Shown piece by piece: positions 1 through 64,000 of a stretch of 64,000 nucleotides of DNA. Source of the DNA: Flavobacteriaceae bacterium. Lineage in GTDB: Bacteria > Bacteroidota > Bacteroidia > Flavobacteriales > Flavobacteriaceae. The notes beneath the pieces were generated by a model. That model searched no databases. It was not told where the DNA came from and saw nothing but the letters and a program-made list of their open reading frames with translations. Where the stretch lies: contig JAGYKX010000005.1 of NCBI GenBank assembly GCA_018401115.1, forward strand, positions 806,001-870,000, given 5' to 3'. Position 1 is the first letter of the stretch, and every line of letters starts with the position of its first letter. The position numbers were made by a program, and so were the translations under genes.

Positions 1-16
1 TATTGATCAGAAGTAA

Positions 17-51
17 TAAAAAAAACCACCCTTTGGGTGGCTTTTTTTTAT
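17..51. terminator. Rho-independent terminator, possibly bidirectional
   Basis: aaaaaaaaCCACCCtttGGGTGGctttttttta: GC stem flanked by A and T tracts. Confidence 0.8.
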
Positions 52-69
52 TATGTTCAGCCAGAATGG

Positions 70-345
70 TTAGTCTTCATTTTTATCTGCCACTTTCTTT
101 TCAGCTACATCGCTAAATTTATACCTTAAAATAAGTTCATGGGTATTAGCTCTTAAAGCAGGAGATGAAGTTATCTGACCACGCAGCCCTGTACCCTATA
201 CTAGCAAATGCTCCTGGAGCACCTGTAGTCGCTGGGTTATACAAGCTCATATTTTGTTCAAAAAATAAAAAACTAGACTGCTGCTGGGCATAAGAGCTAC
301 CTAAACTCCTTGAGCTAAATAGTAGTAAAACTATATTTTCATCTT
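70..345 (-). pseudogene. Degenerate PorP/SprF-like (type IX secretion associated) membrane protein remnant, internally deleted
   Basis: Minus-strand translation gives ...SSYAQQQSSFLFFEQNMSLYNPATTGAPGAFASIGYR, then in another frame GLRGQITSSPALRANTHELILRYKFSDVAEKKVADKNED*. These resemble the N- and C-termini of PorP/SprF proteins. No start codon, and the middle is missing. Confidence 0.6.
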
Positions 346-425
346 TAATAAATTTTTATGGCAAAAATACATGAATTCACTTATTTGAGATTTACTACAA
401 AATGCTTTTGACGTACCTTTAGAAT

Positions 426-782
426 ATGCAAACAACTTTGTCACTTTACTTTATGTCTAGCCTATATATTTTTGGAGGTTTTGTGCACTTTGTAAAACCA
501 AAAATATATTTAAGAATTATGCCAAGTGCTATTCCGAAACCGCTAATTATGGTCCATTTAAGTGGTGCAGCAGAGATAATACTAGGGGTTGGTGCATTGT
601 TTAAAGAAACTAGAAATATTGCTTTGATTGGTATTATACTTATGTTAATACTATTTCTATGGGTACACTTTTATATGCTAAGCGGAGAAAAGGCAGCTGC
701 CGGAATACCAAAAATCATATTGTATTTAAGAATTCCACTTCAATTTTTACTCATGTACTGGGCATATAGTTATTGGATCTAA
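426..782 (+). CDS. DoxX-like family membrane protein
   Basis: 118 aa, multiple TM segments, FGGFVHFVKPKIYLRIMP and AEIILGVGALF motifs. Confidence 0.65.
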   Translation: MQTTLSLYFMSSLYIFGGFVHFVKPKIYLRIMPSAIPKPLIMVHLSGAAEIILGVGALFKETRNIALIGIILMLILFLWVHFYMLSGEKAAAGIPKIILYLRIPLQFLLMYWAYSYWI

Positions 783-791
783 TTTCTTTCA

Positions 792-799
792 TACCTTTG
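792..799 (+). promoter_or_regulatory. Bacteroidota -7 element TACCTTTG, with TTG 16 nt upstream
   Basis: Matches TAnnTTTG; just upstream of the 807 ORF. Confidence 0.45.
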
Positions 800-806
800 T
801 AAGGCT

Positions 807-1085
807 ATGAAAAAAGAATTTACAGAAATACAATTAGACCGAATTATAGAAATGGCTTGGGAAGACAGAACTCCTTTTGAGGCCATAACTTTTCAGTTTG
901 GCATCTCTGAACAAGAAATTATTGAAATAATGCGTACTGAGATGAAACCGAGTAGTTTTAGAATGTGGCGAGCCAGAGTTCAAGGAAGGGCCACCAAACA
1001 CGCCAAACTAAGGTCAGAGGCCGTAGGCCGATTCAAATGTAATATGCAGCGTCAAATTAGTGGTAATAAAATTTCCAAACGATAA
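807..1085 (+). CDS. TIGR03643/DUF2805 family protein
   Basis: 92 aa; EIQLDRIIEMAWEDRTPFEAI...EIIEIMR...SSFRMWRARVQGR...KH signature. Confidence 0.8.
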   Translation: MKKEFTEIQLDRIIEMAWEDRTPFEAITFQFGISEQEIIEIMRTEMKPSSFRMWRARVQGRATKHAKLRSEAVGRFKCNMQRQISGNKISKR

Positions 1086-1191
1086 ATTACCCAAAAAACG
1101 CCTAGTACAATTTTTTGAGTTTTTACTCACTTGAAAAGCTTCTTGACATAGCGAATCTATATGTCGCTAAGTATTAAAAGCCTTTAGTGAT

Positions 1192-1962
1192 TTAGCCAAA
1201 TAAGGCCTCTAATAGTTTTGCAAGCCTAAGCCCGCCCTTTTGAAGCTGGTCTCTCATAACTCCAGTATATTTATAAGCGTATTCATACCCTAATTTGCCG
1301 TTTTGAGGCAAGTCTTCATATAATTTTTTTGTGATGAGTTGTCCCTCTTTCATCCAATCTAAAGGGGTCCCTTTCATCATTTCTTTGCGCGCTCTTTTAG
1401 ACAGCCTAGGAGATTCTTTGGCTAATTCAGAGTAACTCATACCGTAATCATCAATCATATTACTGTCCCAAACCCTATGTAAATTAGTGCTTTTCCCAAA
1501 CCAAGTGAGCTTTACGTCATTACCTCCTTTGTCTTCTGGACGGCCCATATGCATAGGCTGGTGAAGATCTCCAATGAAATGAACCAATAACTTTAGATGA
1601 AAAGCTTTTTCTTCTTTACTTGAATTCACATCTTTTATGGTATTTATACAAACCTGAATGCCTTGAATTATGTCTCCTTTAGGGTTGGCTGTTTCTAACC
1701 TATAATTTCCGTTTAAAGGTAAATTCACATAATGCCATGGACCGTATTTTCTGTAATTGACATCTGATTTTATGTCATCGCCATAATTGGAAACAAGTGC
1801 TAAAGATTCACCGTCTAATAATGCTTCAATCTTTTTGAGTGCCTTTTTACTAAGCACTGTAGTGGCTATTTCTCCTACTGTTCTATGACCTGTTTTACCC
1901 CAATCTTCACTGGTAGCAAAAATAGATTGTGACGCTAATAAAAAAATAATTAAAAATCTCAT
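1192..1962 (-). CDS. S1/P1 nuclease family protein
   Basis: Signal peptide then WGKTGHRTVGEIA, WHYVNLP, HFIGDLHQPMHMG, NLHRVWDSNMI motifs. Confidence 0.9.
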   Translation of the reverse strand: MRFLIIFLLASQSIFATSEDWGKTGHRTVGEIATTVLSKKALKKIEALLDGESLALVSNYGDDIKSDVNYRKYGPWHYVNLPLNGNYRLETANPKGDIIQGIQVCINTIKDVNSSKEEKAFHLKLLVHFIGDLHQPMHMGRPEDKGGNDVKLTWFGKSTNLHRVWDSNMIDDYGMSYSELAKESPRLSKRARKEMMKGTPLDWMKEGQLITKKLYEDLPQNGKLGYEYAYKYTGVMRDQLQKGGLRLAKLLEALFG

Positions 1963-2052
1963 GTGAACATATTTTATGTAAAAATAACTGAACCCAAGCT
2001 ATTTTTTGCAAGGGAATGTGAAATTATAATTAAATAAAAATATTAAATAACG

Positions 2053-2060
2053 TAAATTTG
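2053..2060 (+). promoter_or_regulatory. Candidate -7 element TAAATTTG
   Basis: TAnnTTTG match 22 nt upstream of the 2083 start; no clear -33 TTG. Confidence 0.35.
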
Positions 2061-2082
2061 AAGAACCGCCAAACTCAATCCC

Positions 2083-4278
2083 ATGAATAAAACCTTTTGG
2101 TTCTTATTTCTTGCATTAACTACCACCGCATTCGGTCAGAATAAAGAAAAAGAAATCTTTGTAAAATTTATAGATCAACCCATATTAGTTGACGGAGATC
2201 TTTCTGAAAATATATGGGAAGAAGCTTTTGAAACTGCTGATTTTCAGCAGTATTTCCCTTCAGATTCTGTAGTAGCAAAACAAAAAACAAGTATTAAAAT
2301 GCTTTATGACCAAGTAAATCTCTATTTGGGTGTTAAAGTGTACAACTCCGGAAATGATTTCGTCATTCCCTCTTTACAAAGAGATTTTAGGGCAGGCAAC
2401 AATGACAATATCAGCTTTATATTTGACACTTTTAACGATGGAACAAATGCCTTCCTTTTCGGCATCAACCCCCTTGGGGTTAGAAGAGAGGCTTTGATCT
2501 CGAATGGAGGCTCTGATCTAAGTGGCTTCACTACATCTTGGGATGTAAAATGGCGGGGGGAAACAAAAATAAATGATGGGTACTACACTGTTGAAATGGC
2601 TATTCCACTTACCTCAATGAAATTTAAGGAAGGAGAAACCAAATGGAGGTTTAACAGTTATAGGTTTGACATGCAAGAAAATGAAACCAGTACCTATTCA
2701 AATATTCCTCAGAACCAACTCATATTTAATCTTGCCTTTATGGAGGATATGGTTTTTGAAAAACCATTGGGTAAATCTAGAACCCCCCTAGCACTTATAC
2801 CCTACGTAAATGGCATTTCTCAAAGAGATTTTACAATATCAGACTCAGACGCGCAATATAAAATTGGGGGTGATGCTAAACTGGCCATTGGCAACGGAAT
2901 GAATCTTGACTTAACTTTAAATCCTGATTTTTCAAATGTAGAAGTAGACAATGTGGTTACTAATCTCACCCGATTTGAAATATCACTTCCTGAGAGAAGA
3001 CAGTTTTTCATAGACAATAATGATTTATTTGGAACATTTGGAAATGAGCGAGATTCTAACCCGTTTTTTTCGAGAAGAATAGGATTGGCTAAAAATAAAG
3101 ACGGTGAAACAATTGAAAATAGAATTATTGGTGGAATGAGATTAAGTGGAAAACTTTCTGAGGATTGGCGCTTAGGTCTTTTGAGTATTCAAACAGATGA
3201 AGATCTAGAAAATGAAATTGCCAGTAACAATAACACCATGTTTTCGCTTCAAAAAAAACTATTCTCAAGATCTAATATTGGCCTATTTTTCATTAACCGA
3301 GAAACTTTTAAGGATTATGGCTTCATTAGCCCTCAAGAAAAGTACAACAGGGTTTTTGGTATTGATTACAACTTAGCCAGTGCAGATAATAAATGGGTAG
3401 GTAAATTTTTCCTTCACCAATCAATTACCCCTGAAATTGAAGATAAAAATGGTACTGGAGGATTGGAGCTAGTCTATAATTCAAGGTTTTTTAATTTCGG
3501 ACTAAGAGGCAACTATGTAGGAGCTCAATTTAATTCTGATTTGGGTTTTATAAGAAGAAAAGATATTATTGCCGCTAGACCCTTTGTAGAATTTTCATTC
3601 TGGCCTAAAAAAGGAAAGGTGAACAATCATAACTTAAGATTGAGTCCCAATGCTATATGGAGGCCAGGTCTGGACTTGCAAAACACAGATTTCACCATGT
3701 TTAGTTCATGGACTACTAAGTATCAGAATCAATCAGAATGGTCTGCCAGAATGTTTAATAGATATACATTCTTAACAGAGGGATTTGATCCTAGTAACAC
3801 AGATGGTGCCGTTTCACTTCCTGCAAATGTAGGTTACCACTACACTTCTTTTGAATTGCGGTACCAATCAGACAGAAGAAAAGTATTTTCTTATTCTTTT
3901 GAACCTGGTTTTGGTCAATTTTATAATGGACGCAGAAACGTTATTCAAGGTAGTTTAAACTTGAGATTACAGCCCAAAGTAATTGTTGGACTTCAGTATG
4001 AATACAATCAATTGAGAATGCCTGAGCCTTATACTGATACAGATATTTGGCTCATTAGTCCAAGGGTAGCTGTAACCTTTAATAAATCCATTTTTTGGAC
4101 CACCCTGATTCAGTACAGCAATAGAAATGATAATTTAGGCTTGAATAGTAGATTACAATGGAGATTTGCCCCTTTGTCTGATTTATTTTTGGTCTATAAT
4201 GACAATTATTTTGTTACTGATTTCGCCCCTAAGTTCAGGTCTTTAAATTTAAAATTCACTTATTGGCTAAATATTTAA
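2083..4278 (+). CDS. DUF5916 domain-containing protein (CBM9-like N-terminus plus outer-membrane beta-barrel)
   Basis: 731 aa, signal peptide; DGDLSENIWEEA...F.Q.FP, NPDFSNVEVDNVVTNLTRFEISLPERRQFFIDN motif, C-terminal aromatic strand. Confidence 0.85.
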   Translation: MNKTFWFLFLALTTTAFGQNKEKEIFVKFIDQPILVDGDLSENIWEEAFETADFQQYFPSDSVVAKQKTSIKMLYDQVNLYLGVKVYNSGNDFVIPSLQRDFRAGNNDNISFIFDTFNDGTNAFLFGINPLGVRREALISNGGSDLSGFTTSWDVKWRGETKINDGYYTVEMAIPLTSMKFKEGETKWRFNSYRFDMQENETSTYSNIPQNQLIFNLAFMEDMVFEKPLGKSRTPLALIPYVNGISQRDFTISDSDAQYKIGGDAKLAIGNGMNLDLTLNPDFSNVEVDNVVTNLTRFEISLPERRQFFIDNNDLFGTFGNERDSNPFFSRRIGLAKNKDGETIENRIIGGMRLSGKLSEDWRLGLLSIQTDEDLENEIASNNNTMFSLQKKLFSRSNIGLFFINRETFKDYGFISPQEKYNRVFGIDYNLASADNKWVGKFFLHQSITPEIEDKNGTGGLELVYNSRFFNFGLRGNYVGAQFNSDLGFIRRKDIIAARPFVEFSFWPKKGKVNNHNLRLSPNAIWRPGLDLQNTDFTMFSSWTTKYQNQSEWSARMFNRYTFLTEGFDPSNTDGAVSLPANVGYHYTSFELRYQSDRRKVFSYSFEPGFGQFYNGRRNVIQGSLNLRLQPKVIVGLQYEYNQLRMPEPYTDTDIWLISPRVAVTFNKSIFWTTLIQYSNRNDNLGLNSRLQWRFAPLSDLFLVYNDNYFVTDFAPKFRSLNLKFTYWLNI

Positions 4279-4279
4279 T

Positions 4280-5089
4280 ATGATCATAAAAATGCTTTGT
4301 TCTGATTTAGATGGAACTTTACTTGGGCTAAAAAATAACACAACACCAAAGTGTAATAAGGTATTTAAAACATATAAAGACCGTCTAAAAATGGTACTTG
4401 TGTCTGCTAGAATGCCAAGTGGCATGTATTATATTCAGAAAGAATTAGGCATTGAAGAACAGCCCATAATATGCTTTAATGGCGCGCTGGTCATGCAGGG
4501 TAGCAAAACATTAAGCAGCCATTACATTTCGCTAAATCTGGTCGCTGAAATATCTGAACTCAGCAATGAATTTAAAGTTGCTGTTGGTCTATATTCCCAT
4601 GATCAGTGGACGGCTCCTTTTAGAAGTGAACGAATAGACAAAGAAGAGTTTAATACCCAAACCAAAGTGATTATAGAATCCAATTTAACTACACTTAAAA
4701 GGTGGGAAGCACAAAAAATAGGGGCTCATAAATTAATGCTAATGGGCGTAAAAGAAAATATAGACGCGTTATTTGAAACGCTTGTTGCCCAATATTCCTC
4801 TGATCTTGGGGTGTATAGATCCAATGACACCCTAATTGAAATTACCCCAGGAGGTATAGACAAGCTAAGCGCTATTAAATCTTTACTAGACCACAATATT
4901 GGTTTAGAAAACATTCTGGCTTTTGGAGACAACTTTAATGACATTTCCATGCTTTCTGCTGTGGGTTACGGTGTAGCAGTAGAAAACGCAAGAGAAGCCG
5001 TAAAAGAAATTGCCAAAGAAACTATTGATTCATGTATCAATGATGGTGTAGCAAATTTTTTGCCCACATTTTTAGACACACGTTTGTAG
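4280..5089 (+). CDS. Cof-type HAD-IIB family hydrolase
   Basis: CSDLDGTLLG, SARMPSGM, GGIDKLSAIKSLL, FGDNFNDISML motifs. Confidence 0.9.
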   Translation: MIIKMLCSDLDGTLLGLKNNTTPKCNKVFKTYKDRLKMVLVSARMPSGMYYIQKELGIEEQPIICFNGALVMQGSKTLSSHYISLNLVAEISELSNEFKVAVGLYSHDQWTAPFRSERIDKEEFNTQTKVIIESNLTTLKRWEAQKIGAHKLMLMGVKENIDALFETLVAQYSSDLGVYRSNDTLIEITPGGIDKLSAIKSLLDHNIGLENILAFGDNFNDISMLSAVGYGVAVENAREAVKEIAKETIDSCINDGVANFLPTFLDTRL

Positions 5090-5138
5090 ACTTCAAAATT
5101 TAAAAACAAACCAATACACTTTTTAAAATCTTTTTAAA

Positions 5139-6401
5139 ATGAATGACCCGTTAATAATAGAAGACACTATTGTATTTGGACTTTTAGCTGCTTGTCTAGG
5201 ATTTGTCTTTTTAACCGCTAACAGCAACAATAACTTCTGGAAAAGATTTTACACCTTTATCCCTGGAGTACTGATGTGCTATTTACTCCCCTCATTCTTG
5301 GTGAGTTTAGGAATTATATCTGACAGTCATTCTAAGTTATATTTTATGGCCAGCAGGTATCTATTGCCAGCAGCTTTAGTGCTAATGACCTTGAGCATAG
5401 ATTTAAAAGCCATTGCTAGCTTGGGAAAGAAAGCGCTCATTATGTTTTTCACTGGAACGCTAGGAATAGTTATTGGTGGGCCAATAGCCATTCTTTTGGT
5501 ATCTATTTTCTCTCCTGAAACTGTTGGCGGAAATGACTTTGATGCTATTTGGAGAGGTCTTTCTACCATAGCTGGAAGTTGGATTGGAGGTGGAGCCAAT
5601 CAGGCTGCAATGCTAGAGATTTTTAACTATAACCCAGAGAAATATGGTGGTATGGTTTTAATAGATATTGTCGTAGCCAATATTTGGATGGCTATATTAT
5701 TATTAGGTGTAGGTAAAACTGAAAAAATTGACCGTTGGCTGCAGGCAGATACCTCAGCACTTGAATCTCTTAAAATTAAGGTCGCTAAGTTCCAAGAAAA
5801 AGTAAATAGAATTCCAACAACCAATGATTATATGGTTTTATTGTTGATTGGTTTTTCTTCTGTTGGATTGGCTCACTTGGCTGGAAATTATCTCAGTGAA
5901 TTTTTAACGGAACAGTTTTCTTTTGTAGCAAACAAAAGGAGCTTTGCGTCATTTTTAGGTTCTTCATTTTTTTGGATGGTAGTCATTGCAACTACTGTTG
6001 GTATTATTTTATCTTTTACTAAGGCTAAAAACTATGAGGGCGCTGGGGCAAGTAAAATAGGTGGTGTTTTTATTTACATCCTAGTAGCTACTATAGGCAT
6101 GAAAATGGACCTCAACCAAATTTTAGACAATCCAGGACTTATTGCAATAGGTTTTATATGGATTACAGTCCATGCTGCATTATTAATTATAGTTGCTAAA
6201 ATAATTAAAGCCCCTTTCTTCTTTCTAGCAGTAGGGAGCCAAGCAAATGTAGGAGGAGCAGCCTCTGCACCTGTAGTTGCAGCTGAGTTTAGCCCATCAC
6301 TGACCTCTGTTGGTGTTTTACTAGCTGTTGGCGGTTATGTTATTGGAACTGCGGGAGCGCTATTTTGTGCCTATTTAATGGAAATTGCTTCTAATTTTTA
6401 A
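5139..6401 (+). CDS. DUF819 family membrane protein
   Basis: 420 aa; GSWIGGGANQAAMLE and NVGGAASAPVVAAEF motifs, multiple TM segments. Confidence 0.85.
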   Translation: MNDPLIIEDTIVFGLLAACLGFVFLTANSNNNFWKRFYTFIPGVLMCYLLPSFLVSLGIISDSHSKLYFMASRYLLPAALVLMTLSIDLKAIASLGKKALIMFFTGTLGIVIGGPIAILLVSIFSPETVGGNDFDAIWRGLSTIAGSWIGGGANQAAMLEIFNYNPEKYGGMVLIDIVVANIWMAILLLGVGKTEKIDRWLQADTSALESLKIKVAKFQEKVNRIPTTNDYMVLLLIGFSSVGLAHLAGNYLSEFLTEQFSFVANKRSFASFLGSSFFWMVVIATTVGIILSFTKAKNYEGAGASKIGGVFIYILVATIGMKMDLNQILDNPGLIAIGFIWITVHAALLIIVAKIIKAPFFFLAVGSQANVGGAASAPVVAAEFSPSLTSVGVLLAVGGYVIGTAGALFCAYLMEIASNF

Positions 6402-6462
6402 TATTTTTTTATTCCATAACTTAAAGAGTTTAGCCATCTTTGTGGCAAACGATTCAAAACCA

Positions 6463-7170
6463 ATGAAACATTACATTTTAGGATTACTCACAATTGCATT
6501 GATCAGTTGTAATCAAACTCCATCTATAGACAGCATGACTGTGTCTGGGCAAATTAAAGGTTTAAAGAAAGGTACTTTGTACCTGCAGCATATTCCAGAT
6601 AGCACCCTTGTCAATATAGACTCTGTGCAAATTGACGGTTCTGGTGACTTTGTATTCGTGACCAACATTAAAAGTCCAGAAGTATTTTATTTATATTTAA
6701 ATAAAAAAGATAACAACGATATAAATGACCGTATTACCTTTTTTGGAGAGCCTGGTAATATTCAGATAGAAACAAAATGGAATACCTTTGATATGGACCC
6801 TGTAATTAAAGGCACAATCACTAACGACATCTTCATGGAATACGCTAAAATGATGTCTAGGTTCAACATCCAAGACATGATGGTCATGGAAAAAGCCGTA
6901 ACAGCTTTAAATGATAATAACCAAGTGATTTTAGATTCACTTCAAAAAGCAGCAGATAAAAATGCTTTAAGAAGGTATTTATTTGTGCTTAATTTTGCAT
7001 TAAATAATTCAGACTCTTATGTAGCTCCTTATGTCACTTTAAATGATGCTGCTAATGCTAATGTTAAATTTTTAGATTCTATATATAACAAACTCACACC
7101 AGAGGTAGCGACTTCTAAATATGGAAAGCAACTAGACAAATTTATAAAAGAGCTTAAATCCAAAAACTAG
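6463..7170 (+). CDS. DUF4369 domain-containing lipoprotein
   Basis: Start placed at ATG 6463 (MKHYILGLLTIALISC lipobox) rather than the ORF-track start 6385; VSGQIKGLKKGTLYLQHIPDS. Confidence 0.75.
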   Translation: MKHYILGLLTIALISCNQTPSIDSMTVSGQIKGLKKGTLYLQHIPDSTLVNIDSVQIDGSGDFVFVTNIKSPEVFYLYLNKKDNNDINDRITFFGEPGNIQIETKWNTFDMDPVIKGTITNDIFMEYAKMMSRFNIQDMMVMEKAVTALNDNNQVILDSLQKAADKNALRRYLFVLNFALNNSDSYVAPYVTLNDAANANVKFLDSIYNKLTPEVATSKYGKQLDKFIKELKSKN

Positions 7171-7189
7171 TAAAGGCTCATAACCATAC

Positions 7190-7228
7190 ATAAAAAAAAT
7201 GCCCGCTTTAAAGCGGACATTTTTTTTA
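7190..7228. terminator. Bidirectional terminator between convergent genes
   Basis: aaaaaaaatgCCCGCTTTAAAGCGGacatttttttt. Confidence 0.85.
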
Positions 7229-7247
7229 TAAGAATACTACAAAAATA

Positions 7248-7520
7248 TTAAGCAGAAAGCTTATTGAGAGCAGTAACTAATTCTGTTGCTTTTGTTTCAA
7301 GGTCATTTTTAACTGACTTTAAATGAGCAGAACGATTGTCTGCTTTTTTGTCATTAACTCTTGCGATAAGCCCATCGAATACTTCAATTGCTTGATCAAT
7401 TAATACAGATCCTTCTTTTGAATCTAAATTATTAGTCGCAGCTTCCCAAAGGTAAACCGCTTCAATGATATCTCCTAATACGTAGTTAATGTCTTTTTTT
7501 AAGTCTTTTATGCTAGCCAT
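7248..7520 (-). CDS. Conserved hypothetical protein (90 aa, helical)
   Basis: Complete ORF between a terminator and a TAATTTTG -7 element. Confidence 0.7.
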   Translation of the reverse strand: MASIKDLKKDINYVLGDIIEAVYLWEAATNNLDSKEGSVLIDQAIEVFDGLIARVNDKKADNRSAHLKSVKNDLETKATELVTALNKLSA

Positions 7521-7542
7521 AATGCTATTTTTTAAATTTTGA

Positions 7543-7550
7543 CAAAATTA
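7543..7550 (-). promoter_or_regulatory. Candidate -7 element TAATTTTG (minus)
   Basis: Plus strand CAAAATTA, 22 nt upstream of the 7520 start. Confidence 0.4.
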
Positions 7551-7597
7551 CGTTTTTTAGACGTAACTCCAACTATGATTTAAAGATAAGAAAAGAA

Positions 7598-8569
7598 CTA
7601 ATATTGAACCTCTAGTAAAACACAGCCTTCAGTACTGATAATTTTAACGTAATTACTGTTAGCGGGTATTAGTACCGTTTCTCCATAAAGAAAATCTGCC
7701 TCTCCGTAGCTGTTCTGAATTATTCCACTGCCTTGCACACATATATACACTTTAAAACTATCTTGTGATAATTTATCTATATGATATTCCCCTTGAACTG
7801 GTAAGTAATTTGTTGTAAAATAGGGCGTTGCTATTATTTGATTTCGCGTATTTGACTTTGAGGTATAAACACACTTTTCTTTGGAATCAGCTTTAAAATT
7901 AATCGCATCTACAGCTAATTCGGTATGGAGTTCCCTGAAATTTCCTTGAGCGTCTTTTCTGTTAAAATCATACACCCTATAAGTAACATCTGAGGTCTGT
8001 TGAATTTCTGCTAATAATATCCCTGCTCCAATGGCATGAACCGTTCCTGCTTCTATAAAAAATGAATCTCCTGAACGAACGGGATGTTTTTCCATAAAAG
8101 CTTCAATAGTACCATTAGCTATACACTCTTGGTACTTTTCTGGAGTCATTTCTGGGGTAAACCCAACAATTAAGGAAGCCTCAGGGGTAGCATCCATTAC
8201 ATACCACATCTCATTTTTTCCTAATGAATTATGTCTTTCCTTGGCTAACCGATCATTTGGATGCACTTGAATACTGAGATTTGCCGCTGCATCTAAAAAT
8301 TTAATGAGTATAGGGAATTGAAGTCCAAAGTCTCTAACCACCTTGTGACCTAACAAATCAGAGGAATAATTTGCTATTAGATCTGTTAACAAAGTATCTT
8401 TAAAAATGCCGTTTGCCACAACTGAAACACTTCCTTCTACTGTAGAAATTTCCCAACTCTCCCCTACTCCCTCAAAGGAATTCTCTTTAGATAGAAAAGT
8501 TCTAAGACGGTTTCCTCCCCAAATTCGCTCTTTTAAAATGGGTGAAAATTTAAGTGGATACAATGACAT
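7598..8569 (-). CDS. manA: Mannose-6-phosphate isomerase, class I
   Basis: YPLKFSPILKERIWGG, FPILIKFLDAAANLSIQVHPND, KNEMWYVMDA. Confidence 0.9.
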   Translation of the reverse strand: MSLYPLKFSPILKERIWGGNRLRTFLSKENSFEGVGESWEISTVEGSVSVVANGIFKDTLLTDLIANYSSDLLGHKVVRDFGLQFPILIKFLDAAANLSIQVHPNDRLAKERHNSLGKNEMWYVMDATPEASLIVGFTPEMTPEKYQECIANGTIEAFMEKHPVRSGDSFFIEAGTVHAIGAGILLAEIQQTSDVTYRVYDFNRKDAQGNFRELHTELAVDAINFKADSKEKCVYTSKSNTRNQIIATPYFTTNYLPVQGEYHIDKLSQDSFKVYICVQGSGIIQNSYGEADFLYGETVLIPANSNYVKIISTEGCVLLEVQY

Positions 8570-8581
8570 TGCAAGGATTTA

Positions 8582-8989
8582 TTATCCGTTATAGGTAACA
8601 TAATTTCTAGGAGTCTCATACAGGGTAACAGACAAATCATGAGAAGCGTCTAAATGAGGCTTTAGCTTATTCCAAATGACTACCGCAATATATTCAGCGG
8701 TTGGGTTTAGATTTTTAAATTCCGGAACCTCTAGATTGAGATTTTTATGGTCTAATGCCTCTTCTACTTCTGCTTTAATAAGGTCTTTTAAAATCTTGGC
8801 ATCCATTACATAACCGGTATCTGGATCAATGTCTCCTGTTACACTTACTACTAGGTCATAGTTATGTCCGTGATAATGTGGATTATTGCACTTGCCAAAA
8901 ATTTTGGTGTTTTTTTCTTCACTCCAATGTTCATTGTGGAGCCTGTGTGCGGCATTAAAGTGTGCTTTTCTGCTGATAGTAACTCTCAT
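8582..8989 (-). CDS. queD: 6-carboxytetrahydropterin synthase / 6-pyruvoyl-tetrahydropterin synthase family
   Basis: FNAAHRL, CNNPHYHGHNY, GYVMDAKILK, LDHKNLN motifs. Confidence 0.88.
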   Translation of the reverse strand: MRVTISRKAHFNAAHRLHNEHWSEEKNTKIFGKCNNPHYHGHNYDLVVSVTGDIDPDTGYVMDAKILKDLIKAEVEEALDHKNLNLEVPEFKNLNPTAEYIAVVIWNKLKPHLDASHDLSVTLYETPRNYVTYNG

Positions 8990-8998
8990 GTCAATTTT

Positions 8999-9526
8999 TT
9001 ACGAAAGGTACATATAATATTTCTCAAATATAATCTTAAACCATGGAGTATAAAGTTCTGGATATTTTTCTATGTCTAATTTAATTGCTTCTGGAGACAT
9101 CCATTTCCAAGAGGCAACTTCATTAGGATTAAAATTAGGTTCCTCATTAAAAGTACCTTGCATTACATGATCAAACTCATGTTCCGTAAGGCCATTTCCC
9201 ATATCTGCTTTATAAACGAATGAAAACAATTCTTTTAAGGAGGTCTGAAATCCCATCTCTTCCATTAACCGTCTTTTTCCAGCCTCTAAATTTGCCTCTC
9301 CATCTCTCTGGTGACTGCAACACGTATTCGTCCATAAACCCGGGGAATGATACTTGGAAAGTGCTCTTTGTTGGAGCATTATTTCTCCTTTATCATTATT
9401 AACGAAAACTGAAAAAGCCCTGTGAAGTAATGCTTTTTCATGTGCTTCTATTTTTTCCATGAGCCCTTGTGGCTCATCTTTTTCGTTAACTAAAACAACA
9501 AATTCTTTCATTTTATAAAAATACAT
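8999..9526 (-). CDS. idi: Isopentenyl-diphosphate delta-isomerase (type I)
   Basis: HRAFSVFVNN, WTNTCCSHQRDGE, EHEFDHV motifs. Confidence 0.92.
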   Translation of the reverse strand: MYFYKMKEFVVLVNEKDEPQGLMEKIEAHEKALLHRAFSVFVNNDKGEIMLQQRALSKYHSPGLWTNTCCSHQRDGEANLEAGKRRLMEEMGFQTSLKELFSFVYKADMGNGLTEHEFDHVMQGTFNEEPNFNPNEVASWKWMSPEAIKLDIEKYPELYTPWFKIIFEKYYMYLS

Positions 9527-9563
9527 TTTTTAGACTCATACATCTAAAAATGACTGTATTTTA

Positions 9564-10508
9564 TTAAAAATTGAATCTTATCTTAGAGGGAGTTTTTGTG
9601 AAACGATATTTCAAAACTATCTCAATAGAACCACTATTAAATATTTCTTGCCCCAAATCTGTCGCTGCCCTATCATATGAAATTCCTGTGAAAAAATGAT
9701 CAGAAAACTGATACCCAATAAGACCACTGACAGCTGCTTTTACCCTATATGACAGACCAAATGTGACTTTTTCTTCTAGTAGCACAGCCAAAGACAGGTC
9801 TGTTTGTAAAGGTGACCCTGCAATGGCTTTAAATAAGACACTAAGCCTTAAAAGAACCTCTTTAGATACCTCCTTTACAAAACCAGTATGGAGATAAAAA
9901 TGTATTTTTTCTTTTGCTTTTGAAAGAGAGGAGTTTTCAAAGTATAGTGTTTCTAAGAATGTAGGAACAGACAAACCTAAATAAAAATCAGGGGTGAAAT
10001 ACAAAACTCCTGCACCTATGTTTGGAGACAAACGATTGTCAATAGAATTGTTCAGCACCGGGTCTGGTCCAAGGTTATAATCTTGGTTTAGTAAACTAAA
10101 ATTAATATCCAATAGATGTGCACTGACTTTAATTCCAAAAGCGACTCTAGCATCACTAGACAGATCTACGGTATAGGAAATATCTAAATTTAATAGGGTT
10201 TCAGAGGTAGGTCCAATTTTATCATTTAATAAACCAAAACCAATGGCTAAGTCTTTCCAACGTGTTGGACTCCCGTAATTAATCACCTGTGTTTTTGGAG
10301 CTCCTTCTATACCAATCCATTGTGCTCTATAGAGGGCTATTAAACTCTTCTCTCTGTCTAATCCAACATATGCAGGGTTATACGATTGAGTACTCTGAAT
10401 AAATTGCGTGAATTGTGCTTCTTGCTGTGCATAAAGTTTAGGAAATACCATGAAAACTAGTAAAATCATACAGACTTTAGTGAATACGTTTTTTTTTATC
10501 GCTCCCAT
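9564..10508 (-). CDS. PorP/SprF family type IX secretion system membrane protein
   Basis: AQQEAQFTQFIQSTQSYNPAYVG...ALYRAQWIGIEGAPKTQ...; C-terminal KYRF. Confidence 0.92.
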   Translation of the reverse strand: MGAIKKNVFTKVCMILLVFMVFPKLYAQQEAQFTQFIQSTQSYNPAYVGLDREKSLIALYRAQWIGIEGAPKTQVINYGSPTRWKDLAIGFGLLNDKIGPTSETLLNLDISYTVDLSSDARVAFGIKVSAHLLDINFSLLNQDYNLGPDPVLNNSIDNRLSPNIGAGVLYFTPDFYLGLSVPTFLETLYFENSSLSKAKEKIHFYLHTGFVKEVSKEVLLRLSVLFKAIAGSPLQTDLSLAVLLEEKVTFGLSYRVKAAVSGLIGYQFSDHFFTGISYDRAATDLGQEIFNSGSIEIVLKYRFTKTPSKIRFNF

Positions 10509-10744
10509 ACTTAATGATTTATATCCAAATATCCAGCGCTTATAATGAGCTCTAATGTTTTTAAAGTCCTTGAATTAAAAAAAATATTTGACCCGCAAAA
10601 TAGTTTTATATCGCTCAAATAGATATATCGATCGACTAAATGAATAAAAAAAAAGATTAAGCGTATAATTAATAAATAATTTACAGCAGAATTAATCCTT
10701 AAAGCAAAATAACATTAGTGTTATGATTTTTTTAAATCTGCGTA

Positions 10745-10772
10745 TTGAAGCCTAATATTTAGCTTATTTTTG
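10745..10772 (+). promoter_or_regulatory. Promoter for prfC: TTG-N17-TATTTTTG
   Basis: -33 TTG at 10745-10747, -7 TATTTTTG at 10765-10772. Confidence 0.55.
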
Positions 10773-10786
10773 TACAAATTTTTTTC

Positions 10787-12379
10787 ATGAGTTTAGTACA
10801 AGAAATTAGTAAGAGAAGGACCTTTGGAATTATTTCCCATCCAGATGCCGGTAAAACCACCTTAACAGAAAAATTATTGCTGTTTGGAGGTGCAATTCAA
10901 GAGGCGGGTGCGGTAAAAAATAACAAAATCAAAAAAGGGGCTACCAGTGATTTCATGGAAATTGAGCGGCAGAGAGGGATTTCTGTGGCAACCTCTGTAT
11001 TGGCATTTATTTACAAGGATAAAAAAATCAATATTTTAGATACACCAGGGCACAAAGATTTTGCTGAAGACACCTTTAGAACCCTCACTGCAGTAGACAG
11101 TGTGATAGTAGTAATAGATGTGGCTAAAGGAGTAGAGGAACAAACAGAAAAACTAGTGTCTGTTTGTAGAATGAGAAACATTCCTATGTTGGTTTTTATT
11201 AATAAATTAGACAGGGAGGGGAAAGATGCCTTTGACTTATTAGATGAAGTAGAGCAAAAATTAGGTTTAACGGTTACCCCTATGAGTTTTCCGATTGGTA
11301 TGGGGTATGACTTTAAAGGAATTTATAATATTTACGAAAGCAACATTAATTTATTTAGTGGTGACAGCAAAAAAAATATAGAAGACACCCTTGCTTTTGA
11401 CGATCTCAATAGTCCTGAACTAGAAAAAATAGTTGGGAGTACTCAGGCTAACGCATTAAGGGAAAACCTTGAACTGGTTCAGGGTGTTTACCCTCCTTTT
11501 GATAAAAACGCTTATCTAAAAGGAAACCAACAACCTGTATTTTTTGGTTCTGCTTTAAACAATTTTGGGGTGAGAGAACTCTTAGACTGTTTTATAGATA
11601 TTGCCCCAACCCCTAGACCTAAGAAAGCAGAAGAAAGAATCGTAGAACCCTCTGAAAAAGCCCTGACTGGATTTGTATTTAAAATACATGCCAATATGGA
11701 TCCCAAGCACAGGGATAGGCTGGCATTTATTAAAATTGTTTCAGGAACTTTTGAAAGAAACAAACCTTATTTGCATGTGCGGAATAACAAAAACATGAAA
11801 TTTTCAAGTCCCAATGCATTTTTTGCAGAGAAAAAAGAAATTGTAGACATCTCTTATCCTGGAGATATTGTAGGACTTCACGATACTGGAAATTTTAAAA
11901 TTGGAGATACCCTTACTGAGGGAGAGTCGCTTCATTATAAAGGCATTCCAAGTTTTTCTCCAGAACACTTTAGGTATATAAACAATGCAGATCCTCTAAA
12001 GGCCAAACAGCTCAATAAAGGAGTAGACCAACTTATGGATGAGGGAGTGGCGCAATTATTTACCTTGGAACTTAATGCAAGAAAAATTATTGGAACAGTG
12101 GGTGCCCTTCAATACGAAGTCATTCAATACCGTTTAGAACACGAATACGGAGCTAAATGTTCGTACGAGAACTTTCCTGTACACAAAGCGTGTTGGGTGG
12201 TGCCAGAGGATAAAAACAATGAAGAATTTAAAGAGTTCTCTAGAATAAAAAGCAAATTTCTTGCCAAAGACAAAAGAGGACAATTGGTATTTTTAGCAGA
12301 TTCTGCCTTTTCATTGCAAATGACCCAACAAAAATATCCTACGGTAAAATTGAGATTTACCTCAGAAGCAGAGGTATAA
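10787..12379 (+). CDS. prfC: Peptide chain release factor 3
   Basis: ISHPDAGKTTLTEKLL, DTPGHKDFAEDTFRTL, 530 aa GTPase. Confidence 0.97.
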   Translation: MSLVQEISKRRTFGIISHPDAGKTTLTEKLLLFGGAIQEAGAVKNNKIKKGATSDFMEIERQRGISVATSVLAFIYKDKKINILDTPGHKDFAEDTFRTLTAVDSVIVVIDVAKGVEEQTEKLVSVCRMRNIPMLVFINKLDREGKDAFDLLDEVEQKLGLTVTPMSFPIGMGYDFKGIYNIYESNINLFSGDSKKNIEDTLAFDDLNSPELEKIVGSTQANALRENLELVQGVYPPFDKNAYLKGNQQPVFFGSALNNFGVRELLDCFIDIAPTPRPKKAEERIVEPSEKALTGFVFKIHANMDPKHRDRLAFIKIVSGTFERNKPYLHVRNNKNMKFSSPNAFFAEKKEIVDISYPGDIVGLHDTGNFKIGDTLTEGESLHYKGIPSFSPEHFRYINNADPLKAKQLNKGVDQLMDEGVAQLFTLELNARKIIGTVGALQYEVIQYRLEHEYGAKCSYENFPVHKACWVVPEDKNNEEFKEFSRIKSKFLAKDKRGQLVFLADSAFSLQMTQQKYPTVKLRFTSEAEV

Positions 12380-12413
12380 CTAAGAAAGAATAGTAAAAGC
12401 AACTATTTATAAT

Positions 12414-12447
12414 AAAAAACCCTACTCAAAGTGAGTAGGGTTTTTTT
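12414..12447. terminator. Bidirectional terminator
   Basis: aaaaaaCCCTACTCaaagtGAGTAGGGttttttt between convergent genes. Confidence 0.88.
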
Positions 12448-12450
12448 ATG

Positions 12451-12762
12451 TTAAGCTTCACCTGCAGGCCCAAAATTAATGGGTATTCCTGGCTGTTCAT
12501 AATCTTTAATTGTTCCATGACTGCTTTCAAATCTGGTGACATTGTCTTGCAATGCTTTCAAGAATTTTTTAGCGTGTTGCGGGGTTAGTATCACCCTACT
12601 CTTTACTTTAGCCTTTGGAGCTCCTGGCATTAAGCTAATAAAGTCTACCACAAATTCAGATACAGAATGATTAATTACAGCCAAGTTCGAGTAAATGCCT
12701 TCAGCGGTTTTCTCATCTAATTCAATATTGATTTGGTTTTCTTTATCGCTCATGCGTTCCAA
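12451..12762 (-). CDS. DUF3467 domain-containing protein
   Basis: INIELDEKTAEGIYSNLAVINHSVSEFVVDFISLMPGAPKAKVKSRVILTPQHAKKFL. Confidence 0.92.
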   Translation of the reverse strand: MERMSDKENQINIELDEKTAEGIYSNLAVINHSVSEFVVDFISLMPGAPKAKVKSRVILTPQHAKKFLKALQDNVTRFESSHGTIKDYEQPGIPINFGPAGEA

Positions 12763-15700
12763 TTAAAATTTTAAAGCTTCTTTTCTTGCTAGAATTTCAT
12801 CGTACTCTTCCTTAGAACCTACTAGTACATTGTCATAAGCACGCATACCAGTACCAGCTGGTATTTTGTGACCTACAATAACATTCTCCTTAAGTCCCTC
12901 TAGGCCGTCTACCTTACCAGCAACTGCTGCTTCGTTTAACACTTTTGTAGTTTCCTGGAAGGAAGCTGCAGAAATGAATGACTTAGTCTGTAAAGAAGCT
13001 CTAGTAATACCCTGTAAGATAGGCGTAGCCGTTGCTGCTACAGCGTCTCTTGCTGTTACCAAGGCTTTGTCGTTGCGCTTCAATAAAGAATTCTCATCTC
13101 TAAGTTCTCTAGCGGTCACAATCTGGCCTGGTTTTAGCGTTTCAGAATCTCCCGCTTCTTCAACCACTTTTTTACCGAAAATGTCGTCATTTTCTTTAAT
13201 AAAGTCATCTTTATGAATCAGTTGGTTCTCTAAGAATATGGTATCTCCTGGATCTTGAACTCTAACTTTACGCATCATCTGACGTACTACTACCTCAAAG
13301 TGCTTATCGTTAATCTTCACTCCTTGCAAACGATATACTTCTTGGACTTCATTAACAAGGTATTGTTGCACTGCAGAAGGCCCTTTGATAGCTAATATAT
13401 CCTCTGGAGTAATAGATCCATCTGAAAGTGCCATACCCGCGCGAACGTAATCATTCTCTTGAACTAATATTTGATTAGAAAGTTTTACCAAATACTTCTT
13501 AACCTCTCCTAGTTTAGACTCGATGATAATTTCTCGATTACCTCTTTTAATCTTACCAAAAGAAACCACTCCATCAATTTCAGATACCACTGCTGGATTA
13601 GAAGGGTTACGAGCTTCGAAAAGCTCTGTAACTCTTGGTAAACCTCCTGTAATATCACCTGCCTTGGCAGATTTACGTGGAATTTTTACTAAAATTTTTC
13701 CTTCGCTAATTTTCTCATTATCATCTACCATGATGTGAGATCCTACTGGAAGGTTATAAGAACGCAACACTTCATCTTTGTTGTTTTTAATCAATAAAGT
13801 AGGAATGAGCTTTTTGTTTCTGGATTCAGAAATTACTTTTTCTTGGAAACCTGTTTGTTCATCAATTTCCACTTGGTACGTAACTCCTTGCTCTATATTC
13901 TCGTAAGCAATTTTTCCTGTAAATTCAGAAACAATTACACCGTTATATGGATCCCAAGAGCAAATAACATCTCCTTTTTTAATCTTAGCGCCATTCTTAA
14001 TAGAAAGAACAGATCCGTAAGGAATATTATTTGTGCTTAATACGATTCCAGTTTTAGCATCGGTTAACTTAATTTCAGAGGTCCTAGAAATAACAATTTC
14101 AGTTGCCTCACCATCTGCATTTTGACCTTTAACCGTTCTAAGATCTTCAATTTCTGCAATTCCGTCAAACTTAGCTGGCAATTTGTTGTCTTCAGAAATG
14201 TTACCTGCAATACCCCCCACGTGGAAGGTTCTCAATGTAAGCTGAGTTCCAGGCTCTCCAATAGATTGAGCGGCAACTACACCAACTGCTTCACCTCTTT
14301 GAACCATTTTATTAGTAGATAAATTTCTACCGTAACATTTTCCACAAATACCTTTATCTGCCTCACAAGTCAATGGAGAACGTACTTCTACCTTCTCCAC
14401 TGGAGAAGCTTCAATACGTTTTACATCTGCTTCAGATATTTCTTGACCTGCTGCCAATAATAATTCCTCAGTAAGTGGGTTATAAACATCATGTAAAGAA
14501 ACACGTCCTAGAATTCTCTCTCCAAGACTCTCTACAATTTCTTCGTTTTTCTTTAAAGATTGAACTTCAATTCCTCGAAGGGTACCACAATCTTCTGTGT
14601 TAATGATCACATCTTGTGATACGTCTACCAGTCTTCTAGTTAAGTAACCGGCATCGGCTGTTTTAAGAGCGGTATCGGCGAGTCCTTTACGAGCACCGTG
14701 GGTAGAGATAAAGTATTCAAGAATCGAAAGACCTTCCTTGAAGTTAGAAAGAATTGGATTTTCAATAATTTCTCCACCACCTGCGTTAGATTTTTTAGGC
14801 TTAGCCATTAATCCACGCATACCTGTTAACTGACGGATCTGTTCTTTAGAACCCCTCGCACCAGAATCTAGCATCATATACACAGAGTTAAACCCTTGCT
14901 GGTCTTCTCTAATACGTTTCATAGCCAATTCAGTAAGCATGGCGTTGGTAGAAGTCCAAACGTCAATAACTTGATTGTATCTTTCATTATTAGTGATAAG
15001 ACCCATGTTGTAGTTGGTCATAATACCCTCTACTTGACCATTGGCCTCTGCAATCATTTCGTGTTTCTCTGGTGGGATAATAATATCTCCTAAACTAAAT
15101 GATAGACCTCCTTTAAAGGCAAATTCATACCCCATAGTTTTAATCTTATCCAAAAAGTCTGCCGTTACCGGTACAGAGGTTACACTTAAAATATCTCCAA
15201 TAATATCTCTTAATGATTTTTTATTTAAGACTTGGTTCACGTAACCTGCTGCTTCAGGCACTACCATATTAAATAAAACCCTACCAACAGTAGTTTTTAT
15301 AATTTGGTACACCAATTCACCTGCTTCGTTAAAGTCTTTAGCTCTTACCTTAATTCCTGCGTTTAAGGCAACCCTTCCTTCGTTAAAAGCTATCACTACC
15401 TCTTCAGAAGAGTAAAAAGTAAGGCCTTCTCCTTGAACAGGCACTTCTTTAGTAGAAACACGCTCTTTGGTCATATAATACAGACCCAAGACCATATCCT
15501 GTGAAGGTACAGTAATTGGAGACCCATTGGCTGGATTTAGTATATTGTGAGAAGCCAACATTAATAGTTGCGCTTCTAAAATAGCTTCAGGTCCTAACGG
15601 TAAGTGAACAGCCATCTGATCCCCATCGAAATCTGCATTGAAGGCAGTACATACTAATGGGTGCAAACGAATTGCTTTTCCTTCTATTAACTTAGGCTGG

Positions 15701-17061
15701 AATGCTTGTATTCCTAATCGGTGAAGGGTTGGGGCCCTGTTTAATAATACAGGGTGACCTTTTAATACATTTTCTAAAATGTCCCATACTACCGGTTCTT
15801 TTTTGTCTATAATTTTCTTAGCAGATTTAACCGTTTTCACAATTCCACGCTCAATAAGCTTGCGAATTACGAATGGCTTGTATAATTCTGCTGCCATATC
15901 TTTTGGAAGACCACATTCAAACAATTTCATTTCTGGTCCAACAACAATTACAGAACGGGCAGAATAATCTACACGTTTCCCTAATAAGTTCTGACGGAAA
16001 CGACCTTGCTTCCCTTTTAATGAATCTGATAATGACTTGAGCGGTCTGTTAGATTCTGTTTTTACAGCAGAGGCTTTACGCGTATTGTCGAACAATGAAT
16101 CTACAGATTCTTGAAGCATACGCTTCTCGTTTCTCAAAATAACCTCTGGGGCTTTAATCTCAACCAAACGCTTTAAACGGTTGTTTCTGATAATTACCCT
16201 ACGGTATAAGTCATTTAAATCAGAGGTAGCAAAACGCCCTCCATCTAAAGGTACCAATGGTCTTAATTCTGGTGGAATAACTGGGATCACTTTCATGATC
16301 ATCCACTCAGGTCTGTTTTCTCTGTTTTCTTGAGACTCTCTCAAAGACTCCACTACTTGTAAACGCTTAAGGGCTTCAGTCTTACGTTGTTTGGAGGTCT
16401 CTGTATTTGCTTTGTGTCTCAGTTCATAAGACAGGGTATCTAGATCAATTCTAGAGAGAATGTCAATCAGACACTCTGCACCCATCTTAGCGATAAATTT
16501 ATTAGGATCTGTGTCTTCTAAGTATTGGTTCTCAACAGGAATAGACTCTAAAATATTCAAGTATTCTTCCTCTGTCAAGAAATCCATTTTTTGAAGTTCC
16601 TCCCCTTCTGCTCCTTTGGCAATACCTGGTTGAATCACTACGTAACGCTCGTAGTAAATAATCATATCTAATTTCTTAGAAGGTAATCCTAAAAGGTATC
16701 CTATTTTGTTAGGTAAAGAACGGAAGTACCAGATATGAGCCACAGGAACAACTAAATTAATGTGTCCTACGCGGTCTCTACGTACCTTCTTCTCTGTTAC
16801 TTCTACCCCACAACGATCACAAACAATTCCGCGATAACGGATTCTTTTGTATTTACCACAAGCACATTCGTAATCTTTTACTGGGCCAAAAATTCGCTCA
16901 CAGAAAAGACCGTCTCTCTCTGGTTTGTGGGTTCTATAGTTAATTGTTTCTGGTTTTAGAACTTCTCCTCTAGAGGCACCCAGAATTGATTCTGGAGATG
17001 CCAATCCAATGGAAATTTTATTAAACCTTTTAACCGTGTTATTATCTTTTTGTCTAGCCAT
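12763..17061 (-). CDS. rpoC: DNA-directed RNA polymerase subunit beta'
   Basis: [15 protein letters not shown] motif, zinc-binding [23 protein letters not shown], 1432 aa. Confidence 0.99.
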
Positions 17062-17121
17062 AACAATATGGTGCTACTAATTAAAATGTAAATTATCAAT
17101 AATCCTCAAGACCGAATCTTG

Positions 17122-20100
17122 TTACTCTTCCAATCTAATGTCTAAACCTAAACCTTTAAGTTCATGCATTAATACGTTGAAAGATTCAGGTAAACCTGGT
17201 TCTGGCATGGTTTCTCCTTTAACGATAGCTTCGTAAGTCTTAGCCCTACCAATCACGTCGTCAGATTTAACAGTCAAAATTTCTCTAAGGGTAGCAGAAG
17301 CTCCATAAGCCTCTAATGCCCAAACTTCCATTTCTCCAAAACGCTGACCTCCAAATTGTGCTTTACCTCCTAATGGCTGTTGCGTGATAAGAGAGTAAGG
17401 CCCAATGGAACGCGCGTGCATTTTGTCGTCTACCATATGTCCAAGTTTCAACATATAGATCACTCCTACTGTTGCAGGCTGATCAAAACGCTGACCGGTA
17501 CCTCCGTCATATAAATAAGTATGACCGAATTGTGGTATACCAGCCTCTTCTGTGAAACCATTGATCTGATCAATAGTAGCTCCGTCAAAAATAGGGGTGG
17601 CATACTTCTTGTCTAACTTAAGACCTGCCCATCCTAAAACAGTTTCATAGATCTGTCCAATGTTCATACGAGAAGGTACTCCTAATGGGTTCAATACAAT
17701 ATCTACAGGAGTTCCGTCTTCCAAGAATGGCATGTCTTCGTGACGTACAATCCTAGAAACAATACCTTTATTTCCGTGACGTCCCGCCATTTTATCACCC
17801 ACTTTTAATTTACGCTTCTTAGCCACGTAAACCTTAGCAAGCTTCATAATTCCAGCTGGCAACTCATCTCCCACAGAAATGGTAAACTTATCTCTTCTCA
17901 AGTTTCCTTGAAGGTCGTTTAACTTAATCTTGTAGTTGTGTAACAAGTCTGCAATAGAAGCGTTGGTCGCTTTATCTGTAGTCCAGCTTCCGCCAACCAG
18001 GTGAGCGAAATCGTCTACAGAATTTAACATTTTAAGGCTGTACTTCTTCCCTTTTGGCAATACCTCTTCTTCTAAGTCGTTTAAAACTCCTTGAGAGGTT
18101 TTCCCATTGACAAGAGAGAATAATTTCTCTACCAATATATCTTTTAATTGTTGGAATTTCACTTCGTAATCCAACTCTAATTTTGTAATAGCCTCTTTAT
18201 CTTCAGAACGTTTACGCTTATCTTTTACAGATCTAGAAAACAATTTCTTTTCAATTACAACTCCTCTTAAAGAAGGAGACGCTTTTAAAGAAGCATCTTT
18301 TACATCACCGGCTTTGTCTCCAAAAATGGCGCGTAATAATTTTTCTTCTGGTGTTGGATCAGACTCTCCTTTAGGGGTAATCTTACCGATCAGAATATCT
18401 CCAGGCTTCACTTCTGCCCCAATTCTAATCATACCGTTTTCATCAAGGTCTTTAGTAGCCTCCTCTGAAACGTTTGGAATATCGTTGGTCAATTCTTCAG
18501 CTCCGAGTTTGGTATCTCTCACTTCTAAAGAATACTCATCTACGTGAATAGAAGTAAAGATGTCTTCTCTAACTACTTTTTCAGAAATTACAATCGCATC
18601 TTCAAAGTTGTACCCTTTCCATGGCATAAAGGCCACTTTAAGGTTTCTACCAAGAGCTAATTCACCATTTTGAGTCGCATATCCCTCACAAAGTACCTGC
18701 CCTTTTTTAACCTTATCTCCTTTGCGAACAATTGGCTTAAGGTTAATAGACGTTCCTTGGTTGGTTTTTCTAAACTTCACCAAGTTGTACGTTTTAGAGT
18801 CTTCTTCAAAACTTACCAAACGCTCTTCGTCAGTTCTTGTATATTTAATAGTAATTTTTTGAGCGTCTACATACTCAATTACACCATCTCCCTCTGCATT
18901 GATTAATACTCTTGAATCCGCAGCTACTTGTTTTTCTAAACCAGTTCCAACAATGGGAGCTTCAGGTCTAAGTAGCGGTACTGCCTGACGCATCATGTTA
19001 GATCCCATCAGGGCTCTGTTCGCATCATCATGCTCTAAGAATGGGATTAAAGACGCAGAAATAGAAGCAATTTGATTAGGAGCAACATCAGTATAGTGAA
19101 CCTCTGATGGATCTACCACTGGGAAATCTCCTTCTTCTCTTGCAATGACTTTATCTGTATCTATTACACCGTCTTTCTTCTGAGGAATGTTAGCTTGTGC
19201 TATCTTCATTCCCTCTTCCTCTTCAGCACTTAGGTAGGCATACTCTTCCGTATTTACTTTACCTTTAGTAACCTTTCTGTAAGGCGTCTCCAAGAATCCC
19301 ATCTGGTTCACTTTAGCATAAACTGCTAAAGAAGAAATTAGACCAATGTTTGGTCCCTCTGGGGTTTCAATAGGACATAATCTTCCGTAGTGTGTGTAAT
19401 GCACATCACGCACCTCAAACCCAGCACGCTCTCTAGAAAGACCTCCTGGCCCTAGGGCCGACAATCTTCTCTTGTGCGTAATCTCTGCCAATGGATTTGT
19501 TTGATCCATAAACTGAGATAGTTGGTTTGTTCCAAAGAAAGAATTAATCACAGAAGACAAGGTCTTTGCATTAATTAAGTCAATAGGCGTAAACACTTCA
19601 TTATCTCTTACATTCATACGCTCTCTAATGGTTCTTGCCATACGGGCAAGACCTACGCCAAATTGCTGAGATAGTTGTTCTCCAACGGTACGAACACGTC
19701 TATTGGAAAGGTGGTCAATATCATCAATTTCTTCTTTAGAGTTAATAAGCTCTATTAAGTATTTGATGATAGTGATAATGTCTTCTTTAGTAAGGACTTG
19801 TTTATCCATTCCAATATCAAGACCTAACTTTTTATTCATTCTATAACGTCCTACGTCACCTAAATTGTAACGTTGGTCTGAAAAGAATAACTTATCTATA
19901 ATACCTCTGGCAGTTTCTTCATCTGGCGGTTCAGCATTACGTAATTGTCTATAAATATGTTCAACCGCTTCTTTCTCTGAGTTGGTTGGATCTTTTTGTA
20001 GGGTGTTGTGGATAATAGAATAGTCAGACGCACCAGTACTTTCTTTGTGCAAAAGTATGGTCTTAACGTCTGCTTCCATAATCTCTGCGATATGGTCTTT

Positions 20101-20931
20101 TTCTAAAACAGTATCTCTGTCTAAAATAATCTCATTACGCTCAATTGAAACCACTTCTCCAGTGTCTTCATCTACAAAGTCTTCATGCCAAGTGTTTAAA
20201 ACTCTTGCAGCTAACTTTCTTCCTAATACTTTTTTAAGTCCAGCATTAGATACTTTAATCTCTTCAGATAAATCGAAGATTTCAAGTATATCCTTATCAC
20301 TTTCAAAACCTATAGCTCTAAATAGTGTAGTTACTGGTAATTTTTTCTTTCTATCAATGTAGGCATACATTACCCCATTAATATCGGTAGCAAATTCAAT
20401 CCAAGATCCTTTAAAAGGAATGACTCTTGCAGAATATAGCTTAGTACCGTTTGCGTGGAAAGATTGTCCAAAGAATACCCCTGGTGAACGGTGTAACTGA
20501 GAAACAACCACACGCTCTGCTCCATTAATAACAAATGTACCACTTGGAGTCATATATGGGATGGTTCCCAAATATACGTCTTGAACGATGGTCTCAAAAT
20601 CTTCATGTTCAGGATCTGTACAATATAACTTAAGTCTTGCCTTTAATGGAACACTATAAGTTAAACCTCTCTCAATACACTCTTGTATAGAATATCTTGG
20701 AGGATCAATAAAATAATCAAGAAATTCTAGAACGAATTGGTTTCTGGTGTCTGTGATTGGAAAGTTTTCCATGAAGGTGTTATACAATCCTTCATTGCCC
20801 CTTTCGTCAGATTTTGTTTCTAATTGGAAAAAATCCTGAAACGATTTAATCTGAATATCTAAGAAATCTGGATAAGCCGGAATATTCTTAGTGGATGCAA
20901 AATTTATTCTCTCAGTCTGATTTGTGAACAT
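17122..20931 (-). CDS. rpoB: DNA-directed RNA polymerase subunit beta
   Basis: [38 protein letters not shown]; start probably the second Met (20931). Confidence 0.99.
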
Positions 20932-21062
20932 CAATAGACAAATTTTTGAATGTGAATACTATGCGTAGTGGTATAAAACTTCATATACCTTATATAAAAA
21001 GGCTTAGGTCTAACCACAAAAAGTGAAAAGACCTAAACCAAAAGTGCTATTGTTGTATGCTA

Positions 21063-21437
21063 TTACTTAAGCTCAACTTTCGCTCCTGCTTCTTCTAATG
21101 ACTTCTGAATTCCTTCTGCTTCATCTTTAGAAATACCTTCTTTAATTGGGCTTGGAGCACTATCTACAATGTCTTTAGCTTCTTTTAAACCTAAACCAGT
21201 TAATTCCTTAACTAATTTTACAACTGCTAACTTAGAAGCACCAGCGTCAGTTAATACAACATTAAATTCTGATTTTTCTTCAGCAGCAGCAGCGTCTCCA
21301 CCACCAGCAGCAGCAACTGCAACTGCAGCAGCAGCAGGCTCAATACCATACTCATCTTTTAAAATAGTAGCTAACTCATTTACTTCTTTTACTGTAAGGT
21401 TAACTAATTGTTCTGCGAAATCTTTTAAATCTGCCAT
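21063..21437 (-). CDS. rplL: 50S ribosomal protein L7/L12
   Basis: [40 protein letters not shown]. Confidence 0.98.
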
Positions 21438-21490
21438 TTTTCTATCGTTTTAATAAATTTTAAAAATATAATTGTTTAAGTGCGTTCTGT

Positions 21491-22006
21491 TTATCTTTCA
21501 GAGAGGGTCTTAATAATCCCTGCCAGTTTACCTCCACCAGACTTTAAGCCAGAAATAACGTTTTTGGCTGGAGATTGTAACAATCCAATGATATCGCCAA
21601 TAACTTCTTCTTTAGACTTAATGTTCACTAATGAATCTAACTGATTGTCTCCAACATAGATTGCTTCTTCAATGAAAGCGCCTTTTAAAATAGGTTTATC
21701 TGAACTTTTTCTAAAAGTCTTAATAAGCTTTGCTGGTGCATTACTTACTTCAGAAAACATTAAAGAGGTATTCCCCTTTAATACATCCGGCAACTCTCCA
21801 AAATCTTTTTCAGATGCCTCCATTGCTTTAGCAAGCAATGTGTTCTTCACAACAGACAATCTAATATTGGCTTTAAAACAAGCCCTACGTAGGTTAGAAG
21901 TTGTTTCTGCATCCAATCCAGAAATATCTGCTAAATAAATAGTAGCATTCTCTGAAAGTTGTGAAGTTAAATCCTGTATAACGGTTAATTTGTCTTCTCT
22001 TGTCAT
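21491..22006 (-). CDS. rplJ: 50S ribosomal protein L10
   Basis: Position in the cluster; RLSVVKNTLLAKAME, GNTSLMFS. Confidence 0.97.
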   Translation of the reverse strand: MTREDKLTVIQDLTSQLSENATIYLADISGLDAETTSNLRRACFKANIRLSVVKNTLLAKAMEASEKDFGELPDVLKGNTSLMFSEVSNAPAKLIKTFRKSSDKPILKGAFIEEAIYVGDNQLDSLVNIKSKEEVIGDIIGLLQSPAKNVISGLKSGGGKLAGIIKTLSER

Positions 22007-22027
22007 AATATAAATTTTAAAGAACCC

Positions 22028-22714
22028 TTATGCTTTAGTGTCTAATTGAACACTAGGACTCATTGTGCTGGACATGTAAATACTCTTTACATATACCCCT
22101 TTAGCCGCAGTAGGTTTTAATTTGTTAAGGGTGTCAATAAGTTCTTTAGCATTTTCTGCAATCTTATCTGCAGAGAAAGATACCTTTCCAATTGCTGCGT
22201 GAACAATACCCGTTTTATCTACTTTAAAATCTATCTTACCAGCTTTTACTTCAGTAACCGCTTTAGCTACATCCATAGTTACTGTTCCTGTCTTTGGGTT
22301 TGGCATAAGACCTCTTGGACCTAATACACGTCCTAAAGGACCTAATTTACCCATAACACTTGGCATTGTGATAATTACATCTACATCTGTCCAACCGTTT
22401 TTTATTTTGTCCAAATACTCATCCAAACCAACATAATCAGCACCAGCTGCTGTAGCCTCTGCTTCTTTATCTGGAGTCACTAAAGCAAGTACTTTAACGT
22501 CCTTACCAGTGCCATGAGGAAGTGTTACCACCCCACGAACCATTTGATTTGCTTTTCTTGGATCCACCCCTAATCTAACTGCGATGTCCACAGAGGCATC
22601 GAATTTAGCATTGGTGATTTCTTTTACTAATGCAGAACCTTCTGATAGAGAATATACTTTATTCTTGTCTACCTTAGAAAGCGCTTCCTTCTGCTTTTTT
22701 GTTAATTTTGCCAT
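22028..22714 (-). CDS. rplA: 50S ribosomal protein L1
   Basis: [31 protein letters not shown]. Confidence 0.98.
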
Positions 22715-22734
22715 TTGATTTGCTTATTAAGATA

Positions 22735-23172
22735 TTAGAAAGGTTTTGTACCAGATACTTTTAAACCCATAGATCTAGCTGTACCAGCAACCATGCTCAT
22801 TGCTGATCCAATTGTAAACGCGTTTAAGTCTACCATTTTATCTTCTGCAATAGTTTTAACTTGATCCCAAGATACACTTGCTACTTTATTTCTGTTAGGT
22901 TCGCCAGATCCTTTCTTAATCTTAGCTGCTTCCATCAATTGAACTGCCGCCGGCGGTGTCTTTACAACGAAGTCAAATGACTTGTCCTTGTATACCGTGA
23001 TAGCAACAGGCAAAACTTTGCCCTGTTTGTCCTGTGTACGTGCATTAAATTGCTTACAGAACTCCATGATGTTAACACCGGCAGCACCTAAAGCGGGTCC
23101 AACCGGTGGCGACGGATTCGCTGCACCTCCCCTAACTTGTAGTTTAACTACTTTACTTACTTCTTTTGCCAT
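22735..23172 (-). CDS. rplK: 50S ribosomal protein L11
   Basis: [28 protein letters not shown]. Confidence 0.98.
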
Positions 23173-23235
23173 TGTTTTAAATTAAATTAAAGGTGCTATT
23201 GGAAGCAACACCCTTTGTATATGTAACAGTTATAA

Positions 23236-23787
23236 TTAAACTTTTTCTACTTGCATATAGCTGAGCTCCAAAGGTGTTTTTCTTCCGAAAATTTTCACCA
23301 TGACCTCTAGCTTACGCTTTTCTTCATTAACTTTTTCTACCGTACCATTAAACCCATTAAACGGACCATCGATCACTTTAATGGTTTCACCAGGAGTATA
23401 AGGAATAGCAGCCATATCTGCATTAACAGTCAATTCATCTACTTTTCCTAACATTCTATTAACCTCTGTTTTCCTAAGTGGAACAGGATCTCCTCCTTTA
23501 GTTTCACCAAGAAATCCAATTACATTGGTGATAGAACGAATAATATGCACCATCTCTCCACCTAAATTGGCTTTAATCATGATGTAACCAGGGAAATAAA
23601 CTTTTTCTTTATTAAGTTTTTTTCCGTTTCTGATTTGAATTACTTTTTCAGTAGGCACCAAAACATCTTCAAGATAGTCACCAAAACCAAGTCTAGAGAC
23701 TTCTGTTTCAATATACCCTTTAATTTTATGCTCTTGACCACTGACAGCCCTAACTACATACCATTTCTTTTCTAAAATCTCCCCCAT
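23236..23787 (-). CDS. nusG: Transcription termination/antitermination protein NusG
   Basis: WYVVRAVSGQEHKIKGYIE, FPGYIMIKA, VIDGPFNGFNGTVEKV (KOW). Confidence 0.97.
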   Translation of the reverse strand: MGEILEKKWYVVRAVSGQEHKIKGYIETEVSRLGFGDYLEDVLVPTEKVIQIRNGKKLNKEKVYFPGYIMIKANLGGEMVHIIRSITNVIGFLGETKGGDPVPLRKTEVNRMLGKVDELTVNADMAAIPYTPGETIKVIDGPFNGFNGTVEKVNEEKRKLEVMVKIFGRKTPLELSYMQVEKV

Positions 23788-23795
23788 GGATACTA

Positions 23796-23984
23796 TTAGT
23801 TAAGTATGTTATTAAAGTACAACTGTATTGCTTCATTAAAAACACTGTCTACACCCCATGTTGCCAAGGCAAATAGGATAGAGAAAACAGCAACTACCAC
23901 CATTAGATTAGAAGATTCTGATCTAGAAGGAAGTGTTACGTTGTTCTTTAACTCTTCAAAGGATTCTTTAATATATGTTAACAT
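23796..23984 (-). CDS. secE: Preprotein translocase subunit SecE
   Basis: Small TM protein between nusG and tRNA-Trp; likely starts MLTYIKESFEELKNNVTLPSR (ORF-track start 24005 is longer). Confidence 0.88.
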   Translation of the reverse strand: MLTYIKESFEELKNNVTLPSRSESSNLMVVVAVFSILFALATWGVDSVFNEAIQLYFNNILN

Positions 23985-24009
23985 GCGGTACCTTTTTAAT
24001 TTCATTACG

Positions 24010-24082
24010 CACGGGAGGAGAGACTCGAACTCCCGACACCTGGTTTTGGAGACCAGTGCTCTACCAACTGAGCTACACCCGT
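24010..24082 (-). tRNA. tRNA-Trp (CCA)
   Basis: Cloverleaf read by eye: ACGGGTGTAGCTCAGTTGGTAGAGCACTGGTCTCCAAAACCAGGTGTCGGGAGTTCGAGTCTCTCCTCCCGT; anticodon loop CTCCAAA. Confidence 0.95.
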
Positions 24083-24171
24083 ATAAAGGACAAAAAAATG
24101 TCCTTATATTTTACATGTAAAGGTATCTGCCTTTGTGGGCAGACACCTTACAGTAATTTATCCAATATAGA

Positions 24172-25359
24172 TTAGTCTAGAATCTCAGTTACCTGACCTG
24201 CACCTACTGTTCTACCACCCTCACGGATTGCGAAACGTAAACCAACGCTCAATGCAATTGGAGAAAGCAAGTCTACAGTAATTGTCAAGTTGTCTCCTGG
24301 CATTACCATTTCAACTCCATCAGGCAAGTTAATAGTACCTGTTACGTCAGTTGTACGAACGTAGAACTGTGGACGGTAGTTGTTATGGAATGGCGTGTGG
24401 CGACCACCTTCTTCTTTTTTCAATACATACACCTCTGCTTTGAATTTAGCGTGTGGTTTAACAGATCCTGGCTTAACAATAACCATTCCTCTTTTGATAT
24501 CAGATTTTTCAATACCTCTTAAAAGAATACCCACGTTATCTCCAGCTTCTCCTCTATCTAAGATCTTACGGAACATCTCAACTCCAGTAATTGTAGAAGA
24601 TAGTTTCTCTGCACCCATACCGATAATATCAACAGCGTCTCCAGTATTGGCAACACCTGTTTCAATACGACCTGTCGCTACAGTACCACGACCAGTAATT
24701 GTAAATACATCTTCAACCGGCATTAAGAAGTCTTTTTCAACATCTCTTTTTGGCAATTCAATCCAGCTATCTACAGCCTCCATAAGAGACATCACAGTGT
24801 CTACCCATTTTTGCTCTCCGTTCAATGCACCTAATGCTGAACCAGCAATTACAGGTCCATTATCTCCGTCATATTCGTAGAAAGAAAGTAATTCTCTGAT
24901 TTCCATTTCAACTAGCTCTAAAAGCTCAGCGTCGTCTACCATATCCACTTTATTCATGAATACAACCATTCTTGGAATACCTACCTGACGTCCTAAAAGG
25001 ATGTGCTCTCTTGTCTGTGGCATAGGACCATCAGTAGCGGCAACAACCAAAATAGCACCGTCCATTTGAGCAGCACCAGTAACCATGTTCTTAACGTAAT
25101 CCGCGTGACCTGGACAGTCAACGTGAGCGTAGTGACGGTTAGCTGTAGAATACTCTACGTGTGAAGTGTTAATCGTAATACCTCTTTCTTTTTCTTCAGG
25201 AGCGTTGTCGATTGAATCGAAACTTCTCATTTCTGAAAGTCCTGCGTTTGCCAATACAGTTGTAATAGCAGCAGTTAATGTAGTTTTACCGTGATCTACG
25301 TGTCCAATGGTACCAATATTCAAGTGCGGTTTGGAACGATCAAAAGTTTCCTTTGCCAT
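24172..25359 (-). CDS. tuf: Elongation factor Tu
   Basis: [32 protein letters not shown], 395 aa. Confidence 0.99.
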
Positions 25360-25415
25360 GTTTAATGAATTTTAATCTTAGTTTATATTAGTGTACAATT
25401 TATTCGCTGTTATTG

Positions 25416-25487
25416 AGCCAATGACGAGAATTGAACTCGTGACCTCTTCCTTACCAAGGAAACGCTCTACCCCTGAGCTACACCGGC
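25416..25487 (-). tRNA. tRNA-Thr (GGT)
   Basis: GCCGGTGTAGCTCAGGGGTAGAGCGTTTCCTTGGTAAGGAAGAGGTCACGAGTTCAATTCTCGTCATTGGC; anticodon loop TTGGTAA. Confidence 0.95.
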
Positions 25488-25537
25488 TTTTAAAACCACC
25501 TAAGTGACTTTAGTTCCATCATACTCAAAGCCTAAAA

Positions 25538-25563
25538 GACACCCTGGCCTAGACCAAAGTGCC
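25538..25563 (-). other. Hairpin followed by U4 inside the tRNA-Gly/tRNA-Thr spacer (terminator/attenuator-like)
   Basis: Minus RNA GGCACUUUGG-ucuagg-CCAGGGUGUC-UUUU: 10-bp stem with three G.U pairs. Confidence 0.5.
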
Positions 25564-25617
25564 TGCGTGTTAATTTCTTAAACGCTGCTCCTATTCACTT
25601 ACGTGAAGTGAATTTTG

Positions 25618-25690
25618 AGCGGGAGACCGGGTTCGAACCGGCGACATTCAGCTTGGAAGGCTGACGCTCTACCAACTGAGCTACTCCCGC
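25618..25690 (-). tRNA. tRNA-Gly (TCC)
   Basis: GCGGGAGTAGCTCAGTTGGTAGAGCGTCAGCCTTCCAAGCTGAATGTCGCCGGTTCGAACCCGGTCTCCCGC; anticodon loop CTTCCAA. Confidence 0.96.
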
Positions 25691-25783
25691 AATAATATTC
25701 TTAAAAATGTTTAAAAGCTTATCTAAAAGCGATTGCAAAATTAGAAATTTTTCCCTAAGAAAAAAATAATTTAACAAAAGTTG

Positions 25784-25865
<82 letters not shown>

Positions 25866-25925
25866 CAAGCTTGTAAACATATATAAAGAACTTATTAAAA
25901 TGTCTTTTTTTAAGAGACATTTAAG

Positions 25926-25999
25926 AGCCGATGGAGGGACTCGAACCCACGACCTGCTGATTACAAATCAGCTGCTCTAGCCAGCTGAGCTACATCGGC
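25926..25999 (-). tRNA. tRNA-Thr (TGT)
   Basis: GCCGATGTAGCTCAGCTGGCTAGAGCAGCTGATTTGTAATCAGCAGGTCGTGGGTTCGAGTCCCTCCATCGGC; anticodon loop TTTGTAA. Confidence 0.96.
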
Positions 26000-26021
26000 T
26001 TTTATGCCTTTTTAAATCAAT

Positions 26022-26047
26022 AAAAAGTCCGCTTTTTCAAACGGACT
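26022..26047 (-). terminator. Terminator hairpin downstream of hpf, overlapping the start region of the tRNA-tuf operon
   Basis: Minus: AGTCCGtttgaaaaagCGGACTTTTTA (6-bp stem, U5). Confidence 0.6.
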
Positions 26048-26048
26048 G

Positions 26049-26077
26049 CAAATGTAGATAAATATTTCTCTTTTCAA
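26049..26077 (-). promoter_or_regulatory. Promoter of the tRNA-Thr/Tyr/Gly/Thr-tuf operon: TTG-N18-TACATTTG
   Basis: Minus TTTTGAAAAGAGAAATATTTATCTACATTTG; good match to TTG/TAnnTTTG. Confidence 0.6.
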
Positions 26078-26113
26078 AACATTTTTTTAAAAAAAATATT
26101 TTTTTTTTCATGC

Positions 26114-26410
26114 TTAAGCTTTGCGCTTTTCTTTCCATTTAACCAATCCACGCTCAACTGCCTCACATGCAGTATCTATAGCCTCTTCAAAGCTCTTGCA
26201 TTGCTTTTTAACCACAATAGAATCCTTTGGAACATGTACCTTAAATTCTGCTATTTTATTTTCTTTCACACTGGTATTTTCCACTTTTAAAAAGACGTCT
26301 ACGTCAATGATATGATCAAAAAACATTTCCAATTTCTGAACTCGATTGTCTAAGAAATCTATTAAAGTAGCATCTGCATTAAAATTGACGGTTTGCGTGT
26401 TGATTTTCAT
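26114..26410 (-). CDS. hpf: Ribosome hibernation promoting factor / RaiA family (short form)
   Basis: 98 aa; VNFNADATLIDFLDNRVQKLEMFFDHIIDVDVFLK. Confidence 0.88.
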   Translation of the reverse strand: MKINTQTVNFNADATLIDFLDNRVQKLEMFFDHIIDVDVFLKVENTSVKENKIAEFKVHVPKDSIVVKKQCKSFEEAIDTACEAVERGLVKWKEKRKA

Positions 26411-26425
26411 AGATAAAAATTTAAA

Positions 26426-27322
26426 TTAAACTTTAGGCTTATTTCTCGGATGGGAACTCCCATATGCTTTTTTTAGTGCTGCCATATTATTGTGCGTATA
26501 CACCTGCGTAGAAGCCAAACTCGCATGTCCCAACAAATCTTTGACAGATTGCATATCTGCTCCTCTATTCAGAAGGTGGGTCGCGAAAGTATGCCTCAGC
26601 ATATGAGGACTCTTTTTTACTTTAGTAGACACTAATCCAAAATAGTGATTTATAACCCTATAAACAAGCGTTTCATAGAGTTTTTTACCAGAGGGAAGTA
26701 GAAAAAAGTGGGTGCCATCTATCATTATTGGAAGCGCATTTCTTTGGAGCAAATAAGACTTAATTAAAGGGATTAAGGACGGGACTAGAGGAATCACCCG
26801 CTCTTTATTCCTTTTTCCAAGCACCTTAATTTGTACTGCTTCTACATCTAGCTGAGAAACCTGAAGCCCTATGAGCTCTGCTCTTCTCATCCCAGTAACA
26901 TAAAGAAGTTCTATAATGAGTCGGTCTCTTACACCCTCAAAATTATCAGGAAAGGGTATTTTAGAGAACAACTCTTCCATCTCATTCTCAGAGAAAGGCA
27001 AGGCAATTTTGCGTTGAACCTTAAGCGATTTATGCCCCAATAACGGATTTTGCGTTATTTGACCCGATTTTAAAGCAAAATTATAAAACGCATTTAGGGA
27101 AGCAACTTTTCTGTTAATCGTTATATTAGACTTATGCTGGTCTACCAAAGAAACAATCCAAGATCTAATTAGCGAATAAGAGACCTCGTTAAGTGCTATA
27201 GCCCCATAATTAGTGGTACAGAAAATCTCAAAAGATTGCAAATCTCGTTCGTAAGCCTTAATCGTATTAAAGGCATAATTCTTTTCTAGGCGCAGGTAAT
27301 TTACAAAAGCAGCTATAGGCAT
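26426..27322 (-). CDS. xerC: Tyrosine-type recombinase/integrase (XerC/XerD-like)
   Basis: SPHMLRHTFATHLLNRGADMQSVKDLLGHASLASTQVYTH catalytic box. Confidence 0.9.
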   Translation of the reverse strand: MPIAAFVNYLRLEKNYAFNTIKAYERDLQSFEIFCTTNYGAIALNEVSYSLIRSWIVSLVDQHKSNITINRKVASLNAFYNFALKSGQITQNPLLGHKSLKVQRKIALPFSENEMEELFSKIPFPDNFEGVRDRLIIELLYVTGMRRAELIGLQVSQLDVEAVQIKVLGKRNKERVIPLVPSLIPLIKSYLLQRNALPIMIDGTHFFLLPSGKKLYETLVYRVINHYFGLVSTKVKKSPHMLRHTFATHLLNRGADMQSVKDLLGHASLASTQVYTHNNMAALKKAYGSSHPRNKPKV

Positions 27323-27370
27323 CCTTAAAATTATAAAAACAACGGTTAAAAAGCGTTAATTAAAACCAAA

Positions 27371-27397
27371 AAAAAAGCCCCGTTAAAACGGGGCTTT
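27371..27397 (-). terminator. Terminator downstream of rpsU
   Basis: Minus: AAAGCCCCGTTTTAACGGGGCTTTTTTTTT. Confidence 0.85.
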
Positions 27398-27420
27398 AAT
27401 ATGTTTAATAACAAATACTA

Positions 27421-27615
27421 CTATTGATCTTCTTGATCTCTAAGACCTTGTATATAAGCAGCTTTTTGAATCTGCGCTCTCTTAACTACAGAGGGTTTAT
27501 TGAACTGCTGACGCGATCTCAATTGACGCATTGTTCCTGTTCTGTCAAATTTTCTCTTAAAACGCTTTAGCGCTCTATCGATGTTTTCTCCTTCTTTTAT
27601 TGGTATAATTAACAT
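27421..27615 (-). CDS. rpsU: 30S ribosomal protein S21
   Basis: 64 aa; LIIPIKEGENIDRALKRFKRKFDRTGTMRQLRSRQQFNKPSV. Confidence 0.97.
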   Translation of the reverse strand: MLIIPIKEGENIDRALKRFKRKFDRTGTMRQLRSRQQFNKPSVVKRAQIQKAAYIQGLRDQEDQ

Positions 27616-27623
27616 GGGCTACA

Positions 27624-27634
27624 ACCTCCTTTCT
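27624..27634 (-). promoter_or_regulatory. Strong extended Shine-Dalgarno of rpsU (AGAAAGGAGGT)
   Basis: Minus CATAAAGAAAGGAGGTTGTAGCCCATG; 8 nt between SD and ATG. Confidence 0.85.
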
Positions 27635-27651
27635 TTATGATTTTACGAGTG

Positions 27652-27681
27652 CAAATATAATGCTATTTAAACCTCCCACAA
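27652..27681 (-). promoter_or_regulatory. rpsU promoter TTG-N19-TATATTTG
   Basis: Minus CTTGTGGGAGGTTTAAATAGCATTATATTTG. Confidence 0.55.
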
Positions 27682-27684
27682 GTT

Positions 27685-28848
27685 TTATTTTAAAATATTT
27701 CTGGCAATTACTAATTTCTGTATCTCGGTAGTTCCCTCTCCAATAGTGCAAAGCTTGGCATCTCTGTAAAACTTCTCCACTGGATAATCTTTAGTGTAAC
27801 CATAACCTCCAAATATTTGAACGGCCTCATTGGCTACCTTCACACAAACCTCAGAAGAATACATTTTAGACATAGCGCTTAACTTAGTCATAGGTCTGCC
27901 TTGATTTTTCAGAAAAGCAGCCTTGTGAAGGAGCAATTCAGATGCTTCAATCTCCGTGGCCATATCTGCTAATTTAAAAGAAATCCCTTGAAAAGCACTA
28001 ATCGGTTTTCCAAACTGATGACGCTCTTTGGAATATTGCAAGGCCGCCTGATAGGCTCCTTTAGCAATTCCCAAAGATAGAGCTCCAATAGAAATTCTAC
28101 CCCCGTCTAATATTTTCATCGATTGAATAAAGCCATCTCCTACTCGGCCTAAAACGGCTGATGCCTCTAAAATACAATTATCAAAAATAAGTTCTGCGGT
28201 CTCACTAGCACGCATGCCTAATTTGTCTTCTTTTTTTCCACTGCTAAAACCATGAGTTCCCTTTTCAATTACAAAAGCAGTCATTCCATGACTATCTCCC
28301 TTCTCCCCAGTTCGAGCTATTATAACAGCAATGTCTCCGCTTTTTCCATGGGTAATAAAATTCTTAGATCCGTTTAACACCCATTGATCTCCTTTTTTAA
28401 CCGCAGTAGTATTCATTCCTCCTGCATCTGAACCAGTATTGTGCTCAGTAAGACCCCAAGCACCAATCCATTCTCCAGTGGCTAATTTTGGGATCCATTT
28501 TGCCTTTTGCGCTTCGCTCCCAAAACTTAAAATATGATTGGTACACAGTGAATTATGCGCCGCTATTGAAAGACCAATAGATGGATCTACTGTAGAAATT
28601 TCTTCAATAATAGCAATATACTCGTGGTACCCTAAACCAGATCCACCTAAAGACTCAGGCACTAATATCCCCATAAAGCCCAAAGCTCCAGCCTCCTTCA
28701 ATACTGCAACAGGGAATTTTTGATGCTCATCCCATTCCCTCACATGAGGGGCAATATGCTGCTGTGCAAAAGCTTTTGCAGCTGCCGCAACCATCTGCTG
28801 GGTTTCAGAATAATCAAAATCCATAGTGTGTTGTATTTCTGTAATCAT
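27685..28848 (-). CDS. Acyl-CoA dehydrogenase family protein
   Basis: GAWGLTEHNTGSDAGGMNTTA, QIFGGYGYTKDYPVEKFYRDAK; start probably MDFDYSETQQM. Confidence 0.94.
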   Translation of the reverse strand: MITEIQHTMDFDYSETQQMVAAAAKAFAQQHIAPHVREWDEHQKFPVAVLKEAGALGFMGILVPESLGGSGLGYHEYIAIIEEISTVDPSIGLSIAAHNSLCTNHILSFGSEAQKAKWIPKLATGEWIGAWGLTEHNTGSDAGGMNTTAVKKGDQWVLNGSKNFITHGKSGDIAVIIARTGEKGDSHGMTAFVIEKGTHGFSSGKKEDKLGMRASETAELIFDNCILEASAVLGRVGDGFIQSMKILDGGRISIGALSLGIAKGAYQAALQYSKERHQFGKPISAFQGISFKLADMATEIEASELLLHKAAFLKNQGRPMTKLSAMSKMYSSEVCVKVANEAVQIFGGYGYTKDYPVEKFYRDAKLCTIGEGTTEIQKLVIARNILK

Positions 28849-28857
28849 AGCATTTGT

Positions 28858-29514
28858 TTATAGGATCAAATATAATTTAATTATCTCAATTTTGTCTTCT
28901 GAAACTCCTAATATGTTTAATATTTCATTAAAATCATTAAACAAACCATTTTTAGCTCTTTCTCCGACAATTTTCTCCGCCAATTCTTTGGTAAAAAAAG
29001 GCAGTCTTTGCAGTTCATATACAGAAGCGCTATTAACAGAAATTTTACGTGTTAATGGAGTGTCTTGTACAGAAAATGACGCCTTAATTGCTTTTACAAC
29101 TGCGGAGTCTAATCCATACACTTGGTAGAGTTGATCCATATGAACAAAAGCGCCAAGGGAATTTCTAAACTTTACAATTCGCTCGGAATACACTGGACCT
29201 ATCCCGTAAACTCTTTGAAAATCTGCGGCATTGGCATGATTGACATCTAAAACAGTCTTTGTAGCTTTAGAGGTTAAAACCTTAAAATACCGCTTAGATT
29301 GTTTTTGAGAACTTGGAAAAACTTCGGACTCAATGGTCTTATTTATTGTTATAAATTCCTCAGGAAGGTTTTCAATTACCATCACTGTTGTTGGACTAAG
29401 GTATGTATCGTAGCCATAATAGCCCAAATGAAGTAGAAAAGTAACACACAAAAAATAGAAAAACCCTTTTCGTTTATATTGATAAGTAACGAAAAGGGTT
29501 TTACTTTTTTTCAT
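28858..29514 (-). CDS. Helix-hairpin-helix domain protein (ComEA-like)
   Basis: VNHANAADFQRVYGIGPVYSERIVKFRNSLGAF, VNSASVYELQRLPFFTKELAEKIV. Confidence 0.85.
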   Translation of the reverse strand: MKKSKTLFVTYQYKRKGFFYFLCVTFLLHLGYYGYDTYLSPTTVMVIENLPEEFITINKTIESEVFPSSQKQSKRYFKVLTSKATKTVLDVNHANAADFQRVYGIGPVYSERIVKFRNSLGAFVHMDQLYQVYGLDSAVVKAIKASFSVQDTPLTRKISVNSASVYELQRLPFFTKELAEKIVGERAKNGLFNDFNEILNILGVSEDKIEIIKLYLIL

Positions 29515-29555
29515 AGGTTCTTAATTGTACACATAAAAACCTATAACAGGATGGT

Positions 29556-31172
29556 TTACGCAGCCTGCTTACTTGTTTTTATATCTGTCACATACTTCTT
29601 TAATTCCTTTTTCACTTTTGGAAAAAGAAACAGTAAGCCAATCATATTTGGAAATACTAAGGCAAGAATCATAGCGTCTGAAAACTTAATTACAGCGTCT
29701 AATGTTGCAGCTGCACCTATCACTACAAAAAGTAAGAAAAGGATTTTGTACACCGTATCTGCGGTTTTTCCTCTACCAAATAAATACTTCCATGACTGAA
29801 GTCCATAATAAGACCATGAAATCATGGTTGAGAAAGCAAAGAGAATAATCGCCACAGTCAACACATACCTAAATCCGGGGATAACAGAATCATAGGCCAT
29901 AGAGGTAAGGTCTACCCCTCCTACATAGGCTCCAGTATCGTTTAACATAACGGTACTTCCCACTGCATTTCCATATTCAAAGGCTGCGGTGTCCATATTA
30001 AAGAAAATAATCACCAAAGCAGTCATGGTACAAATTACAACCGTATCAATGAAAGGCTCAAGCAAAGCTACTACCCCTTCACTAGCGGGATACTTTGTCT
30101 TCACAGCTGAGTGTGCAATGGCTGCAGATCCAGCTCCAGCTTCGTTAGAAAAAGCAGCACGTTGAAACCCAACAATAATAACACCAACCACTCCACCAAT
30201 TCCAGCTGCAGGAGTAAAAGCACCTTCAAATATCATGGTAAAAGCAGCACCTACATATTTAATATTAGAAAAGATAATCACCAAAGAGGCTAAGACATAA
30301 GTCCCTGCCATAAATGGTACAATTTTTTCGGTTACACTGGCGATTTTTTTAATACCTCCAATAATCACTATACCCACTAAAATAGCCAAAACAACACCTA
30401 TAATTACCCCAGTGGCACCTCCTTGAAGATCAAACATAGTTGTTAATTGAACCGCCGCCTGATTAGATTGAAAAGCATTTCCCCCACCAAATGAAGCGCC
30501 TACACAAAGAATTGCGAATACTACCCCTAAAATTTTTCCAAGTACCTTAAAACCCATTTGATCTAGGCCTTTTGAGAGGTAATACATGGGGCCTCCGTAA
30601 ACCGTTCCACTTTCATCTACATCTCTATATTTTACCCCTAGGGTACATTCTACAAACTTGGTAGACATTCCAATAAGACCACAAACAACCATCCAGAAAG
30701 TCGCCCCTGGTCCTCCAAGTGCAATAGCTACAGCCACACCTGCAATATTACCCAATCCTACTGTTCCTGACACAGCTGTTGCAAGGGCCTGGAAATGACT
30801 CACTTCTCCTTCTTGACTTTCATCTTTAATAGTTCCAGTCAAATCACCGTCTGCTACATTTAAGTCTGTTTTTTCTACACCATGGTGGTCCAACTCATCA
30901 TACTTACCCCTGACCGTATTAATCGCCAATGGAAACTGACTTATGCTTGGAAATTTAAAATAAATGGTGAAAAAAGTAGCTCCACAAATTAGCAGTATTA
31001 AAACGATAGGAATATTATACTCCCCAACTGGAATAGACGTTAAGACAAAGCCTTCCCACCAACTAGCAAATGGCATAAAAGCGTCGTTCACTTTTTCATC
31101 TAAACCTTTTTCTTGCGCTAGGGCAACAAAAGGAAATAAAAAGCTTGCCAAAAAAGTCAATTTAGTCTTCAT
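29556..31172 (-). CDS. Alanine/glycine:cation symporter family protein
   Basis: FQALATAVSGTVGLGNIAGVAVAI, FSNEAGAGSAAIAHSA motifs. Confidence 0.93.
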   Translation of the reverse strand: MKTKLTFLASFLFPFVALAQEKGLDEKVNDAFMPFASWWEGFVLTSIPVGEYNIPIVLILLICGATFFTIYFKFPSISQFPLAINTVRGKYDELDHHGVEKTDLNVADGDLTGTIKDESQEGEVSHFQALATAVSGTVGLGNIAGVAVAIALGGPGATFWMVVCGLIGMSTKFVECTLGVKYRDVDESGTVYGGPMYYLSKGLDQMGFKVLGKILGVVFAILCVGASFGGGNAFQSNQAAVQLTTMFDLQGGATGVIIGVVLAILVGIVIIGGIKKIASVTEKIVPFMAGTYVLASLVIIFSNIKYVGAAFTMIFEGAFTPAAGIGGVVGVIIVGFQRAAFSNEAGAGSAAIAHSAVKTKYPASEGVVALLEPFIDTVVICTMTALVIIFFNMDTAAFEYGNAVGSTVMLNDTGAYVGGVDLTSMAYDSVIPGFRYVLTVAIILFAFSTMISWSYYGLQSWKYLFGRGKTADTVYKILFLLFVVIGAAATLDAVIKFSDAMILALVFPNMIGLLFLFPKVKKELKKYVTDIKTSKQAA

Positions 31173-31261
31173 AATGTAGGAGTGGTTTGTTTAATTTAAT
31201 GTTAAGAGTAGCAATATCATAAAAAAAAATGGCCTAATCAAATAAAGGAGTAGTAAAGCAA

Positions 31262-32265
31262 CTACTGGGCGCACATTTTATTTAATTGCTCAATTTGCTC
31301 CGGTCTGCCCAATACAATAAGTTTTCCCTGTGGAGAAAGCACCAAATCTGCATCTGGGTTAATAATATAGTCACCCTTTGGTGTAATATACCCAATTATG
31401 GTACATCCTGTCCTTTTTCTTAGATCCAGATCCCTCAGTGAATTTAATACGCTAGAACCAGCAAAACGTTCAATGGCAATCTCTTCAAGGTTGGTATTCT
31501 TTTTTCCATCTGTAGAAAGTTTATCCATAAAGGTAATTAGATCAGGAATAACTACTAAAGACGCCATATGGTCCCCTCCTATTCTGTCTGGCATAATCAC
31601 TTTATTGGCACCCGCCAGAGACAATTTTTTTCTGATCCAATCTCGGAGGCCCTGGAAATAATAAATAAGTTTTTGTTAAGCTGTCTTGCAGACAATACCA
31701 CGAATAAATTAGCAGCATCACTTGGAAGTGTAGATATAAGATATTGTGCTTTATGAATTCCTGCAGCCTCCAACACCTCATCTTCATTGGCGTCTCCCTT
31801 TATAAAAAGCACATCATCTTCATGCTTTGCTATTATCTCAGGATCATTCTCAATGACCACAAAAGGTTTGTTGTAGGCTTTTAGCCTAGCCACTGCTTGA
31901 GCGCCATTTCTCCCATAACCACAAACGATCACATGCTTATTCATACTTTGCAATTTATTTTTAACCTGTTTTTTCTTTAAAATTTCTAATGAATTCCTAC
32001 CTAATATGTATTCCGTGACCACAGATAATGCAAAGGCAAAAATAAAAACGCTTGAGATAATTAAAAAAATTGTGAAAATCTTAGCGGCATCGTCCAAAGG
32101 ACTGACCTCTGAAAAACCTACAGTGGTTATAGTTATTACGGTCATATACACCGCGTCTATCCAAGAATAGTCCGAGAGCATTCTAAAACCTAGTATCCCT
32201 ATCACGCTTACTAAAAGCACTAATGATAAAGCTAAATATATTTTTGATCGGAATACTTTTAACAT
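31262..32265 (-). pseudogene. Potassium channel (Ion_trans_2 + TrkA-N + TrkA-C) split by a -1 frameshift
   Basis: Upstream frame 32265-31597 ends ...FIISRASEIGSEKNCLWRVPIK*. Alternative frame continues ...KKLSLAGANKVIMPDRIGGDHMASLVV...KMCAQ* to 31262. Junction at A7 (plus T7 31625-31631). Marked pseudogene pending verification. Confidence 0.8.
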
Positions 32266-32271
32266 GCGAAA

Positions 32272-32493
32272 CTATAAATCAAACACAGAATTCCTTTTGG
32301 CAAAAAGCAAATCTTTAATGCGGATCCAAAAAGCAAAAAACAGGTAGAGTGCAAAGCCAAAACCTAAGGTGACAAAGGTTAGATAAATAAATGAAGTCCT
32401 TACCACTCTGGCCCTAATACCCAGGCGTTCTGCAATACGCTCACAGACTGTAAAACCGTGTCTTTGAAAAAAATACAATAGTTTATAAAACAT
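32272..32493 (-). CDS. PspC domain-containing protein
   Basis: FFQRHGFTVCERIAERLGIRARVVRTSFIYLTFVTLGFGFALYLFFAFW; start probably MFYKLL at 32493. Confidence 0.75.
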   Translation of the reverse strand: MFYKLLYFFQRHGFTVCERIAERLGIRARVVRTSFIYLTFVTLGFGFALYLFFAFWIRIKDLLFAKRNSVFDL

Positions 32494-32797
32494 CTGTGTC
32501 TCCGGTCCATTCCATAAAACCACCTATTAAATTATGGGCTGTTTCAAAGCCAACACTGTGCATTATAGCACAGGCTTGTCCACTTCTGTTCCCAGATCTG
32601 CAATAAACATAGTAATTTTTAGACTTGTCTAATGCTTCTAAACCATCCAAAAACCCTTGCCCCATAAAGATGTCCAAATGAATGGCGCCTGGAATAATCC
32701 CCTCAGAAACTTCATCTGTAGTTCTTACGTCTAATATTACACTCTTAGGGTCTTCTGCCAATTGTGAGGCCCATGCCTCTTGTGATAAATCTGCCAT
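32483..32797 (-). CDS. Rhodanese-like domain protein
   Basis: VILDVRTTDEVSEGIIPGAIHLD, YVYCRSGNRSGQA active-site loop. Confidence 0.92.
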   Translation of the reverse strand: MADLSQEAWASQLAEDPKSVILDVRTTDEVSEGIIPGAIHLDIFMGQGFLDGLEALDKSKNYYVYCRSGNRSGQACAIMHSVGFETAHNLIGGFMEWTGDTDVL

Positions 32798-32920
32798 TAT
32801 TAAATTATTTATTCTTTCAAAAATAAGGGTTTGAGTCGGGAGAAAAAACTATTTCATTTGTGAAGTGGAAAAATAATTAACCTTAAAATAAAAAACAGCA
32901 CATATTTTCAAAAATATTCA

Positions 32921-32937
32921 TACATTTGTATATACAA
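32921..32937 (+). promoter_or_regulatory. -7 element TACATTTG overlapping the perfect 12-bp palindrome TTGTATATACAA
   Basis: TAnnTTTG at 32921-32928; palindrome at 32926-32937; 13 nt from the MarR ATG. Confidence 0.6.
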
Positions 32938-32950
32938 TAATTGTTATTAC

Positions 32951-33397
32951 ATGAATGTTGAAGCACATATAAAAACAGAAAAATCCATTCCAATTAGGAG
33001 TAAAACGGTTATTCACCTTTCTTTGGTTCAAAATAAAATTAATGAAACCATTCACATTGCCTTAAAACCTTTCGATATTTCACTGCAACAATTTAATGTA
33101 CTGAGAATATTAAGAGGTCAAAAAGGGGCACCTGCTAATCTGAACACTATCAATGAAAGGATGGTCACTAAGATGAGTAATACCACCAGATTGGTAGACA
33201 AACTGATTCTAAAAGATTTTGTGGCACGCCAAATTTGTAAAAAAAACAGAAGAAAAGTGGAGATTTTTATCACTGAAATAGGGCTTAAAGCCTTAAAAGA
33301 AATGGATGCTGTAATGACACAAACTGAAAATAAACTTTTAAATGGGTTTACTGAAAATGAACTCACTCAACTCAACGAGTTACTACATAAACTATAA
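32951..33397 (+). CDS. MarR family transcriptional regulator
   Basis: FDISLQQFNVLRILRG...TKMSNTTRLVDKLILKDFVAR winged helix. Confidence 0.9.
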   Translation: MNVEAHIKTEKSIPIRSKTVIHLSLVQNKINETIHIALKPFDISLQQFNVLRILRGQKGAPANLNTINERMVTKMSNTTRLVDKLILKDFVARQICKKNRRKVEIFITEIGLKALKEMDAVMTQTENKLLNGFTENELTQLNELLHKL

Positions 33398-33424
33398 CTA
33401 TTAATCCACAACAATTTAAACATT

Positions 33425-34036
33425 ATGAAAAAATTATTTATGACCCTTAGCGCATTATTAGTAGCCACTTCTATTGCAATCGCAACTCCCTCAAATACCA
33501 AAGAAAAAACTACTGAAAAAACAACAAAAGCTGTTGAAAAAAAAGTAATTAACACTGAAGCGAGTACCATTACTTGGAAAGCCTACAAAGTTACTGGATC
33601 TCATGAAGGCACTATTAATTTGGCTTCTGGGAACTTAGATTTTAATGGAACTATTTTAACAGGCGGTGCCTTTATCGTAGACATGACTACTATTAATACC
33701 ACTGACTTAGAAGGAGAGTACAAGCAAAAATTAGATGGACATTTACACTCTGATGATTTCTTTGGAACTGCCACTCACAAAACAGCTTCTTTAGAAATTA
33801 CATCTGTAAAAGCTTCCGGTAAGAATGCGTACGATGCAACTGCTAACCTTACGATTAAAAATATTACCAAAGAAGTAAACTTCACTATCTCCGTATATGG
33901 AAGTAAAGCAACGGCAAATTTAAAAGTAGACCGCTCTCAATTTGACATTCGTTACGGATCTGGTTCATTCTTTGACAACTTAGGCGACAAAACCATCTAT
34001 GATGAATTTGACTTGGTGGTAGACCTACAATTCTAA
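33425..34036 (+). CDS. YceI family protein
   Basis: Signal peptide; STITWKAYKVTGSHEGTINLASGNLDF; VDRSQFDIRYGSGSFFDNLGDK. Confidence 0.93.
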   Translation: MKKLFMTLSALLVATSIAIATPSNTKEKTTEKTTKAVEKKVINTEASTITWKAYKVTGSHEGTINLASGNLDFNGTILTGGAFIVDMTTINTTDLEGEYKQKLDGHLHSDDFFGTATHKTASLEITSVKASGKNAYDATANLTIKNITKEVNFTISVYGSKATANLKVDRSQFDIRYGSGSFFDNLGDKTIYDEFDLVVDLQF

Positions 34037-34081
34037 GTTTCCTTTTAGAATTAAAACAAATCACGCTATGAAATTGTTTAA

Positions 34082-34117
34082 AATCACAAAGCCTTCAGGG
34101 GCTTTGTGATTTTTTTT
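34082..34117 (+). terminator. Terminator after YceI gene
   Basis: AATCACAAAGCC-ttcagg-GGCTTTGTGATTttttttt: 12-bp stem. Confidence 0.9.
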
Positions 34118-34148
34118 GCTCAAAGCTTTTATATTCTGTAAGGTTTAC

Positions 34149-34156
34149 TATATTTG
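34149..34156 (+). promoter_or_regulatory. Candidate trp operon -7 element TATATTTG
   Basis: TAnnTTTG match 4 nt before the trpL ATG; -33 position 34128-34130 is TTT (not TTG), 18-nt spacing. Confidence 0.5.
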
Positions 34157-34160
34157 ATAT

Positions 34161-34217
34161 ATGATTCAAAATAATTCAAACAATTGGTGGTGGAACAACT
34201 TACAACAAACGCTGTGA
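34161..34217 (+). CDS. trpL: Trp leader peptide MIQNNSNNWWWNNLQQTL (not in ORF track)
   Basis: atg att caa aat aat tca aac aat tgg tgg tgg aac aac tta caa caa acg ctg tga; three tandem Trp codons upstream of a terminator and trpE. Confidence 0.85.
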   Translation: MIQNNSNNWWWNNLQQTL

Positions 34218-34242
34218 GCTAAGCACTACTTTGATATATTTT

Positions 34243-34277
34243 AAAGGCTTGTCTTCACAGACAAGCCTTTTTATTTT
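34243..34277 (+). terminator. trp attenuator terminator
   Basis: AAAGGCTTGTCT-tcac-AGACAAGCCTTTttatttt: 12-bp perfect stem, upstream of trpE. Confidence 0.9.
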
Positions 34278-34318
34278 CAACATCACTTGATCCGATATTA
34301 TCTTTGAAACACCAATAG

Positions 34319-34338
34319 GAAAGAAAGAAAGAAAGAAA
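34319..34338 (+). repeat. (GAAA)5 simple-sequence repeat in the trpE 5' UTR
   Basis: gaaagaaagaaagaaagaaa, 6 nt before the trpE ATG. Confidence 0.95.
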
Positions 34339-34344
34339 CACATT

Positions 34345-35745
34345 ATGAGTTACGCTTTAAAAACCCATTTCAAAAAAATTCTTGCAGACACCATTACACC
34401 TGTGAGCGTCTATTTAAAAGTAAGAGACCGTTACCCAGCCAGTATTTTATTGGAGAGTAGTGATTACCACGCCAACGACAATAGTTTTTCATATATCTGT
34501 TTTAACCCCATTGCGCACATTGAGGTAAAAGACCGTCAGATTACAAAAGCATATCCAGATGGCAGCACACAAATAACGCCTATTACATCAGAAACAGATA
34601 TTCCTGCTACACTCACTGCTTTTTCACAGGAGTTCTCTAGTGAAAAACAAGATTTTAAATTCATTACACAAGGACTGTTTGGTTTTATGACCTATGACGC
34701 CGTACAGTATTATGAAGACATTCAGATCGCTAAAAAAGAAGGGGGACAAGACCTTCCTGAATTATATTATGCGGTATACCAGAACGTTATTGCCATTAAC
34801 CATTTTAACAATGAGGCCTATATTTTTGCACACTGCTATGACCAGCCCAGCAATGTAGCGACTATAGAACAATTAATTGCTGTTAAAAACTTTGCCACCT
34901 ACCCTTTTAAAACCGAAGGCGAACCGACTATTAATATCGAGGACGAAGATTTCAAAACACTGGTAGAAACGGCCAAGAAACATTGCCAAAGAGGAGACGT
35001 TTTCCAGTTGGTACTCTCCAGAAGATTCACCCAAAAATTTAGTGGAGATGAGTTTAATGTTTACCGAGCGCTAAGAGCTGTAAATCCCTCTCCTTACCTA
35101 TTTTACTTTGACTATGGGAATTTCAAAATTTTTGGGAGTTCTCCAGAAGCACAGCTAGTAGTCAAAGATCAGAAAGCAGAAATCCATCCCATTGCAGGTA
35201 CCTTTAAAAGAACCGGAAACGATGAAAAAGACGCCACGCTAGCCAAGGAACTCACAGAAGACCACAAAGAAAATTCAGAGCATGTAATGCTGGTAGACCT
35301 AGCGAGAAACGACCTCAGCAGGCATGGAAAAATGGTCAGGGTAGAAAACTATCGAGAGGTACAGTTTTTTTCACATGTCATTCACTTGGTGTCTAAAGTC
35401 ACCGGTATAAAAAAAGCAGACACACCTACTATGAATATAGTGGCAGACACATTTCCTGCTGGGACCCTCAGCGGTGCGCCTAAGCATAAAGCCATGGAGC
35501 TTATTGAAAAATACGAACCTACCCCAAGGGGCTACTACGGAGGCGCCATTGGCTTTATGGATTTTGAAGGTAACTTTAACCACGCCATCATGATCAGAAC
35601 CTTTTTAAGCAAGAACCATCAATTGCAATACCAAGCGGGCGCAGGAATTGTTGCTGCTTCAGATGCAGCTTCTGAATTGCAAGAAACCTACAATAAGTTA
35701 GGAGCACTCACCAAAGCATTGTCCTTGGCAGAAGACATTAAATAA
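34345..35745 (+). CDS. trpE: Anthranilate synthase component I
   Basis: FQLVLSRRF, VNPSPYLFYFDYG, FPAGTLSGAPKHKAMELIEKYE, first gene of trp operon. Confidence 0.96.
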   Translation: MSYALKTHFKKILADTITPVSVYLKVRDRYPASILLESSDYHANDNSFSYICFNPIAHIEVKDRQITKAYPDGSTQITPITSETDIPATLTAFSQEFSSEKQDFKFITQGLFGFMTYDAVQYYEDIQIAKKEGGQDLPELYYAVYQNVIAINHFNNEAYIFAHCYDQPSNVATIEQLIAVKNFATYPFKTEGEPTINIEDEDFKTLVETAKKHCQRGDVFQLVLSRRFTQKFSGDEFNVYRALRAVNPSPYLFYFDYGNFKIFGSSPEAQLVVKDQKAEIHPIAGTFKRTGNDEKDATLAKELTEDHKENSEHVMLVDLARNDLSRHGKMVRVENYREVQFFSHVIHLVSKVTGIKKADTPTMNIVADTFPAGTLSGAPKHKAMELIEKYEPTPRGYYGGAIGFMDFEGNFNHAIMIRTFLSKNHQLQYQAGAGIVAASDAASELQETYNKLGALTKALSLAEDIK

Positions 35746-35779
35746 ATAAAGGCATCTGATATAGACCCTATAAAAAATC

Positions 35780-36379
35780 ATGACACACATATTACTCATA
35801 GACAATTACGACTCATTTACTTATAACCTAGTGCATTATTTAGAGGAATTAGGCGCTCAGGTAACGGTTCGTAGAAACGACAAATTAAACATAGAAGAAG
35901 TGGCTGCTTTTTCGCACATTGTATTGTCTCCTGGACCTGGTATTCCAGACGAGGCAGGACTACTCAAAGAAATTATAGCCACATATGCTACAACTAAAAA
36001 AATACTGGGGGTATGTCTAGGGCAACAAGCTATTGCGGAGGTATTTGGGGGGCGCTTAGAAAATTTAAGCGAGGTATACCATGGGATCGCTACACCCATT
36101 GAAATTATAGATCCCCAAGCGATATTATTTAAGGACTTACCTACTGAGGTGGTTGTGGGGAGGTACCATTCTTGGGTGGTATCTGAAGATCTACCAGAAT
36201 CTTTGAAAGTAACTGCCAGGGACCATAAGGGACAAATCATGGCCATTGAACACAATGACTACCCAGTACATGCTGTACAGTTTCACCCAGAATCCATTCT
36301 AACCCCTAGTGGAAAGAAAATGCTGGCCAACTGGTTGGGAGTCTCCTGGGAATTTAAGCCAGAAGAAAAAATGTACTAG
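35780..36379 (+). CDS. trpG: Anthranilate synthase component II (glutamine amidotransferase)
   Basis: LIDNYDSFTYNLVHYL, GVCLGQQAIAE, AVQFHPES. Confidence 0.97.
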   Translation: MTHILLIDNYDSFTYNLVHYLEELGAQVTVRRNDKLNIEEVAAFSHIVLSPGPGIPDEAGLLKEIIATYATTKKILGVCLGQQAIAEVFGGRLENLSEVYHGIATPIEIIDPQAILFKDLPTEVVVGRYHSWVVSEDLPESLKVTARDHKGQIMAIEHNDYPVHAVQFHPESILTPSGKKMLANWLGVSWEFKPEEKMY

Positions 36380-36414
36380 TCCCTAATTCAACTAAAAGCT
36401 ACTAAAAATTGAAT

Positions 36415-37401
36415 ATGAAAGAAATACTCAACAGACTCATCCAGCACGAAGTGCTGAGCAGACAAGAATCTAAAGACATACTCGTAGGGATTGCCAACAA
36501 AGCTTACAACGAATCTGAAATTGCCTCTTTTCTCACCGTGTATATGATGCGTAATATTCAACTAGAGGAATTAGAGGGGTTTAGAGACGCACTTTTAGAG
36601 TTATGTCTGGCAGTAGATCTTTCCATTTATGAGCCTATAGATTTATGTGGCACAGGAGGAGATGGAAAAGATACGTTTAATATCTCTACCCTAGCCTCTT
36701 TTGTGACGGCTGCCAGTGGGATCAAAGTGACTAAACACGGGAATTACGGCGTATCTTCTTCTTGTGGGAGCAGTAATGTTATGGAAGCATTGGGTATTAA
36801 ATTCACCAATGACAAAGATTATTTAGAAAAAGCCCTAGACCAGGTAGGGATCTGTGTGTTACACGCCCCCTTGTTCCACCCAGCTATGAAGCAGGTAGCG
36901 CCCATTAGAAAGGCCTTAGGGGTCAAAACATTCTTTAATATGTTGGGTCCTATGGTAAACCCTGCTTTTCCTACCCATCAAATGGTAGGGGTATTTAATT
37001 TAGAACTAGCTAGAATTTACGGATACCTGTATCAAAAAACAAACAAGCAATACACTATTGTACATGCCTTAGATGGATACGATGAAGTGTCTCTGACAGG
37101 GGCAACAAAAGTCATTACCAGGGCAAATGAAATGGTCATAGATCCTGCTCATTTCAATGTAAAAACCTTACAAGCAAAAGACATTTCCGGAGGGGAATCA
37201 GTGGCTTCTGCCGCGGCAATTTTTGTAGATATTCTCAGTGGAAAAGGCAGTGAGGCGCAAAACAATGTGGTTTGTGCCAATGCAGCCCTAGCCATCAATA
37301 CGGTTCAAAACAACGGTATTCAAACCGCTTTTGAACAGGCCAAAGAGACCCTATTATCTGGTGCAGCACTCAAAAAATTACAGCAATTACAAGCTTTATA
37401 A
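36415..37401 (+). CDS. trpD: Anthranilate phosphoribosyltransferase
   Basis: DLCGTGGDGKDTFNISTLASF; KHGNYGVSSSCGSSNVMEALG; start probably MKEILNR at 36415. Confidence 0.97.
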   Translation: MKEILNRLIQHEVLSRQESKDILVGIANKAYNESEIASFLTVYMMRNIQLEELEGFRDALLELCLAVDLSIYEPIDLCGTGGDGKDTFNISTLASFVTAASGIKVTKHGNYGVSSSCGSSNVMEALGIKFTNDKDYLEKALDQVGICVLHAPLFHPAMKQVAPIRKALGVKTFFNMLGPMVNPAFPTHQMVGVFNLELARIYGYLYQKTNKQYTIVHALDGYDEVSLTGATKVITRANEMVIDPAHFNVKTLQAKDISGGESVASAAAIFVDILSGKGSEAQNNVVCANAALAINTVQNNGIQTAFEQAKETLLSGAALKKLQQLQAL

Positions 37402-38187
37402 ATGAATATTCTAGACAAAATAATAGCCGACAAAAAGATAGAAGTAGCCCTTAAAAAAGGCCTCGTTCCCACCAAATACCTGGAAAAGCACCCCTTGTTT
37501 GAGCGTCATATAAACTCTATGGTTGCCCAGATAAAACAAAGCAAGAGTGGTATTATCGCCGAGCACAAAAGGCGCTCTCCTTCTAAAGATGTTATTAATA
37601 ATACGCTCAAAGTCCCCACCGTGGTGAAAGGCTATGAAAAGGCAGGCGTTTGTGGTATTTCTGTACTTACAGATGGCCCCTATTTTGGAGGGGCACTTGA
37701 AGACCTTTTGATTGCCAGGGCCACTGTAGAGACGCCCCTTTTGAGAAAGGAATTCATTGTTGATCCCTACCAAATTATAGAAGCTAAGGCCCATGGGGCC
37801 GATGCCATTTTACTCATAGCTGCAGTACTCACAAGAGCAGAAATTCACAGCTTATCTGCCCTCGCACAGTCGCTGGGTTTAGAGGTGCTTTTAGAAGTTC
37901 ACAACTTAGAAGAACTGGAAAAATCAATGATGCCATCTTTAGACCTCATAGGGGTGAATAACAGAAACCTAAAGACCTTTGAAGTAAGTTTGGACACCTC
38001 AAGAGCACTCTCTACCGCTATCCCCTCAGATTTTTTAAAGATTTCTGAAAGCGGCATTAGTAATGTCTCAGCCATTAAAGACTTAAAAACGCATGGGTAT
38101 AGCGGCTTTCTAGTAGGTGAAAACTTTATGAAGACAAATGATCCTGGAGCTACAGCCCTAGCATTTATAAAACAAATAGAAAGCTAA
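37402..38187 (+). CDS. trpC: Indole-3-glycerol phosphate synthase
   Basis: IIAEHKRRSPSK, GVNNRNLKTFEVSLDTS. Confidence 0.97.
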   Translation: MNILDKIIADKKIEVALKKGLVPTKYLEKHPLFERHINSMVAQIKQSKSGIIAEHKRRSPSKDVINNTLKVPTVVKGYEKAGVCGISVLTDGPYFGGALEDLLIARATVETPLLRKEFIVDPYQIIEAKAHGADAILLIAAVLTRAEIHSLSALAQSLGLEVLLEVHNLEELEKSMMPSLDLIGVNNRNLKTFEVSLDTSRALSTAIPSDFLKISESGISNVSAIKDLKTHGYSGFLVGENFMKTNDPGATALAFIKQIES

Positions 38188-38188
38188 T

Positions 38189-38890
38189 ATGGGAGTTTCT
38201 AACACACATATGCCCTTTGAAACACCTAAATTGAAAGTTTGTGGCATGAGGGTGCCAGAAAATATTAGCGCTGTGGCGGCACTAAAACCATCTTATATGG
38301 GTTTCATTTTTTGGGAACCCTCCAAACGGTATATTCAAAATGCTATTCCTAAAATAGATCCCAGTATTCAGAAAATAGGCGTTTTTGTAAAGGCAAGCCC
38401 TGATTTCATTGTAAAAACTGTCCAAGAAAATGATTTACAAGGGGTGCAATTACACGGAGGTGAAACCCCACAAGATTGCAAAGCAGTGCTTGAGGCTTGG
38501 GAAAAACAACCCGACGCAAACAACACACCTCTGATTCTTATCAAAGCTTTTTCAGTGGCAGACGAATTTGACTTTTCTGTCCTGGCCCCTTACGAGGCCT
38601 ATTGTGATTTTTTTCTTTTTGACACCAAGGGGAAACTCCCCGGAGGCAATGGCTATTCCTTTTCTTGGAAACTCTTAGCATCATATCCAAGCAATATCCC
38701 ATACTTTTTGAGTGGTGGCATTGGTTTAGCGCAAGTAACTGATTTGGCAAAATTTTTAGAAAGCAAAGCCTCAAAAATGTGTGCTGTTATGGATGTAAAT
38801 AGTACTTTTGAGGCAGAAGATTACATTAAAAACACCCAGGATTTAAACTTATTTATAAACGCCTTAAAAAATAGATTCTCTACAGAATAA
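38189..38890 (+). CDS. trpF: Phosphoribosylanthranilate isomerase
   Basis: LKVCGMRVPENISAV, GVQLHGGE, FLSGGIG. Confidence 0.95.
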   Translation: MGVSNTHMPFETPKLKVCGMRVPENISAVAALKPSYMGFIFWEPSKRYIQNAIPKIDPSIQKIGVFVKASPDFIVKTVQENDLQGVQLHGGETPQDCKAVLEAWEKQPDANNTPLILIKAFSVADEFDFSVLAPYEAYCDFFLFDTKGKLPGGNGYSFSWKLLASYPSNIPYFLSGGIGLAQVTDLAKFLESKASKMCAVMDVNSTFEAEDYIKNTQDLNLFINALKNRFSTE

Positions 38891-38896
38891 AACGCT

Positions 38897-40084
38897 ATGA
38901 AAAAGACTTACCACGTAGATGGAAATGGGTATTACGGCTCCTTTGGAGGCGCCTATATTCCTGAAATGCTATTTCCCAATACTGAAGAACTCAGGACCCA
39001 ATATCTAGACATTATGGGCTCTGAAAGTTTCAAAAAAGAATTTAACTATCTCCTTAGAGATTATGTGGGAAGGCCAACCCCACTTTATTTTGCGGAAAGA
39101 CTCTCTGCTCTTTACAACACTAAGATCTATCTTAAAAGAGAAGATTTATGCCACACAGGAGCGCATAAGGTAAACAATACCATTGGCCAAATCCTAATGG
39201 CTAAAAGATTGGGTAAAACAAGAATCATTGCAGAGACCGGAGCTGGGCAACACGGTGTAGCCACCGCCACCGTTTGTGCGCTAATGGGCATGGAATGTGT
39301 GGTGTATATGGGCGCCGTAGATATTAAAAGACAGTCCCCAAACGTCGCTAGAATGAAAATGCTAGGAGCTACTGTTAGGGCCGCTGAATCTGGCAGTAAG
39401 ACACTTAAAGACGCGACCAATGAGGCCATAAGAGATTGGATAAACAACCCAGTGAACACCCATTATATAATTGGGTCTGTAGTAGGGCCCCACCCTTATC
39501 CAGATATGGTAGCTCGTTTCCAATCGGTGATTTCTAAAGAGATCAAAAGCCAATTATTGGAAAAAGAAGGACGAGAAAATCCAGACCATGTTGTTGCCTG
39601 TGTGGGTGGAGGAAGTAATGCTGCAGGAGCTTATTACCATTTTTTAGATACCCCTGAAGTCAATATTATAGCGGTAGAAGCCGCAGGGAAAGGAATTCAC
39701 ACCGGAGAAAGTGCTGCTACCTCTGCACTAGGAAAAGAAGGCATTATTCACGGAAGTAAAACCCTATTGATGCAAACCCAAGACGGGCAAATTACGGAGC
39801 CTTATTCTATCTCTGCAGGCTTGGATTACCCTGGAGTAGGCCCAATGCATGCGCATTTATTTGAATCTAAGCGTGCCGAATTTATATCAGTAACGGATCA
39901 AGATGCTATGGCTGCCGGATTACTGGTCTCTAAAATGGAGGGTATTATCCCAGCCATTGAGACCTCTCATGCCTTCGCTATTTTTGAAAACAGGCCCTTT
40001 GGTAAAGAAGAATTGGTGGTGGTTAACTTATCTGGCCGTGGAGATAAAGATTTGAATACCTACATAGATTATTTTAAATTATGA
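38897..40084 (+). CDS. trpB: Tryptophan synthase subunit beta
   Basis: [32 protein letters not shown]. Confidence 0.99.
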
Positions 40085-40851
40085 GTAACAGAATAAATCA
40101 AAGAATGGCAGACCCTAAAAAAGTCTTGTCCATCTATTTTACGGCAGGCTATCCTGAAAAAGAAGACACCGTAAAGGTCTTGAACCAACTGCAGGAAGCG
40201 GGCGTAGATCTAGTAGAAATAGGACTCCCATTTAGCGACCCTTTAGCAGACGGCCCCACCATTCAAGACAGCTCAACTGCCGCCCTAAAAAATGGCATGC
40301 ATACCCAACTGCTCTTTGATCAACTAAAAGACATTCGAAAAAGCATTCACATTCCCCTAATTGTGATGGGCTATTTTAACCCCATGCTACAATATGGCGT
40401 AGACGCCTTTTTGAGTCAGTGTGCCCAAATAGGAATTGATGGGATTATTATGCCAGACCTGCCCTTAGCAGAATATGAGCAGCACTACAAAAAGCTCTAT
40501 GAAAAATACGGCATAAAAAACATTTTTTTAATTACCCCTCAAACCTCAGATGCACGAATTAAAGCTATTGATCAGGCGTCAGATAGTTTTATTTATTTAG
40601 TGAGTACTGCAAGTGTGACTGGAAGCAAAAGTGGTTTTGGAGTAGAACAAGAAGCGTATTTTGAAAGAATTGCCCAAATGAACCTCAAAAATCCCCTAGT
40701 AGTTGGTTTCGGGATTCATGACGCAAATACCTTCTCACAAGCTACAAAACATACCTCTGGAGCCATTATAGGTTCTGCTTTTATTAAGACTATTACTGAA
40801 AAAGGACTTGCGGGAATAAGCCCATTTATAAAAAGTCTTAGACCTCTCTAG
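40081..40851 (+). CDS. trpA: Tryptophan synthase subunit alpha
   Basis: [36 protein letters not shown] overlap with trpB. Confidence 0.98.
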
Positions 40852-40969
40852 TTCAGCTTCAAAAACCAGCTGTTATTGGTCACATTGCTTATCTGACCCT
40901 TAATTAAAAATGTTGACCGCGCAAAATAAATCACTTGAGTATCAATTTTGACCTCTCAAAACAAATCAG

Positions 40970-41209
40970 ATGATCTACTTTAAAAAATTTCTAATCAAAA
41001 ATCTAGGGCTTATAGCCCTATTAAGTGTCACCCTAGGCTTGGCTCCTTTTAATCCAGAACCTCATATCTGGGGCAAAATTAAATGGATCCAAGGCGGCGC
41101 CAAAGGTATGCAACTCATTGATTGGTGGGACACCTTTTTCCATGGCGCCCCCTTTATATTATTAGTCCTTGCACTTATTTTTAAAGGGCTATCTTTATTG
41201 GAGAAATAA
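40970..41209 (+). CDS. Conserved small membrane protein (79 aa)
   Basis: Two hydrophobic segments flanking EPHIWGKIKWIQGGAKGMQLIDWWDTFFHGAP. Confidence 0.7.
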   Translation: MIYFKKFLIKNLGLIALLSVTLGLAPFNPEPHIWGKIKWIQGGAKGMQLIDWWDTFFHGAPFILLVLALIFKGLSLLEK

Positions 41210-41227
41210 CATACAAATACCAACCAT

Positions 41228-42724
41228 ATGAAAAACCTCATGCAATTTCTATTCCTATTTTTAAGCGCTTTTGGTATTGCTCAGACTACGTCTGAGATTA
41301 AAGGTCAGGTAAGGCACTCTATAGATGAACTGAGGGATTTTGTGGCCATTCCCAATGACGCAAATATGCCAGCAGATATTAATAGGAACATCACTTGGCT
41401 TACGGAAAAATTTTCTGATCGTGGTTTTAATACAGCCGTACTTCCCACAGATGGGTTGCCCCTTTTCTTTGCGGCATTGCCTATGGATCCTGCTAAAAAA
41501 ACCCTGCTTTTTTATATGCACTTAGACGGCCAACCGGTGGCTCCAGAATTATGGGATCAGGAAAATCCTTATGAGGTGGTGCTTAAAAAACCAGTCGGTG
41601 ATCAGTGGGAAACCACTTCTTTTGAAGAATTGAATGAAGATATTCCAATGGAATGGAGGCTTTACGGAAGGTCTACCTCGGACGACAAGGGACCTATTGT
41701 CATGCTCCTAAACAGTCTTGATCTACTGAAAAAAAACAATGTTAGCTTGCCTTTTAACATTAAGGTGGTCTTAGACGGAGAAGAAGAAAAGAGCAGTAAA
41801 CCACTCGCCAAAGCGGTGAACACCTATAAAGATTTATTAGAGGCAGATTATTTAATTATTAATGACGGTCCTGTTCACGCCTCAGGACAACCTACCATTG
41901 TATATGGATGTAGGGGTATTACTACCTTAAGGATATGGACTTATGGTCCCATAAAACCACAACACTCTGGTCATTATGGAAATTATGCACCCAATCCAGC
42001 CATTGAAATGGCCCACCTCCTCTCAAGTTTAAAATCTCCGGATGGAAAGGTATTGGTAGCGGGTTACTATGATGGTATTGAATTGAGCGAATCTGACAAA
42101 GCTGTTTTAAAGGCAGTGCCGGACACTGCGGATTATATTAACAACCTATTGGGCATTCACAAGCCAGATGCGGTGGGGGCTTTTTATCAGGAGGCGCTTC
42201 AATTTCCTTCCCTTAATGTTAGGGGAATGGCGAGCGGATGGGTAGGCGACCAAGCCAGAACTATTGTACCAGATATGGCTACTGTTGAAATTGATTTGAG
42301 GTTGGTGACTGAAACTGACGGAGCGCGCTTACAAAATCTAGTAGAAGCACATTTAAAAAAACAAGGCTATACTATTTTTAATGAGGCTCCTACCAAGGCA
42401 GATCGAATGGCCTATCCAAAAGTGATTAGACTCAAGAAAGGATCTGTTACACCTGCTTTTAGAACAGATCTGAGCCTGCCTTTTGGGGGGCATTTAAAAT
42501 CTTTATTGGAGGATAATTTCAATACTGAGGTGGTACAAATTAGAACCATGGGGGGTACTGTGCCTATTGCACCTTTTGTAAATGCCTTAAAAATTCCTGC
42601 CTATATTTTACCTATGGTGAATCCGGACAATAATCAGCACAGCCCTAACGAAAACTTAAAAATTGGTCAGATTGAGTACGGAATAAAAACCTTTTACAAG
42701 GTATTGAGCAGTCCTTTTGAATAG
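41228..42724 (+). CDS. M20 family metallopeptidase (secreted)
   Basis: Signal peptide; LFYMHLDGQP, GRSTSDDKGPIVML, VVLDGEEEKSS. Confidence 0.9.
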   Translation: MKNLMQFLFLFLSAFGIAQTTSEIKGQVRHSIDELRDFVAIPNDANMPADINRNITWLTEKFSDRGFNTAVLPTDGLPLFFAALPMDPAKKTLLFYMHLDGQPVAPELWDQENPYEVVLKKPVGDQWETTSFEELNEDIPMEWRLYGRSTSDDKGPIVMLLNSLDLLKKNNVSLPFNIKVVLDGEEEKSSKPLAKAVNTYKDLLEADYLIINDGPVHASGQPTIVYGCRGITTLRIWTYGPIKPQHSGHYGNYAPNPAIEMAHLLSSLKSPDGKVLVAGYYDGIELSESDKAVLKAVPDTADYINNLLGIHKPDAVGAFYQEALQFPSLNVRGMASGWVGDQARTIVPDMATVEIDLRLVTETDGARLQNLVEAHLKKQGYTIFNEAPTKADRMAYPKVIRLKKGSVTPAFRTDLSLPFGGHLKSLLEDNFNTEVVQIRTMGGTVPIAPFVNALKIPAYILPMVNPDNNQHSPNENLKIGQIEYGIKTFYKVLSSPFE

Positions 42725-42845
42725 GGATTGAACACCATAAAAAATCTGATGTTAGGAATTAAACCGTACTTTAAAAATAGGTGTTGCCTTATCTAAAAAT
42801 ATGTTAAAGTAGAACTGTCTTGAATTATAACCATCTTGAAACGGA

Positions 42846-43607
42846 CTATCTCACAAAGACAGGATTCATGGGGTCTTTGGTCTCTTCTGGACTGAAAGCG
42901 TAGCCTTCAAGATTAAAACCTAGTATCCCATCCAGGTCTTGAATGTTGTTTTGAACGGCGTAACGCACCATAAGCCCTCTCGCCTTCTTGGCATAAAAAC
43001 TTATGATCTTGAGTTTGTCATTTTTCCAGTCTTTAAATACTGGTGAGACCACCTTCATGTGTAAGGATTTTGCATCTAAGGCAGAGAAATATTCATTACT
43101 CGCTAGATTCACTAGTGTTTCCGAAGCCTCCATTTGTGTATTCAGGTGGGCCGTTAAGGTTTCCTTCCAAAAACTATAGAGGTTCTTATGGGATCCAATT
43201 TCTAGAGAAGTCCCCATCTCTAAACGATAAGCTTGTATAAGGTCAAGCGGTTTTAGCATACCGTATAAACCAGAGAGAATAAGCAATTGATCTTGTAAGG
43301 CATGAACTTCTTTATCGCTCATTGAAAAAACATCTATGCCCTGATATACATCGCCACTGAAGGTATAAATTGCAGGTCTCGCGTTGTCTGGCGTAAAGGG
43401 CCATGTGAAATCCTGATTACGCTGCCAGTTGAGTTGAGACAATTTATCAGAGATATTCATGAGAGAACTCAGTTCTTTGGGTTTCTTTTTGGCCAATGTA
43501 GTGTTAATGGTCTTGGATTGATCTAGAAATACGGGCTCACTGTATTTCGTGGTCGGAAGGGCTGTTTCAAAATCTAAAGATTTAGCAGGCGATATAATGA
43601 ATTTCAT
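42846..43607 (-). CDS. yaaA: Peroxide stress protein YaaA
   Basis: MKFIISPAKSLDFE; ILSGLYGMLKPLDLIQAYRLEMGT; SFYAKKARGLMVRY. Confidence 0.96.
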   Translation of the reverse strand: MKFIISPAKSLDFETALPTTKYSEPVFLDQSKTINTTLAKKKPKELSSLMNISDKLSQLNWQRNQDFTWPFTPDNARPAIYTFSGDVYQGIDVFSMSDKEVHALQDQLLILSGLYGMLKPLDLIQAYRLEMGTSLEIGSHKNLYSFWKETLTAHLNTQMEASETLVNLASNEYFSALDAKSLHMKVVSPVFKDWKNDKLKIISFYAKKARGLMVRYAVQNNIQDLDGILGFNLEGYAFSPEETKDPMNPVFVR

Positions 43608-43671
43608 AGCAAATGAATTTTAGCGTAAAAATACAGGTTTTTAGTGATTTTTAAAAACCACTAAAAAAGTA

Positions 43672-44721
43672 TTATTCTTGCTGGTGTTGTGCATAGCTGC
43701 GCCACTTTTCAATGCAGCTTAGCATGTCTTCTGGAATAGGAGTGTTAAAACGCATGAGCTCACCAGAGCTCGGATGCACAAAACCGAGGGTTTTGGCATG
43801 CAAGGCCTGCCTTGGCAGGGCCTTAAATACATTGTCTACAAACTGCTTGTATTTAGTAAAAGTGGTGCCTTTTAAAATTTTCTCTCCACCATAGCGCTCG
43901 TCATTGAAAAGCGTATGTCCAATGTGCTTCATATGAGCCCTAATCTGATGGGTCCTACCTGTTTCTAAAACACAGGAGACAAGGGTCACATAACCCAATC
44001 GTTCAATCACTTTATAATGGGTAACAGCTTCTTTACCTTGATCTCCTTCTGGAAAAACAGCCATTTGAAGCCTGTTCTTTGGGTGTCTTCCTATATGGCC
44101 CCTCACCGTCCCTTGATTTTCCTCTACATTGCCCCACACAATAGCCACGTATTCTCGCTCAGAGGTTTTGTCAAAAAACTGCTTGGCTAAATGAGTCATG
44201 GCTTTAGAGGTTTTTGCCACTACCAGTAGACCAGAAGTGTCTTTATCTATCCTATGCACAAGTCCAGGTCTGTCATCTGAATTTAAGGGAAGATCTTTTA
44301 TGTGAAATAAGAGGGCGTTAATTAATGTACCTGAGTAATTTCCATGACCTGGGTGCACTACCATACCCGGTGGTTTATTGACCACCATAAGGTCCGAGTC
44401 TTCATAGATTACATCTAGAGGAATGTCTTCTGGGGCCAGGAGGAATTCATAAGGAGGATGGGTAAACATAACCTTAATTTCGTCTCCAGATTTTACCTTG
44501 TAATTCTGCTTCACCACCAGCTCATTGACCCAAATATGGCCTTCTTTTGCTGCTTGCTGAATTTTATTTCGCGTGGCATTCTCAATGAAATTCATGAGAT
44601 ATTTATCAATCCTTAGCGGCTCTTGCCCTTTGGAGGCTGTAAAAGAGAAATGCTCAAATAAATCTTCAGATTCCTGATCTGTGTAAGCATCTATTGGCGT
44701 GTTTTGATCTGTTTGAGACAT
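43672..44721 (-). CDS. rluD: RluA/RluD family pseudouridine synthase
   Basis: S4-like N-terminus; RPGLVHRIDKDTSGLLVVAKT; GRTHQIRAHMKHIGH. Confidence 0.93.
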   Translation of the reverse strand: MSQTDQNTPIDAYTDQESEDLFEHFSFTASKGQEPLRIDKYLMNFIENATRNKIQQAAKEGHIWVNELVVKQNYKVKSGDEIKVMFTHPPYEFLLAPEDIPLDVIYEDSDLMVVNKPPGMVVHPGHGNYSGTLINALLFHIKDLPLNSDDRPGLVHRIDKDTSGLLVVAKTSKAMTHLAKQFFDKTSEREYVAIVWGNVEENQGTVRGHIGRHPKNRLQMAVFPEGDQGKEAVTHYKVIERLGYVTLVSCVLETGRTHQIRAHMKHIGHTLFNDERYGGEKILKGTTFTKYKQFVDNVFKALPRQALHAKTLGFVHPSSGELMRFNTPIPEDMLSCIEKWRSYAQHQQE

Positions 44722-44845
44722 GATTGATGGGATAATAAAAACTAGGAATGAGAAACTAGAGATCTACTCTAATTTAAATACACTATTTATATTCGATTAA
44801 TTTCTATTCAATTGATTTCAGCCATTTTAAACTAGGCTCAAAGCT

Positions 44846-45442
44846 TTATTCTGGTATGGTCTGGTTTAAATTTGGCGATCCGTTTTCCGGTCTGTTACCA
44901 TTTCCACAAATAAGTTCTATTTCTGACATCTTAGGTAATTTAAAACCTGGCTTAATGAGTTTGTTCTGATACTTAACCCCATAGACCATATTCTTTCCTA
45001 AGGCGTCTATATAAGTTACTTTTTCTACTTTTAATCCAACCGCTTGCAACTTAGAGGTGGCATTTCTTTGCGTTACTTGAACCAGTTCTGGCAAACTTAT
45101 GTTGGCATAGCCCGATGGATTTAACTGCAAGTATATTTTCTTGTTTGCTTTGACCTCACTTCCTGGCTTAGGACTTTGACTAATTACTGCATTTTTAGGA
45201 AAATCGCTTCTAAAATTAGCTGAGTCAATGACTTGAAATCTAAGGGATTGAGCAGCTAAAATATGGGCCACCTCAGTAATCTCTTTTTTAGTTACATCTG
45301 GTACTACAATATAATTACCATGTGCTGTAGTCCAAGCCAACATTTGCATACTGATGACCACAACAAGAAATAGTACCAAGAAGGCACCAAAGATTTGTTT
45401 TAAAAAAAACCGGCTTTTTAAAAAAAGTATACTATTTTTCAT
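44846..45442 (-). CDS. PASTA domain-containing protein
   Basis: TM anchor then PDVTKKEITEVAHILAAQSLRF...ISQSPKPGSEVKANKKIYLQLN; start MKNSILF at 45442 favoured by promoter position. Confidence 0.85.
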   Translation of the reverse strand: MKNSILFLKSRFFLKQIFGAFLVLFLVVVISMQMLAWTTAHGNYIVVPDVTKKEITEVAHILAAQSLRFQVIDSANFRSDFPKNAVISQSPKPGSEVKANKKIYLQLNPSGYANISLPELVQVTQRNATSKLQAVGLKVEKVTYIDALGKNMVYGVKYQNKLIKPGFKLPKMSEIELICGNGNRPENGSPNLNQTIPE

Positions 45443-45460
45443 TGCGCTTAGCGATTGGTA

Positions 45461-45468
45461 CAAAGATA
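45461..45468 (-). promoter_or_regulatory. -7 element TATCTTTG (minus)
   Basis: Plus strand CAAAGATA, 18 nt upstream of the 45442 start. Confidence 0.45.
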
Positions 45469-45525
45469 GCAAAACCTTTGTGTTAGTAATTCTCAGTATT
45501 AGATAATTTATAAAAGTGTTTTCTG

Positions 45526-46497
45526 ATGAAAAAAACCATTGCAGTGATTATGGGAGGGTACACCAGTGAATTTGAAATTTCACTAAAAAGCGGCTCTGTA
45601 GTTGCAGCTCATTTAGATCCTGAAAAATACGAGGTATACCCTATAGTGATTACAAAAAATAGGTGGACCTATACTACTGATCACGGCGCAGTGTATCCTA
45701 TTCAAAAGGGAAATTTCAGTCTGGAACTCCCTCACAAGCAAGTTTTGTTTGACGGTGTTTTCAATGCCATTCACGGAAGCCCTGGAGAAGATGGTAAAAT
45801 TCAAGCTTACCTAGAACTTTTGGGTATTCCCCAAACTGCTTGTGATTTTTATCAAGCAGCGCTTACCTACAACAAAAGAGATTTGTTAAGTGTGCTAAAG
45901 CCCTATAGGATTGCCATGGCGAAATCTTATTTTCTGAACTATGGTGACCCTATAAATCATGAGGCTATTATTCAAAAAGTTGGTTTACCTTGTTTTGTAA
46001 AAGCCAATAGATCAGGAAGTAGTTTTGGTATTAGTAAGGTATATGCAATAGATCAGATGGAGGCTGCAATTGAGATTGCTTTTAAAGAAGATAAGGAGGT
46101 GATTATTGAAGAGGCCTTGGTGGGAAAAGAAGTGTCTGTGGGAGTGATTCAATACCAAGGTAAAACAAAGGTATTGCCTATTACAGAAATTATAAGTGAA
46201 AACGACTTTTTTGACTATCAGGCAAAATACGAAGGAAAATCTACAGAAATTACCCCTGCTACACTAGATCCTGAAGTGGAACAAAATATTATTGTTGTAG
46301 CTACATTTGTTTATAATACATTGAAATTAAAAGGCTTTACCAGATCTGAATTTATTTTAGTCAACAATGTTCCTCATCTATTAGAAGTAAATACAACACC
46401 GGGAATGACCCAACACAGCATACTACCTCAGCAAGCAAGAGAGGCTGGAATTTCGCTTCCAGAATTATTTGAAAGCGCCCTTGAATCTATATGGTAA
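45526..46497 (+). CDS. ddl: D-alanine--D-alanine ligase
   Basis: VIMGGYTSEFEISLKSG; NAIHGSPGEDGKIQAYLELL; LLEVNTTPGMT. Confidence 0.96.
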   Translation: MKKTIAVIMGGYTSEFEISLKSGSVVAAHLDPEKYEVYPIVITKNRWTYTTDHGAVYPIQKGNFSLELPHKQVLFDGVFNAIHGSPGEDGKIQAYLELLGIPQTACDFYQAALTYNKRDLLSVLKPYRIAMAKSYFLNYGDPINHEAIIQKVGLPCFVKANRSGSSFGISKVYAIDQMEAAIEIAFKEDKEVIIEEALVGKEVSVGVIQYQGKTKVLPITEIISENDFFDYQAKYEGKSTEITPATLDPEVEQNIIVVATFVYNTLKLKGFTRSEFILVNNVPHLLEVNTTPGMTQHSILPQQAREAGISLPELFESALESIW

Positions 46498-46589
46498 TTA
46501 TTTATTATGCTGTTTTTGGAAACTGGCAATACAAACGCTTGAAAAGCAAGTATATTTAAAGCTAAAACTAAATTGTTTAATTTTGTTGA

Positions 46590-47060
46590 ATGGATAAAAA
46601 AATAGCTGTTTTCCCGGGATCCTTTGATCCACTTACCCTTGGGCATTTAGATGTCATACAAAGAGGCATTACTCTTTTTGACAGGCTTATTATTGCCATT
46701 GGGGTAAATACGGATAAAAAGTATATGTTTTCATTAGAAGAGCGATTGGAAATACTCCAAGAAACATTTAAAGACGAACCCAAAATTAGCGTTCATACCT
46801 ACAGCGGTTTAACGGTAGATTTCTGTAAAGAAATTAAAGCAAACTTTATTCTTAGAGGACTCAGAAATCCTGCTGATTTTGAATTTGAAAAAGCCATTGC
46901 CCATACCAATAGAAAGCTCTCCGAAATTGAAACCGTTTTTTTACTCACCTCATCAGGTAAATCGTATATCAGTTCTTCAATTGTTAGAGATGTTATAAGA
47001 CACGGAGGTGATTATTCAGGGCTAGTTCCAAAAGCAGTATTAAATATTTCAAGAGAATAG
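46590..47060 (+). CDS. coaD: Pantetheine-phosphate adenylyltransferase
   Basis: AVFPGSFDPLTLGHLDVIQR; LRGLRNPADFEFE; SGKSYISSSIVRD. Confidence 0.97.
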   Translation: MDKKIAVFPGSFDPLTLGHLDVIQRGITLFDRLIIAIGVNTDKKYMFSLEERLEILQETFKDEPKISVHTYSGLTVDFCKEIKANFILRGLRNPADFEFEKAIAHTNRKLSEIETVFLLTSSGKSYISSSIVRDVIRHGGDYSGLVPKAVLNISRE

Positions 47061-47106
47061 CCTGAAAATTAACCTAGTTAGACCAACAAAGTTTTTAATC
47101 CCATAT

Positions 47107-47691
47107 CTATTCAAACAAAACTTTAATGTTGGTGAAAGAGTTCTGTAGGGCCTTTTTAATTTTATCTGGACCTTTCCACTTCACTTTAACAATACCTTCT
47201 TCTAATTGCCCCAGCAAAGGCCCATTATAAGAAGTTTTCATTGCAAACCAGTGCACTTCTTTAAGTTTGTATTGTCCGTTTCTCTTGAATATATGATAGG
47301 TAGTCCTCAAGAAGTTTTCAATCTCCAGGCCTTTTACACCAGTTTCCTCCTTCACTTCTCTTATTGCGGCAGCTTCAATAGTCTCCCCCTTGTCTACTTT
47401 ACCTTTTGGCAAATCCCACTTATCATTTCTATATATAAAAAGCACCTTTCCTTGTGGGTTAGTGACTACACCTCCTGCCGCTACAACCCTAGGTATGGTC
47501 TTAGAAAACTTGTTCAATATTTCTTCGTGGTTGGGATGGTATATATATGCTTTGTTAAGCTTCTTTTTAGAAAGTGCTGAAATGGCCTTTTGAATCGCTT
47601 CCTCATTTAATGGAAAATAAGTGCTTTCTTCAGATTCCGCCAGTTTATTTGTCAGAATCATAGGAGATTCATTCACAAAAACTTTATACAT
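47107..47691 (-). CDS. NUDIX hydrolase
   Basis: LPKGKVDKGETIEAAAIREVKEETGVKG Nudix box. Confidence 0.92.
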   Translation of the reverse strand: MYKVFVNESPMILTNKLAESEESTYFPLNEEAIQKAISALSKKKLNKAYIYHPNHEEILNKFSKTIPRVVAAGGVVTNPQGKVLFIYRNDKWDLPKGKVDKGETIEAAAIREVKEETGVKGLEIENFLRTTYHIFKRNGQYKLKEVHWFAMKTSYNGPLLGQLEEGIVKVKWKGPDKIKKALQNSFTNIKVLFE

Positions 47692-47694
47692 TTG
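47687..47694 (+). promoter_or_regulatory. -7 element TACATTTG, 4 nt before the pyrE ATG
   Basis: TAnnTTTG match overlapping the divergent NUDIX start codon. Confidence 0.4.
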
Positions 47695-47698
47695 TGTT

Positions 47699-48343
47699 AT
47701 GATTTTAGATAGCGAAACCGCAAAACAAACAGCTGCACTATTATTACAAATTAATGCAATAAAATTGAGACCAGAAAATCCTTTTTCTTGGGCCTCAGGA
47801 TGGAAATCTCCTATTTATTGCGATAACAGAATAGTGCTCTCATTTCCAGAGGCCAGAAAATTTGTATCCACAAAAATGGCAGCGCAAATAAAAACACTTT
47901 ACCCCAATCCAGATGCCATAGCTGGGGTTGCCACAGGAGCCATAGGCATGGGTTTATTGGTCGCTGAAATATTAGACCTCCCTTTTGTTTATATTAGACC
48001 TGAAGCAAAATCTCACGGAAGACAAAACAAAATTGAAGGGCAGTTGCAAGAGAATGCCAAAGTAGTTGTGATAGAAGACCTTATCTCAACAGGCAAAAGT
48101 AGTCTGAGAGCTGTTGATGCATTAGAAGAAGTAGGTGCAAAAGTTATGGGAATGTTAGCTATTTTCACATATGGTTTTGAAACTGCTGAAGAAAATTTCC
48201 TAAAGCAAAATACCACACTTCATACCTTGAGCGATTACAACTACTTAATTACACAAGCATCTAACGAGGGTACTGTAAGCAATGACTACCTAGACACTTT
48301 GAAAGAATGGAGGAAAAATCCCTCTCAGTGGAACCAACAATAA
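47699..48343 (+). CDS. pyrE: Orotate phosphoribosyltransferase
   Basis: FSWASGWKSPIYCDNR; VVVIEDLISTGKSSL; start at MILDSETAK. Confidence 0.95.
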   Translation: MILDSETAKQTAALLLQINAIKLRPENPFSWASGWKSPIYCDNRIVLSFPEARKFVSTKMAAQIKTLYPNPDAIAGVATGAIGMGLLVAEILDLPFVYIRPEAKSHGRQNKIEGQLQENAKVVVIEDLISTGKSSLRAVDALEEVGAKVMGMLAIFTYGFETAEENFLKQNTTLHTLSDYNYLITQASNEGTVSNDYLDTLKEWRKNPSQWNQQ

Positions 48344-48422
48344 TTCATAAGTAGTTGGTCTTATAAACACTTACTTATCGGAACAAACGGAAGTTTCGAT
48401 TAAACCAAAAGATTTTTATAAT

Positions 48423-48821
48423 ATGTTAATAGAAACGAGCCCAGTACTTTTAAATACTTCTGACAAATCGGTATTTAACTTCTTAAATGAAATTAAAAAT
48501 TTCGAACACCTCATGCCAGAGAACACCAGTAAATTTGAAGTCCTCAGCGAGGATCGTTTCCTCTTCGCTTTAAAAGGAATGCCGGAAATAGTTTTGCAAA
48601 AAAATGGATCAGAGGCCAACTCGTATGTATTATTGGGTGCTGCAAGTGATAAGTTACCTTTCACGCTTAAAGGAAATATCGTTAATAAAGATGAAGACAG
48701 CACAGAAGTACAATTGGTTTTTGAAGGCACCTTCAATGCCATGATGGAAATGATGATTAAGACACCTATTACAAATTTCGTGAATGCATTATCTGAAAAC
48801 TTAACTAAAGTTCAATTTTAA
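48423..48821 (+). CDS. SRPBCC family protein
   Basis: 132 aa; FLNEIKNFEHLMPENTSKFEVLSEDRFLFALKGMPEI. Confidence 0.7.
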   Translation: MLIETSPVLLNTSDKSVFNFLNEIKNFEHLMPENTSKFEVLSEDRFLFALKGMPEIVLQKNGSEANSYVLLGAASDKLPFTLKGNIVNKDEDSTEVQLVFEGTFNAMMEMMIKTPITNFVNALSENLTKVQF

Positions 48822-48840
48822 GCAAGCTCACTCAGCCCTG

Positions 48841-49569
48841 TTAAAGTTTCAAGGATACCTCCTTAAACTGAAAAAACTCTTTTAAGCCTTCTTGGTTTTC
48901 AATGATCAATGCTCCATTAGAGGAAACCCCTCTAATAATCCCTTGGAAGCTTTTTTGATTAGAACGTTTAAAAGTGTTTACCACTCCAAGGCCAAACAAT
49001 TGGCTTTCATAGCTGAACTTTAATGAGGAATAGGATATTTGCTCCATCTCGGCGAGCGATTTATCTAATTGAATCATTAAGATCTCAAGTAAGTAGTCCA
49101 GTTTAATAGCTAGCTTGGAATGTTCACTCAGTGCAGTAGCTTTTGTTAATTCAGGCATTGAAAACTTAAAAACATTCAATCCTATTCCAATGACACTTGA
49201 AGTGATTTCATTTCCTTGAATGGTATTCTCAATGAGAATTCCACCTGCTTTTTTACCCTGGATTAATATATCATTAGGCCATTTAACCCTTACATGCTCT
49301 GAAAATAGCGCGAAGACTTGACGCACTGCTAAAGAAATTGACATGGCTATTTTAAATTGATCCTTTAAAGGTATATTCAGTTGCTTTTTATAAATACTCA
49401 AACTAATACTACTGCCCTTTGAGCCCATCCAAGTATTTCCCAGTTGTCCTCTTCCTGCTGTTTGCTCTGTAGCTACAACAAAAGTATTGTCTTGTAACAT
49501 TCCTTTACCCAAAAGGTCTTTGAGGTAATCATTTGTAGAAGAAATTTTATCCAAATAAATAAGGGGCAT
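48841..49569 (-). CDS. birA: Biotin--[acetyl-CoA-carboxylase] ligase
   Basis: STNDYLK, TAGRGQLGNTWMG, VKWPNDILIQGKKAGGILIE. Confidence 0.94.
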   Translation of the reverse strand: MPLIYLDKISSTNDYLKDLLGKGMLQDNTFVVATEQTAGRGQLGNTWMGSKGSSISLSIYKKQLNIPLKDQFKIAMSISLAVRQVFALFSEHVRVKWPNDILIQGKKAGGILIENTIQGNEITSSVIGIGLNVFKFSMPELTKATALSEHSKLAIKLDYLLEILMIQLDKSLAEMEQISYSSLKFSYESQLFGLGVVNTFKRSNQKSFQGIIRGVSSNGALIIENQEGLKEFFQFKEVSLKL

Positions 49570-49682
49570 AAATAAAGATTTAATCTTTTAAAACAAGGCT
49601 AAAAAGCTGTTTAATCTTATGTTAAAAACAATAGCTAAGAACGTAAAAATATAATAACTTTGTAAAAATTTAAATTTTTTAA

Positions 49683-50057
49683 ATGTTAGATAAAAAAGGA
49701 GACGTAGATAATCTTATCTCATTAATTCTCAATGGAATAGAAGAAGTGAAAGGTTTAGATATTCAATTATTAGATCTTCGGGAAATAGAAAATACAGCCT
49801 GTGATTATTTCATTATTTGTAATGGAACTTCAAATACACATGTTAATGCCGTTGTTGGATCTATACAAAAAATAGTCAGTAAAACCATTCAAGACAAACC
49901 TTGGCATGTAGAAGGGTCTGAAAATGGAGAGTGGGTTTTACTGGATTATGTGAATGTTGTAGTTCACGTTTTTCAGAAACATATCAGAGAATATTACGAC
50001 ATAGAAAGCCTTTGGGGAGACGCCAAGGTCACTGCAATAACGAGTCCATCAAACTAA
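49683..50057 (+). CDS. rsfS: Ribosome silencing factor
   Basis: ACDYFIICNGTSNTHVNA; WVLLDYVNVVVHVF. Confidence 0.95.
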   Translation: MLDKKGDVDNLISLILNGIEEVKGLDIQLLDLREIENTACDYFIICNGTSNTHVNAVVGSIQKIVSKTIQDKPWHVEGSENGEWVLLDYVNVVVHVFQKHIREYYDIESLWGDAKVTAITSPSN

Positions 50058-50064
50058 AAATAAA

Positions 50065-52143
50065 ATGGCAAAAGAATCTAAAACAAGTCCAATGAAACCA
50101 AAGTTCAATGCATGGTGGGTATACGCCACTGTAATAGCTTTACTAATAGGGTTTCAATTTATGAGCAGTGGTCTTTCTAACACGAGAAAGACAACCACTT
50201 CTGAACTGCAATCTTATTTGAAGAATGGGGATATTAATAAAATCATCATTATTAGCAACACCAGGCAAGCCAAAGTATTTTTAACCAAGGAAGCACTGGC
50301 TAAAGAAGTACATAAAGATGTTGCTGAAAAATCGTTCAATCTAAGCGGCTTAAGTCCAGAGTATATATTAGACTTTGGTGACCTTCAAAATTTCGAAAAC
50401 GATATTAAGACTATAAAATCGGAATATCAATTAGACACCTTAGTAGACTACGAGACTGAATCTAATGTATTTGGAGATTTACTTTTATCACTTTTACCCT
50501 TTGTACTGATCATTGGTATTTGGATTTACGTAATGAAGAGAATGTCTGGTGGCGCAGGTGGCGGAGGCGGAGGTCAAATTTTCAATATAGGAAAATCCAA
50601 AGCCAAACTATTTGATGAGAAGACAGACACCAGAACTTCTTTTAAAGATGTGGCAGGTTTAGAAGGTGCCAAAGAAGAAGTAGAAGAAATTGTTTCTTTC
50701 TTAAAACACCCAGAAAAATATACTTCTCTTGGAGGTAAAATTCCTAAAGGTGCTTTGTTGGTAGGACCTCCTGGAACAGGAAAAACATTATTGGCAAAAG
50801 CAGTAGCTGGTGAAGCTAAGGTCCCTTTCTTTTCTCTTTCAGGATCTGACTTTGTAGAGATGTTTGTTGGGGTTGGTGCTTCTAGAGTGAGGGATTTATT
50901 CAAACAAGCAAAAGAAAAATCTCCTGCTATTATCTTTATTGACGAAATAGACGCCATTGGTCGTGCTAGAGGTAAAAATAATATGACAGGGTCTAATGAT
51001 GAAAGAGAGAACACCCTAAACCAATTACTGACAGAAATGGACGGTTTTGGCACCAATACAAATGTTATAGTCTTAGCTGCCACAAACAGAGCAGATGTAT
51101 TAGACAAAGCATTGATGAGGGCAGGCCGTTTTGATAGGCAAATCTATGTGGATTTACCAGATATTAGAGAGCGTAAAGAAATATTTGAGGTTCATTTAAA
51201 GCCCATAAAGACCTCTGAAAAACTAGATATAGATTTCTTAGCCAGACAAACCCCAGGATTTTCTGGAGCAGATATTGCCAACGTTTGTAATGAAGCTGCT
51301 CTTATTGCAGCAAGAAAAGATAAAAAGGCTGTTAGCAAGCAAGACTTTTTAGATGCAGTAGATAGGATTGTAGGTGGATTAGAAAAGAAAAACAAAATCG
51401 TTACCCAGTCTGAAAAAGAAACCATTGCATATCACGAAGCGGGACACGCTACAGTGAGCTGGATGCTAGAACATGCCGCTCCTCTGGTGAAGGTAACCAT
51501 TGTTCCAAGAGGACAATCTCTAGGAGCTGCATGGTACCTTCCAGAAGAAAGGTTGATTGTTAGAACAGAGCAAATGCTAGATGAAATGTGTGCCACTTTA
51601 GGAGGGCGTGCAGCAGAAAAGGTGATTTTCAATAAAATATCTACTGGAGCCCTAAGCGACTTGGAAAAAGTGACCAAACAAGCGAGGGCTATGGTCACCG
51701 TTTACGGCTTAAATGAATCATTGGGAAACATTACTTACTACGATTCTTCAGGACAGTCTGAGTACGGTTTCACTAAGCCATATAGCGAGGAGACTGCTCA
51801 AAAAATAGACAAAGAAATTTCTATCTTAATAGAAGCACAATATCAAAGAGCTATTGAACTTTTAGAGGAAAACAAGGAGAAACTTACTACATTAGCAAAA
51901 AGGTTGTTAGAAAAAGAAGTGATTTTTAAGGACGATTTGGAAAAAATCTTTGGTGAAAGACCCTTTATTCCAGCACCAAAAGCCCTTCAAAAAGAAGCTA
52001 CTGCCAACCCAGATGATGAAGCTGATACAGGTATTTCTAGCCCACAAGAAAACCAAGCAAAAAACACTATTTCTGACAGTTCAGACGAGCATGTGAATGA
52101 AGTGACGGATGCAACAATAAATACAAAAGAAGGTAAAGCGTAA
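50065..52143 (+). CDS. ftsH: ATP-dependent zinc metalloprotease FtsH
   Basis: GPPGTGKTLLAKAVAGEA; HEAGHA zinc motif. Confidence 0.99.
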   Translation: MAKESKTSPMKPKFNAWWVYATVIALLIGFQFMSSGLSNTRKTTTSELQSYLKNGDINKIIIISNTRQAKVFLTKEALAKEVHKDVAEKSFNLSGLSPEYILDFGDLQNFENDIKTIKSEYQLDTLVDYETESNVFGDLLLSLLPFVLIIGIWIYVMKRMSGGAGGGGGGQIFNIGKSKAKLFDEKTDTRTSFKDVAGLEGAKEEVEEIVSFLKHPEKYTSLGGKIPKGALLVGPPGTGKTLLAKAVAGEAKVPFFSLSGSDFVEMFVGVGASRVRDLFKQAKEKSPAIIFIDEIDAIGRARGKNNMTGSNDERENTLNQLLTEMDGFGTNTNVIVLAATNRADVLDKALMRAGRFDRQIYVDLPDIRERKEIFEVHLKPIKTSEKLDIDFLARQTPGFSGADIANVCNEAALIAARKDKKAVSKQDFLDAVDRIVGGLEKKNKIVTQSEKETIAYHEAGHATVSWMLEHAAPLVKVTIVPRGQSLGAAWYLPEERLIVRTEQMLDEMCATLGGRAAEKVIFNKISTGALSDLEKVTKQARAMVTVYGLNESLGNITYYDSSGQSEYGFTKPYSEETAQKIDKEISILIEAQYQRAIELLEENKEKLTTLAKRLLEKEVIFKDDLEKIFGERPFIPAPKALQKEATANPDDEADTGISSPQENQAKNTISDSSDEHVNEVTDATINTKEGKA

Positions 52144-52145
52144 TA

Positions 52146-52754
52146 TTGAATTTTTTTAGCAAAATATTTGGATCCTCTAAAAACAACCCAGCTTCAAGCC
52201 AGGTTGAGAGGTCCAAGTACATGCCAGAAGAAAAAACACCTGTAGACGAACTATTCACCATTAATTTTAAAAAAAATGGAGGTAAATTCTTATACTGTGA
52301 AGACAAAGATGAAGCATTAGCGCTTTTGAATAACATACTTGATGAGAACGATTGGAAAGAAAAACCCCTGCTCACTTTAGACAAGAACATGGCGCTATTT
52401 TGCGCAAACGCAGGATATGAAACTACCCATAAAACACAAGGAGCTGGTGTATTTTTCACCTCCTGTGAACACCTGATTGCTTTGAACGGCTCAATTTTAG
52501 TGAGCGACAGTCAGTTTGGAGAAAATAAGTTACCGGACTTACCAGAAATCATCATAGTATTTGCCAAAACCAGCCAAATGTTAGAAACCATACAAGATGG
52601 TTTAAAACAAATTAAAAAAAACTATCCCAAACAGATACCAGGAAATATTACCGCCATAAAGAACTTCAAGAAAGAAACTGAAGGTCAAAAAGATTTTATG
52701 AGCTACGGAAGCAGCAATAAAGATGTGTATCTGATTCTTCTAGAAGATCTTTAA
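52146..52754 (+). CDS. LUD domain-containing protein
   Basis: NGSILVSDSQFGENKLPDLPEIIIVFAKTSQML; TTG start. Confidence 0.75.
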   Translation: MNFFSKIFGSSKNNPASSQVERSKYMPEEKTPVDELFTINFKKNGGKFLYCEDKDEALALLNNILDENDWKEKPLLTLDKNMALFCANAGYETTHKTQGAGVFFTSCEHLIALNGSILVSDSQFGENKLPDLPEIIIVFAKTSQMLETIQDGLKQIKKNYPKQIPGNITAIKNFKKETEGQKDFMSYGSSNKDVYLILLEDL

Positions 52755-53549
52755 ATGAGAGAATTAATAAGAAGGCTCCTCACTGGGGGGGTCTATGTAT
52801 TTATTTTACTAGCAGCTGTTTTTTTAAACTCAGATGCCTTTGACTTTCTATTTATGGCCTTTGGATTAGCCTGTATTTATGAATACAAAAGAATCACAAA
52901 ATTACGTGGCTACTATTTATTCATGGCTTATTTAGCCCTTTGGTGGTTGTTTATTTACCTCATCCAAAACAGTTTTACTATAGGACTTTTACTAGGTGCT
53001 ACATTAGGCATAAATACATTCTTATTGAAATATCTGTTAACTAAAAAAAAACAACAGCTCTCTAAAAATATAACCTTTATTTCTGGGGTATTTTACATAG
53101 GAGGCGGATGCATTTTTCTCACCCTTATTCCCTACACTACCCCTGAATTTGCCAAAATGCTCATAACGGGTATTTTTCTGATCATATGGGTGAATGATTC
53201 CTTTGCTTATTTGGTGGGTAAACAGTTTGGGAAAAATAAATTATACCCCTCTGTATCTCCAAAAAAAACCGTTGAAGGTGCGGTCGGTGGGCTCGTATTT
53301 GGACTTTTAGCAGCAGTTTTAATAGCTCAAATAGACCCCTTACTATCTTTAAGTCAATGGCTTCTTCTTGCCACGGTCGTTGTGATTACAGGAAATCTAG
53401 GAGACCTCCTTGAATCTAAATTCAAACGTATTGCTGGCGTAAAAGACAGCGGCGCAATTTTACCTGGCCATGGAGGGATGTTAGATAGACTAGATAGTCT
53501 TATATTTGCCGCACCATTTGCATATTTGCTCATCATTATCTTTAATTAG
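52755..53549 (+). CDS. cdsA: Phosphatidate cytidylyltransferase
   Basis: SPKKTVEGAVGGL; GNLGDLLESKFKRIAGVKDSGAILPGHGGMLDRLDSL. Confidence 0.96.
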   Translation: MRELIRRLLTGGVYVFILLAAVFLNSDAFDFLFMAFGLACIYEYKRITKLRGYYLFMAYLALWWLFIYLIQNSFTIGLLLGATLGINTFLLKYLLTKKKQQLSKNITFISGVFYIGGGCIFLTLIPYTTPEFAKMLITGIFLIIWVNDSFAYLVGKQFGKNKLYPSVSPKKTVEGAVGGLVFGLLAAVLIAQIDPLLSLSQWLLLATVVVITGNLGDLLESKFKRIAGVKDSGAILPGHGGMLDRLDSLIFAAPFAYLLIIIFN

Positions 53550-53551
53550 TT

Positions 53552-54217
53552 ATGTTTCACAAAGAAGGTTTTAAGATTATTGCGATCACTTTTATTATTG
53601 TTGTAGCTCTTGCCCTCACGGCCGATGCCTATATTACAAATCACCTAATCAAATACGGTGTACAAGGTGTTGGATTGACTATCCTAGTGTTGATTTTACA
53701 ATTTTTCAGAAACCCAAAAAGGGATGTTCAATTTAATCTCAATGAAATTATCGCTCCTGTAGATGGCAAAGTTGTTGTTATAGAAGAGGTAGAGGAAAAG
53801 GAATACTTTTTGGGGAAAAGAAAGCAAGTTTCCATCTTCATGTCACCCTTAAATGTGCATGTAACAAGATATCCTGCTAGTGGTGTAATACAATACTCAA
53901 AATACCACCCTGGTAAATACTTAGTGGCATGGCACCCTAAAGCTAGTGAGGAAAATGAAAGAACTACCATAGTGATTAAAACACCCAAATTTGGCGATAT
54001 ATTATACAGACAAATCGCTGGTGCTTTAGCCAGAAGAATTGTTAATTATGCCAAAAAAGGAGACAAAGTCATTCAAGGAGCAGATGCAGGTTTTATAAAA
54101 TTTGGTTCAAGAGTAGACCTTTTCCTCCCTCTAGATTGTATTGTCACTGTAAGGCTTAATCAAAAAGTAGTGGGGGCTAAAACTGTTATAGCTACATTAG
54201 GAGATGGAGATGAGTAA
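53552..54217 (+). CDS. psd: Phosphatidylserine decarboxylase family protein
   Basis: IIAPVDGKVVVIEEV; MSPLNVHVTRYPASG; IKFGSRVDLFLP. Confidence 0.94.
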   Translation: MFHKEGFKIIAITFIIVVALALTADAYITNHLIKYGVQGVGLTILVLILQFFRNPKRDVQFNLNEIIAPVDGKVVVIEEVEEKEYFLGKRKQVSIFMSPLNVHVTRYPASGVIQYSKYHPGKYLVAWHPKASEENERTTIVIKTPKFGDILYRQIAGALARRIVNYAKKGDKVIQGADAGFIKFGSRVDLFLPLDCIVTVRLNQKVVGAKTVIATLGDGDE

Positions 54218-54464
54218 TACAATAGAAACAGATTTCAACAAAGCGGTTGCTAGGGTAAATAGCAGCAGCAAACCGCTGCCTCCAGACACCATGCTTAAAT
54301 TATATGCACTTTATAAAATAGCCACTAAAAATCAAGAAAATCCAAGCGGAGACAAGCCTTTAATCAGCGCATTTAAAGCAAATGCATTATTCCAGGCCAA
54401 ACACATGAGTATTGAAACTGCTATGCTAGAATATATTGCTATTGTAAAGGAAGAGGCGTTCTAG
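54204..54464 (+). CDS. Acyl-CoA-binding protein (ACBP) family
   Basis: FNKAVARVNSSSKPLPPDTMLKLYALYKIAT; 86 aa; overlaps psd by 14 bp. Confidence 0.8.
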   Translation: MEMSNTIETDFNKAVARVNSSSKPLPPDTMLKLYALYKIATKNQENPSGDKPLISAFKANALFQAKHMSIETAMLEYIAIVKEEAF

Positions 54465-54499
54465 TTAAGCCTATAGGTACTCTAATATAAAGCTAGATG

Positions 54500-55801
54500 C
54501 TAACTTGAAATTACATTTGTGTCATGGGTTAATCTCGACTGGAAAAAGTTGTAAAAAAGTCCAGCCAAACTCAACATAAAGTAAGCGTTTAAAACCATTC
54601 TCCAGGCATAAAAATGCTCAGGGGCTTCAACAGAATCTAAAAAGAAAACACTGGCTAGTAAGCCTAACGAAATTCTAGATAACTCTGTTAAATACGCACC
54701 TTTCCAGCGGTCCATAAACATAGAATAGCTAAATACACTAAGGGCTATGTACGAAGCCAAAAACATATACTCAATTGCTTCAAGACTGCCTACCTCTGAA
54801 AGCCCTAGGAGAAGGATCATAGAAACACCTAGCAATTGAAAAATAGCATAGGCCTTAAATAATGAACTTCCTGATTCTGGGTAGCGTTTAAAATCAAATA
54901 CATCTTCTATTATTTCTACAGGGTAATTGTTTGCGACATCGGCGGGACGCCAACCAGTAGGCATAAACCAGATTCGCAGCTTATCTATCCATGAACTTGT
55001 ACGCCAAGCGTCTTTAGCTATTTGCCAAAAATGCATGAAATTAATGGTCAATGGGTTCCATGTATTGACCTGTTTTAATACACCGTATTGCGGAGGATCA
55101 CTGGCTAGCTCTTCTTGAAAAGTGCCAAACATACGATCCCAAATACTAAAAACTTGACCTAAATTTTTATCTATATAGCGCTCATTTATGGCATGGTGTA
55201 CCCTATGTTGTGAAGGAGTAACAATAATATACTCTAAAAATCCCAATTTACCTATATGTTGGGTATGATACCAAAACTGAGCAAATAGGTGTACCGGAGC
55301 CAATATGGCAATCACTTTATAGGGGACGCCTAATAATGCTGCTGGGAGAAGCAATAGGGGAAAATAAGCAATTAGATTAGAAACAGATTGCCTTAACGCG
55401 CAGGCTAAATTAAAAGACTCACTGCTATGGTGAATCATATGCTGGTTCCAGAAAATATTGATTTTATGACTGAGTCTATGGTTCCAATAACCTGCAAAAT
55501 CTATGCAGATAAAACCAATTACCCAAACCCACCAATGCATCTCCAAAGGAGCTACATTAAAAAAAGTTAATATACTTGGGTAAGTTACCAGTACAATACC
55601 CAAACCTAAGGTGTCCTTTAAAATATTTGTAATACCTGAACTAATACTAGATACAGTATCTAACACACCATAAGTGATTTTTTTTCGCCAATACCCATAC
55701 CCAATTTCAATTAAAATGAGTAGCAAAAATAAAGGTATCGCAATTAATAGAGCGTTCGCATAAGCTTCCATGACAAGAATAGGATTGTACTTTAAAATCA
55801 A
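54500..55801 (-). CDS. Sterol desaturase / fatty acid hydroxylase superfamily protein
   Basis: WNHRLSH, NQHMIHHSSESFN, QHRVHHAIN His boxes. Confidence 0.92.
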   Translation of the reverse strand: MILKYNPILVMEAYANALLIAIPLFLLLILIEIGYGYWRKKITYGVLDTVSSISSGITNILKDTLGLGIVLVTYPSILTFFNVAPLEMHWWVWVIGFICIDFAGYWNHRLSHKINIFWNQHMIHHSSESFNLACALRQSVSNLIAYFPLLLLPAALLGVPYKVIAILAPVHLFAQFWYHTQHIGKLGFLEYIIVTPSQHRVHHAINERYIDKNLGQVFSIWDRMFGTFQEELASDPPQYGVLKQVNTWNPLTINFMHFWQIAKDAWRTSSWIDKLRIWFMPTGWRPADVANNYPVEIIEDVFDFKRYPESGSSLFKAYAIFQLLGVSMILLLGLSEVGSLEAIEYMFLASYIALSVFSYSMFMDRWKGAYLTELSRISLGLLASVFFLDSVEAPEHFYAWRMVLNAYFMLSLAGLFYNFFQSRLTHDTNVISS

Positions 55802-58438
55802 CTAGCCTTTCAAATATACTAAACTTTGTTCAAGTGTTTCAATTTTAGCTATGGCGTCCGATTGCTTTTTCTTTTCTAAAGCAAGAACGGCTTCTGGGGC
55901 GTTAGAAACAAATCGCTCATTTGACAGTTTCTTCTCTACAGCGGTTAAAAATCCTTTGGTATAAGCCAACTCTTCAGTTACTTTAGCTATTTCTGCGTCC
56001 ATATCAATGGCCCCAGCAATAGGGATAAAGTATTCATATGCGTCTACCCTAAAACTTAGGGCCCCTTCAATTGGAGATTGGGTAAGTTGAAGCGGTGTTA
56101 AATTAGCCAATTTTTCAATTCCTGCAGTCCAATATAACAATGGGTTAGATGGGTGCATTACAAACATATCTAGCACTTCTTTTTGGGCAATTTGCTTTTC
56201 TTTTCTTATTGTTCTCACCTCAGATACAACTAGCTTGGCCCACTCAAATCCAGCCAATAAATCTGATTGATCGACTGGACTCACCTCTGGCCAATGATTT
56301 ACAATGAGGGCTTCTTCTGGGGATCTTTCTGAAATTTGTTGCCAAATATCCTCCGTTAAGAATGGCATGAAAGGGTGTAATATCCTTAAATTATTTTCCA
56401 TTAAAGCAATCACCTGGGTTTTTGTAGTTTTATCTACAGCTTGCTGATATTGGGGTTTGATTAACTCTAAAAGCCATGAACTATAATTTTCCCACAACAA
56501 TTTGTAAGTAGCCATTAATGCATCTGAAATTCTGTACTTACTAAAGTGGTCTTCTATTTCTAATACCGTTTTATTGAATAATGCTGAATACCATTCAATG
56601 GCTGTTTTGGCAGATTCAGGTTGTGGAATATCTGCTACTTCCCACGATTGTATTAATCTAAAGCCATTCCATATTTTATTGGCAAAATTCTTTCCTTGTT
56701 GGCACAATGCCTCGTCAAACATGAGGTCATTTCCTGCAGCTGAACTCAATAAGAGTCCTACCCTAACCCCATCTGCACCAAAGTCTTCTATAAGCTTTAA
56801 GGCGTCTGGTGAATTCCCTAGAGATTTAGACATTTTTCTTCGTTGCGCATCTCTTACCAAGCCGGTAAAATACACATTAGAAAAAGGTTTTTCTCCTCTA
56901 AATTCATAACCTGCAACAACCATTCTAGCCACCCAAAAAAATATAATATCTGGTCCTGTAACCAAATCATTGGTGGGGTAGTAATAGTTTATCTCTTCAT
57001 TATCTGGCTCGAGTATTCCATTAAATACACTCATAGGCCATAACCATGAAGAAAACCAGGTGTCTAAGGCGTCTTCATCTTGTCTTAAATCTTGAGAAGT
57101 TAAGCTTGAATTGCCTGACTTCTCCTTGGCAAGTGTTAGTGCTGTTTCAATATTTTCAGCCACCACAAAGTCTTCTTTTCCAGCTCCAAAGTAATAAGCA
57201 GGTATTTGTTGTCCCCACCACAATTGTCTAGAAATATTCCAATCGCGAATGTTTTCCATCCAGTGTCTGTATGTATTTTCAAACTTTTTAGGAAATAACT
57301 TAATTTCTTCGTTCTCTAAAACAGCCTGTAAAGCAGGTTGGGCTAAAGTCTCCATTTTTAAAAACCATTGGTCAGATAGTCTCGGTTCTATAACCGCTTT
57401 AGTTCTTTCTGAAGTACCCACTTTATTAAGGTGTTGTTCCGTTTTCACTAAGAAATTTTGAGCTTCTAAATCTTTTGAAACCTTTTTTCTAGCGTCGAAC
57501 CTGTCCATTCCCTCGTAGCCCATACCAAAAGAATTTAAAGTGGCATTGGGATTGAAAATATCGATAATCTCTAAGTGGTGTTTTTCACCAAGTGCTTTAT
57601 CATTCAAATCATGTGCCGGGGTCACTTTTAAGCAACCTGTACCAAATTCAATGTCTACATAAGCATCTGCTATGATTGGAATCTCTCTTCCACAAAGTGG
57701 TACAATGGCTTTCTTACCGTGAAGGTGAGTGAAACGTTCGTCTTCCGGGTGAACACAAATAGCCGTATCACCAAAAATAGTTTCAGGTCTTGTTGTGGCA
57801 ATGGTAAGCTTTTGATCACTTCCCACTACTTGATAGGAAATATAATATAATAAACCTTGTTTCTCTTCATAAATAACCTCCTCATCTGATAAAGTGGTGA
57901 GTGCCTCAGGATCCCAATTCACCATTCTATTGCCCCTGTAAATAAGGCCTTTATTAAATAAGTCTACAAAAACTTTAATTACAGAATCGGACAAATTAGG
58001 ATCCATAGTAAAAGCGGTCCTATCCCAATCACAAGAGCAGCCTAATTTTTTAAGCTGATCCAAAATAACACCTCCATACTCGTTTTTCCATTCCCAAGCA
58101 TGGGCTAAAAACTCCTCTCTGTTCAGGTCTGATTTAGAAATACCTTGCTCTTTGAGTCTTGCTACTACTTTTGCCTCTGTTGCAATTGAAGCGTGATCCG
58201 TTCCAGGTACCCAGCATGCATTAAAACCTTGCAATCTTGCTTTTCTGATCAGTACATCTTGAATGGTATTGTTTAGCATATGCCCCATATGTAAAACTCC
58301 AGTGACGTTTGGCGGAGGAATAACAATGGTATATGGTGTTCTCTCATCTGGTGTAGAAGCGAAAAATTTGTGCTTCATCCAATAGTCATACCATTGGTTT
58401 TCAATTTGTTTGGGGGAATATTTGGAAGCAGTCTCCAT
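55802..58438 (-). CDS. valS: Valine--tRNA ligase
   Basis: PPPNVTGVLHMGHMLNNT; WVPGTDHASIATE; RKMSKSLGNSPDAL. Confidence 0.99.
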   Translation of the reverse strand: METASKYSPKQIENQWYDYWMKHKFFASTPDERTPYTIVIPPPNVTGVLHMGHMLNNTIQDVLIRKARLQGFNACWVPGTDHASIATEAKVVARLKEQGISKSDLNREEFLAHAWEWKNEYGGVILDQLKKLGCSCDWDRTAFTMDPNLSDSVIKVFVDLFNKGLIYRGNRMVNWDPEALTTLSDEEVIYEEKQGLLYYISYQVVGSDQKLTIATTRPETIFGDTAICVHPEDERFTHLHGKKAIVPLCGREIPIIADAYVDIEFGTGCLKVTPAHDLNDKALGEKHHLEIIDIFNPNATLNSFGMGYEGMDRFDARKKVSKDLEAQNFLVKTEQHLNKVGTSERTKAVIEPRLSDQWFLKMETLAQPALQAVLENEEIKLFPKKFENTYRHWMENIRDWNISRQLWWGQQIPAYYFGAGKEDFVVAENIETALTLAKEKSGNSSLTSQDLRQDEDALDTWFSSWLWPMSVFNGILEPDNEEINYYYPTNDLVTGPDIIFFWVARMVVAGYEFRGEKPFSNVYFTGLVRDAQRRKMSKSLGNSPDALKLIEDFGADGVRVGLLLSSAAGNDLMFDEALCQQGKNFANKIWNGFRLIQSWEVADIPQPESAKTAIEWYSALFNKTVLEIEDHFSKYRISDALMATYKLLWENYSSWLLELIKPQYQQAVDKTTKTQVIALMENNLRILHPFMPFLTEDIWQQISERSPEEALIVNHWPEVSPVDQSDLLAGFEWAKLVVSEVRTIRKEKQIAQKEVLDMFVMHPSNPLLYWTAGIEKLANLTPLQLTQSPIEGALSFRVDAYEYFIPIAGAIDMDAEIAKVTEELAYTKGFLTAVEKKLSNERFVSNAPEAVLALEKKKQSDAIAKIETLEQSLVYLKG

Positions 58439-58480
58439 GAATTATAGTAGTTAGGCTTGTTATTAGCAAATAATTAGATA

Positions 58481-58488
58481 CAAAAATA
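58481..58488 (-). promoter_or_regulatory. Candidate valS -7 element TATTTTTG (minus)
   Basis: Plus strand CAAAAATA, 42 nt upstream of valS. Confidence 0.35.
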
Positions 58489-58516
58489 AGGATACTCTGT
58501 CTCTCTTGAAAGAATT

Positions 58517-58547
58517 TTGTTCCTTGTTATGAAAAGAATTATATTTG
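58517..58547 (+). promoter_or_regulatory. Promoter TTG-N20-TATATTTG for the DUF1573 gene
   Basis: -33 TTG 58517-58519, -7 TATATTTG 58540-58547. Confidence 0.5.
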
Positions 58548-58571
58548 ATATACTTCTAAACTCAATAAAAT

Positions 58572-58952
58572 ATGAAAAATTTACTATTCTTACTAGCGGT
58601 ATTCTTCGTGCACAATACCGTTTTAGCTCAAGAAAAAATTGCCAAAATAACTTTCAAATCCGAAACCATAGATTATGGAACAATTGCAATAAACAGTGAC
58701 GGAATTAGGGTATTTGAATTCACCAATACCGGAGACGCTCCTCTGGTCATTACTGAAGTGAGTTCCAGCTGTGGTTGCACAATTCCAAAAAAACCAGAGG
58801 CTCCTATTTTACCCGGCAAAACAGGTGAAATTCAAGTGAAATACAACACTGCTTTAGTGGGACCTATAAGAAAAGCTATTACCGTTAAATCCAATGCGGA
58901 CACACCCACTAAAATACTAACTATCAAGGGTATGGTTAAAAAAATAGAATAA
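58572..58952 (+). CDS. DUF1573 domain-containing protein
   Basis: Signal peptide; FKSETIDYGTIAINSDGIRVFEFTNTGDAPLVITEVSSSCGCTIP. Confidence 0.95.
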   Translation: MKNLLFLLAVFFVHNTVLAQEKIAKITFKSETIDYGTIAINSDGIRVFEFTNTGDAPLVITEVSSSCGCTIPKKPEAPILPGKTGEIQVKYNTALVGPIRKAITVKSNADTPTKILTIKGMVKKIE

Positions 58953-58959
58953 TTTTAAA

Positions 58960-58982
58960 AAAAACAAGCTGGGCTTGTTTTT
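58960..58982 (+). terminator. Terminator after DUF1573 gene
   Basis: AAAAACAAGC-tgg-GCTTGTTTTT. Confidence 0.7.
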
Positions 58983-59008
58983 GATTCATAATTTCGCAAA
59001 AAAAATCC

Positions 59009-60199
59009 ATGCCAGCATTGTCTAAAAAAGGGCACTCTATGCCCGAATCCCCCATTCGAAAACTTGTCCCTTTTGCAGAAAATGCCAAAGCGAGAGGTAT
59101 TGAAGTGATCCATTTAAATATTGGCCAGCCAGATATTAAAACACCTCAAATTGCATTAGATGCTGTATCTAATGCAAAAATTGAAGTACTGGCTTACAGT
59201 AGAACAGAGGGCTCCGATGCTTACAGAGACAAATTGGTCCACTATTACAAACTACACCAGATAGCTGTTACAAAAGAAGATATTATAGTAACTACTGGAG
59301 GATCTGAAGCATTGTCTTTTGCCATGGGAAGCGTTGCTGATCCAGGAGATGAAATCATTATCCCGGAACCTTTTTACGCTAACTACAATGGATTTGCAGC
59401 TGCAAACGACATTACAGTTGTTCCTGTAGTTTCTAGCCTATCCGAGAATTTTGCCCTACCCCCAATAGCTGATTTTGAAAACTTAATTGGATCAAAAACA
59501 AAGGCCATTGTCATTTGCAATCCTGGAAACCCAACTGGATACCTTTATACAAAAGAAGAACTCGAAGACTTGTCTGCTTTAGTTAAAAAACACAATATTT
59601 TTCTAATCGCAGATGAAGTATATAGAGAGTTTACATACGAAGGGGCTGTACACCACTCCATATTAACATTAGAAGGAATAGCAGACTACGCTATAGTGGT
59701 AGATTCTGTTTCAAAAAGATACAGTATGTGTGGCGCTCGTATAGGTTGTTTGGTCTCAAAAAATAAAGCGTTCATTCATACGGCTATGAAGTTTGCTCAA
59801 GCGAGGCTATCTCCTCCTACCTATGCGCAAATAGCTGCTGAAGCTGCTTTAGATACTCCTTCTTCATATTTTAAATCTGTAAATACTGAATATCAAAAAA
59901 GAAGGGATGTATTAATTACTGGTCTAAAAAAAATTCCAGGGGTAGCTGTGGCTAATCCAAGGGGGGCTTTTTACTGTGTTGTTGCTTTGCCAGTTGCAGA
60001 TGCTGATAATTTTGCCAAGTGGCTACTCAATTCTTTTTCTATAGATGGAAAAACAATCATGGTTGCCCCGGCAGCAGGTTTTTATGCCACGCCTGGTTTA
60101 GGCAAAAATGAGATTAGAATTGCATATGTGTTAGAAGAACAGCAATTAATCATCGCTACAGAAATTCTAAAAAAAGCTTTGGAGGTTTATCCGAATTAA
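59009..60199 (+). CDS. Pyridoxal phosphate-dependent aminotransferase (class I/II)
   Basis: NIGQPDIKTP; CNPGNPTGYLYT; VDSVSKRYSMCGARIG. Confidence 0.95.
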   Translation: MPALSKKGHSMPESPIRKLVPFAENAKARGIEVIHLNIGQPDIKTPQIALDAVSNAKIEVLAYSRTEGSDAYRDKLVHYYKLHQIAVTKEDIIVTTGGSEALSFAMGSVADPGDEIIIPEPFYANYNGFAAANDITVVPVVSSLSENFALPPIADFENLIGSKTKAIVICNPGNPTGYLYTKEELEDLSALVKKHNIFLIADEVYREFTYEGAVHHSILTLEGIADYAIVVDSVSKRYSMCGARIGCLVSKNKAFIHTAMKFAQARLSPPTYAQIAAEAALDTPSSYFKSVNTEYQKRRDVLITGLKKIPGVAVANPRGAFYCVVALPVADADNFAKWLLNSFSIDGKTIMVAPAAGFYATPGLGKNEIRIAYVLEEQQLIIATEILKKALEVYPN

Positions 60200-61215
60200 T
60201 GAATGTTTCTAAAGACATATCCATTAAATCACACAATAGCTTTGGCATAGATGTCAATGCAGCTTACTTTTCAGAGAGTTACTATTTAGAAGATTTAAAA
60301 AACCTTCTAACAAATCGTTGCCATTCTAATGTATTTATTATTAGTGGAGGCAGTAACCTTTTGCTCACCAAGGATATAGATGCCCATGTGATTAAAATAT
60401 GTCACAAAGGAATAAAACTAGTTACTGAAACAGAAAAGGAGGTTATAATAGATGTCGCAGCTGGAGAAAATTGGCACGATTTAGTCCTATGGTGTTTAGA
60501 TCATCATTACGGAGGTATTGAAAACTTATCCCTGATACCTGGTTGTGTAGGTAGCGCTCCAATACAAAATATTGGAGCCTATGGTGTTGAGTTAAAAGAT
60601 GTTTTTGTGTCCTGTGAGGTGCTGGAAATAGAAACGCTTAAAACATTTACCCTCTCAGCACAGGCCTGCGAGTTTGGTTACAGAACGTCTGTTTTCAAAA
60701 CAACCGCCAAAGGAAAATACGTTATTTGTGCTATTAGGATTCGCCTTTCTAAACAGCCACATATGTTACAGACCAAATACGGAGATATTCAAAGGGTCTT
60801 AAAAGAAAATAATACAGATAAAAATCCCAGTATAAAAGATGTCTCAGAGGCTGTTATAAGTATTCGAAAATCAAAATTACCCGATCCAAAAACATTAGGA
60901 AATAGTGGTAGTTTTTTTAAAAACCCAACGGTTGACAGTGATTTTTTTGATGCTTTTCATGCTAAATGGCCAAAGGCGCCATTTTACAAGATCACAGAGA
61001 ATCAATACAAGATTCCTGCTGGCTGGCTCATAGAGCAGTCTGGATTAAAGGGATACAGAGAAAATGATGCTGGAATTCACGAAAAACAAGCTTTAGTAAT
61101 TGTTAACTACGGGAATGCTAGTGGAAAACAACTTTTAGCTATGGCACAAAAAGTCATTCAAACAGTCAAAGAAAAATTTGCCATAGACTTAGAGCCTGAG
61201 GTAAATATCATTTAG
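60199..61215 (+). CDS. murB: UDP-N-acetylmuramate dehydrogenase
   Basis: HNSFGIDV, ISGGSNLLL, IPGCVGSAPIQNIGAYG, GNSGSFFKNP. Confidence 0.97.
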   Translation: MNVSKDISIKSHNSFGIDVNAAYFSESYYLEDLKNLLTNRCHSNVFIISGGSNLLLTKDIDAHVIKICHKGIKLVTETEKEVIIDVAAGENWHDLVLWCLDHHYGGIENLSLIPGCVGSAPIQNIGAYGVELKDVFVSCEVLEIETLKTFTLSAQACEFGYRTSVFKTTAKGKYVICAIRIRLSKQPHMLQTKYGDIQRVLKENNTDKNPSIKDVSEAVISIRKSKLPDPKTLGNSGSFFKNPTVDSDFFDAFHAKWPKAPFYKITENQYKIPAGWLIEQSGLKGYRENDAGIHEKQALVIVNYGNASGKQLLAMAQKVIQTVKEKFAIDLEPEVNII

Positions 61216-61221
61216 CCAACA

Positions 61222-61752
61222 TTGATGGGTATAGACACGATAATTGTTGGACTCTTAAAAGCTAAGGATGAAAAAGCCCTCAGTTTACTTTATGACAACT
61301 ATTCAGAGGTGCTTTACGGTGTTTGTTTTCAAATATTAAAAGACACCTCAGCTGCAGAAGACGCCCTTCAAGAAAGTTTTATAAAAATATGGAAAAACAG
61401 CCATACTTACGATCAAAAAAAAGCTAAATTATTTACCTGGATTTTAAGAATTACACGCAATACTGCTATTGATTTATACCGAAAGTCAAATAAAACAAAA
61501 CCCTTAGAAGTCCAAATAGGCATAAGCACCGTAAATATTAAAGACCAAGGATTTGAAAGTGACCACCTAGATGTTCAAAATCATATAGATCGATTAGCAC
61601 AAAAAAATAAAGCGGTACTAGAAGCTATTTTCTTTTTTGGTATGACGCAAAGAGAAGTGGCTGATTATTTAGGTATTCCTTTGGGTACAGTAAAATCTAG
61701 GCTTAGAATTGGATTAAAAGAACTGGGGAATGTATATCAGTTTAAGCTATAA
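61222..61752 (+). CDS. RNA polymerase sigma factor (ECF-type)
   Basis: ALSLLYDNYSEVLYGVCFQILKDTSAAEDALQESFIKIW; region 4 TQREVADYLGIPLGTVKSRLRIG. Confidence 0.94.
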   Translation: MMGIDTIIVGLLKAKDEKALSLLYDNYSEVLYGVCFQILKDTSAAEDALQESFIKIWKNSHTYDQKKAKLFTWILRITRNTAIDLYRKSNKTKPLEVQIGISTVNIKDQGFESDHLDVQNHIDRLAQKNKAVLEAIFFFGMTQREVADYLGIPLGTVKSRLRIGLKELGNVYQFKL

Positions 61753-61755
61753 AAA

Positions 61756-62505
61756 ATGGAAGAAAATACAGCAGCTATAATCGCATCTGGTGATCTTGAA
61801 TTATATGTATCTGGAAGTCTGGATCCTCAAGAGGCCCTTCGCATTGAAAGCCTCATTGAAAATAATCCTCATTTAAAAGCACACCTGGACGTATTAGAAA
61901 ACAATCTTTTAGAATTTACTGTGCAATACAAAAAAACACCTGTAAAATCCTTAAAAGCCAATATTGAAAGACAGGTGAAAAGAATAGAGCGGTTGGCTAA
62001 ATTTTCATGGGCTTCCATTGTTTTAGCTGTCGTAGTTTTTTTAATGACTTCACTTTATGTGTTTAAAGAGACCAAAAGGATGCGAACCCAGCAGTCTATT
62101 GTGAATGATCAGATTAAAGAACTCACTACAGATTTTGACCAAAAACTAGAAGACCTAAGGAATCAGTTTATAGTACTTCAAAGCCCACAAACCGAGAAAA
62201 AAGAGCATGAATCTCAATACAATGAGGTCTCCTTTAATTTTTCTTCTTATCTCAATAAAGAGAAGAGATTAGGATTCTTACAATTCGACAACTTACCCAA
62301 ACTGCCAGAAAACATGTGTTTCCAAATATGGGTAAGTCGCAATGGAGTTAAAGAAAACATTGGAATCCTCTCTAAAATTGACAAACAACAATTAATTCAA
62401 ATTCCTTTTAAAGAAAAGGGTACAATACATATCACTATTGAGGAAAAACCCGGGAATCCAAACCCTGACCCTAAAGCATCCATAGCCAATATAACTATTG
62501 GATAA
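61756..62505 (+). CDS. Anti-sigma factor (RskA/anti-sigma K-like)
   Basis: ELYVSGSLDPQEALRIESLIENNP; one TM; C-terminal FQIWVSRNGVKENIGIL. Confidence 0.85.
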   Translation: MEENTAAIIASGDLELYVSGSLDPQEALRIESLIENNPHLKAHLDVLENNLLEFTVQYKKTPVKSLKANIERQVKRIERLAKFSWASIVLAVVVFLMTSLYVFKETKRMRTQQSIVNDQIKELTTDFDQKLEDLRNQFIVLQSPQTEKKEHESQYNEVSFNFSSYLNKEKRLGFLQFDNLPKLPENMCFQIWVSRNGVKENIGILSKIDKQQLIQIPFKEKGTIHITIEEKPGNPNPDPKASIANITIG

Positions 62506-62528
62506 GTGTGTTGCAATAGCATATTTTG

Positions 62529-62536
62529 TACCTTTG
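62529..62536 (+). promoter_or_regulatory. Candidate -7 element TACCTTTG
   Basis: TAnnTTTG match 15 nt upstream of the 62552 ORF. Confidence 0.4.
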
Positions 62537-62551
62537 TAAAAAAGATAAAAA

Positions 62552-62752
62552 ATGAAGTTAGTTTTCATTACAATTGGACTTTTAGGATTAGGTTTCGCTG
62601 GTATTGCCATAAAAATTTGGGCCAAAAAAGACGGTGCTTTCTCAGGAACATGTGCCAGTCAAAGTCCTTTTTTAAATAAAGAAGGGGAGGCCTGTGGGAT
62701 GTGTGGAAAACTTCCCTCTGAACAGGAATGTAGAAATGAAATAGTCCAATAA
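62552..62752 (+). CDS. Small membrane protein with four-cysteine C-terminus (CX13CX2CX8C)
   Basis: 66 aa; one TM then GTCASQSPFLNKEGEACGMCGKLPSEQEC. Confidence 0.75.
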   Translation: MKLVFITIGLLGLGFAGIAIKIWAKKDGAFSGTCASQSPFLNKEGEACGMCGKLPSEQECRNEIVQ

Positions 62753-62760
62753 AAAAACCA

Positions 62761-63336
62761 TTGATTTTAGCCCCCGAAAACATATCAAAAACCATTCAAA
62801 ATGCTAAATCCGGACAACAACTGGCTTTTAGTAATCTCTTGGATACATTTTGGAATGATGTGTACAGCTTTCAACTCCTTAGAACAAAAAACGAGTTAGA
62901 GGCAGAAGACATTACAATTGAAACTTTTTCTAAAGCTTTTGATAAAATTAATAGCTATAAAGAGGAGTTTGTGTTTAAAACCTGGCTCATCACTATTTCA
63001 AAGAACCTCCACATAGATCTCTTGAGAAAACAGAAAAGGAGCCCTGAAAACAATATTTTCTCTTATCAAAATACCACAGGAGAATCGGAGGTTTTAGACA
63101 GTACTCCAAGTGCTGAAGATCAATTGATACAACAACAAAATTTAGCAGATTTACTCACAGAAATAAAAAAGCTAAAACCCGCTTATCAAAAAGTAATTAA
63201 CCTGCGATATTTTAATGAAATGAGTTATGCTGAAATGGCATTAGAATTAGGTGAACCCGTAAATAACATTAAAGTAAAAGCACTTAGGGCAAGAAAATTA
63301 TTGTCCGAATTGATTAGGAACAAGCCTTTGATTTAG
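62761..63336 (+). CDS. RNA polymerase sigma factor (ECF-type), TTG start
   Basis: FSNLLDTFWNDVYSFQLLRTKNELEAEDITIETFSKAF; YQKVINLRYFNEMSYAEMALELG. Confidence 0.88.
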   Translation: MILAPENISKTIQNAKSGQQLAFSNLLDTFWNDVYSFQLLRTKNELEAEDITIETFSKAFDKINSYKEEFVFKTWLITISKNLHIDLLRKQKRSPENNIFSYQNTTGESEVLDSTPSAEDQLIQQQNLADLLTEIKKLKPAYQKVINLRYFNEMSYAEMALELGEPVNNIKVKALRARKLLSELIRNKPLI

Positions 63337-63377
63337 GGTTTTTATCCCCATTGTTTATTATATTTGCTTAAAAAAAT

Positions 63378-64000
63378 ATGGCTACCGATACAATAACACC
63401 CACCAAAGACAAGCCTAAGGCAGGAAAGCCAAAATGGTTAAGGGTTAAACTCCCCACCGGTCAGAAATACACCCAACTTAGAAGTTTGGTTGATAAATAT
63501 GATTTACATACCATTTGTACTTCCGGAAGCTGCCCAAATATGGGTGAATGTTGGGGAGAAGGTACGGCAACATTTATGATCTTAGGAAATATTTGTACCA
63601 GGTCTTGCGGATTTTGCGGTGTTAAAACGGGGAGACCTGAAACAGTAGATTGGGAAGAACCTGAGAAAGTGGCACGTTCTATTCAAATAATGGGTATAAA
63701 ACACGCTGTAATTACTTCCGTAGACAGAGATGACCTTCAAGATATGGGGTCTATTATATGGGAAGAAACAGTGGGCGCTATTCGCAGGTTAAATCCAACA
63801 ACGACTTTGGAAACACTTATTCCTGATTTTCAAGGAATCACAAGACACTTAGACAGAATTGTCAGGGCTAATCCTGAGGTGGTTTCTCACAATATGGAAA
63901 CCGTTAAAAGACTTACGAGAGCCGTAAGAATTCAAGCCAAATACGAGAAGAGTTTGGAGGTACTAGCCTATCTTAAAAAAGCTGGGATTAACAGAACTAA
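63378..64000 (+). CDS. lipA: Lipoyl synthase, truncated by the window end
   Basis: MATDTITPTKDKPKAGKPKWLRVKLPTG...CTSGSCPNMGECWGEGTATFMILGNICTRSCGFCGVKTGRP; absent from ORF track because it runs off the window. Confidence 0.96.
   Translation, partial: MATDTITPTKDKPKAGKPKWLRVKLPTGQKYTQLRSLVDKYDLHTICTSGSCPNMGECWGEGTATFMILGNICTRSCGFCGVKTGRPETVDWEEPEKVARSIQIMGIKHAVITSVDRDDLQDMGSIIWEETVGAIRRLNPTTTLETLIPDFQGITRHLDRIVRANPEVVSHNMETVKRLTRAVRIQAKYEKSLEVLAYLKKAGINRT

Follow-up and report, generated by a model that had tools for sequence, protein, structure and literature searches.

A predicted tryptophan attenuator of the Bacteroid-trp leader family upstream of the trpEGDCFBA operon in a Flavobacteriaceae bacterium

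The window, that is, the whole stretch of DNA analysed here, comprises 64,000 nucleotides of a Flavobacteriaceae bacterium (GenBank assembly GCA_018401115.1, contig JAGYKX010000005.1, positions 806,001 to 870,000) and contains the complete trpEGDCFBA operon, every gene of which lies on the + strand. The gap between trpE and the preceding gene is occupied by a short leader ORF and a terminator. An earlier note, made from the sequence alone, had described this gap as a trp attenuator, and all of its coordinates were correct when checked against the sequence. The features of the locus are as follows.

33425-34036, the preceding gene, with its own terminator-like hairpin near 34084-34116
34149-34156, + strand, TATATTTG, a match to the Bacteroidota -7 box TAnnTTTG, with the predicted +1 at 34161, the first base of the leader start codon
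34161-34217, + strand, ORF of the trp leader peptide, 18 codons, MIQNNSNNWWWNNLQQTL, read from the sequence
34185-34193, + strand, three consecutive Trp codons TGGTGGTGG, the putative control codons, which double as the 5' arm of the 1:2 hairpin
34186-34231, + strand, 1:2 (protector) hairpin from RNAfold, GGUGGUG 34186-34192 with CACUACU 34225-34231 plus an inner stem CUUACA/UGUGAG
34212-34224, + strand, segment 2, the 5' arm of the antiterminator, made of the last sense codon, the stop codon and the next bases
34215-34217, + strand, stop codon of the leader
34243-34270, + strand, intrinsic terminator (3:4), a perfect 12-bp stem (arms 34243-34254 and 34259-34270) with the loop TCAC and a U-rich tail
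34345-35745, + strand, trpE (ATG at 34345), first gene of the putatively regulated operon
35780-40851, + strand, trpG, trpD, trpC, trpF, trpB and trpA, in this order, with names assigned from their translations

The RNA of positions 34140-34290 folds at -34 kcal/mol, as compared to -21.2 kcal/mol for dinucleotide shuffles (RNAfold; z -4.0, 0/200). The intrinsic terminator stands between the leader ORF and the first structural gene, as in a classical attenuator. The earlier note had also proposed a competing antiterminator built on the 3' end of the leader ORF, and its pieces are found at the expected places (CTGTGA at 34212-34217 with TCACAG at 34255-34260, and AAGC at 34221-34224 with GCTT at 34247-34250); this pairing is kept in the relatives, including compensatory changes. 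As originally written, this antiterminator reaches only -7.3 kcal/mol, and the best pairing is longer, at about -15 kcal/mol. The duplex of segment 2 and segment 3, the latter being the terminator left arm and loop, has an energy of -14.7 kcal/mol in the window, which was matched by 0.25% of mononucleotide shuffles. The remark that a clear 1:2 hairpin was apparently lacking proved to be wrong, since RNAfold pairs the Trp codons with 34225-34231, and the same 1:2 stem is carried by the consensus of the Rfam family RF01692. All of the 114 Flavobacteriaceae-type loci folded better than the mean of versions in which the 3' part was shuffled and the Trp codons were kept in place (mean z -2.6). A simple duplex test that paired the Trp codons with downstream sequence gave a weak result, with 30% of shuffles as good in the window.

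The comparative analysis covered 143 Bacteroidota trpE loci, those of Flavobacteriaceae along with a thinner sampling of other families and orders, with a few duplicates among them (L002/L031, L006/L032 and L010/L081). A Trp-rich short ORF was present before trpE in 143/143 loci, 142 of which were found by script and one, L099, with a longer N-terminal part, by eye; conservation at every related trpE locus fetched is therefore far beyond chance. Most leaders carry three consecutive Trp codons, seven carry two (L029, L030, L095, L112, L121, L134 and L135) and L133 carries WLW; few columns of the leader are as conserved as the Trp codons. The terminator was missed by the script criteria in one locus only, L136. 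In the aligned trpE upstream regions both the Trp codons and the stems are conserved, and the 3:4 and 2:3 stems covary. Among 60 non-redundant Flavobacteriaceae sequences, 99.7% of cells in the terminator stem are paired, and three of its pairs have changed on both sides. For the antiterminator core, formed by the end of the leader ORF with the terminator loop, the paired share is 97.5%, and double changes occur at two of its pairs. Covariation of the antiterminator within Flavobacteriaceae is modest (3 double-change cells) because the element is nearly invariant. The clade of the window has CTGTGA with the partner TCACAG, most relatives have TCGTGA with TCACGA, and in L097 and L102 the stop codon has changed from TGA to TAA and the loop of the terminator mirrors this, pairing TCGTAA with TTACGA. 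Where the reading frame ends earlier or later (L016, L023, L024, L026 and L092), TCGTGA stays put, outside the frame or before the later stop, so what is conserved is the RNA element, not the codons. In 24 divergent loci the own segment 2/3 duplexes averaged -13.3 kcal/mol versus -9.6 kcal/mol for swapped ones, with a permutation p of 5e-5 that is approximate, since some of the 24 loci are closer relatives of each other than the rest.

Conservation also extends to the C-terminal WWWxNLR of the peptide. This would fit an additional role in trans of the terminated leader RNA or the peptide, besides its role in cis, as reported for peTrpL of Sinorhizobium meliloti (PMC7298713). The same part, however, encodes bases of the 1:2 hairpin, which can explain its conservation, and we consider such a role improbable.

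The exact promoter box ends at most 10 nt before the leader ATG in 83/114 Flavobacteriaceae-type leaders, and at a distance of 4-5 nt in 53/114, as compared to a background of 0.7% of all ATGs in the window. In Flavobacterium psychrophilum the TAnnTTTG box spans -12 to -5, according to a transcriptome study (PMC9723704), and with this spacing the box at 34149-34156 would therefore place +1 at the first base of the leader ATG. Our analysis thus predicts a leaderless mRNA for the leader in the window and an almost leaderless one in most Flavobacteriaceae. A gap of 14-21 nt between box and ATG occurs in a minority of loci, so the leaderless form appears to be common, not universal. Leaderless mRNAs are reported to account for 5.5% in F. 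psychrophilum (PMC9723704), and 5' UTRs shorter than 10 nt for 3.7% in Bacteroides thetaiotaomicron (PMC7366714). This leaderless start is possibly less documented than the attenuator itself.

Another exact match to TAnnTTTG, TATCTTTG, was found at 34300-34307 between the terminator and trpE, and it may be a chance occurrence or a local secondary promoter. It ends 37 nt before trpE. If it were instead the main trp promoter, it could bypass the attenuator, and the upstream unit would make an independent small RNA or peptide that hardly affects trpE. But just 6/138 related loci have an exact box between terminator and trpE, the terminator ends at most 40 nt from trpE in 96/141 loci, which leaves little space for a promoter, and the Trp codons and antiterminator would be left without a reason for being kept; we regard this explanation as very improbable. 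Given these short gaps and the rarity of boxes in them, trpE should be transcribed through the attenuator in most loci. Several hundred bases (up to 469 nt) separate the terminator from the trpE start in L042, L046, L057, L068, L070, L075, L103 and L108, and some of these long gaps hold repeat-like text, e.g. 'tttccgcgaaggcggaaat'.

The earlier note had called the attenuator unannotated. This is true insofar as the element falls below the Rfam cut-off, but it is not unknown, because it belongs to RF01692 (Bacteroid-trp, the Bacteroidete tryptophan peptide leader RNA), which was described as a cis-regulatory RNA of Bacteroidetes by Weinberg in 2010 (PMC2864571). At the gathering threshold, an Rfam scan of the window returned tRNAs only. 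A relaxed scan placed the whole RF01692 model over 34145-34253 with 47.6 bits (E 5e-5), its sole match in the genome, which is 1.4 bits below the curated cut-off of 49 bits; the element escaped annotation since its score is just under this value. The same-genus locus L006 scored 52.3 bits, loci of the same family reached up to 88.5 bits, and many exceeded 49. As these loci are orthologous to that of the window by position and sequence, the shortfall in the window is one of score and not of kind. The element shares with RF01692 the phylum, a short Trp-codon ORF placed before trp genes, a 1:2 stem that takes in the Trp codons, and the terminator left arm AAGGCUUGUC. The model covers the 1:2 stem and the terminator left arm, without the 2:3 antiterminator and the terminator right arm.

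Trp operons of other phyla are controlled by TRAP-like proteins, T-boxes or small-molecule binding. Control of the terminator by such a factor in trans (a TRAP-like protein, T-box/tRNA contact or small-molecule binding), with an incidental ORF, is the least probable explanation of all, as the Rfam scans of the window gave neither a T-box nor any convincing leader besides RF01692, the Trp codons are highly conserved and their spacing to segment 2 is fixed, with the antiterminator core 29 nt past the first TGG in 98/117 loci.

Attenuation that depends on the Trp codons is thus the best reading, as the earlier note had proposed, and comparison between loci supports it strongly, with Trp codons, terminator and antiterminator conserved across Flavobacteriaceae and into other orders. 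Very probably, the element is a ribosome-mediated transcription attenuator of trpEGDCFBA and a member of the Bacteroid-trp leader family. An antiterminator that excludes the terminator and would be freed by stalling on the control codons is indicated by sequence and folding. In constrained folds, in which the edges of the ribosome footprint are assumptions, RNA masked to 34203 (ribosome stalled at the third Trp codon) with arm 4 unmade formed the antiterminator (-15.1 kcal/mol), and RNA masked to 34229 (ribosome at the stop codon) formed the terminator (-16.9 kcal/mol). After synthesis of arm 4, the terminator is the stabler fold even under the stall (-19.9 kcal/mol). The terminator beats the antiterminator at equilibrium, therefore the switch must be kinetic, with its outcome set while transcription is under way, as it is in the classical attenuator.

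The start site, the ribosome stalling and the direction of the response that we infer would combine in the following way. Transcription would begin at the leader ATG or right beside it, and a ribosome would load on the 5' end and trail the RNA polymerase. With ample Trp-tRNA, the ribosome would reach the stop codon at 34215-34217 and cover segment 2, so that the 3:4 terminator forms and transcription halts before trpE. Under a shortage of charged tRNA-Trp, the ribosome would stall on the Trp codons and block the 1:2 hairpin, segment 2 would pair with segment 3, and the polymerase would read into trpE. Without translation, the 1:2 hairpin would sequester segment 2 and termination would win.

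Leader-peptide attenuation is the classical mechanism of the Escherichia coli trp operon, whose leader has two Trp codons. The element resembles that leader in its Trp codons, its competing 1:2, 2:3 and 3:4 pairings and its terminator before trpE, whereas it differs in having three Trp codons, the stop codon itself in the antiterminator 5' arm, a predicted leaderless start and a TAnnTTTG promoter. The Proteobacterial Trp_leader of Rfam had no match among window hits up to E 10. Leaderless leader peptides are known from Actinobacteria, namely those of Streptomyces venezuelae trpE and Corynebacterium glutamicum ilvBNC; there the leader ORF is likewise translated from the mRNA 5' end, but the phylum and the promoter are different. 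Within the family of the window itself, the transcriptome of F. psychrophilum gave clues to leader-peptide attenuation before amino-acid operons, and that study proposes attenuation from these data and names, in its main text, conserved 5' elements of Flavobacteriaceae before hisG and pheA (PMC9723704). The attenuation reading is right, and it is already established in outline, because RF01692 was listed in 2010 (PMC2864571) and because of these clues. Among the papers searched for trp attenuation in Bacteroidetes, none was a dedicated experimental study.

Across 300 sampled Bacteroidota genomes, scanned with stricter filters, RF01692 matched almost only in Flavobacteriaceae. Trp-rich leaders before trpE, nearly all with terminators, were nonetheless found with no RF01692 match in genomes of other families and orders (G042, G055, G061, G066, G091, G095, G107, G122, G130, G134, G138 and G150), the phylum sample having covered TrpE relatives of E 1e-100 or stronger. 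In two genomes of another family, the loci L117 and L118 have two WWW leader ORFs in tandem before trpE, e.g. MITINKIWWWQSKL and MINSKLNNWWWPVLTQYVGQSRYKNI, with a terminator-like hairpin after each. The trp attenuators of Bacteroidota may constitute one class-wide system that reaches well past the Rfam model, with a leaderless or near-leaderless ORF as a recurrent design (the first ribosome loading as the RNA emerges), the ORF end inside the antiterminator and tandem attenuators in one family, a generalization to which we give an even chance.

Two other leaders were seen in the same genome outside the window. One of them, L153 (G000:C5:422492-422532, - strand), is a His-rich leader MTQTHTHHHIIYCAQAR, preceded by a TACTTTTG box at a distance of 10 nt and followed by a strong terminator and hisG, and GCTCA near the ORF end can pair with TGAGC in the terminator; it is likely to be a his attenuator. 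The other, L157 (G000:C8, - strand, upstream of the pheA match 177784-178317), is a Phe/Tyr-rich leader MTLSTNFWNLFYFYFYFNRSMGLF followed by the terminator TCCCGC-TGTT-GCGGGA, a T-run and pheA, in which GGGACTTT at the ORF end can pair with AGAGTCCC; it is likely to be a Phe attenuator. A search for leaders rich in Ile/Val/Leu or Thr codons, made around ilvD, leuA-like and homoserine dehydrogenase genes, turned up nothing convincing.

The find itself chiefly confirms a family described in 2010. On present evidence from sequence, the element would be a sensor that turns the tryptophan-making genes on under tryptophan shortage by means of a tiny Trp-rich peptide and competing RNA hairpins. It offers a well-conserved and testable case of translation-coupled attenuation in a phylum without Shine-Dalgarno-led initiation, and the predicted leaderless start, if true, would make it a defined system for how ribosomes match the pace of the polymerase in Bacteroidota.
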